The position numbers and the translations under genes are program-made. This document shows positions 1 through 41,728 of a DNA stretch of 41,728 nt, piece after piece (position 1 is the stretch's first letter; every line of letters begins with the position of its first letter). This stretch comes from Candidatus Woesearchaeota archaeon (lineage in GTDB: Archaea; Nanobdellota; Nanobdellia; Woesearchaeales; UBA11576), in contig JABMQF010000054.1 of assembly GCA_013203345.1 (NCBI GenBank), positions 1-41,728 of the forward strand, given 5' to 3'. The notes beneath the pieces are model-generated. The model saw only the letters and a list, made by a program, of their open reading frames with translations, ran no database searches and was not told the DNA's origin.

Positions 1-114
1 GAATTTGGGCATGCAACATCTAACTTTCTAGCTTTTCTAGACATAATATCACCTCTATAAAACATAAAAAAGAACTAGAATATAAAGTTTACTAAATTAG
101 GACAGTTCGAAAAA

Positions 115-348
115 ATGTACTCAAAACCAGATATAATAAATGCCGCTTGTGACTATGCAGAAAGGTCGGAGAGGCTTAGAGGAAACTATAGGGGAATGAG
201 CCAAGACTACATTCAAGGTAGAATAGATCAATACGATGAAGGTTTTACATCTAATATCCCCTTTATAGGTCACCTTTTAGAACCTCAAGAAATAAAAGTT
301 ATGAAATCTGTTTTAGAAGAGAAAATAAGAGAAGGAACGTCAGAATAA
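115..348 (+). CDS. hypothetical protein, 77 aa
   Basis: Complete ORF with no recognised family. Confidence 0.45.
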   Translation: MYSKPDIINAACDYAERSERLRGNYRGMSQDYIQGRIDQYDEGFTSNIPFIGHLLEPQEIKVMKSVLEEKIREGTSE

Positions 349-519
349 TTGAAGACTGACCTCCTCTTATTCTTCAGTCATAGTACTATGCGCTCCATCT
401 TTATTTATATGCTTTTTGTAGAGTTGACAATAAAATGTATAACATTTTGCAGTACCTACGGTCAGCACATCAGAATTGGAAAAGAGTGCGCGGCCAGGGC
501 ATTTAAAAAAAGATATTCA

Positions 520-1245
520 TTATTGGGTTTCCTTCCACAGGATATTAAAAAAACGTTCGTATGATTGCGCTGCTGATTTTTCCTGTATTAAGAAACCGAA
601 AGGATCTTCCAGATAGATTATTATTGCAACATGAGACCCGCATATTATTGTTTCAGTTACTTCTTCGAAATTTTCCTCCGTAAGCTTGACTTCGGTATAT
701 CTTTTTTTATTCAATTGTATGAACCATTTGTGGAGGGATTGGTGGAATATAAATTTTCCATCAATTTTTCTTTCAATTCTTTTCTTATGAAAAATCTCCC
801 AGAAAGGCGCACCTAGTATATCTTCTGCTTTTTGAGGTCCGCCATATGCATAATAATTTTCTGATTCTGTATCAATCATAAGGTTTAGAAGCGTTTTTAT
901 CCCCCTCACACCTTGGAAAATTGTTGCTCGAGTCTTGTTCTTTTGTAATTGCTTCTTTGCTTCTAGCTCGGGAATAAGTTTTCTGATTCTTTCTTTTTTC
1001 TCATCTAAATAATTAAGTAATAATTTAGGCTCTATTGTTTGATATTGTTTAATCTTTCCTTGGTAGACATACGTTAATAATCCCTTCTTGATAAGGGAAT
1101 GAAAAGCTCTGTGAACAACAGCATTTTGCACGCCTGATCTGTCTACAACGTTTCCTGCTGTTGAACTGCCCAACTCCAATAATGCTATGAAAACTTTTAT
1201 TTCAACTCCTGTTAAACCAATATTTTCTAGTATTGATGTATCCAT
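520..1245 (-). CDS. TrmB-family transcriptional regulator
   Basis: N-terminal winged helix (LENIGLTGVEIKVFIALLELGSSTAGNVVDRSGVQNAVVHRAFHSLIKKGLL) with TrmB-like C-terminal part; ORF extends to 1305 but the internal Met at 1245 is the likely start. Confidence 0.8.
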   Translation of the reverse strand: MDTSILENIGLTGVEIKVFIALLELGSSTAGNVVDRSGVQNAVVHRAFHSLIKKGLLTYVYQGKIKQYQTIEPKLLLNYLDEKKERIRKLIPELEAKKQLQKNKTRATIFQGVRGIKTLLNLMIDTESENYYAYGGPQKAEDILGAPFWEIFHKKRIERKIDGKFIFHQSLHKWFIQLNKKRYTEVKLTEENFEEVTETIICGSHVAIIIYLEDPFGFLIQEKSAAQSYERFFNILWKETQ

Positions 1246-1343
1246 GCAAGTATGCAATGATCTCGTATTTAAATAATTGTTGTTTATAGTCACAATTATC
1301 ATCACAAATGTTAATATACTTTCACCACTCTTTAGTAATTAAT

Positions 1344-2144
1344 ATGGTCGATTCCCCTCCTTATTGGTCATCAGATACATCTCAAACGTATGAAAAATTC
1401 AATATAGCATTACCGAGTGAAATAGTCGCGTACCATACAGCATATAAAATTCTTGGACCAGAAGGAAAAAAAGTATTAGATTTTGGTTGTTTTCAAGGAA
1501 ATAGTAGCCAGAACATATTACGAGCAGGTGCAAAAGAAGTAACGGGTGTAGATTGTTATCAAAATATCATCCACGCAGCAAGATCAAATTACGAAAATGA
1601 ACCTGGATTGCACTTTCAACACATCCCAAAAAATAGACCCATCCCAAACAGCCAACTGTATGAAGCATGTGCAATGACTTTTGTTCACCCAGTTATTGAT
1701 AGTATAACAGAACTTGATGATTCTTTTCTAAAAATCTACCGTGCTTTAAAAGTAGGTGGCAACCTAATGCTATTAGGACTTAATCCTAAAAGTTTTAGAA
1801 AAAGATTTGATTTTGTCCACTACGACTTTAATAAAAAACTTAGGAGTGACGCACAAGAAGACCTACAGGATGGAGAACCATTCACAAATAATTTGTATCT
1901 TCCAAACGGAAATAACCTATGTTTAACAGATTATTTTTGGAAAGAACAAACTCTCGTTGGCAATCTAGAAAAAAATGGATTCATCGTAGATAACATAATA
2001 GATCTAAATGATGAAAGCTTAGATGAAAAATTACTGAAACAATTCCGACAGGTGCGAAGAGCAATATCAAAAAAACACGAAATAACATGGAAAGATGAAT
2101 GGACTGCACCATTATATCAAATCATTATTGCAAAAAAGACTTAA
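1344..2144 (+). CDS. class I SAM-dependent methyltransferase
   Basis: Motif I KVLDFGCFQGNSSQNIL and later LKVGGNLMLLGLNP; the ORF start at 1308 is probably too early. Confidence 0.75.
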   Translation: MVDSPPYWSSDTSQTYEKFNIALPSEIVAYHTAYKILGPEGKKVLDFGCFQGNSSQNILRAGAKEVTGVDCYQNIIHAARSNYENEPGLHFQHIPKNRPIPNSQLYEACAMTFVHPVIDSITELDDSFLKIYRALKVGGNLMLLGLNPKSFRKRFDFVHYDFNKKLRSDAQEDLQDGEPFTNNLYLPNGNNLCLTDYFWKEQTLVGNLEKNGFIVDNIIDLNDESLDEKLLKQFRQVRRAISKKHEITWKDEWTAPLYQIIIAKKT

Positions 2145-2246
2145 ATCACACCTCCCGCATTCACAGAATTATTTCGAATGGTTCTGGAAACAGAGCAAGC
2201 CCACAAAAAGTAAACAAACCGTCTTTTATCCCCTAACACCTTAAAA

Positions 2247-2349
2247 TACGGCAGCCGGGAATTCCGTGTGAAAGCAAATCTGCTTTTCACTATTCGAACC
2301 CGGGTGACGACCTTGGGAGGGTCGTATCATACCACTAGATCACTGCCGT
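2247..2349 (-). tRNA. tRNA-Gly (anticodon CCC) with a ~32-nt intron-like insertion in the T-loop
   Basis: Minus strand: acceptor ACGGCAG/CTGCCGT; D arm ATC..AGTGGTAT..GAT; anticodon arm CGACC-CTCCCAA-GGTCG; T arm CCGGG-TTCGAA[32 nt]T-CCCGG. The insert contains the hairpin GTGAAAAGCA-GATT-TGCTTTCAC. Confidence 0.85.
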
Positions 2350-2352
2350 GTA

Positions 2353-2880
2353 TCACCAGACATAAGGTACCAGACTCTTTGTCTTTCTCTTATATGTTGA
2401 ATATTTCTTCCCGAACTTTTTCAGCATAGCTGATTCTTCAACATTTATCCTGTACATTCCTGCAGGAACCAGAACGACAATGGTTGCGATTATCCCAAAC
2501 ATGCTCTGCACCACAAGGCATATACCAACTACTAGCAGGAACATACCTGTGTACATAGGGTGTCTTATCATGCTATGTATGCCTTTTGTCACAAGCTCAT
2601 GGTCTTTCCTTACCTTTACTTCATAAGCAAAGTTCTTTCCAAGACCAACATGTCCAAGACCTCTTAGCACAAACCCGATTATGAACAGGGTCAGTCCTGG
2701 TATGACATACCAATTATTGTAGACAGGTCTTTTTAGCATTACATCTGTCAGCACCACAATCGCTATGACTCCTAAGCTAAGATAGATTATTGGTAGCGAG
2801 TTTTTATCTGTTTTTTTTACTTCACCTAAGCCAAGCGGCGAAAGCAGCTTTTGTTTTGTTTTGTTGTTCATGTTATTCAC
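2353..2880 (-). CDS. isoprenylcysteine carboxyl methyltransferase-like membrane protein
   Basis: Multi-TM protein with ICMT/PEMT-type IRHPMYTGMFLL motif near the C-terminus. Confidence 0.75.
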   Translation of the reverse strand: MNNMNNKTKQKLLSPLGLGEVKKTDKNSLPIIYLSLGVIAIVVLTDVMLKRPVYNNWYVIPGLTLFIIGFVLRGLGHVGLGKNFAYEVKVRKDHELVTKGIHSMIRHPMYTGMFLLVVGICLVVQSMFGIIATIVVLVPAGMYRINVEESAMLKKFGKKYSTYKRKTKSLVPYVW

Positions 2881-2977
2881 GTCAAAACAAAGCAGTATAT
2901 ATTTTTTTCTAAGTATGACTATTGAGCTTTGCTTTTGGATTAGTTATTGAATGTGAATGATGGGTCAGGGGGTAGGT

Positions 2978-3390
2978 TCTGTCAATGAATATGTGCTAAT
3001 CCAGCCTTTGCAAAGATGCTTATTCAGTTTGGAAAAGAAGCTTGTTTCAGTTTGGCAAAGAAGCTTTAGGTCTAAATTTTCCTCGTTCCCCAAAGGGGTA
3101 TTTTTGTTATCGATTCTTAATAGAGAAAATAAAAATCACCAAGCAGGCGCGTGGTTTATAATGACTGACTTCGTGGTTTGTTGGTTGACTTGGTGATTTG
3201 TTGGCTGACTTCGTGGTTTGCTTGGCTGCCTGCGCAATACCATTGCCGCGCTCGCACTGCTGTGTTATTTGATGCTGTTCGCCCAACTGCGTTAGGTTTT
3301 TTTCAGTTAGAAGTTTAGGCTCGCTAGGCGGCAACGGTGGCGCAGGCAGCTTTGTTGGTGTTGTAGACAGAAGTAGTATTGACTTATCCC
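2978..3390 (+). repeat. Modular dispersed repeat, copy A
   Basis: Shares, in the same order, CTGTCAATGAA..TCCAGCCTTTGCAAAGATGCTT..TTCAGTTTGGAAAAG, a CCCC-AAA-GGGG hairpin, TATCGATTCTT, a tandem tract, and GCTGCCTGCGCAATACC..CTCGCTAGGCGGCAACGG..GCAGGCAGC with copy B. Confidence 0.85.
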
Positions 3391-3399
3391 ACACTAGAA

Positions 3400-3690
3400 T
3401 CAGTATGTCTTGTAGCAATCTTCTATTCTGTGCACAACATCAAGAAACCCAGGATCTTTTTTTTCAATGTGTGGACTGACCTTAAATCCACTACCATAGG
3501 CTGTTCCTATCAATACACATTCAAGATATGCATACATGATTTTTGGAGACATCTCATCTTTATGTGTGTGGCAATGGTTTGATTCTAATTCTAATCCTTC
3601 TATGTTGAGCTCTTTTAGTTTTGAAATCTGATCTGGCTCAAGCTGGTCAGGACCATCTCTATCTAGTTTGTTAAATATCCATTCCAGCAT
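3400..3690 (-). CDS. hypothetical protein, 96 aa
   Basis: Complete ORF abutting repeat copy A. Confidence 0.5.
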   Translation of the reverse strand: MLEWIFNKLDRDGPDQLEPDQISKLKELNIEGLELESNHCHTHKDEMSPKIMYAYLECVLIGTAYGSGFKVSPHIEKKDPGFLDVVHRIEDCYKTY

Positions 3691-3706
3691 CTCAACACCT
3701 TTAGAA

Positions 3707-3892
3707 TCAGGACATTCGGATTTTGAATTTCTTATCTGTTATTGCTTCAACTCTAAATTTCTGAATCTGGTTTTCTTCAGCCCATTTCTTGGCTGATTCC
3801 TCTGACTTGAATGCCTTTGGCCTTACAGGAGCTTTGACCCCTGGTTTGGGTCGTTTCTTGTACAGTCTGTTGCTATATAATCTTGAACTCAT
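3707..3892 (-). CDS. small basic hypothetical protein, 61 aa
   Basis: Complete Lys/Arg-rich ORF in line with the neighbouring minus-strand genes. Confidence 0.55.
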   Translation of the reverse strand: MSSRLYSNRLYKKRPKPGVKAPVRPKAFKSEESAKKWAEENQIQKFRVEAITDKKFKIRMS

Positions 3893-3927
3893 GGAATGTT
3901 TAATTTAGTGCTCATATTTAAATCTTA

Positions 3928-3987
3928 TCACACTTTGTCTTCATCAGGGCTGTCACTGCCCCATTCATCCCATTCGTCTTCTGGCAT
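3928..3987 (-). CDS. putative 19-aa acidic microprotein MPEDEWDEWGSDSPDEDKV
   Basis: ATG a few nt after the histone stop codon; not in the supplied ORF list because of size. Confidence 0.4.
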   Translation of the reverse strand: MPEDEWDEWGSDSPDEDKV

Positions 3988-3992
3988 TTTGT

Positions 3993-4205
3993 TCAGTATT
4001 TAGCTGCGAGTTTGACATCGCTTGCCTTAACTGTTACTCTACCAGAATGCACTGCAAGTTTGACTGCGCGTTCAGAGATTTCTGCAGCTATGTCTTCTAT
4101 AACGTCTTTAAGAGCTATTTTTGCTTTGTCTGATGCCCTTTCAGCGCCGCATTGCTTGAGTATTTTTTCCATTGCAGCAAGTGGAAGTAGTTTTTGAGTT
4201 GCCAT
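3993..4205 (-). CDS. archaeal histone (HMf-like)
   Basis: LLPLAAMEKILKQCGAERASDKAKIALKDVIEDIAAEISERAVKLAVHSGRVTVKASDVKLA, a complete histone fold. Confidence 0.95.
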   Translation of the reverse strand: MATQKLLPLAAMEKILKQCGAERASDKAKIALKDVIEDIAAEISERAVKLAVHSGRVTVKASDVKLAAKY

Positions 4206-4576
4206 TTAATTCCCTCCTATATGAACGATTAAAGATTACACAGTCTAAAACAGCCTTGGTTTTTAATATTTTCGGTTCAGGAGCTATTTTCACCTGTCTG
4301 CGTTGATTACACGCTGTTTTTGTGGGTTTAAGCCCCTCACAACAATATGTGGTGAGTTTGTAACCTAAGCAGGGCAAAATGAGCTGTCAGGTTTCATATT
4401 TTCTTGAGAAGCACTCTAAGGTAGTTATAGTGACACGTCAGGGCTTTAGGGTTATATTCTTGAAACAATCCCTACCAAAAACTTTAAAAACAATAACTAC
4501 CTGGACATTATATATGGGAAAAGAGGTGGAATTGTTTCTATGTTTAGTTAGATTTAGATGTTTCTGGGTTGGTTAG

Positions 4577-5650
4577 ATGGACGAGTCACTACGTAGCATG
4601 CTGGGAATAAGGAAGAAGGTGTCTGTGATATTTAGTGTGATAGATTTCTTCAGGAAGATGCTTACTCCTCGCGCAATTCTTGTCCTTACTTTGTTGTTTA
4701 TTTTTATCACTGCGACAATCTTGTTTGCGCATATCGAGCTGATGCAAAGACCTGCTTTGATGACTATGATTAATGAGGATGGTGCGCATCCTTATTTCGT
4801 CTCATTGTACTGGCTTGTGACTACGGTCGCAACTGTTGGTTATGGTGATATAGTTCCTATCACAACTGCTGGGCGCATCATAGCATTGGGTATAATGGTG
4901 CTGGGTGTTATCACTCTCTCCCTTGTTATTTCACAGATAACAAGCAGGATTGTATCTATAAACCTGGGCAGTATGTTTGGTGTCACAAAGACGAGTAAGA
5001 AGATTGATTGTATACTCTGCGGTTGGAATCCTACTACTCAGTCAGCTTTCCAGGAGTTAAAAGAAAGGGGTATGGAGATTGTGGTCATAGATAAGCAGAC
5101 CCGACCAGAACTTTTGAAGTCACGTAACGTCCATTTTGTGAATGGTGATCCTACTCGTCCTGATATTCTCAGTCGGGCAAACATAACCAATGCCAAGAAC
5201 GTGGTCTTGGCTATGGAAGAGGATTCTCAGGTATTGCTTGGTATTCATGTCATAAGAAATCTGAATCCCTGGATTAATATTGTCGCAAAGATCAATAATC
5301 ATGAGCATGTTAAGATTGCAGAGTCTGCAGGTGCAGATCAAGTAGTGTCTCCCTCGTCGATTGGAGGCAGGCTGCTTTCAATGGTTGCTGAGGAACCTTC
5401 TGCTGTCGAGTGGATAATGAAGGCCATGACGAGCAGGGAAGGTATACAGCTTATTGAGTATGATGTAGTGCCTGAATCTTCTTTTGTCAACAGGACTGTG
5501 CGTGAGGCGCGTAAGGAACTTGGAGACCGCGCTAAGATAATAGGTGTTGACACTGCCACTGGTCTGGAGAAGATTCCTGGTGATGACCTTAAGATAGAGG
5601 TTGGTAACAAACTTATAATGTTGATTGATGAGAACAAGTTGAGGCTATAG
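4577..5650 (+). CDS. MthK-like 2TM potassium channel with cytosolic RCK_N/RCK_C domains
   Basis: Selectivity filter TVATVGYGDIVP between two TM helices, then an MthK-type RCK_N (CILCGWNPTTQSAFQELKERG..GDPTRPDIL) and RCK_C. Confidence 0.93.
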   Translation: MDESLRSMLGIRKKVSVIFSVIDFFRKMLTPRAILVLTLLFIFITATILFAHIELMQRPALMTMINEDGAHPYFVSLYWLVTTVATVGYGDIVPITTAGRIIALGIMVLGVITLSLVISQITSRIVSINLGSMFGVTKTSKKIDCILCGWNPTTQSAFQELKERGMEIVVIDKQTRPELLKSRNVHFVNGDPTRPDILSRANITNAKNVVLAMEEDSQVLLGIHVIRNLNPWINIVAKINNHEHVKIAESAGADQVVSPSSIGGRLLSMVAEEPSAVEWIMKAMTSREGIQLIEYDVVPESSFVNRTVREARKELGDRAKIIGVDTATGLEKIPGDDLKIEVGNKLIMLIDENKLRL

Positions 5651-5651
5651 T

Positions 5652-7808
5652 ATGAAGACAAGATATTTAGCTCTGATAGCGGGAATCTTTATGGTACTTG
5701 GTCTTCTGACAAGTTATCATGGTAGTGTAGGGTGGACATGGATAATCATCATGGCATCTCTTGTCGCTTTCCTTGTCAAGTTTGGCCTTGCGCTCTGGAT
5801 ACTGCTGCTTAATCATAATTCTCGTGTGAATCGTTTCTTTGCTGCTGTGTTCATTGGTCAGGCTGTTTGGGATCTTGGAAAGTTTGTGATGTGGCTTACA
5901 CCTTACGAGCCTACTGCCATGATTTGGGCAAAGATATCCTATACTGGTTACATACTTTCAGTTTTTTTCATGCTTAATTTCGTCTGGGCTTTTCTTAAGA
6001 AAAAGAATTTCTTCACGACAAAATATGGTAGGATTGTTTTTTATGCACCTATGGTTTTTATGCTTGGCGCGTTATGGGTTGGAAACCAGGTTATTGTCGA
6101 TCTTATTCCGCCAAATGTTATGAGTTATGGATATGGTATTGAATTGTGGAGTTATTCATATGGTGCGGTATACAATTATTTTTTTGTCTGGTTCCAGGCG
6201 CTACCTTTCCTTTATGCTTTTATGCATTTTGTGTTTAGGTATTTCTATGGGCAGAGGAATGACAAGAAGAAGCAGATGCTTTATTTATTGGTTGGAAGCG
6301 CGTTCCCCATAATGATAGGTATTCCGACAGGTGTGCTGTTACCTTTCTTTGATATTTATCTTCCTCCTCACAACAACCTGCTTTCGCTTGTGATGTCTGT
6401 GTTCATAGCAATAGGTATCATAAAGTATAAGTTCCTGACTATACAGCCCATAGGTGAGCATATAGTTCCTGGCAGGAAATTAGAGCATAAGCTTGCTCAG
6501 AAGTACTTGCTGCAGACAGGTAAGAGTTATTTCATAACGCACGAGAGGTCCAGTGACATAGCGCATAAGGTTATGTTAACTCATCTGTACAGGAATCGTT
6601 ATGGTCTTATCATAACTGCTCGTAATCCTACGAGTGTACGACAAGATTATGGTATTGAGACAACACCTATTGTCTGGCTGACAGACACAGATACTCAGCA
6701 GCTTTCAGTCGATCCGATAGATATACAGCAGTTGTATGAGACTATCCATATGTTTGTTCGTAAGGTGCCTAACGCGATTGTGCTGATTGACGGTCTTGAT
6801 TATCTTATCCAGCATAACAATTTTGAGAAGATACTGCATTTCATAACGCAGATTAGGCTTGTTGTTGTGCAGAATGGTGCTTGTCTTATTATTACAAAGG
6901 GTTCTGCAGTCCTTACGCATAAGCAGGAGCGTATGATTAATCAGCATCTTGTGGCCCTTCCTTTTGAAGCAAGAAGAGAAGATGATTCAGACAAGGATAA
7001 GGTTAAGTATTCAGGACATATTAATTATGTGTTGATAGGTCATAACCCTTTGTCTCAGTCTATTGTCAGCGAGTTCGAAAAGCGTCACATAGTACCAACT
7101 TTGATTGAGAAACAAGATATCTTGGCGCACTACCTTAAAGGTAGCATAAAGCATATACAAGGAGATCCTTTGACGAGTAAAGTGCTTGAGAACGCAGGAG
7201 TGGGCAAGCCTTCGACTGTTGTTATAATAACTCTTGAGGATGACTCTGATGTTATACTGTGTATTAACAAGATACGCCAGATATCTGATTCTGTCAAGAT
7301 AATAACAAGTCTTCATGATTATAATTTTATGTCTATTGCAGTAAAAGCTGGTGCTGATAGTGTGGTGCCTTCTGCGGCGATAGGTGGGAGACTTATCTCC
7401 CTTTCTTTGTCATCTCCTGCAATAGTCAAGTGGGTTATGGACAGCACAACTTATTCTGCTCCTGAGCTTGAGCTGATAGAGCTTGTTGCAAGTTCTGGCG
7501 TACTTGTCGGGAAGACAATAGGTGCTATTGACAAAAAGCTTGGTAAGGCAGGAAACATAATTGGTATCAAGACTGCAAGAGGTCTTATACCTATACCTGA
7601 TGATGCCTATACTCTTGAGAAAGGTGACCGCCTTGTGGTTGAGGTGAGTATGAAAATTATACCAGAGGATCGCAATATTGCTAATCTTATTGGATGCGTT
7701 CTTTGTGAGAAGAGAGGTAAGGTAAGCGGTAGGCGCAAAGGATTGAAAGGTTTGAAGAAAAAGGCAGTGCGAATTAAACGTGTGAATTCTAAATCTAAAA
7801 AGAAGTAG
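5652..7808 (+). CDS. HisKA_7TM-like membrane region + DUF835 + TrkA_N/TrkA_C (RCK) fusion protein
   Basis: About 8 hydrophobic segments ending in AIGIIKYKFLTIQPIGEHIV; DUF835-like region (YFITHERSSDIAHKVMLTHLYRNRYGLIITARNP..IVLIDGLDYLIQHNNFEKILHFITQIRLVVVQNGACLIITK); RCK_N INYVLIGHNPLSQSIVSEFEK..GDPLTSKVLENAGV; RCK_C; Lys-rich tail. Confidence 0.85.
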   Translation: MKTRYLALIAGIFMVLGLLTSYHGSVGWTWIIIMASLVAFLVKFGLALWILLLNHNSRVNRFFAAVFIGQAVWDLGKFVMWLTPYEPTAMIWAKISYTGYILSVFFMLNFVWAFLKKKNFFTTKYGRIVFYAPMVFMLGALWVGNQVIVDLIPPNVMSYGYGIELWSYSYGAVYNYFFVWFQALPFLYAFMHFVFRYFYGQRNDKKKQMLYLLVGSAFPIMIGIPTGVLLPFFDIYLPPHNNLLSLVMSVFIAIGIIKYKFLTIQPIGEHIVPGRKLEHKLAQKYLLQTGKSYFITHERSSDIAHKVMLTHLYRNRYGLIITARNPTSVRQDYGIETTPIVWLTDTDTQQLSVDPIDIQQLYETIHMFVRKVPNAIVLIDGLDYLIQHNNFEKILHFITQIRLVVVQNGACLIITKGSAVLTHKQERMINQHLVALPFEARREDDSDKDKVKYSGHINYVLIGHNPLSQSIVSEFEKRHIVPTLIEKQDILAHYLKGSIKHIQGDPLTSKVLENAGVGKPSTVVIITLEDDSDVILCINKIRQISDSVKIITSLHDYNFMSIAVKAGADSVVPSAAIGGRLISLSLSSPAIVKWVMDSTTYSAPELELIELVASSGVLVGKTIGAIDKKLGKAGNIIGIKTARGLIPIPDDAYTLEKGDRLVVEVSMKIIPEDRNIANLIGCVLCEKRGKVSGRRKGLKGLKKKAVRIKRVNSKSKKK

Positions 7809-7919
7809 TGGTAGTGGTTGTAGTAGTGGTGTGTTGCTTATTTGAAACACTATTTGTCATGCACGAATCATCAACTAAGGGGCATAAGATTAATAAGGTG
7901 GTTATTCATCATTAAATAT

Positions 7920-8444
7920 ATGGAGATTCAAAATTATGCCCAGACCACTTTTGAAACTTGTTTGGCTGTAAACTTATTACAATTGACTGAAAAGAAGATT
8001 TCTAAAAAAGAAGAATTAAATACAATTAATTATGCTATGAATTTTTCAAAAGATAATTTTACAATTGGTCACTTGGATTTTATGGCCAAAAATCATAATT
8101 TAGGTCTCGATTTCTATGTTGATAATAAGTGGTTCTTAGCTTTCATCAACAAATTTAAGTTTTCGAATAAAATTGATGTCATCCATAAAAAAATCGATTT
8201 AAATTTAATCAATGACCGAATAAAAATATCGCCAGCTATTGTTTATCTGGATTCATTCGCCTTGTGGAAAATCACTCACGCACCACATTTCATAATTGTG
8301 ATTCAACCAACTAAATACGGCTATAAAATCTATGATCCGTGGGATGGAAAAATTAAAACGATTAGTTCTGATACTTTATCAAAGGGCATAATTAATTTAA
8401 GAAATCTTCTAAAATACTGTCCACAGTTAATTCAAAAGAAGTAG
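7920..8444 (+). CDS. stand-alone C39-like papain-fold peptidase
   Basis: Q-x-T-F-E-T-C-L-A (Gln/Cys), APHFIIVIQPT (His) and YKIYDPWDG (Asp) in the expected order. Confidence 0.65.
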   Translation: MEIQNYAQTTFETCLAVNLLQLTEKKISKKEELNTINYAMNFSKDNFTIGHLDFMAKNHNLGLDFYVDNKWFLAFINKFKFSNKIDVIHKKIDLNLINDRIKISPAIVYLDSFALWKITHAPHFIIVIQPTKYGYKIYDPWDGKIKTISSDTLSKGIINLRNLLKYCPQLIQKK

Positions 8445-8478
8445 CACCCATTGGTTTACTCCTCTGAGCCTTCTGCTC

Positions 8479-8873
8479 TGTCAATGAAGGTGCGCTTATC
8501 CAGCCTTTGCAAAGATGCTTGTTCAGTTTGGAAAAGGTGCTTGGTCAGCTTTTAGAAAGAATATTTTTGTCTAAATTCTATTTTCCCCGAAGGGGCCCCT
8601 TAGACTATCGATTCTTTATATGAATTTTTAGTAGTTTTGACATTGAAATTTTTACATTCCTGAATAGGATTCTTTGTCTTGCTGAAATTGGATTCTTTAC
8701 CTTGCCGAGAATTAGATTCTTTACCTTCCTGACCTGGCATGGCTTGCTGCCTGCGCAATACCAATGCCGCGTTCGCACTGCTGTGTCATTTGATGTTGTT
8801 CGCCCAACTGCGTTAGGTTTTTTTAAGTTAGGGGCTTAGGCTCGCTAGGTGGCAACGGTAGCACAAGTAGCTT
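8479..8873 (+). repeat. Modular dispersed repeat, copy B
   Basis: Near-colinear with copy A; hairpin arms at about 8746 and 8871; CCCC-GAA-GGGG hairpin near 8590. Confidence 0.85.
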
Positions 8874-8874
8874 T

Positions 8875-10587
8875 TTAGAACCCTGTCAATTCTCTATATA
8901 ACTTATTTTTCAGAAGTTGTTTGTGTGTTCCCATTTCATTGATGATTGTATGATTGTTTCTACGATTGAGTATTATTATATTGTCTGCTTTTGTTAGTAT
9001 TGCAGGATTATTTGTCACAACTAGTATGGTTGTGCTCTTTCTAAGTTTGTAAAGGGAATTTGCGACTTTTGATGCTGATTTGTTGTCCATCCCTTCGAGA
9101 GGTTTGTCCAGGAGAAGTATTTCTGGTTCTCTTATCAGTGCTCTCGAGAGTGCCAATCTCCTTACCTGATCTTCACTTAGTATACCGCTTTCCCTGTCAA
9201 CATAGGTGTGTGATTTTTTAGGTAGTCTTAAGATTAGATTATCCATTCCTGTCATTTCTGTGTATTTCTTGATATTACCTTGTGGTGTTGCATAGAGTAT
9301 ATTTTTCAGGATTGTATCTGAGAAAAGGAATGGTTCTTGATTGAGTACAGCCATATGGTGTCTTACTGATTTGGTTGTATATTTTTCAATTTCATTTCCA
9401 TCTAAGAGTATTTTTCCTCTGTCTTGTTCAACTGTTCTCAGTAGGAGATTAAGTATTGTGGTTTTGCCTGTTCCGCTTGGGCCAACAATTGCAACCATTG
9501 TTTTTGGTTTTATATCTATGTTAAGGTTCTTGAATAATATATTTTTGCCGAATGATTGGCATATATTATTAAGTGATATATGTCCTTCCACATTAACTAT
9601 GGTTTCTTTACCTTCTTTGACAGGTTTTGTGTCGTGCAATGTGCTGAACACTCTTTTTGCAGTGACGCCGAGTGTCTGGAATTCAAATTCTTTGCTTGCA
9701 AGAGCTTCTATAGGTCCAAATAGTCTTGGCATCAGCATGCTGAACGCAAGCAGTGTGCCGACCTGGAACCTGCCCTGTATGATTTCATATGTTGCAAATA
9801 GTAGGACTGCGTAGGGTGCAAGGTCCATGATGATTGATATCGCGCTGCTTAGTTTGAGTGAGAATTTTTCGTAGTCATACTCGAGGTCATTATAGCTTTT
9901 AAGGTGTGCTTCCAGGTCTCTTAGTTCGTGGTTTTTCCTGTTGTTTGAGATTATTTCTTTTAGGCCTGCTATCTTTTCCTGTATTGTGTTGTAGACATCA
10001 GCGTATCTTTTCTTGATTGCAGTGTATTTTTTTCTCACAATGCGGTTGATAGGTAGTATCATTATTACTAGCAGAGGGACAAATGCGAGCGCGACAAGTG
10101 TTAGTTTCCAGCTGATGATGAACATGTATGTGACTGTTATCGCTATTGCTATGATGTCGAGGATAGGTGAGATGATAAGATCGAATGTTGAGCTTGTCAC
10201 TTCTTCTGTGTCATCCACCATTCTTTCCAGTATCTGTCCTTTGTTAAGTTGTATGTGGTGTGAATAAGGTAGAGATAGCAGTTTGTTGAAGAAGTCTCCT
10301 TGCAATTTTCTTGTGACCTTTAGGTTGATGCCTGTGACCATGAGGTCCTGGATATAATTTATCACTAACATTATGAGGTGGATGCCGAACACAGCAATCA
10401 TCATCATCAGCACCATGTTAAGGTTTTTTGAAGGGATGGCGACATCGATGATTCTCTTGAAAATCTCAACAGGAACAAGAGATATCACTACGCTTATCAC
10501 GCTCATAAGGAATATCAAAACAAGTTTGAACTTGTATTTCTTGAGATAAGATAGAGAATAAAGTACGTATCTTAGATTTGATGCCAT
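8875..10587 (-). CDS. ABC exporter half-transporter (TM + NBD) with degenerate catalytic residues
   Basis: 6-TM region then Walker A VGPSGTGKTT, Q-loop NQEPFLFS, degenerate signature ILSEDQVRR, Walker B ILLLDKP, switch VVTNNP. Confidence 0.9.
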   Translation of the reverse strand: MASNLRYVLYSLSYLKKYKFKLVLIFLMSVISVVISLVPVEIFKRIIDVAIPSKNLNMVLMMMIAVFGIHLIMLVINYIQDLMVTGINLKVTRKLQGDFFNKLLSLPYSHHIQLNKGQILERMVDDTEEVTSSTFDLIISPILDIIAIAITVTYMFIISWKLTLVALAFVPLLVIMILPINRIVRKKYTAIKKRYADVYNTIQEKIAGLKEIISNNRKNHELRDLEAHLKSYNDLEYDYEKFSLKLSSAISIIMDLAPYAVLLFATYEIIQGRFQVGTLLAFSMLMPRLFGPIEALASKEFEFQTLGVTAKRVFSTLHDTKPVKEGKETIVNVEGHISLNNICQSFGKNILFKNLNIDIKPKTMVAIVGPSGTGKTTILNLLLRTVEQDRGKILLDGNEIEKYTTKSVRHHMAVLNQEPFLFSDTILKNILYATPQGNIKKYTEMTGMDNLILRLPKKSHTYVDRESGILSEDQVRRLALSRALIREPEILLLDKPLEGMDNKSASKVANSLYKLRKSTTILVVTNNPAILTKADNIIILNRRNNHTIINEMGTHKQLLKNKLYRELTGF

Positions 10588-10648
10588 GTTACCTCTTTTA
10601 TTATTGGTATATGCGGTTAAAGGTTATAAAAACTTTTTGATTGACTAC

Positions 10649-12499
10649 TCATTTCAGTGTCGGCTTCTTCCTTATCATCACTGCAGCAAGCAGGTAGAAC
10701 ACAACAAGCATTCCTGCCATGATGGCTAATTTTGTGGTATCCAGGCCTGTGTGATATATTGTGATATTTTCAATCAGGTTTATGTTGAGTGTCAATGGCA
10801 GGTATTCTGAGCCTATCCTTACTAATTGATCCATTAGTTCTGGAGGTGAGAACGCTCCTGAAAGGAACATAAGTGGGAAGCCAAGTACCAGGCAAGTCAG
10901 CAATGAGGTATTCTCTGATCTTGATACAGAGCCTATCAACACACCAAGGGATATGTAGACCAGTGCTGAAATCATAAGAACTATTATCAGTTCAATTCCG
11001 ATAGCCATTCCAACTCCAAAGACATATGTTGCCAGAATCATAGCGGCTATTGTCATGAGGCTCAGCAGGAGCAGGTATATCATTTTTTCAAAAAGGTAGA
11101 AGAACATGGATATTGGTGACAGAAATATGCGGGCCATGGTTCCTCCTTTTCTCTCGTTGACGATTTGTGATGAGGATACAAAAAGTGTGATGAACAGCAG
11201 GAGTATTGATATGAGTGCGGGTAGGTTGTAGAATATTTGTAGTTTCTCTTTGAATACTGGCATTACTTCGACATGGACTGGTCTGAGTATTGTTGCAGGG
11301 TCTTTTTGAACATATGTGTCAAGAACTTCTATTGTGTTGTTCAATTCGTCTGTGATTCTAATAAGGTCATCAAGGAATGTGTTCAGGCTATTATCCAGCT
11401 GTTCTATGCTTTCTGTGATGTTGTCTGTCTTATCTTCAAGGTATATTATGTTTGATCTGACTGATTCTATGCCTTTGCGCAGTTCCGAACCCTTAGCTGA
11501 ACTGCTCGCAACAACATTTACAAGTCTGTCTATGCTTTCCTGAACTTGAGCAGATCTATCATTGAGTTCTATTATTTTTGAATTCAGTTCATTTCTTCCA
11601 GACACGAGTTCTGTGGATAGTGATTCTATGTATTTGTCTGTGAAGTTCAGCAAGGGGCATACAGGATCGAGTGATGCGTTGCCGCAGTACATTGTGCGGT
11701 ACCATTCAGATTCTCTTTTGTAGTCTGTGATGTTTGCTGTGTAGTTGACAGGCAGCAACATAGGTATTTCAGCTTCAATGCCGTTTATTGATTCATCAAC
11801 ATAGTCCAGTTCAATCTCTAGCGTGTTTAGAAACCCTACAACCTCTTCGACAGATGCCTTCTGAGAATCGAAATCAATTGAGTCAAGCTCTGTTTTTATT
11901 TCTTTGAGCTCTTTTCTCATTTGTACTGCAACAGGTTTTGCTTTTTCGAGGTTTACCACAAGGAACCTGAGGTTGTCATTAAGCTCTTTGAGCTGCTTCC
12001 ATGCCTCCCGGATGAATGCTGTGCCTATTTCTTCATTGAGGTCTGACACATATGCCTTCACAGCATTGGTTGTAACGACTGCAGTGGTCTGTTTGGAGTT
12101 GTCAATGAAAAGACTGAGCTCTGTTCCTCTTCCGTCTATTAAGTCTTGTCTGAACTTTTCAGGTATTACTATCGCTCCGCGGAACTCTCCTGATGTTACT
12201 TTTTCAGCCACTTCTGTTTCACAGTTACCTGTGAACATGGTTGTCTCAAATATCTGTGAGTTGAGGTCAAAGCCCCTACCGTCCCTGTCGCAGATCGCGA
12301 GCCCTACACCTCTTATGTTATCTGCGACGTCTGAGAATGCGTATATGTTGATAAGTATTGATAGTATTATGAATGGTGTTAGGAGTACAATAACCAGGCT
12401 TTTTCGATCTCTGAGAAATAACTTTATGTCGTTCAGCAACATAGTGTCGAGCTTCTGAACATTAAGCCGTGCGCTTCTCAACAGATTTCTTAAATGCAT
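10649..12499 (-). CDS. ABC-2 type permease with large extracytoplasmic helical/coiled-coil domain
   Basis: N-terminal TM (LVIVLLTPFIILSILINIYAF), ~380-aa polar helical region, C-terminal ABC-2 membrane domain. Confidence 0.85.
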   Translation of the reverse strand: MHLRNLLRSARLNVQKLDTMLLNDIKLFLRDRKSLVIVLLTPFIILSILINIYAFSDVADNIRGVGLAICDRDGRGFDLNSQIFETTMFTGNCETEVAEKVTSGEFRGAIVIPEKFRQDLIDGRGTELSLFIDNSKQTTAVVTTNAVKAYVSDLNEEIGTAFIREAWKQLKELNDNLRFLVVNLEKAKPVAVQMRKELKEIKTELDSIDFDSQKASVEEVVGFLNTLEIELDYVDESINGIEAEIPMLLPVNYTANITDYKRESEWYRTMYCGNASLDPVCPLLNFTDKYIESLSTELVSGRNELNSKIIELNDRSAQVQESIDRLVNVVASSSAKGSELRKGIESVRSNIIYLEDKTDNITESIEQLDNSLNTFLDDLIRITDELNNTIEVLDTYVQKDPATILRPVHVEVMPVFKEKLQIFYNLPALISILLLFITLFVSSSQIVNERKGGTMARIFLSPISMFFYLFEKMIYLLLLSLMTIAAMILATYVFGVGMAIGIELIIVLMISALVYISLGVLIGSVSRSENTSLLTCLVLGFPLMFLSGAFSPPELMDQLVRIGSEYLPLTLNINLIENITIYHTGLDTTKLAIMAGMLVVFYLLAAVMIRKKPTLK

Positions 12500-13181
12500 T
12501 TTCTATATTTTTCTCCTTGAATTTTTTTCTTAGTTTTTCTGGTGTGTCCTCAAACACAACCTTTCCAGCATCCATCACGATTATTCGGTCCGCGAGGTTC
12601 TCTGTCTCTATCAGGTTGTGGGTCACAAGCAGTATTGTGGTTCCTTTCTTCTTGACTTCTTTGACAACTTCCCACAGTGTGACTCGTGACATCGGATCAA
12701 CACCTGCTTCTGGCTCGTCAAGGATGAGTATTTTAGGATTGTGCATCATAGCTATTGCCATATTTAGCCTTCTTTTCATACCTCCTGAGAGGTCTTTGGC
12801 CAGAGCATTTTTCTTGTGGTTTAGCTGGAGAAGTTTCAATAGTTCATGTGCTCTTTTCTTAGCTTCCTTTAGCTCTACATCGTTTAGGTTTCCGAAGTAG
12901 ACAAGGTTTTCCATGAGTGTCAGGTTGCCAAAGAAGCTGTCGTCTTGTGGTGCCCATCCTATCACGCGCGATCGCTGCTTTTGACTCATCAGCTTGCCGT
13001 TATACTTTATTGAACCTGCAGTCTCTTTTAGAAATCCGACTATTATCTTGATAGACACAGTCTTTCCACTGCCGTTAGTTCCCAGAAGAGAAACTAGTTC
13101 ACCTTCGTTGAGCTTGAATGATATTCCGTCCAGGGCAGTGAAGTCCCTGAACCTCTTGACAATATTCTTCACCTCTAACAT
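12462..13181 (-). CDS. ABC transporter ATP-binding protein
   Basis: Walker A GTNGSGKTVS, signature LSGGMKRR, Walker B ILILDEPEAG, VTHN; overlaps the permease gene. Confidence 0.95.
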   Translation of the reverse strand: MLEVKNIVKRFRDFTALDGISFKLNEGELVSLLGTNGSGKTVSIKIIVGFLKETAGSIKYNGKLMSQKQRSRVIGWAPQDDSFFGNLTLMENLVYFGNLNDVELKEAKKRAHELLKLLQLNHKKNALAKDLSGGMKRRLNMAIAMMHNPKILILDEPEAGVDPMSRVTLWEVVKEVKKKGTTILLVTHNLIETENLADRIIVMDAGKVVFEDTPEKLRKKFKEKNIENAFKKSVEKRTA

Positions 13182-13244
13182 GAATGTACTATATATAAAG
13201 AGCTTTTTATATGTTGTGGTGGTTTAATCACTCACTCAGCTCAG

Positions 13245-13315
13245 ATACTCCCTGCCTAAACTCCAGGTTCGCCGAAGGCGCCAATCAACTATAGATTCAA
13301 TATAGGGAAAATACA
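13245..13315 (+). repeat. Partial copy (E) of the modular repeat: central hairpin module only
   Basis: CTAAACTCCAGGTTCGCCGAAGGCGCC..ACTATAGATTCAATATAGG aligns with CTAAATTCTATTTTCCCCGAAGGGGCC..ACTATCGATTCTTTATATG of copy B. Confidence 0.6.
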
Positions 13316-13413
13316 AGACACAAAACAACAAGAATTAGCACCATTACATATTCCTACTATCACCACCCCCTCAACATCTTCTGTGTCCGACCCTCAACTC
13401 TCTAATCACCCAC

Positions 13414-14277
13414 CTAGTCAACATCTGTTGGCACTGCAGGTTTCTTTTTTATTAATAATAATCCTGCAAGAATAATTAAAGCCCCTCCTGCAATCATGTT
13501 TGATGTTATCACCTCTTTGAAGAAAATAACACTAAATATCAATGCTGCTGGGACTTCCCAATATGTGAATAATGAATAATGGCTCATTTTTAATTTTTTT
13601 AGTGCAAAGAAAAATAGGAGATAAACAACTATTCCCATCAAAAAAGCATAAATTACTCCAACACTAGTTTGAGTGATTGTTGGTAATGGTTTATTGATAA
13701 AAATAAATGGCAAGAAAATAATTGCTCCAATTAAATTTTGGTAGAATATTGTTTCTGTTTTTTTATAATTCTTTAATTCTTTTTTGAAAATAGTCATAGT
13801 TAAAGAAAAAATAATTGCCGAAAGTAACATAGCACCCATGCCGATGAAATCTTTACTTCCAAAGCTGAGCTCTTTATTGGAATACATAAGTATGATGCCT
13901 ATGAAAGCTAAGGCAATAAGCAATGATGTTCTTTTACTTACTTTTTCTTTTAAGTAAATTGCACCAAAAATTGTAGCAAAAATGGGCCACGTGAACAATA
14001 GGATAACAGCATTTCCGATAGAAGTGTACAAGTATGCAACGAAGAAAAGAAATATTCTACCCGCGTTTAATCCAGATGCAACTAACATTATTTTGTAGTT
14101 TCCTTGAAATAATTTGACTTTTTTCCATGAAAGATATGCAAGTAAAATCATTACAGGAATAAAAACTCTAAAAAACGTCAGTGAAGTTGAGGGGAGGTGT
14201 AGTAGTTTAATAAAAACCCCGCTTGAACCGCCAATAGTTGCAGCGAAGATAATTGCTAAATATGGATTTAACTTCAT
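13414..14277 (-). CDS. EamA/DMT-family transporter
   Basis: ~10 TM segments with duplicated EamA-like halves. Confidence 0.85.
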   Translation of the reverse strand: MKLNPYLAIIFAATIGGSSGVFIKLLHLPSTSLTFFRVFIPVMILLAYLSWKKVKLFQGNYKIMLVASGLNAGRIFLFFVAYLYTSIGNAVILLFTWPIFATIFGAIYLKEKVSKRTSLLIALAFIGIILMYSNKELSFGSKDFIGMGAMLLSAIIFSLTMTIFKKELKNYKKTETIFYQNLIGAIIFLPFIFINKPLPTITQTSVGVIYAFLMGIVVYLLFFFALKKLKMSHYSLFTYWEVPAALIFSVIFFKEVITSNMIAGGALIILAGLLLIKKKPAVPTDVD

Positions 14278-14395
14278 GCAGTATAAAAAGGCAGGAGTGG
14301 TATATATAGCTTTCCAGCAGGTTACGTGATGAATTGGTTTGTTCTTTAAACTTAACTTTTATTAGACTTAATCGGTGTTATTTGAGGGAGTGCAA

Positions 14396-15067
14396 CTATC
14401 TCTTTAACCATAGAACTAAAAGTTGAATATCGAGATCCTTTTCTTGAGGAATATCTGGGATTTTTTTTAAGATTTCAGAAAAAAGCTCGTCTTTGAAGAT
14501 TTTTGATTCAATAATGCTATAATCTTTGAAATCATCTAAAACCCATCCTGATTTATGAATCTCCTGTTCATTTCCTGCCCATGCGCCTTGTTCTATAAAT
14601 CCTAAGGGGGTTGAAAGTAGTATATTATCTGAATGATTAAATAATCGGTCAATTAGCTCATATGCTTTGTCTTTTTCAAAGTGTTCAATAACATCCCCCA
14701 TAATAATTAAATCGAATTTTCCTAATTCATCAATAACTTCAAAGATATTTTTCCGAATAATTTTATTGTATGTCTCTTTTTGAATTTCACCAATACATTT
14801 TTCAAATGGTTCTACACCAGTAATATTGATTTTCCATTCTGACTTTGAAAAAGTTTGCCCAATCATGATGTCAAACGTATCTCTAATTAAAAATCCCCAC
14901 TTTCCAAAACCACAACCTATATCTAAGACATTGAATTCTGGCATAGGTATTGGTTTCCCACTAAAAACATCTTTTACATTAATTTTTGATAAATCTACTT
15001 TTGTCAGAATATTTTTAGAGATCAAACTCAACATATACGGAATATTGCAAGGAACACTTGATGACAT
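14396..15067 (-). CDS. class I SAM-dependent methyltransferase
   Basis: FNVLDIGCGFGKWGFLI, FDLIIMGDVIEHFEKDKA. Confidence 0.85.
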   Translation of the reverse strand: MSSSVPCNIPYMLSLISKNILTKVDLSKINVKDVFSGKPIPMPEFNVLDIGCGFGKWGFLIRDTFDIMIGQTFSKSEWKINITGVEPFEKCIGEIQKETYNKIIRKNIFEVIDELGKFDLIIMGDVIEHFEKDKAYELIDRLFNHSDNILLSTPLGFIEQGAWAGNEQEIHKSGWVLDDFKDYSIIESKIFKDELFSEILKKIPDIPQEKDLDIQLLVLWLKR

Positions 15068-15161
15068 TAAGTATTGTTATTGATTTAAACTTATATATTT
15101 TTCTTTTTAGACAGTTCTAGTCTATGAGAAATTAGAAAACGAGATCCTTCATATGACCCGC

Positions 15162-16292
15162 TCACCAACCCCTCAACCTTTTTTGCACCCAACCATCAAC
15201 CTTGATGAATGGGTCTGCTCTTTTCAGTATCGCTCCTGCGTTGTGGATGTGTTCTCTTTTTAAGTTCTTGCCACTCCTCCTGACATTGATTATCCTCTTC
15301 GCGGTCTTGGGCCCGATGCCTGGCACTCGAATAAGTTCTTCATACCCTGCATCTTTCACATCCACTGGCCTATCCATAAACTTCTGCGCATGCAATGTCT
15401 TAGGATCTTTGTTCTGCAGCATGCCTTCATCATCCAGCACTTCATTCAACTCACCGAACTTGTAATTATAGACGCGATAAAGCCAGTCGACATTGTACAG
15501 TCTTTGCGCGCGCCATTTAGGGGCTGCCTTTTTGCTCTCAAAAACAGTATCACGCAAAGGATTGAATCCAGAGTAGTACATCCTGTGAAGTGACATGTTG
15601 TCATACTCCCATCGCATCATCTTCAGAACTTCCTTGTCTGTTTCGCCCGCAGCACCGACAACAAGCTGTGTTGACTGGCCTGATTGAGGCGACAGTCGCT
15701 TTATCCATGACTGTCTTCGAAGTATGTCTGTCTTGAATTCTTTTATCGAGGTGAACTCATCAAGCCGACCAGCACTCGTAGCCTCGATGTTGATTGACAT
15801 CCGGCTAGCATATTCTCTTGCCTGCTTGAGTTTGTCAAAACTTACACCAGGAAGTGCCTTGAAATGCACATACCCCTTGAACTTGTACTTGTTTCGCACT
15901 ATCTTGACAGCGTCAAGCATCATGTCTGTTGTATAATCTGCGTCCTTGACTATTCCTGAGCTGAGAAACAGTCCATGTATGTCATTATGTTTCACGAGGT
16001 GCATGAACACTTTTGCCAGCTCAGCAGGTGTGTACTGAAACTTTTTTCCTTTTTTAGTGCATGTCGTTGAGTTGTGGCAGTAGTTGCAGTCGTGAGTGCA
16101 GGCATTGCTCATCAGTGTCTTGAATATCTTAACTGTCCTGCCGTCTGTGATGTGTGCTGTATAAACTCCTTTGAGTGCTGCCTGGGAGATCGAATCCTCT
16201 GTGTACTTCTGCCTTGCTTCCTTGGTTGTGCATTCGCAGGAGAGGTCGAACCTACCTGAATCACCGAGTGTGCGGACTTTTTCAAGTTCCAT
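15162..16292 (-). CDS. radical SAM protein with C-terminal helix-hairpin-helix (putative DNA modification/repair rSAM family)
   Basis: CTHDCNYCHN (CxxxCxxC) and C-terminal YEELIRVPGIGPKTAKRIINVRR. Confidence 0.88.
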   Translation of the reverse strand: MELEKVRTLGDSGRFDLSCECTTKEARQKYTEDSISQAALKGVYTAHITDGRTVKIFKTLMSNACTHDCNYCHNSTTCTKKGKKFQYTPAELAKVFMHLVKHNDIHGLFLSSGIVKDADYTTDMMLDAVKIVRNKYKFKGYVHFKALPGVSFDKLKQAREYASRMSINIEATSAGRLDEFTSIKEFKTDILRRQSWIKRLSPQSGQSTQLVVGAAGETDKEVLKMMRWEYDNMSLHRMYYSGFNPLRDTVFESKKAAPKWRAQRLYNVDWLYRVYNYKFGELNEVLDDEGMLQNKDPKTLHAQKFMDRPVDVKDAGYEELIRVPGIGPKTAKRIINVRRSGKNLKREHIHNAGAILKRADPFIKVDGWVQKRLRGW

Positions 16293-16374
16293 ACTCTATT
16301 ATTGCAGAAATTAGTTTAAATATCTCATCCGTGTAAGTCCAGTGGGGAGTGGGTGCTGGAAGGGAATAAAGAAT

Positions 16375-16689
16375 TCAGGTGATTGGATGTATAACTATCT
16401 TATCACGGTCTTTCAGGATGAACTCGACCTCACAGCCTTTATGCAGGTCCAGCACGTCACTGACTTCTTTAGGTATGCGGAGTATGAGATTGCTGCGTAC
16501 CTGGCTGAGCCTGAGCCTGAAACTTTGCTTCTTCAGCTTGTTGAGCAGCAATATCCTCTCGACCTTCTGCGGGTTGTAATACACCTCTCCGCAGGAGCAC
16601 CTCCATCCATCTAGGTCATTATTGTTAAATTTCATATGCTCAACATATTCTGCGGTCTTTCCGCACGCGCATCGCATTTCTTTTTTCAT
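16375..16689 (-). CDS. antitoxin-like protein: N-terminal zinc ribbon + AbrB/SpoVT-like domain
   Basis: CxC...CxC ribbon followed by SNLILRIPKEVSDVLDLHKGCEVEFILKDRDKIVIHP. Confidence 0.65.
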   Translation of the reverse strand: MKKEMRCACGKTAEYVEHMKFNNNDLDGWRCSCGEVYYNPQKVERILLLNKLKKQSFRLRLSQVRSNLILRIPKEVSDVLDLHKGCEVEFILKDRDKIVIHPIT

Positions 16690-17021
16690 TTTCTTTTTGT
16701 GAACCTCCCGAAATGTGTTATGAGGTATACATATTCATCATACATGAAGTTGAATGACTTCACGATGACCACGTTGAATGTCTTGGATCCCTTGTCCATC
16801 CATCTCTCTATAGTTCCTTTGCCACGCTTTCTTGGAGAGTATCCATTTACAAGGATTTCTTTGCAGTCCTCGATTGCACAGCCATTTCTCAAAAGCTCGA
16901 GGGACGCGGTCTTTGAAGGTATCAGCCTCAAACCATGATACCTTGAGTCAGACATGTTCTGACAACATACGTTATCATAGTATGTTTTAAACATATTTAA
17001 ATCTTTCGGTTGTTTTGCCAT
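16686..17021 (-). CDS. toxin-like protein (DUF4258-like) coupled to the zinc-ribbon/AbrB antitoxin
   Basis: CAIEDCKEILVNGYSPRKRGKGTIERWMDKGSKTFNVVIVKSFNFMYDEYVYLITHFGRF; ATGA overlap with the downstream gene. Confidence 0.55.
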   Translation of the reverse strand: MAKQPKDLNMFKTYYDNVCCQNMSDSRYHGLRLIPSKTASLELLRNGCAIEDCKEILVNGYSPRKRGKGTIERWMDKGSKTFNVVIVKSFNFMYDEYVYLITHFGRFTKRK

Positions 17022-17166
17022 GTTTTATTATTGTATTTTAAGATTAATAAATTCTAACAAGGAAAAAACGGAGAACTTCCGACGACAAACACTATCAAGA
17101 ACAACACATAACTGCATGCGCTAACAAATCCCAACCTTTAAATAAGAATCCTGAGTAATTATTCAC

Positions 17167-18498
17167 ATGTCAAACCTTTTCTTTGCACCGGAAAACAAGA
17201 AGCATGGAGACTTTTGTCTCATTGAGAAAGATGATAGGATATACTCTATCTTTATTGAGAATGAGAAGACAAATGGTGCGGTTACAAAAGGTGTGAGTAA
17301 TGGAAACTCTTTCGGTCTTGCTGTGTCTGATGATGGTCTCTTCTGGGAATATCTTGGAAAGGTAAAATCACCTGGCAAAAAGGGCACGTGGAATGACAAG
17401 AGCCTTTGGGCAATGCAGGTTTTCAAAGAAGGTGATGAGTATCTTATGATTTATTCTGCGATTGCGAGAATTGATGGTCGTAATCATCCAACTCAGCAGT
17501 TCGGTATAGCAAGATCAAAGGACCTTAAGGAATGGGCGGATTTTGATGACAACCCTGTAATCAAGAACACCGACACAGGCAGTCATTACTATCCTCTGAC
17601 AATGCATCGTTTCTGCTGGAGAGATGCCAACATCCGCAAGATAGATGACAAGTTCTACTGCATCCTTGCTGCAAATGACCTAGCAAAGCCTCACGAATTG
17701 AGCGGATGCACAGCTCTGCTTAAGTCAGATGATCTCAAGACATGGACAGATTTTCCTCCTGTATTCTCGCCTGGCAAGTACCGGGAGGTTGAGACGCCTC
17801 ACATACATGAGATAAACAGCAAATACTATATTATCTTCGGCGAGAATGCGCACAGCATGAGCATGAGGTTTGCTGTATCTGATTCATTTTTAGGCGAGTA
17901 TGTAGAGCCTGAGCTTAATGTCTTCACCCCTGCTCATTGCTATGCTGGAGTGATGTTCGAGTGGAAAGGAGAGCATTACTTTTATCATTGGATAATGGAC
18001 CGTTTGAAAGGAAAGAACGAGCGCTACCTCGCTCCGCCAAAGGTTGTTGATATAATTGATGGTAATATCTTCCTGAAGCAGCACCCAAGATTTGCAGGTT
18101 TTTTCACTGAGTGTGGTGAAGATATTATTGGTTCATTAAGACAGCAAGGTAAGGTTGTGTTCCGGAAAACCGTTGATGTTCAGCACTGTCTTATCAGAAT
18201 CAGATCGCAAGATGAGAATTATTCACGGAACGTGTCTATCACAAACACTCCGCATGGGATATCTATTAGGGATTATACAACCAATGACAGGTTCAATGAG
18301 TCCAGAACTATGCCCTTGCGTGCAGACAGCATGGATGTTGAAGTCTTCTTGGAGAATAGGTTCATGGAAGTCTATATCAACAAATATCTTGTTTATGCTA
18401 CTGTTGTTGAGTTTGACATTTCAAAAATAGAAAAAATAGAAGTAAAAAAAAGGTTTACAGGAGCCTACCTTGCAGCGAGCTTGATATCTTCGTCCTGA
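17167..18498 (+). CDS. GH32/GH43-like five-bladed beta-propeller glycosidase-like protein
   Basis: Repeated S-x-D-x(n)-W blades (AVSDDGLFWEYLG, SKDLKEWADFDDNP, SDDLKTWTDFPP), WRDANIRK (RDP-like), EVETPHIHE; no signal peptide. Confidence 0.7.
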   Translation: MSNLFFAPENKKHGDFCLIEKDDRIYSIFIENEKTNGAVTKGVSNGNSFGLAVSDDGLFWEYLGKVKSPGKKGTWNDKSLWAMQVFKEGDEYLMIYSAIARIDGRNHPTQQFGIARSKDLKEWADFDDNPVIKNTDTGSHYYPLTMHRFCWRDANIRKIDDKFYCILAANDLAKPHELSGCTALLKSDDLKTWTDFPPVFSPGKYREVETPHIHEINSKYYIIFGENAHSMSMRFAVSDSFLGEYVEPELNVFTPAHCYAGVMFEWKGEHYFYHWIMDRLKGKNERYLAPPKVVDIIDGNIFLKQHPRFAGFFTECGEDIIGSLRQQGKVVFRKTVDVQHCLIRIRSQDENYSRNVSITNTPHGISIRDYTTNDRFNESRTMPLRADSMDVEVFLENRFMEVYINKYLVYATVVEFDISKIEKIEVKKRFTGAYLAASLISSS

Positions 18499-18680
18499 AC
18501 TGTTTTTCTTCCTGCGTGCTTGCTTATCCTTGAAGCCTGAGTGCCTATGTCTTCTGCAATCTCTCTGAGTATGTCTGAGAATGCGATTTTAGCCTCTTCA
18601 CTGACTCTTTGCGCTCCTGCATTCTTTAATATTCTTTCAGCAATAGCGAGCGGGATTATGTGTTCTCTTGTTTTTGGCAT
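18465..18680 (-). CDS. second archaeal histone
   Basis: IIPLAIAERILKNAGAQRVSEEAKIAFSDILREIAEDIGTQASRISKHAGRKTVQDEDIKLAA. Confidence 0.95.
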   Translation of the reverse strand: MPKTREHIIPLAIAERILKNAGAQRVSEEAKIAFSDILREIAEDIGTQASRISKHAGRKTVQDEDIKLAAR

Positions 18681-18829
18681 TTTTTTTGACCTCCAACTGA
18701 TTTTTGTTTGATGATTATTTTTAAATGATTGCTTGTTTTACTATTTAATTCTTGCGTTTTCAGCTATTTATCGGATATGAAGGTGCTTTAGGGTATATTC
18801 TTGTGTTTTAGCCATTCTTAACCACGCCA

Positions 18830-19260
18830 AACTGGCATAAGCCACAAAAGAGGTGAGCAAGAAGTCAACATAGCAACCAAGAAGTCAACAAGCCATCAAG
18901 AACCCAACAAGCCATCAAGAACTCAGCGCTGCAAAAAATAACTTTGTCAAAACTCCAATTTCCCGCAGGGTTTTTTAATTATTAATTTTTTATAGTAATT
19001 TTTTGTAGTTGTTTTTGTAGTATGTTTTGTAGTGTGTTTCGTAATATTTTTTGCAATCTACTTAACAGACCACTTAACAAATCACAAAGCATTCCTGATA
19101 TCAACGTCTCAGATTCTCTGACTTAGCAGTTTTTCCCTGCCTGTGCAATAACTGATGCCACGCTCGCACTGCTGTGTTTGTTAATGTAATTCGCCCAACT
19201 GCGATGGTCCTTGCTGTAATTCCTTTTCGCTCGCTAGGTGGCAGCAGTAGCACAAGCAGA
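18830..19260 (+). repeat. Modular dispersed repeat, copy C (diverged)
   Basis: CCC-GCA-GGG hairpin near 18963; CTGCCTGTGCAATAACTGATGCCACGCTCGCACTGCTGTGT..TTCGCCCAACTGCG..CGCTCGCTAGGTGGCAGCAGTAGCACAAGCAG; 5' boundary uncertain. Confidence 0.75.
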
Positions 19261-19430
19261 GGTTTTATTATTGGTTGTGCGGGTACAAGCAGGGTTGTTG
19301 TTATTGGAATTGTTATTACTGAACTTGTTGTTGTTTGCTGTGTAGTAGTGCCAGCTGTTTCATGACGATTCTATCCTCTACAAAACATTTATAAACGGCA
19401 ATACCTTGCATTCTTAAAAAGAGGTAGGGG

Positions 19431-20372
19431 ATGGCTCTTAAAGAACAGATATTTTTAATTGCTGCTGATCCGCGTTTTGCGCTTGTTAGTAGGGTATTGG
19501 TCATTATATTCATACTTCTTAGCACATTTCTTATTGCTCTTGTTGTGAACAAGGTCATGCGCAAGGCTTTTCAGAAGATGGTTCTTCGCAGGCAGGAACA
19601 TCCTGAGATGCACACAGATACCACGCAGTTTGTTGTCTTGAGAAGAGTTATTCAGGTTCTGATATACGTGTTAGGTTTTGCATTGATTGTGTATGTAGTG
19701 CCTGAGTTCCGCGCTCTATCATATTCGATCCTTGTAGGTGCGGGTGTCGCTGCAGTGATTGTAGGTTTTGCCGCGCAGAAAGCGTTTTCAAATATTATGT
19801 CAGGTATTTTCTTAGCTATATCAGAACCCATAAGGGTCGGTGACAAAGTTACTATTAATAATCACTACGGCACCATAGAAGACATCACCTTACGCCACAC
19901 TGTGATAAACACATGGGATAACAACCGTGTCATCATACCTAACAGTGTGACTAATGAGGTTGAGATAATCAATCATTCTATTGAAGACGAGAAACTTATC
20001 CAGACGCTTGATATAGGTATAAGTTATGATTCTAATATTGACACTGCTAGGAAAATCATTATTGAGGATGTCAGGAAGCACCCTCATTTTATTCAGCATT
20101 TTGATACATCTGGCTATGTGCCGTCTGATACTTCTGTAAAGGTGCGTGTCATGGAATATGGTGATTTTGCTGTCAAGCTCCGTGCCTATTTCTGGGTGCA
20201 TGATAAGGTCTCTGGATTCATGATGGAGAAGGATCTTCTTGAGAGTGTTAAGAGGCGCTTTGACGAAGAGGGTGTAGAGATACCATTACCGTACAGGACA
20301 ATAGTCTACAAAAAAGACCTTGATAAGAAACGTACGGCAAAGAAGAATCTGGCTAGCAGAAAGAAGAAGTAA
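19431..20372 (+). CDS. MscS-family mechanosensitive channel
   Basis: GAGVAAVIVGFAAQKAFSNIMSGIFLAISEPIRVGDKVTINNHYGTIEDITLRHTVINTWDNNRVIIPNS. Confidence 0.95.
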   Translation: MALKEQIFLIAADPRFALVSRVLVIIFILLSTFLIALVVNKVMRKAFQKMVLRRQEHPEMHTDTTQFVVLRRVIQVLIYVLGFALIVYVVPEFRALSYSILVGAGVAAVIVGFAAQKAFSNIMSGIFLAISEPIRVGDKVTINNHYGTIEDITLRHTVINTWDNNRVIIPNSVTNEVEIINHSIEDEKLIQTLDIGISYDSNIDTARKIIIEDVRKHPHFIQHFDTSGYVPSDTSVKVRVMEYGDFAVKLRAYFWVHDKVSGFMMEKDLLESVKRRFDEEGVEIPLPYRTIVYKKDLDKKRTAKKNLASRKKK

Positions 20373-20448
20373 GTGTCAGCACCAGACTATTTTTGTTCTA
20401 AGACGCCAAGTCTTTCAGTTACCCACAGAATATCTTGCGTTCAAATGC

Positions 20449-20844
20449 TCAAGCGCTCACAGCGCACTCAACATAAGAATCAGCTATAGGTGTTGGTGCA
20501 GGGGTGGATAGCTGTCTGCTGAAGTCTGTCAAAGGCACTTCGCGGTTTCTTACCTTGCCGACAAACCTGAATGTGATTGTGATTATGTTATCCTCTACGC
20601 GGGTGTTGAACTCCCATTCAACAATGTTCTTCAGAACATACTTGTCGACTTTGAGCACTTTTGACGCGTCAAATATTCTTATACCTGTTATGAATCCTTC
20701 ATCATCTATGTCTGTGACAAAATTCTGGAATTCGAATGATTGCTTGTAATTTCTGTCCTTGATCTTGACCATCAATGTGTCGTATTTGTAATCATAGGAG
20801 AACTCTCCTTTACCGGTTCCGTCAAGATGTCTTGGTTTTTGCAT
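20449..20844 (-). CDS. DUF2283-like protein (antitoxin-like)
   Basis: FSYDYKYDTLMVKIKDR..FVTDIDDEGFITGIRIFDASKVL, DUF2283-type pattern. Confidence 0.6.
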   Translation of the reverse strand: MQKPRHLDGTGKGEFSYDYKYDTLMVKIKDRNYKQSFEFQNFVTDIDDEGFITGIRIFDASKVLKVDKYVLKNIVEWEFNTRVEDNIITITFRFVGKVRNREVPLTDFSRQLSTPAPTPIADSYVECAVSA

Positions 20845-20845
20845 T

Positions 20846-21172
20846 TTATAGTTTTATTTTGGGTAGGTCAGGAACATCCATGAATGAGATGATGACCATT
20901 TTTTTCCCTTCGTCTGATATGATTATATTTCTGTAACCCTCTTTTTTGCGGAAATAAATCCTGTACCTGTTGTTTTCCTGCAGATACAATTTTCTTGGTG
21001 TCTCTTTCAGTAGGGAGTTTATCAGTTCATTTGGATCAAACAGGCCTCTTTGGTAATTGCTTAGGTGATCTAAAGCATGATTGCCTAAGATAATCTTTTT
21101 GTTCTTGATAAATTTCTGGAACTCTTTCTGAGTCAACTCTTTTGTTGGCTTAGTAGTATATAGAGACATCAT
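20846..21172 (-). CDS. DUF4258-like toxin-family protein
   Basis: ILGNHALDHLSNYQRGLFDPNELINSLLKETPRKLYLQENNRYRIYFRKKEGYRNIIISDEGKKMVIISFMDV, one nt from the DUF2283-like gene. Confidence 0.6.
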   Translation of the reverse strand: MMSLYTTKPTKELTQKEFQKFIKNKKIILGNHALDHLSNYQRGLFDPNELINSLLKETPRKLYLQENNRYRIYFRKKEGYRNIIISDEGKKMVIISFMDVPDLPKIKL

Positions 21173-21296
21173 TATTTAAATGTGTTTGTTAAATAAATGT
21201 CTTTCGCCTTATTTTTAGGAAATATTCCGAATCAGCTATGATAATAGAAGAATCCGCGAATTAATCCGGAGATATTTTAGATTTATCGACTTTACC

Positions 21297-21674
21297 CTAA
21301 ATCAGTCCTGCAAGGTAGTTTACAGCACCAACGATTGAGCTCCATTTCAGAGCAGTGATGCCTAGCGCACCAAATGCGAGAATAAGCACTACAAGAACAA
21401 CTCCTTCAAGCAGCCATGCAATAGATGCTCTTATCACACCCATTCTGAATGCTGCCATATATAGAATTATTAGACACACTGCCACCAGCAAAGGCCCTAC
21501 TAGCCCGAATGCCATAGAAAGCAGTAATGTTATAACAACTGCTGCGACCTTTATGACCAATGCCTTCATCAGAGATACCTTCCCTCCAAGAAGTTTGACT
21601 ATTATATATAGAGGGAATACTGTAAGTATGAACAACACAGCCAATGCCAACAAAACCCCCCATGCATCCATCAT
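21297..21674 (-). CDS. small integral membrane protein, 125 aa
   Basis: Four hydrophobic segments. Confidence 0.65.
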   Translation of the reverse strand: MMDAWGVLLALAVLFILTVFPLYIIVKLLGGKVSLMKALVIKVAAVVITLLLSMAFGLVGPLLVAVCLIILYMAAFRMGVIRASIAWLLEGVVLVVLILAFGALGITALKWSSIVGAVNYLAGLI

Positions 21675-21792
21675 ATCACCACCTATGATGAGACAATATT
21701 GCTATTTAAGGCTTTTGAACCTATTTTTTGAGATTTCTGGTTGACAGCCTGAAACACTCATGTTCTCATTTAATCTATTATGGTGACAATCT

Positions 21793-23406
21793 TCAAATAT
21801 ACTCTTTAAACACTTTATGCATCTCATTTGCATTTCGCACATCTTTAAGATTTAATTTCTTTTTTGATATGATAAATGGCCAGGTCATGTCTCCTCCTAT
21901 TCCTCCATGCGCACCTACGTGCTCTGCAAACGAGACTGCCACACCATCTTTGTAATCTCCAAATATCACAAGATCGCCCATATTTTTCAGTGTGTTGAAT
22001 TCCTTGAGCTGTTTGATAAGTATTTGTTCATCGCCATATTTTTTCAATATGTTTGCTGCGTTTTCAATTTTTGTTTTTCCTTTTTTGCTAAATAGGACGG
22101 TTTCATTTCCTTGTTTTGCCATTATCAATCCTATGCCTTTTGTGTTTATCAGTTTTTCAATCAGGTCTGGATAATTTTTCTCTATATCTTTAATACCCAT
22201 TCTTTTCTTTGAATCACTGAAATATACATGAGCCATTGAGCATGAGTCAGCAACAACAATGCTTTTCTTTTCAAGGTTGAATTTTGAACTTGGTCTTTTT
22301 ACCACTTTTAGCATGGCTTTAGCCAAAAGAGTGCCTGCTAATCGTAGTGGTGCTGATACATACTGCAGAAATCGTATTATTTTTCTTAGAACTGTTGCCA
22401 TGAGTGTGATTGTTCCTTCATGTGGGCCTGTTAACCCGAAGCTTTTCACATCTGCGCATTTTTGGATATAGTCTACCAGATTCATTCTATGTATGATCCT
22501 GAAAGGGATTGAATCAACCTGGCCATGATCTGACAGTATGTACACATCGTATTCATCATCGTCGATGTATTTGCATATCCTCCGTACTCTTCGATCCAGC
22601 GATCTGAGTGCAAAGCCTGCGCCTGTGCTGTTCGGTCCCCTTAGATGGCCAATCTCGTCGAAGTTTAAGTAGTTGACAAGTATGCGCGGCACTTTGCGTT
22701 TTATATCAAGTATAGTTCCTATCGTGATGATTTCTGTCAGGATAGAATTCATCAACAATCTTCTAAATGGTATTTTGAAACTAAATATTGCTCTTCTTTT
22801 CATGAATAATATTATCAGGGGGTGAAGAATCATCTCAACAAACTCTATAATTAATTCTGCGAGTGAATAATATATGACTCGAAGAAGTGATATAGGTCTT
22901 AGGAAAAGAAAAAACCACAAACTACCTTCACTTAATCGTTTGAATCTCTTTGTCTTCGTCACTGTACTTAGTGTGAGTATTGATCTTGACGCGCTTCCTG
23001 AGAAGTGGTTTGAGTATGATGAACCGTCATGCAGTATTCCTTTTGTTTTACTGAAGTGAGTCTGTTCAATTTCTCTTACATGATTTGGATTTCCAAAGCT
23101 ATAGAATTTCTTTTTTTGCTTGTCAAAGAACCTGAATCCGGGTATCATAGAATTGTCGCCGTACATGATGCCTGCCTGTACTGCAGGTGTTCCACTTGGG
23201 ATTCCGCAGTTGTACTTGTGTAGGTGGTATCCTTTTTTCAGAAGTGATGCAATGAACTTGCATGAACCTTTCTCTATGAATCGTTTCAGCAAAGAGTGTG
23301 GTACTGAGTCTATCTGTATTATCAACAAGCCTTTACCTGTGGGCTTTTTTTTAGCGAGCTTCAGTCTTTTCGCAATGGGTTGGTAGAACAAGTCAGAAAA
23401 GCCCAT
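21793..23406 (-). CDS. alkaline phosphatase-superfamily (type I phosphodiesterase/nucleotide pyrophosphatase-like) protein
   Basis: LLIIQIDSVPHSLL, PSGTPAVQAGIMYG, NYLNFDEIGHLRGPNS, YDVYILSDHGQ metal-site motifs. Confidence 0.85.
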   Translation of the reverse strand: MGFSDLFYQPIAKRLKLAKKKPTGKGLLIIQIDSVPHSLLKRFIEKGSCKFIASLLKKGYHLHKYNCGIPSGTPAVQAGIMYGDNSMIPGFRFFDKQKKKFYSFGNPNHVREIEQTHFSKTKGILHDGSSYSNHFSGSASRSILTLSTVTKTKRFKRLSEGSLWFFLFLRPISLLRVIYYSLAELIIEFVEMILHPLIILFMKRRAIFSFKIPFRRLLMNSILTEIITIGTILDIKRKVPRILVNYLNFDEIGHLRGPNSTGAGFALRSLDRRVRRICKYIDDDEYDVYILSDHGQVDSIPFRIIHRMNLVDYIQKCADVKSFGLTGPHEGTITLMATVLRKIIRFLQYVSAPLRLAGTLLAKAMLKVVKRPSSKFNLEKKSIVVADSCSMAHVYFSDSKKRMGIKDIEKNYPDLIEKLINTKGIGLIMAKQGNETVLFSKKGKTKIENAANILKKYGDEQILIKQLKEFNTLKNMGDLVIFGDYKDGVAVSFAEHVGAHGGIGGDMTWPFIISKKKLNLKDVRNANEMHKVFKEYI

Positions 23407-23410
23407 ACTA

Positions 23411-24148
23411 TCACTTCTTTATCTTCCCTTCTTGCCAGTCTCGAAGAACACTTCGTGCCGCTGCGTTGATGTCAGGCAGTCCGCCTTTCCTCAATTTTCT
23501 AATATGTAACGCGATGCTTTCAAGTACTTCTTCAGGGTCTTCACTGTGCTCCACTTCATAGTATGATTCAATCTGTTCAGGGAATGCTAATATGATTTCC
23601 ATGGCAGTTCCTTCAGGGTCTTTCAGGTTGCTGAACGTCCTTGCGGCGATTATAGCATGCTTTGTCTGGTCATCCTCTCTGTAGGGGAATACACCAGGCG
23701 TGTCAAGTAAGTACATATACTGGCTGATCTTTATGAGTTGGACTCCTTTTGTGTGACCTGATATTGATGCTGTGGATGCTGATGCCCTTCCTTTCAGAGC
23801 ATTTATCACTGATGACTTACCTGTATTAGGATATCCTAGAACACCAACCTTGAACTTGCCTTTCGGTGCGTGTTTCATGATTTCTTTTCTTAGCAATCCT
23901 GTTCCGAGTCTTTCTGTTGCTGAAACAAATAAGCATGGTCTGAGTTTTCTTTTTGCTTTCTCAAGATCCTTTTTTTCTACAAGGTCGCACTTGTTGATGA
24001 CATATATCATTACTTTGCCTGATCTGAGGACTTTTTCTTCTATCTCTTTGTTGCGCGTCTCATTCACAAGTCTTGCATCCAGTACCTCAAGGAGTATGTC
24101 TGCATCCTCGATAACACTATTCACCACCCTCCAAAAGCTTCCAGTCAT
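23411..24148 (-). CDS. circularly permuted GTPase (YlqF/RbgA-like)
   Basis: G4 NKCD precedes G1 GYPNTGKSS and G3 DTPG; likely start is MTGSFWRVV at 24148, and the ORF extension to 24382 is repeat DNA. Confidence 0.88.
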   Translation of the reverse strand: MTGSFWRVVNSVIEDADILLEVLDARLVNETRNKEIEEKVLRSGKVMIYVINKCDLVEKKDLEKAKRKLRPCLFVSATERLGTGLLRKEIMKHAPKGKFKVGVLGYPNTGKSSVINALKGRASASTASISGHTKGVQLIKISQYMYLLDTPGVFPYREDDQTKHAIIAARTFSNLKDPEGTAMEIILAFPEQIESYYEVEHSEDPEEVLESIALHIRKLRKGGLPDINAAARSVLRDWQEGKIKK

Positions 24149-24189
24149 ATACCTAATCAACAAGGTGGCTTTTATAAAGCTTGTGTCAT

Positions 24190-24660
24190 TTGTGTCATTT
24201 GTATTGAATAAGTCAATACTAATTCTATATACAACACCTGCTAAGCTGCCTGCACCACAGATATCATGAATTTCTATTCCATCAATAGCACCAACAAAGC
24301 TGCCTGCGCCACCATTGCCGCCTAGCGAGCATTCAGAATCATATATACAAGACATATTCCTAGAAACAGAATAAACAAACACTGTGCTGCGAGCGTGGCA
24401 AGGGTATTGCGCAGGCAGCCAGATAATGCCAAGTCAGGAAGGCAAAAATCTCGATGTCAGAAAAGCAATTAACTCAATGTTAATCATACAAAAAATTCAT
24501 AAAAGGAATCAATAAGAAAATGCCTTCGGAAAAGAAAAGATAGTCCAAAACCTTCTTTGCAAATCAGAGAGAGTGGTTTAGGACAGCAACGAGATTTTCT
24601 GCAAATGCTGGATCAGTACACCTTAATTGGCAGACCTGCTGACTTATTACATACGAGAGA
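24190..24660 (-). repeat. Modular dispersed repeat, copy D (minus orientation)
   Basis: Reverse complement reads GGTGTACTGATCCAGCATTTGCAG..TTTTCCGAAGGCA..TTATTGATTCCTTTTATGAATTTTT..GGCTGCCTGCGCAATACCCTTGCCACGCTCGCAG..GCTCGCTAGGCGGCAATGGTGGCGCAGGCAGCTTTGTTGGTG. Confidence 0.8.
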
Positions 24661-24702
24661 AAATATAGACATTATTATTTATCCGACCTATTTGACCTGT
24701 TG

Positions 24703-25665
24703 TTACTTGAATAATTTTTCAATCATTTCAACTACTTCTTCTTCATTATTTGCTTTCATAAGATTACGTCTCTTGCTCGCTGCGTCATCTGCTCCTGTGC
24801 AGAACCATAGCACGTGTTGTTTAATCTCTGGCCATCGATATACCTTCTGAACTTTCTTATACCTATCAATAAACTCAAGAAGCATTTTCCCTTTCTCGCA
24901 GGTATCCTTGTCAGGGACTATCTCACCTTTTCTAAGCAGCGCAGCACATTGAGTAAATAGGTGTGGATTGCCCATAGCTCCTCGTCCTATCATCACCATG
25001 TCACAGCCTGTTTTTTCAATCATCTGCGCCGAATCTTCTGCTTTCCATACATCTCCATTGCCGATGACAGGAACAGAGACTTTTTCCTTCACTTGTTGGA
25101 TTGCTGTCCAGTTCGCTTTTCCAGAATATCTTTGCTTGACTGTGCGTCCATGAACTGCGATAGCAGAAGCACCTGCTTCTTCAGCAATCTTTGCAGCTGC
25201 AACATGGTTGAGTGCTTGCGAGTCCCATCCTATTCTTATCTTTACAGTGACTGGCTTGTCAGTTGCAGATATGACTGAAGATATTATTTTTGTCATCTGC
25301 TCTGGATGTTTTGAGAAATAAGCGCCCATCTTTTGCCCTAGTATTTCTTTGTCAGGGCAGCCAAAGTTGATATCGATGATATCCGCTCCTGAGAGGAACT
25401 GCAATGACTCTGCCATCACAGACTCATCACGACCGACAATCTGCGCAGCCAACGGCCTTTCTTCAGGAATAAAATCAATTATGTTGTCTCTGTTTCTCTC
25501 TCCTTTCACAAGCCCGAGAGAGTGTATCATAGGTGAGTATACCAGCCCTGCGCCGTAATCACTGCACATAAGTCTGAATGCTGTGCAGTTCACGCCGAGC
25601 ATCGGCGCAAGGCAGAGCTGGTTCTCTATTCGAAGATTACCTATCTTTATGCTTTTTGTCATCAC
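24703..25665 (-). CDS. tRNA-dihydrouridine synthase
   Basis: NQLCLAPMLGVNCTAFR, DIIDINFGCPDKEILGQKMGAYF, AIAVHGRTVKQRYSGKANW, PVIGNGDVW, MIGRGAMGNPHLF. Confidence 0.93.
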   Translation of the reverse strand: MMTKSIKIGNLRIENQLCLAPMLGVNCTAFRLMCSDYGAGLVYSPMIHSLGLVKGERNRDNIIDFIPEERPLAAQIVGRDESVMAESLQFLSGADIIDINFGCPDKEILGQKMGAYFSKHPEQMTKIISSVISATDKPVTVKIRIGWDSQALNHVAAAKIAEEAGASAIAVHGRTVKQRYSGKANWTAIQQVKEKVSVPVIGNGDVWKAEDSAQMIEKTGCDMVMIGRGAMGNPHLFTQCAALLRKGEIVPDKDTCEKGKMLLEFIDRYKKVQKVYRWPEIKQHVLWFCTGADDAASKRRNLMKANNEEEVVEMIEKLFK

Positions 25666-25674
25666 GTCTTAATC

Positions 25675-26463
25675 TCACTGTTTTATCTCATACACTATGT
25701 TCATGTAAGCATCCACATTGACATTCTCTGGTGAGATCTCTGTGTCGAATGCCCTGCTGTCTGAACCCATTGATTCTGCCATAGCATACTTTGGCGCTGC
25801 ATAATAGTTGTACCCGACATTGGATTCAGATACTGCAACAATGTCACCTAACCTGACGCCAAGACCTTGTGCGATTGCTTCTGCTTTATCGCGTGCATTG
25901 CTTGATGCCTGTGCTAGTGATTCACTGTTGACATCTTCTTCCTTGCTGTCAGAGAGGCTGAAAGACACTCGATCAAGCCCGTTCGCTCCATTTTTAACAG
26001 CGACATCCAAAAGTCTGCCGACATCTGTCACATCATCTGTAGTTATTTTGAGCAGGTGCTGGGCAGTGTATCCTGTAATATCATACTCTTCCCTATCTCT
26101 GTCCCATTTCTGTTGTGGCCATAGGTTGTAGCTTGTACTCTCCATGTCGTCATCAGATACTCCTGCTTTCTTGAGCGCTGCCTTGACTGTATTCATGAGC
26201 CTTGCGTTCTGCTCTTGTGCCTGGTTTGCTGTTGCTTCATCTGTCTTGACTCTTATGTACATTTCTGCCTGGTCAGGGAATGTTTCAAATTGTGCTTCTC
26301 CTCTTACAGATATTGTGTTTCGTTGTGTAGCCCCTTCGCCTCCTGTCGTCACATTCACATCTGGCTGTGGTGCGAATATAATTGCAAGCGCAATGACTGC
26401 AAATCCAAGTGCCAATATAATTGCCGTAAGGCTTTGTTTAGATTCATTTTTCATTATTATCAC
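25675..26463 (-). CDS. SIMPL-domain (DUF541) protein with N-terminal TM anchor
   Basis: ISVRGEAQFETFPDQAEMYIRVKTDEATANQAQEQNARLMNTVKAALKKAGVSDDDMEST. Confidence 0.88.
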   Translation of the reverse strand: MIIMKNESKQSLTAIILALGFAVIALAIIFAPQPDVNVTTGGEGATQRNTISVRGEAQFETFPDQAEMYIRVKTDEATANQAQEQNARLMNTVKAALKKAGVSDDDMESTSYNLWPQQKWDRDREEYDITGYTAQHLLKITTDDVTDVGRLLDVAVKNGANGLDRVSFSLSDSKEEDVNSESLAQASSNARDKAEAIAQGLGVRLGDIVAVSESNVGYNYYAAPKYAMAESMGSDSRAFDTEISPENVNVDAYMNIVYEIKQ

Positions 26464-26538
26464 CTTGATTATAGTTAATGTTGTTTATAAGGCATATCCT
26501 ATATATATAGTTGTCTTTGGGTTCTAACTCGTTTGAAG

Positions 26539-27531
26539 CTATCCAGAATCAGTATCCATAAAGCCTGAAGAAATCGCTTCTACACCACACAGGCATCTGT
26601 TGTTGTGTTTTGTGCTGCAGTATTCAAAGCTGCCTTCGCAGGTTATCCATGCTCCGTTGCCTTTGTCGCAGGTATTCCTTTTCTTGTTGCAGTTGTCTGG
26701 CATCATGTAGCAGGGAACAATTCTTCCAAGGTGTGAACACCAGTATTTTGACGTGCCATCCCCTAATGTTTTTGTTGGAAATTCGATAAGTGTTGAGTTG
26801 CCGCATTCGCAGCCTCCATATATCATCGAACATTCTTCAAAGCTGCTCTTGCAGGTTATTGCTGATTCTGCAACTTCTCCACTGATTGTGATCTGTTGGC
26901 TTCTGCATATGTATGTGCCTGTGTCGCATTCATCACTTAATGTTTCTATATCAGGATCAGCATCTACAGAATCTTGGGAGTTATATTCTGTGCCGCATAC
27001 GCATTCTTGGAATGAGTGTGCACAGTCCTCATATCTTCCTCTGCAGACAATCTTTTCATCTCCATCCATACAGTCATGAGATTCATATTCGCAGACAGAC
27101 ATCTTGAGCATATCTGTTTCTCCATCAAGTGTTTCTATATAGTCTGTTGTATAGTCTGTTGTATAATCTATTGTGTAATCATAATTATGATCAGAATCAT
27201 TATTTTTGCTGTCAGAATCATAAACCTGATTATTTGATTCATCTTCTTCAGTCATGAATTCATCTGCGCATTTGATTATTCTGCACGCGCGGAATTTTTC
27301 CCTGCATTCCATGAAATTTAGAGGGCAGTAAATATCTCCAAGAGTCTTTCCAAGACAGACCACAACTCCACAGTCTAATTCTGCTACATCTTCTTCTGTA
27401 TAGAATGCTGTTGGTTTGGCAGGGAGTAATTTTGTTATGGTGTCACCTGTTATGATGTTTTTTCTATCGTCATTTATTGTGGCACATCCTGTAAGGAGCA
27501 GTGCCAGGATTAATATCATCACTTTTTTCAT
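26539..27531 (-). CDS. Cys-rich repeat lipoprotein-like protein
   Basis: N-terminal MKKVMILILALLLTGCAT lipobox; recurring C..C..x(E)xCxxxxxxCxCG units. Confidence 0.6.
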   Translation of the reverse strand: MKKVMILILALLLTGCATINDDRKNIITGDTITKLLPAKPTAFYTEEDVAELDCGVVVCLGKTLGDIYCPLNFMECREKFRACRIIKCADEFMTEEDESNNQVYDSDSKNNDSDHNYDYTIDYTTDYTTDYIETLDGETDMLKMSVCEYESHDCMDGDEKIVCRGRYEDCAHSFQECVCGTEYNSQDSVDADPDIETLSDECDTGTYICRSQQITISGEVAESAITCKSSFEECSMIYGGCECGNSTLIEFPTKTLGDGTSKYWCSHLGRIVPCYMMPDNCNKKRNTCDKGNGAWITCEGSFEYCSTKHNNRCLCGVEAISSGFMDTDSG

Positions 27532-27657
27532 TGGATTGCCTATGTATGCTGTTTTTATAGGGTCTTATTATACTTTTCGTGACAAAACTCATTTGTTCTG
27601 CTTTGTTTTTAAACCCCTGAGGATATATTTTTAAATGTGTTTATAATCCTTATAATT

Positions 27658-28365
27658 ATGTCACAGAGAGTACAGAAGATAATAGCAAACGCAGGGGTAT
27701 GCTCAAGGCGGAAAGCTGAGGACCTTATAGAGCAGGGAAGGGTATCTGTAAATGGTAAGGTTATCACTATAGGTAGCAAGGCTGATCTTTTCACTGATGT
27801 TATATTAGTTGATGAAAAGAAATTACCTAAGCCGCCAAAGATATATCTTGCTTTCAACAAACCGCCTGATTGCCTTACAACATTGGATGATCCTAAAGGC
27901 AGGAAGACAATTCTTGATTATGTTAAACTAAATTATCGTATAATTCCTGTGGGTCGTCTTGACTTCCTGACACAAGGTCTCCTTCTTCTTACCAATGATG
28001 GTGATTTTGCTAACCATGTGATGCATCCTAGGTATGAGGTGAAGAAATCATATCTCGTATTTCTGGACAAGCGTTTTTCTAGTAAGGACCTTGAGTTGAT
28101 AAGGAAGGGTGTGGATATTGGAGATGTGATTACTAAGCCAGCTAATGCAAAGTTTGCTTCGCCTGCACAGGATGTGGTGGAGATAACATTACATGAAGGT
28201 CAGAATCGTATAGTTCGCAGGATGATGAAGATGCTAGGTTATAGTGTGAAGCGTCTGATTAGGACTCGTGTAGGTCCTGTTGAACTGGGTAATCTTGCAC
28301 AGGGCAAGCAAAGGAATCTTACGCAGGAGGAGATTGAAAAGATACTCTCAAAATCCACTTCTTGA
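27658..28365 (+). CDS. RsuA/RluB/RluF-family pseudouridine synthase
   Basis: S4 domain RVQKIIANAGVCSRRKAEDLIEQGRVSVNG, IPVGRLDFLTQGLLLLTNDG, QNRIVRRMMKMLGYSVKRLIRTRVGPVELGNL. Confidence 0.93.
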   Translation: MSQRVQKIIANAGVCSRRKAEDLIEQGRVSVNGKVITIGSKADLFTDVILVDEKKLPKPPKIYLAFNKPPDCLTTLDDPKGRKTILDYVKLNYRIIPVGRLDFLTQGLLLLTNDGDFANHVMHPRYEVKKSYLVFLDKRFSSKDLELIRKGVDIGDVITKPANAKFASPAQDVVEITLHEGQNRIVRRMMKMLGYSVKRLIRTRVGPVELGNLAQGKQRNLTQEEIEKILSKSTS

Positions 28366-28387
28366 TTACTATTTCAATGGAACTATG

Positions 28388-28525
28388 TCGGAAATGCTAT
28401 TGAAAACCGCGCATTTCAGTGCGCGGATGAGCATTTCCGAGCATCCTAAAAATCCTCCTGTGAAAGAAAGTAAACATTCAAATTCTACCCTTTAGGGTGG
28501 AGTAGAGAACTTTCGGCGGATTTTT
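28388..28525. ncRNA. Candidate structured RNA / composite hairpin region
   Basis: Hairpin 1: TCGGAAATGCT/AGCATTTCCGA (11 bp) enclosing CCGCGCA/TGCGCGG (7 bp). Hairpin 2: AAAAATCC/GGATTTTT, GAAAGT/ACTTTC, ATTCTACCC-TTTA-GGGTGGAGT (two G-U pairs). Confidence 0.55.
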
Positions 28526-28584
28526 ATGATATAATCTTTAAACTTCTTTTTTTTAATCACATAGAATGACCGAAAAGAACACGT

Positions 28585-28707
28585 TTTCCCGTCAAGGGAA
28601 TGAATAGAAATGCATCATTCCCGTCGAGGGAATGAATAGGAACTCATCATTCCTATTGAGGGAATGAATAGAAACTCATCATTCCTATAAAGGGAATGAA
28701 TCACCCC
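28585..28707. repeat. Four tandem ~32-bp units, each an imperfect palindrome TCATTCCC-N5-GGGAATGA
   Basis: Units begin at 28585, 28617, 28649 and 28681; consensus ATTCCYRTYGAGGGAATGAATAGAAACTCATC. Confidence 0.9.
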
Positions 28708-28917
28708 TTTTTTTCTTACAGAATACAGTCAGTGCAGCAACTTAATATGTATTTGTTGTTTGGGTAATACATGTTGGGAAGTATATTCTTTACATTAGAA
28801 AGCGCATATAACAACTATATAATATAATTATTATTATTAACTTTGCCGTGAATAATATTGGAGAAAATACATTAGAAACTTTTAAATATCATTTTTTCTA
28901 ACCCCTCTTTGATCAGC

Positions 28918-30195
28918 ATGAATGGACACTGCCAAAACCAGAGACAATCCCGAGGTCAACTGGGAATCCTCAGTTGTCGTGCAGGCGAACCATTCAGCAA
29001 ACTTCTTTTGGCTGCACTGAAACAGAGATACAAAGAGGAAGGTTGTGTCAATGGCGGGCCTATTATGCTCGAGGCGGAAGAGCTCCATTTTGGCAATACA
29101 GAGCTCAAGACAGAGATTATGCAAAGTGTGAGAGGTATGGACCTCTATGTTGTGCAGGATGTTGAGAACAAGGAATATGATAAAGCGCAGTTCAGGGACC
29201 ACATCCCTCTGCACAGGATTGATCTTCCTTTTCCTATACCTGAAGGTGTGGATCCCAACATGTTAGTGGAGGTGCAAAGGCCTTATTCTGTTGATGAGAA
29301 CCTCAGGGCATTGCTTACTGCTATTGATTCTGCGAAAAGGGCGGACGCGCATTATGTTTCAGCTGTATTGCCGACATTCCCTTATGGGCGGCAGGACAAG
29401 GCGATATCAAGGGAATGCATAACAGCATCCAGGATTGCGCAGAACATCGAGGCGCATAAAGCAGACAGAGTATTGACGCTGGACATACATAACTCCGCAA
29501 TTGCAGGATTTTTCAGGGATATCCCGTGTGAGACTCTTCATTCTTCAAAAGTCATAATGGCTTATATTGGAGAGCATCTTGATCTGGAAAATCTTGTGGT
29601 TGTGTCGCCTGATGAAGGGGGGATAGCCCGAGCAAACTATTTTGCCAAGAGGCTTGGAAGAAAGCTTGCTATGGGATACAAAAGAAGGGACTACACCAAG
29701 GCGAGCGTTGTCGAAGAATTCAGGATACTGGGAGATGTTGTAAGGAGACACAGGACCTTGGAAGACCAGATCAGTGCCATAGATGATGTACTGAAGGACG
29801 GTGTTCCGGGAATAAGTCCTTCAGACGCTTTGCAAAAAATCTATGAGATACTGGAGATTAAAGCAGAAGGCCTTGATGTCCTTTATATTGATGACATGAT
29901 TGCAACAGCAGGATCTCTTGTGAAAGGTGTATTGAAGGTGCATGAGCTGGGGGCGAAAAGTGTCTGGTTTGCGTGCGCATTGCCGTTATTCACACATCCC
30001 GCATTAGAGCGGATTGATGATTTGTATTCAAGAGGGTTGCTTCAAGGGGTGATAGGGACCAATGCGGTGTTCCACCATTCTGAAGAATTCAAGAAAGCAC
30101 ATCCCTGGTATCATGAGGTGCCTGTTGAAAGATACTTTGCAGACGCAATGTACAACATAAACCATTACTTTTCTATAAGCGAACTTCTTAAATAA
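28918..30195 (+). CDS. prs: ribose-phosphate pyrophosphokinase (PRPP synthetase)
   Basis: YGRQDKAISRECITASRIAQNIE, DIHNSAIAGFF, VVVSPDEGGIARANYFAKRLG, VLYIDDMIATAGSLVKG; ATG at 28918 preferred over the TTG at 28909. Confidence 0.92.
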   Translation: MNGHCQNQRQSRGQLGILSCRAGEPFSKLLLAALKQRYKEEGCVNGGPIMLEAEELHFGNTELKTEIMQSVRGMDLYVVQDVENKEYDKAQFRDHIPLHRIDLPFPIPEGVDPNMLVEVQRPYSVDENLRALLTAIDSAKRADAHYVSAVLPTFPYGRQDKAISRECITASRIAQNIEAHKADRVLTLDIHNSAIAGFFRDIPCETLHSSKVIMAYIGEHLDLENLVVVSPDEGGIARANYFAKRLGRKLAMGYKRRDYTKASVVEEFRILGDVVRRHRTLEDQISAIDDVLKDGVPGISPSDALQKIYEILEIKAEGLDVLYIDDMIATAGSLVKGVLKVHELGAKSVWFACALPLFTHPALERIDDLYSRGLLQGVIGTNAVFHHSEEFKKAHPWYHEVPVERYFADAMYNINHYFSISELLK

Positions 30196-30212
30196 AATAA
30201 AAAATAAAAAAA

Positions 30213-31518
30213 CTAATGCTTGAAATACCTCACTCCTGTGTGGATGAGTGTTGCTCCTTTCTCGTTGGCCCTGGCGATTACTTCAGCATCCCCCTTGGAT
30301 CCTCCAGGTGAGATGACATTCCTGACACCTGTGTCAAGCACCTCATCAAGCCCGTCAGGCTTTGGGAAGAACGCGTCAGATGTCACGATGACATTAGGAC
30401 TTCCGAGCTGGTCCTTGACATACCTGTCCTCTTCAATCCTGTACCCGAGGGCGAAATGCTTCAGACTGCCTTCGTCTATACTTGCCATCTGGACCTGCTG
30501 CCATGCTGCTTCCCACTTTCTTCCTTTCACATCAATGCCTTCATCCTCTATCATCTGCTTTCCATGAAGCCTGTAGAATTCCCTCTGAAGGTTCTCAATG
30601 GATTTACTTCCTGCGAGCATCGCTGCGTCTTTCCTGTTTGGCTGGCCAGCACCCATGCCGAGTATCTGGTAGCATCCTGGCGCGTATTCCCTCGCTATCA
30701 CGATTGCGTTGGACTTGATGCCTTTCGCTGCTGTTATACCGAAGGCATAGAGTCCTGCTTTTTCTGCTGATGGGGAGCGTTCACTGACCACGCCGACCAT
30801 GAGATTCTTGCCTGAATTGTCGCAATGCATAAGCTCAGCAGGCCTGAAGAGGTCTAAGATTTCCTTTGCGAGGCTTATCATCGGTGTATTTTCATTCGTA
30901 AGCCAGCCGAAACGCGTATTTTTCACAGAATAATACTCAGGGGTTTGCCTGTTTATCCCGTCGGTGACAACAACCTTCAATGTCCTTGAATAAGTGGGAT
31001 CTTCCGCTTTCTTCTTTGCATCATGCGCCTTGAGCTCGTCGATCGCTTTTCCCTCTACATCAGGCACGAACAGCACATCGATTGTCCTGTTGTTCACCAT
31101 CTTGGCGATCTCCAGAGTCAATGGCATTGTCGAGGCGATGACGCTGCCCATCGCAGACATGGTATCGCCTTGCCCATGCCCTTAGAAATGCCCGTCCCAG
31201 CGGAGAGTATTCCTTCTTCGCCACAGCAGGGTCAATGATCAGATCCTCAACATCGACATGTGTTGCCATGCCGCAAGGGTTTGTGTGCTTGAGGACTGCA
31301 AACGCAGGCTCACCGACAAGTTGGCTGGCGAGCAGCACGGCATTATCGCCGTCTTCAATGTTGTTGGAGCCCAGTGCGTCGCCATGCACAACCTCGAGGC
31401 TGTCCGAGTCATCATCACGCACAAGATACGCCTTCTCATTATGGTTTTTACCATACTTGCCGAGCTTCTCAGCCTTGTTTCCAGTCATTTTTTCCAGATT
31501 CGCGATTATATCAGTCAT
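30213..31518 (-). pseudogene. purH: AICAR transformylase (PurH C-terminal domain), interrupted by a 1-nt frameshift
   Basis: ORF 31060..31518 (LKHTNPCGMATHV..SPLGRAFLRAWA) continues in another frame as GDTMSAMGSVIASTMPLTLEIAK.. (ORF 30213..31160); extra A near 31170. Confidence 0.8.
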
Positions 31519-32231
31519 TTTTTGTCAACCTCTCCCCTATTGTGCACTGTTTTGTAGCATGCACGTATTGCTTTAGGAGTCACATCTGCAAAATAATCTG
31601 CGATGGCTGTGTTGTATGATGCGACGTGGTCAAATGCTTTTTTCATGCAGTGCAGCCTGAAATCAAGGCTTGTCCTTCCGTTGTTCTCTTTCAATTCTTC
31701 TAGAAAATGTGTATAGTCTTCAGGGTCGACAATGGAGACACATCTGATGAAGTTCTTTGCCGCTTCCCTTATCATGTTCGGGCCGCCGATATCGATGTTT
31801 CCTCTTGCTTTCTCAGGTTGTCCATAGTTTTTGATCACAACATTCTGGAATGGGTAGAGATTACCAATCACGACGTCAATAGGTATCACACCTTCCTGCT
31901 TCAGATCATTCTGATGCGATTCGCAATATGTCTCTGAAAGAAGCGCGAGTGATTTTTCCCTTGACAATGTTTTTACAAGGCCGCCTTCTGTTTCTGGAGC
32001 GCCTGTGAATTTCTCAATAGGCATAACATAATCGTCTGCACTATGTCCACCATCTTCTAAGATATTCTTTATTGCGCCATATGTCCCGCCAGTGGATACA
32101 AACTGGACACCCGAACAATGTTCAATCACTCCAGGCACAAGCGCCTCGAGACCTGACTTGTTAAATACACTTGCCAGGATAACATTCACTGGAACAAGAT
32201 CATCAATTTCAGTAACTTCTCTTATTGACAT
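31515..32231 (-). CDS. IMP cyclohydrolase (PurH N-terminal MGS-like domain) as a separate gene
   Basis: NVILASVFNKSGLEALVPGVIEHCSGVQFVSTGGTYGAIKN..GGLVKTLSREKSLALL..VVIGNLYPF..IDIGGPNMIREAAKNF. Confidence 0.9.
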   Translation of the reverse strand: MSIREVTEIDDLVPVNVILASVFNKSGLEALVPGVIEHCSGVQFVSTGGTYGAIKNILEDGGHSADDYVMPIEKFTGAPETEGGLVKTLSREKSLALLSETYCESHQNDLKQEGVIPIDVVIGNLYPFQNVVIKNYGQPEKARGNIDIGGPNMIREAAKNFIRCVSIVDPEDYTHFLEELKENNGRTSLDFRLHCMKKAFDHVASYNTAIADYFADVTPKAIRACYKTVHNRGEVDKK

Positions 32232-32251
32232 TTATTTTACCTCCTTGGTTC

Positions 32252-34051
32252 TTATACTGCTTTTTGGGTATACTCCCTTCTGATGTTGATCAGGTTATCA
32301 CTTTCCTTGCCATTGCCTATCGAGATGACCTCTGATCCTGTGGTGTGTTCGATAACACCTATAAACTTCTTGAGCTGTTCAGGCAGGGGTGAGTCAGGAT
32401 CGCGTTTGTTTGACGCTATAGGGCTGTCTTTCCAGCCATCCATCACTTTCATGATAGGGTGGCAGTACTTCAGGACCTGCTCTGTCGGCATCTGTTCACC
32501 AGGGCGTATGATATCTCCATTCTTATACATCTTGCCGTTGGATTCCATCGCAACGACCTTATCATCATGGTATACATAACCTACAACTACAGCAACCTTG
32601 TCGCAGTCGTCAAGACGGTCAACAGCAGATATGGACAGGTAATCGCCCTGCACATCGTTGACCTCATAGTGCATCACGCAGTCAAAGAAGCCAAGCACTC
32701 TCGGTTTCTGTGTCGTGGCCCCTTTCTCTCCGAACTTCCTTGACCAGGTTATTGCAAGTGCTTCATTAACAAGCAGCTCTGTTCCGTCAGTATCTGTGTA
32801 TACTGCAGGACTGAATACACCATTGTCCTGTATTGAACTGAAGTATAACTTTTCTATTTCTTCTGTCTTCTCACACTTTCCCACCAGTTTATCAAGTGTG
32901 TCTATCCCCTGATCAGAGAACCATGTCTGCGGGACAAGTCCGATCACGTTAGAACCTATTCCGACACGGGAAGCAGGGACTTTACCAATGTTGATTACAG
33001 CAGTCTTGTGCTTCCTCAAATTGTATGCTGCTGATGCTATTGTTCCGTCAGCGCTTGTGCTTGCAGAGGTTGCAGAACCCCAGTGTTTCTCATTCTCATT
33101 TCCCAGACAGTAAGACTGCGCGCACTCAATAAGACCTTTTTGTCCATTGTTAAGGCCGCGCCGGAACATGTACCTGGTATCAGCTCGTCTGGGAAAATCA
33201 TTATTATTCAGCACAAAATGGTCATAGAGATCAACGAGGAATTCAACCTTGTCACCCGCGGATTTTCCTACCTTCGCAAAGCCAAGAACATGGTCGGGGA
33301 AGCGCTTGATGCCTCCTGCATTCATCGCCTCAACTCTGTCGATGACATCTGTTTCATCAAGGCCCTCACCCATCAGGAAATTCGAATACTCTTTCAGCTC
33401 TTTCCTGAGCCTATTGACCATGACATCCCTTGGGCCGACAAGGTGATCCATTCGGATGCCTCTCTTCCTGACCTTGGCTGAATGGACTTCTGAGATCCCT
33501 TTCAGTGTGGAAGCGTTATCAGGCTTGCTCAGGAAATCCAAAAGCTTGTGCTGCGGGAGGGTTATGTATGTATTGCCGATAAAAAGATTGTCATAGGGTA
33601 TGTTATTTTCCAAAAGCTTGCTGATCTCATTTTCCATGAAACTTACAGGATCCATGACGCACTCAGGTCCTATCAGGCATTTCTTTCCAGGGACCATGAT
33701 GCCAGACGGCATGAGGTGGAATATGTAATCGACGCCATTTATTGTAACAGTGTGGCCTGCGTTCTCCCCTGAATTTGCGCGCAGGAGCATCATGATATCA
33801 GGATGGCGTGCGATAGCGTCGACAAGCTTTCCCTTGCCTTCATCACCAAAGAAAGCGCCGGAGACAACAATCACCTTGTTCTCTTCAATGATAGGATAAA
33901 GGATGTTCTCCATGCTGTCGACAAGATAGTCAACATCAGGCACCATGTCAAGCTCAGGGATAAGGGGGATGTCCTTGATTCCGTCAAAGATATGTGTTTC
34001 GCGTTCCAGTCTTTCTTCGAGTAGCATCATATTTCCTTCACCTTTATTCAT
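32252..34051 (-). CDS. purA: adenylosuccinate synthetase, enlarged (599 aa)
   Basis: GDEGKGKLVDAIARH, NAGHTVTINGVDYIFHLMPSGI, KCLIGPECVMDP, WGSATSASTSADGTIASAAYN. Confidence 0.82.
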   Translation of the reverse strand: MNKGEGNMMLLEERLERETHIFDGIKDIPLIPELDMVPDVDYLVDSMENILYPIIEENKVIVVSGAFFGDEGKGKLVDAIARHPDIMMLLRANSGENAGHTVTINGVDYIFHLMPSGIMVPGKKCLIGPECVMDPVSFMENEISKLLENNIPYDNLFIGNTYITLPQHKLLDFLSKPDNASTLKGISEVHSAKVRKRGIRMDHLVGPRDVMVNRLRKELKEYSNFLMGEGLDETDVIDRVEAMNAGGIKRFPDHVLGFAKVGKSAGDKVEFLVDLYDHFVLNNNDFPRRADTRYMFRRGLNNGQKGLIECAQSYCLGNENEKHWGSATSASTSADGTIASAAYNLRKHKTAVINIGKVPASRVGIGSNVIGLVPQTWFSDQGIDTLDKLVGKCEKTEEIEKLYFSSIQDNGVFSPAVYTDTDGTELLVNEALAITWSRKFGEKGATTQKPRVLGFFDCVMHYEVNDVQGDYLSISAVDRLDDCDKVAVVVGYVYHDDKVVAMESNGKMYKNGDIIRPGEQMPTEQVLKYCHPIMKVMDGWKDSPIASNKRDPDSPLPEQLKKFIGVIEHTTGSEVISIGNGKESDNLINIRREYTQKAV

Positions 34052-35604
34052 CCTTGTTTTATCTCAGTAACATCATGCACCTTGCCTTCATCACGCGAGG
34101 ATTCTGATATCAGCTCAAGGCTTCCATTTGATTGCTCCCTGAGATGTTGTATGTTCAGGGCGCCCATGCTTGTCATTGTGGCGCGTATCTTTGCAGAAAG
34201 GTCCTTGAGGTTCTTGTCGACATGGCCTGCGTAAGGGACGTATGCCACAACGCCTTCCTCGAACTCTGTCTGTCCATATCTCTTATTCAGCCACTCCTTT
34301 GCCCTGGAGGAGCCTTCCCCCCAGTACTCTTTGTACATATTGCCTTCTCGTTCAATAAGTTCAGGAGGGGATTCGTGGCAGGTTGCAAAGTATTTTCCCA
34401 TCATCACGAGATCAGCACCCATTGCAAGGGCGACAGAGATGTCTTTGCCTGTCGCGATTCCACCGTCAGAGATGAGCGGTATGTATGTGCCTGTCTTTTT
34501 ATGGTACTTGTCACGCGCTTCTGCTATTACAAAGGTTGCTGTTGCCTGGCCGCGTCCAGTGCCTTTCTGCTCCTGTGTGATACAGATCGAGCCGCCACCC
34601 ATGCCAAGCTTGACAGCATCAGCGCCACTTTCGACAAGATAAAGGAATGCTTCATCGCTGATGACATTGCCTGCGACAACAGGGACCTTAAAATTGTCCT
34701 TGATGAACCTTATCGTGTCGCGCATGTATTCGCTGTACCCGTCAGAAGAGTCAATGAATATCACATCAGCTCCTGCTTCTACCACTGCGGGAACTCGTGT
34801 CTCATAGTCGTGCGTGTTCACTGCTGCGCCGACGAGATACCTTTTTCCCGGATCCAATACTGAATCAGGAAAATCCTGGTGAGCCTTGAGGTCCTTGTGG
34901 AACACCATGAACTTCAGCGTCCCATCCTTGTTTACTATGGGGATGAACTTCTGGTAGAACTCCTCGAGTATCTCGTTTGCCTCATCTAGTGTGATGTTGG
35001 ATTCGCCGTGATAGACATAATCATTGACTGCCCGGATTATGTCTTGATCCTCGCTGTTTTCAGCCCTTAGTTCATGGACAATATCCTCAAGAGGCCTTTG
35101 GATGAATTTCCGCATGAACTCCTCTGACTTCACGCTTGATGGTAGGTTAATAGGGATAGGACCCTCTATGAGGCCCAGGAGTCTTCCATACTTATCTTTG
35201 TTGCCGTCGACAACAGGGATTGTGTTGTACCCTGTGCTTGATATCATGTCAGATACTTCTCTTAATGTTGTTGTTGGGTTGACCACCTCGAGGTTACTGA
35301 CAAAACCTGCCCTGGCGCGCTTGACAGCCTTTATCATCTTTGCTTCATCCTCTATGTTCTGTGAGCAGAATATGACTCCCATTCCGCCTTGCTGCGCGAG
35401 TGCAACAGACATGTCAGGTCCTGTCACTGACTGCATCGCAGCGCTGACAACTGGCAGCTTCAGCGTGAGGCCTTCATATTCGTCCTTGTCCTTTGTAAGT
35501 TTGGCAGAGAGGTCAATCCTGTCAGAAGTCATTCCTGTGGGTGTGAGCCTAGGGATGAACCTGAACTCTGCCAGTGTCCTTGAAATATGATCTGTCAATT
35601 CCAT
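34048..35604 (-). CDS. guaB: inosine-5'-monophosphate dehydrogenase with CBS-containing insert
   Basis: PVVSAAMQSVTGPDMSVALAQQGGMGVIF, VIFIDSSDGYSEYMRDTIRFIK, VVAGNVISDEAFLYLVESGADAVKLGMGGGSICITQEQKGTGRGQATA, LISDGGIATGKDISVALAMGADLVMMGKYF. Confidence 0.94.
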   Translation of the reverse strand: MELTDHISRTLAEFRFIPRLTPTGMTSDRIDLSAKLTKDKDEYEGLTLKLPVVSAAMQSVTGPDMSVALAQQGGMGVIFCSQNIEDEAKMIKAVKRARAGFVSNLEVVNPTTTLREVSDMISSTGYNTIPVVDGNKDKYGRLLGLIEGPIPINLPSSVKSEEFMRKFIQRPLEDIVHELRAENSEDQDIIRAVNDYVYHGESNITLDEANEILEEFYQKFIPIVNKDGTLKFMVFHKDLKAHQDFPDSVLDPGKRYLVGAAVNTHDYETRVPAVVEAGADVIFIDSSDGYSEYMRDTIRFIKDNFKVPVVAGNVISDEAFLYLVESGADAVKLGMGGGSICITQEQKGTGRGQATATFVIAEARDKYHKKTGTYIPLISDGGIATGKDISVALAMGADLVMMGKYFATCHESPPELIEREGNMYKEYWGEGSSRAKEWLNKRYGQTEFEEGVVAYVPYAGHVDKNLKDLSAKIRATMTSMGALNIQHLREQSNGSLELISESSRDEGKVHDVTEIKQG

Positions 35605-35607
35605 CTT

Positions 35608-36777
35608 TCACATATTCACCATATCCTCAAGACGATTCTTTGCCTCAAGGAATTCAAGTGCGGCATCGTCGAGTGCTGGTGCAAGAAGTGCTTTCTTCCC
35701 GCATATAGTATTCACAACTGCATTGCTGAGGTTGTTGTCTGCTTCTATATACCATCCTGGAAGAGCAGTAGGTTTAAGACCTGTTGCAAGCACGCGCTCT
35801 TTCCAGTCCTGTCTTCCTTCCTCTTCAGCAAGATTTTTTTCCTCGTCTACCGCAGCTGCCCACGCAGGATTAAGAAGTTTGTGTGCATTCCTCTTGGCCT
35901 GCTTGCTCGTCGGTACAGGTATGTTAAGATTGCCATAGGGGAGAACCTCCCTTCTGTTCTCGTCTTTAGTGCCGACAAAATCCGCAAGAACAAAATTATT
36001 ATATCGCCCATTAATGCTATGTCTTATCCTGAACATCTCTACCTTTCCGTCATATACTTTTATGCCGCGTGAAGCAGCATGCTCCACAACGATCTTTGCA
36101 GCGTCAATGTGAAGATCTTCGCACGCTTTCCATTCTACTTCAGAAAGGCCTGCCATTTCTCTAAGCACCCTGCCTGAAAGATACCTGTCATCCTTCTCGT
36201 ACTTTGTGCTGGCATCCGACACCCTGAAAGGCAAGGGATTCCCTGCTTTGTATTCTGCAGGCAGTCCATAGTCTGCAGCAGTACACTCTCCCTTCTTCAT
36301 CCTCTTAACGAGCGATGAGCCATCTGCAAGAGGTCCTGCTTCCCTAAATATCCATTCGACAGGAACCATGTAGTTGCTTTCAAGCGGGTTCTGGTACCTG
36401 CTGTAGTCATATCTTCCGTCGACGAACGGTACTGGGAGTACATTGGCAAAGTCCATGCGCATCGCGACAATCTGTCCACCAGACATGACTGCCTCATCAA
36501 AGTTCATTACATTACCTTTATCTGTCACAAGGCCCTTATAGCAGACTGGCAGTCCTGCCTTCGCCAGGAGTTCGAAGTTGTATGCTGCCTCAAATAACAA
36601 TGCGCGGTTATCGATACCAACGCCTTCAGGCAGCGGCATCTTTCCCCAGTCAGAGACAGAGTAATCATTCTTCACATAGAAATCAGCAAGCCCTATGTTG
36701 TGTATTGTAGGCTCAATGATCACACCTATGCTCTTCACACTACCTTCTATCTTTTTAGAATATTCTGTATTGTTCAT
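35608..36777 (-). CDS. SAICAR synthetase-like protein (PurC family)
   Basis: DFYVKNDYSVSDWGKMP, PVEWIFREAG, FRVSDASTKYEKDDRYLS; larger than typical PurC. Confidence 0.75.
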   Translation of the reverse strand: MNNTEYSKKIEGSVKSIGVIIEPTIHNIGLADFYVKNDYSVSDWGKMPLPEGVGIDNRALLFEAAYNFELLAKAGLPVCYKGLVTDKGNVMNFDEAVMSGGQIVAMRMDFANVLPVPFVDGRYDYSRYQNPLESNYMVPVEWIFREAGPLADGSSLVKRMKKGECTAADYGLPAEYKAGNPLPFRVSDASTKYEKDDRYLSGRVLREMAGLSEVEWKACEDLHIDAAKIVVEHAASRGIKVYDGKVEMFRIRHSINGRYNNFVLADFVGTKDENRREVLPYGNLNIPVPTSKQAKRNAHKLLNPAWAAAVDEEKNLAEEEGRQDWKERVLATGLKPTALPGWYIEADNNLSNAVVNTICGKKALLAPALDDAALEFLEAKNRLEDMVNM

Positions 36778-36909
36778 TATAATGACACCTCACACAATAA
36801 CGCCCTATATTCTACTATTGCTGCCGATTACATATAAATAATTTCTGTAATCCTGTATCTGTGACGAAAAGAAAGAGGAAAAAACACAAACGATAAGATG
36901 ACTATTTCA

Positions 36910-37386
36910 TCACTTCTCATAATGTGCGATGCAGTCGTCGAGCAAATTTTCGCAATGCTCCAACATTCCTTCACCTTTTGGGATTGGCCGACTGAAAAGT
37001 GTCTTCCCAAAATTCTCTAGTAGAATTATTCGTTCATCAGCGCGGAGGTATTCTGCTGATATTTTGAGATACCTTTCAGCAAATGTCTGGATGCGATGCA
37101 TTTCAGGTTTTTTAGGCATTTTAGTCTTAAGCTGATCTATCAGGTATTCTTTTCTGGCCTCTTTTTGGTCCTGTGTGGTCATGTCTTCAGAGTGTAAGTA
37201 CGTTCCGCCCGCAGCACCATCATCGCAATCCTTTATTCTTTTCATTTCAGGCAGGAAGTCTATTGAACTTGGTTCTTCACCATCATCAAGATCATCTGCT
37301 CTGCAGCACCCAAAAGCCCGTGCTATAAGATCCTGTGCCCGAACATCTTTTTTCCCATCATCATTATCGAATTTTCCCATTTTCAT
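36910..37386 (-). CDS. hypothetical protein, 158 aa
   Basis: Complete ORF, no recognised family. Confidence 0.5.
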   Translation of the reverse strand: MKMGKFDNDDGKKDVRAQDLIARAFGCCRADDLDDGEEPSSIDFLPEMKRIKDCDDGAAGGTYLHSEDMTTQDQKEARKEYLIDQLKTKMPKKPEMHRIQTFAERYLKISAEYLRADERIILLENFGKTLFSRPIPKGEGMLEHCENLLDDCIAHYEK

Positions 37387-37458
37387 TAATCCTGATTCAC
37401 AGGAAATTTATATACTTTTTGTAATTTATAAAGTGTTATTTAAAACTGTTTGAATAGT

Positions 37459-39018
37459 TCAGTACTTTGCAAGGCTCATCTGGCCTTTACGTCTCCTTTC
37501 AGGTACAACTTCGACCTCTTGCCCGACCTGCTTCTTCACATCTGCAGCAATTTTTCTTCCAATTAGCTGCGAAAGTGTTGTGATATCTGCTTTCCGAACC
37601 CCTCCTATATCCCTGACTCCTGAATTATAGAGTTTTCTCGCCCGCACCCTTCCTATTCCAGTTAACTTAAGCAGTGCTAGCAGTTCTTCTTTAACACCAT
37701 ATTTTATTCTTAATCTGAGTCTTATGATTTGTTTTATGATGTCATTGAAGCTCATCAGCTTTGCCAGTTCTTCTGCTGAATAAAGGAGCCAGTCTGCTCT
37801 GTCAATCTTCATTCTTGTGTCGCCTGGTCTGACATCGTACTCTGTGTAAAGGAATTCTTCATCTTTTTCATTCACCCAGTCGAGCATAAAGAAAGCTGTC
37901 TTGACTGAGTTCAGGAAGTCATCATAGTCAGATTCGTATATGCTTGGCTCTTTTTTTAATAGGTCAAATTTTGTAAGTTGTGAACTGATTTTTTCATACT
38001 CTTTTGTCTTAACTTTGAGGAGTGGTCTCATCTCAAGTGTATTGCATATCATTTGTAGTAATGAGAATGTGGTTATTGGTTTATCTGTGCTTCGTCTTAT
38101 GCATTTTATCAGGTGGTGTGCTGTGATTGGGTCTATGTAAAGCTGAGCAACGCGTCGTCCGAGAAGTGTGGGTCTTATCCTCTGCGTGCTTTCTTCGATT
38201 TCAGCTGCGCTGACAAACCCTGTCTCTGATTTCATTATTATGAATTCATATCTTGACAGAAGGTCGAGCATCTTATCTATTATTATTTCAAGTCTGGCCA
38301 TGTCTTTGTACTGGTGCGCCCAGAATGTTCGCGAGAAGAAATCAATTATTTCTTTTCTTGTGTGGACAAAGTCTGTGGCTATGAGTGATAGTAGGTATGT
38401 GCGCAGGACTGGCTCGACCGCGAGTTTTGAGTATATCTCTTCAGGTTTTCCGTAGATGTAATGCTTTGTTATTTTTTCTTTATCATTCTCGCTCTGTGCT
38501 ATGCATACTGATTCGCCATAGTCGTCAAATCTTGGTCTGCCTGCTCTGCCTGCCATCTGTAAGTACTCGAGTACTGGTATGTATTGCATTCCTCCCCAGC
38601 CAGCGCCTGAATATCTTTTGAGGTCTCGGATGATTGTGCGGAATGCTGGAAGATCAACCCCTGCCGCAAGTGTTGGTGTGCAGCATATTATTCTGACATT
38701 GCCTTCCCGAAAATTATCTTCAATTATGTCGCGTTGTTTGTAAGTAAGCCCTGAGTGGTGAAACGCAATACCTTTACGCACACACCTGGCAAGTCTCTCA
38801 CACTGTCGGGTGGGCTTTGTCATTCCTCTTATCACAGATTCAGCAGTATCTTCCATGTCAAGATTTAATGGTGTTTTAGCTGCTATGTCTTCTGCACACT
38901 TTTCAGCACTTTTTTTGTTGCCAACAAAGACCAGCGCCTGCTTACCTATCTTCATTGTATCCAGAGCTAGATTGACTACACTATTGTTGTATTTCTGCGC
39001 AATATCAATACTATTCAT
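37459..39018 (-). CDS. Hel308-type Ski2-like helicase C-terminal part (RecA2 + winged helix + ratchet + HhH), lacking RecA1
   Basis: ALVFVGNKKSAEKCAEDIA, GIAFHHSGLTYKQRDIIEDNFREGNVRIICCTPTLAAGVDLPA, LEYLQMAGRAGRPRFDDYG, C-terminal HhH LLKLTGIGRVRARKLYNSG; no Walker A or DEAD/H motif; likely start MNSIDIAQ at 39018. Confidence 0.88.
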   Translation of the reverse strand: MNSIDIAQKYNNSVVNLALDTMKIGKQALVFVGNKKSAEKCAEDIAAKTPLNLDMEDTAESVIRGMTKPTRQCERLARCVRKGIAFHHSGLTYKQRDIIEDNFREGNVRIICCTPTLAAGVDLPAFRTIIRDLKRYSGAGWGGMQYIPVLEYLQMAGRAGRPRFDDYGESVCIAQSENDKEKITKHYIYGKPEEIYSKLAVEPVLRTYLLSLIATDFVHTRKEIIDFFSRTFWAHQYKDMARLEIIIDKMLDLLSRYEFIIMKSETGFVSAAEIEESTQRIRPTLLGRRVAQLYIDPITAHHLIKCIRRSTDKPITTFSLLQMICNTLEMRPLLKVKTKEYEKISSQLTKFDLLKKEPSIYESDYDDFLNSVKTAFFMLDWVNEKDEEFLYTEYDVRPGDTRMKIDRADWLLYSAEELAKLMSFNDIIKQIIRLRLRIKYGVKEELLALLKLTGIGRVRARKLYNSGVRDIGGVRKADITTLSQLIGRKIAADVKKQVGQEVEVVPERRRKGQMSLAKY

Positions 39019-39302
39019 AATATAGAAAAAGCAGTCCAGGTTTAAATAAGTTGTCAGGGAACACAAGCGCTTTAATGGATGATTTACAGACCTGCCGAAT
39101 ATATTATCTGAATAATCCGCCTATGATATTAGGATATAATACTGATTCTTATATGATGACAAAGACCATTTGATGCTGGAAATTTCATTTAATTGTTGTT
39201 GAATTCTCCGAAGGATGATTTTTAATGCAACGTCTCGTAGCGAAGAGAGACAGACATCCAATGGGAACAAAATATATATAGTAATAAAAATGATAAGCTT
39301 AT

Positions 39303-40256
39303 ATGGCTGTTAAGACGATATTTACAGATGAAAAATTAAGGAAATTAGTTTCTGAATATAATATTGGAGAATTCATCAAATCAAAGCCATTTAAGGCAGG
39401 TAATGTCCAGACTAATATTCTTATTGTCACAAAGAAAGGTAAATTTGTTTTAAGATATTATGAAAATAGATCTATGGAAAGCGTATCATTTGAAGAGGAT
39501 TTGTTAAAATATCTTAACACACATGATTATCCTTGTGCTTTACCTATGGGAGATAGTAAGGGGGAAATTATCAAGTTATACAATAAGAAGCCCTTTATTA
39601 TTTTCAGTTATCTTGAAGGAAGACATCTGAAAAATATTAATGATAAACAAATGTATCAAATGGTAAAACAATTAGCATTACTTCATAAGATTACTAAAGG
39701 ACATAAACCAGTTAATTTTGAACATAGAGAACCGCGTACCAAAGAATTCTGTTTGGAAACTGCAAAAACAGAAGCTAAACGATTTAAGGATAAGGAAAAA
39801 GGTAAATTAAGACTTGCTATAGTCAAGACAAAATTAAATGAATTGAATCTACCTGAGAAATTGTCAAAAGGAGTTATTCATGGAGATTTTGATAAAGCAA
39901 ATATCAAATTCAAAAAAGATAAACTAACGGGGATTCTGGATTTTGATGATTCAACTTACACTTTTTTAATCTATGATTTAGGAGTGGTTCTTTTGTATTG
40001 GACAAGATTCTATGTGAATAAATTTGATTTTAATAAAGCAAAGAAAATAATGAAAATATATGAGAAGTATAGACCATTATCAATATTGGAGAAAAAACAC
40101 ATATTTGATGCATTTCAACTCCACACTTTGATAATTATGTCTTGGCTACTGTATGATAAATGGAAAGGTAAGGATTTGTTTAAAATATTGTCTGGAATAT
40201 TGGATGAACTAGATTCAGTTGGAAGAGATGAATTCTATAAGAAACTATTTGAGTAA
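39303..40256 (+). CDS. aminoglycoside phosphotransferase / homoserine kinase II-like kinase
   Basis: VIHGDFDKANIKFKKDKLTGILDFDDSTYTFLIYDLGVVL. Confidence 0.82.
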   Translation: MAVKTIFTDEKLRKLVSEYNIGEFIKSKPFKAGNVQTNILIVTKKGKFVLRYYENRSMESVSFEEDLLKYLNTHDYPCALPMGDSKGEIIKLYNKKPFIIFSYLEGRHLKNINDKQMYQMVKQLALLHKITKGHKPVNFEHREPRTKEFCLETAKTEAKRFKDKEKGKLRLAIVKTKLNELNLPEKLSKGVIHGDFDKANIKFKKDKLTGILDFDDSTYTFLIYDLGVVLLYWTRFYVNKFDFNKAKKIMKIYEKYRPLSILEKKHIFDAFQLHTLIIMSWLLYDKWKGKDLFKILSGILDELDSVGRDEFYKKLFE

Positions 40257-40352
40257 ATTTTGTTCCGTGTCTTTTGTTAGGACTTCAAATTTATTGAGTT
40301 TAATCACTGTTATACGGAATCGAAAGAAAGACCTAAAAGAGAAGGGACAAAC

Positions 40353-40883
40353 TTAAAATTTATATTTTCTTTTTAACGTTGAAAATTTGGTAATTTTAAT
40401 ATCTTTCATAGGGATATTTGCATTAAACCATAGCTCAGGAACTTTAATTCCTTTCAAATCTTTAGAATTTTTGAAAGTTTTATTTGATTTTAGATATTTA
40501 TTCCAAATCTTTGTCAAATTAGGTTCAGGAACTTTCATAAATTGATCCAAACCAAATTGCTTTTTTACCTCAACAGGAGAGGTATAATTGTGTTCTCTCA
40601 CAAATTTAAAACAATCTTTCGGGATATCAAATTCTAACACATATTCTGGTTTGATAAAAAATTCAATTTCCTTCATGAATTCATTTTTAATCCAAGATTG
40701 AATTCTAAATTTTGGAATTGCACAAAGATATTTTAGAGTTTGAGCATCTTTAAAATCTTTTTTAGGTTTTCCATAATTTTTTTCATCATCTTTATCTTGA
40801 AAAAACGGAGTATTCCCTTTCAACACTCCTGCTCTTTGTAAAGATTTCATTTTTTTCTCTGTTACTGTATGAATAACCCTCAT
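40353..40883 (-). CDS. hypothetical protein, 176 aa
   Basis: Complete ORF lying between inverted repeats 40345-40359 and 40921-40935. Confidence 0.6.
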   Translation of the reverse strand: MRVIHTVTEKKMKSLQRAGVLKGNTPFFQDKDDEKNYGKPKKDFKDAQTLKYLCAIPKFRIQSWIKNEFMKEIEFFIKPEYVLEFDIPKDCFKFVREHNYTSPVEVKKQFGLDQFMKVPEPNLTKIWNKYLKSNKTFKNSKDLKGIKVPELWFNANIPMKDIKITKFSTLKRKYKF

Positions 40884-41113
40884 ATTTTAGTTTAAATACT
40901 ATTCAAATATAAATTTTTGTATTTTAAGTTTGTCCTTGATTGTTTGTTTATTATGGTCGCTTCGCTCCTATGGTGAACGGTCTTTATTTCGACTCAAGGA
41001 GACGCTACGCTTTCGGGCTTTACTCTTACCCTCGTACAACTGGGATTATACGATATTTTTCTTTGGGTGCGCTATGACAAACTTTAATAAACAAAACCAT
41101 CTTTGAATAAACT

Positions 41114-41689
41114 ATGGTAAAAATTCCAGTATATCAAGTAACAGTTCCAGAATATAAATTGAAAATATTTAAGCAATCATCCAAAAATATGGATTATGCT
41201 GGAACTCCTTGGTATAATCTCAAAATCCCACAAGTTTACTGGGATAACAAACCTGATTTTGAAAAAATTGGCGCAAAAATAGATAACTCTTTGAAAAAAC
41301 ATTTTCTTGGCAAAAAAGTTGCTATTAGAGTATTAGGTTCTGAAGAACATAAAGAAAAATCTATTAATGAAATGATTAAGATAATCAAGAAATTAGGGTA
41401 TGATAGGTATGATGTCAATAGAAAAGGAGATAGATATGAAAATCTTGATAATCACCATATTGACTTTTTTGCCTTAGAATTCAAAGTTGAGACTGATAAA
41501 TCATATTTCAAATATTTTCTTGAACCATTCTATTTTTGGCCAATTGCGGACAGAGAAAAACCCATCCGAATTGATATTGCTATAGTCTATGATTTATCAA
41601 AATTAAAAATTGTTGAACACCGATATAAAGGTAGAGAAAAAGAAATAAAGAAAGACGGTTTTGTTTTTAAGAATCAAACCCAAGTTTGA
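41114..41689 (+). CDS. hypothetical protein, 191 aa
   Basis: Complete ORF, no recognised family. Confidence 0.6.
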   Translation: MVKIPVYQVTVPEYKLKIFKQSSKNMDYAGTPWYNLKIPQVYWDNKPDFEKIGAKIDNSLKKHFLGKKVAIRVLGSEEHKEKSINEMIKIIKKLGYDRYDVNRKGDRYENLDNHHIDFFALEFKVETDKSYFKYFLEPFYFWPIADREKPIRIDIAIVYDLSKLKIVEHRYKGREKEIKKDGFVFKNQTQV

Positions 41690-41728
41690 CAGTTAAATAG
41701 AAAAGTGTTCTTAGTTCAGAATGTTCTA

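Follow-up and report, generated by a model that had tools for sequence, protein, structure and literature searches.

The channel gene and the fusion gene

The stretch of DNA analysed here (41,728 nucleotides, hereafter the window) belongs to a draft assembly that comprises 144 contigs, of which it is one. Two adjacent open reading frames on its forward strand make up the locus. The upstream frame (4577 bp–5650 bp) encodes an MthK-like RCK potassium channel of 357 amino acids, and the downstream frame (5652 bp–7808 bp), which starts 1 nucleotide past the channel stop codon, encodes a 718 amino acid fusion of a 7TM region, DUF835 and RCK. The initial annotation had described the two genes in this order and with this spacing, and its coordinates and reading frames were exact.

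Analysis of the channel revealed two membrane helices, a TVGYGD selectivity filter at residues 86–91 (4832 bp–4849 bp, located by alignment) and one C-terminal RCK with N and C lobes. Pfam matched Ion_trans_2 (7.6e-14), TrkA_N (RCK_N; 5012 bp–5353 bp, 3.1e-25) and TrkA_C (RCK_C; 5450 bp–5638 bp, 1.4e-5), the last at 25.4 bits and so slightly below the Pfam cut-off of 27. By sequence the closest solved structure was MthK (phmmer, 3.4e-38), and the match extended over both pore and RCK. The channel thus shares with MthK a 2TM pore, a TVGYGD-type filter and a single C-terminal RCK per subunit. Residues D184, E210 and E212 of MthK Ca2+ site 1 are replaced by A, K and N in the window channel and by T, S and H in the fusion, and they were absent from both proteins at all aligned loci. 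Gating by Ca2+ as in MthK was rejected on this ground. The likeness to MthK that the initial annotation had proposed therefore holds for the pore, the filter and the RCK architecture, and not for the gating ligand.

The fusion encoded, in order, HisKA_7TM, DUF835, RCK_N and RCK_C, the composition that had been read from the sequence beforehand, and all four domains exceeded their Pfam cut-offs. The HisKA_7TM (PF16927) membrane sensor region spans residues 37–266 (5760 bp–6449 bp; E 7.4e-17) and scored 62.4 bits against a curated cut-off of 28.6, with 65–82 bits in the relatives described below. DUF835 (PF05763), a degenerate KaiC/RecA-like domain, spans residues 306–431 (6567 bp–6944 bp; E 4.3e-24) and scored 85.3 bits against a curated cut-off of 33.1. 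RCK_N occupies residues 459–572 (7026 bp–7367 bp; 3.6e-12) and RCK_C residues 612–668 (7485 bp–7655 bp; 1.8e-6). At 28.2 bits RCK_C was narrowly above the cut-off of 27, whereas the other three domains were far above theirs. Between the two lobes lies the aF-turn-aG helix pair (7380 bp–7451 bp), which in MthK forms the dimer ('flexible') interface (PMC9440719). The best PDB match of the fusion C-terminus was the RCK of MthK (1.5e-13). An AlphaFold model of the fusion, of moderate confidence (mean pLDDT 64.5), contained membrane helices and a DUF835 of alpha/beta fold, and Foldseek matched its RCK to MthK RCK structures.

Eight helices were predicted ahead of DUF835 in the window fusion, which has an extra N-terminal hydrophobic segment (residues 6–24); the fusions of two relatives, L040 and L041, had a plain seven. 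The linker between TM7 and DUF835 (30–31 residues) and that between DUF835 and RCK (21–26 residues) were both conserved in length, the latter hardly so in sequence. The Walker A P-loop (GxxxxGK[ST]) was absent from the DUF835 part of all eight fusions that were found, and DUF835 has been classed as iKaiC, an inactivated KaiC-like domain (PMC5847659). The Pfam matches of the window fusion, taken up to E 1, included no HisKA or HATPase domain, and the fusion has neither an attached kinase nor a downstream partner. Elsewhere in the phylum DUF835 was located between transmembrane sensors and winged-helix outputs or was joined to CBS domains; by comparison with the former, the RCK of the fusion occupies the output position. 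This organisation is most naturally read as one in which the 7TM part is the sensor, DUF835 relays the signal or binds a ligand, and the RCK is the putative output. The 7TM region was the best-conserved part of the fusion across the eight loci, which fits a specific sensing role.

Recurrence of the pair and its surroundings

A sample of 382 genomes from the phylum contained the full fusion in five, and a collection scan together with searches of two families brought the total to eight distinct loci: the window, L036 (genome G383), L037 (G121), L038 (G164), L039, L040 (G159), L041 (G209) and L093 (G387). Where the family was known, these fell in two families of Nanobdellota/Woesearchaeota (f1 and f32). 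A survey of the neighbours of such DUF835 and TrkA_N proteins had been suggested by the initial annotation; within the phylum it placed a channel gene directly upstream of the fusion, on the same strand, at all eight loci, with a gap of −4 (a 4-nucleotide overlap) to 36 nucleotides. At L039 the contig begins inside the channel and only the channel end is visible. Fusions of the same genus shared 60–61% identity with that of the window, and those across the family boundary about 40%, which indicates that the arrangement is old. The pair was nevertheless patchy, being missing from most genomes of both families. Six loci came from a pattern scan of genome contigs, in archaeal MAGs that carry the label Woesearchaeota, Nanoarchaeota or simply archaeon; as the patterns were derived from the alignment, more distant fusions may exist. 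No relative of the pair was found in the viral contigs scanned.

Two relatives, G086 and G227, encoded a channel homolog with no adjacent fusion. These homologs (L059, 6302 bp–7423 bp, and L061, 92 bp–688 bp), of the same clade, were both located downstream of a radB-like gene.

The TVGYGD filter was kept by the six loci with a visible pore other than L036, the window included. The L036 channel (filter at approximately 4830 bp–4858 bp of DeMMO3_27) encoded TLATGYEETP where the others have TVATVGYGDIVP. Its pore shared 37% identity with that of the window, compared to 73% for RCK_N, and the L036 fusion was intact (71% identity to the window in the 7TM region). This pore is evolving fast and may have lost or changed its K+ selectivity, unless the difference is a MAG error.

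Upstream of the window channel is a leader open reading frame of 20 amino acids (MGKEVELFLCLVRFRCFWVG; 4514 bp–4576 bp, forward strand), the stop codon of which abuts the channel ATG. Approximately 28 nucleotides before it is the promoter-like sequence CTTTAAAAA (4482 bp–4490 bp, forward strand), a putative archaeal TATA-like element shared by the window, L036, L037 and L038, the four f1 loci that were aligned. All four carry a leader (4299 bp–4580 bp in L036, 155 bp–409 bp in L037, 125 bp–424 bp in L038), of 20–99 amino acids, separated from the channel by 0, 0, 4 and 4 nucleotides. The leaders start with MGKEV(E/K), and their first ~16 codons are conserved while the remainder diverges. It looks like a translated leader that is coupled to the channel gene.

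Just downstream of the pair in L036, L037 and L038, on the opposite strand, is an ABC-2 permease and ATPase pair. This is also present in the window (within 7842 bp–13,181 bp), where a C39-peptidase-like open reading frame (7842 bp–8444 bp, below the cut-off) and an ABC exporter (8875 bp–10,587 bp) separate it from the fusion.

RCK paralogy and the possible source of gating-ring subunits

The RCK pair of the fusion had been described as paralogous to that of the channel, and alignment of the two bore this out (35% identity over about 213 amino acids, E 2e-32). In a tree, the channel RCKs and the fusion RCKs formed two separate clades (100/99) and were not paired by locus. The split between families f1 and f32 was present in both the channel-RCK and the fusion-RCK trees, which together with the two clades points to one RCK duplication before the split, followed by co-inheritance. 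Identity between channel and fusion was 42% in the aF-turn-aG helices as opposed to 29% in the rest of the RCK (column permutation, p 0.03), and the most similar 28-column segment corresponded to MthK 224–251, the interface helices. At the position of MthK R237 a change to K is shared by channel and fusion within one and the same clade. The aF-turn-aG helices of the channel and fusion showed no special conservation relative to MthK. As judged from these alignments, the channel and the fusion have both kept the same kind of interface, data which do not specify who pairs with whom; RCKs that homodimerise would conserve these helices equally.

The initial annotation had described the gating ring of MthK as an octamer of RCK domains, half of them soluble. 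The soluble half is a product of the channel gene itself: the pore bears four RCKs, and another four are translated from an internal start at Met107, each dimer joining one tethered and one soluble RCK through the helix-turn-helix 'flexible' interface (PMC9440719). We analysed the linker between pore and RCK for start-type codons. The 34 codons preceding the RCK of the L040 and L041 channels included neither ATG nor GTG nor TTG, so that the MthK-style route is closed in this clade. No soluble RCK subunit was found in the corresponding genomes (G159 and G209), incomplete drafts in which a Kef-type antiporter was the only strong TrkA_N match besides channel and fusion. Taken together, these two results make it plausible that RCK subunits are needed from outside the channel gene, for which the fusion would be the obvious candidate. 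Short TrkA proteins were present in G121, G164 and G197.

The window clade differed in this respect. Met133 of the window channel (4973 bp–4975 bp, forward strand), a candidate internal start in the pore–RCK linker, lies 2 residues from the position of MthK Met107 and was conserved in all f1 channels with the linker available (window, L036, L037, L038 and L093), 15 codons ahead of a CGW motif. No Shine-Dalgarno-like GGAG or GAGG directly precedes it in the window. The presence of a methionine near the MthK position means that self-supply of RCKs would be possible for the window itself. ATG, GTG and TTG were all present in the linker of the unpaired G086 and G227 channels.

A proposed sensor-gated channel and its alternatives

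On balance we favour a reading in which the products of the two genes form a single heteromeric K+ channel that is sensor-gated and has a shared octameric gating ring. The pore protein would contribute four pore-tethered RCK domains, and the 7TM-DUF835-RCK protein would contribute the second set, the RCKs of the two pairing through the aF-turn-aG dimer interface to form the octamer. The fusion RCK would thus take the place held in MthK by the soluble RCK from the internal start. The 7TM region would perceive a signal, the P-loop-less KaiC-like DUF835 would bind a ligand, or both, and the partner RCKs would as a result be held under a different tension or in a different geometry, so that the pore opens or closes. 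Physical assembly, 4:4 stoichiometry, the direction of signalling and the ligand are the parts of this proposal that we infer. The second-layer RCKs of MthK have N-termini that point away from the membrane, and consequently the fusion would need long tethers; its two linkers may serve as these or carry the signal. The stronger version, an archaeal receptor-gated K+ channel in which the 7TM sensor forms half of the ring of a separate pore and acts on it mechanically via mixed RCK dimers, we hold as a serious possibility that falls a little short of an even chance.

At L040, where channel and fusion share a reading frame and the two stops in between are each TAA, both proteins were modelled with AlphaFold as a single chain, with the stops read through. 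The model was of low confidence (pTM 0.34), and its RCKs were not placed as in the tandem-RCK channel GsuK (rmsd about 38 A, TMt up to 0.27), so that it lends the proposal no support. Besides the tethers that would be needed and the candidate internal start in the window clade, points against a hetero-ring are L036, which couples a normal fusion with a channel of degenerate filter, and the G086 and G227 channels, which have no adjacent fusion.

The fusion might instead regulate the channel without being half of its ring, its RCK binding transiently, capping or competing while the channel completes itself from Met133 in the window clade. The conservation of that methionine in f1 is in keeping with this, and the strict pairing of the genes indicates a functional link in either case; the absence of a GGAG or GAGG just ahead of Met133 in the window, and the L040 and L041 loci, which keep the pair yet have no start-type codon, speak against it, and we consider it unlikely, although it deserves the most weight among the alternatives. 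Somewhat less probable still is that the two proteins are co-regulated and act separately, with the fusion RCK homodimerising and feeding a cytosolic ligand (a nucleotide or an ion) into the 7TM-DUF835 part rather than serving as its output. RCK domains often act as ligand sensors (PMC6957272), the aF-turn-aG helices would be conserved in a homodimer too, and the two RCK clades diverged long ago. The fusion RCK was, however, duplicated from the same channel lineage and was never found apart from a channel in the eight loci; the fusion has no downstream partner or kinase, and the MthK Ca2+ site is absent.

The degenerate filter of L036, its pore so much more divergent than its RCK_N and its intact fusion, would also suit a channel that is losing or has changed its conductive role, with the RCK pair serving other signalling. 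This we regard as very improbable for the pair in general, since all six remaining loci in which the pore can be seen have kept TVGYGD and L036 derives from one MAG. A mis-joined contig or chance domain matches, which the fragmented draft assembly of the window might suggest, were rejected as having next to no probability, because the same fusion and gene order occurred in eight independent loci from different genomes and three of the four Pfam domains of the fusion were far above their cut-offs, with the fourth also above.

The heteromeric channel proposed here can be compared with several known systems. It would depart from MthK in having a membrane protein of its own gene as the carrier of the second set of RCKs, as well as in the replaced Ca2+ site and, in the L040 and L041 clade, the missing internal start codon. 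TM1088A and TM1088B of Thermotoga maritima (PDB 3l4b) form an octameric TrkA gating ring from two homologous RCK proteins encoded by adjacent genes (PMC4380455), which is a precedent for a hetero-ring. Like them, the pair described here consists of two paralogous, adjacent RCK genes, for which a common ring is proposed; the TM1088 subunits, by contrast, are both soluble, serve a Trk transporter and carry no sensor or membrane domain. GsuK obtains eight RCKs per channel by gene duplication and without an internal start, its tandem RCK1-RCK2 differing from the pair in that both lie in one polypeptide with no sensor domain. Two-gene octameric rings and tandem-RCK channels are therefore already known, and the new element is an RCK from a membrane sensor. 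The initial annotation knew of no described system with this architecture, and among the papers covered by our literature search there was likewise no description of a membrane sensor supplying RCKs or of the 7TM-DUF835-RCK arrangement.

Known RCK gating rings respond to ions and nucleotides bound by the ring itself. If the proposal is true, a ring of which half comes from a membrane receptor would represent a different control of K+ channels, in which an external signal is passed on through direct contact between proteins. For DUF835 and HisKA_7TM, about whose ligands and outputs little is known, such a ring would further provide an electrical readout that can be measured, and archaea with very small genomes would be shown to have signal-gated ion flow.

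The archaeal HisKA_7TM histidine kinases and DUF835 (iKaiC) regulators share with the fusion the same 7TM family and the same P-loop-less KaiC-like domain (PMC5847659). Unlike these, the fusion has no kinase, REC or winged-helix output and carries an RCK in the output position; the full text of PMC5847659 makes no mention of RCK, TrkA or potassium. Additionally, many genomes of the phylum encoded transmembrane sensor-DUF835-winged helix proteins of about 520–590 amino acids, and CBS-DUF835 fusions were found at L012 and L014, a distribution which suggests that DUF835 is a general signalling module in Nanobdellota/Woesearchaeota. At two further loci (L031, G126:C2, and L032, G016:C4) the DUF835 matches were inside open frames of 3954 and 8055 codons respectively, which apparently encode giant membrane or surface proteins.
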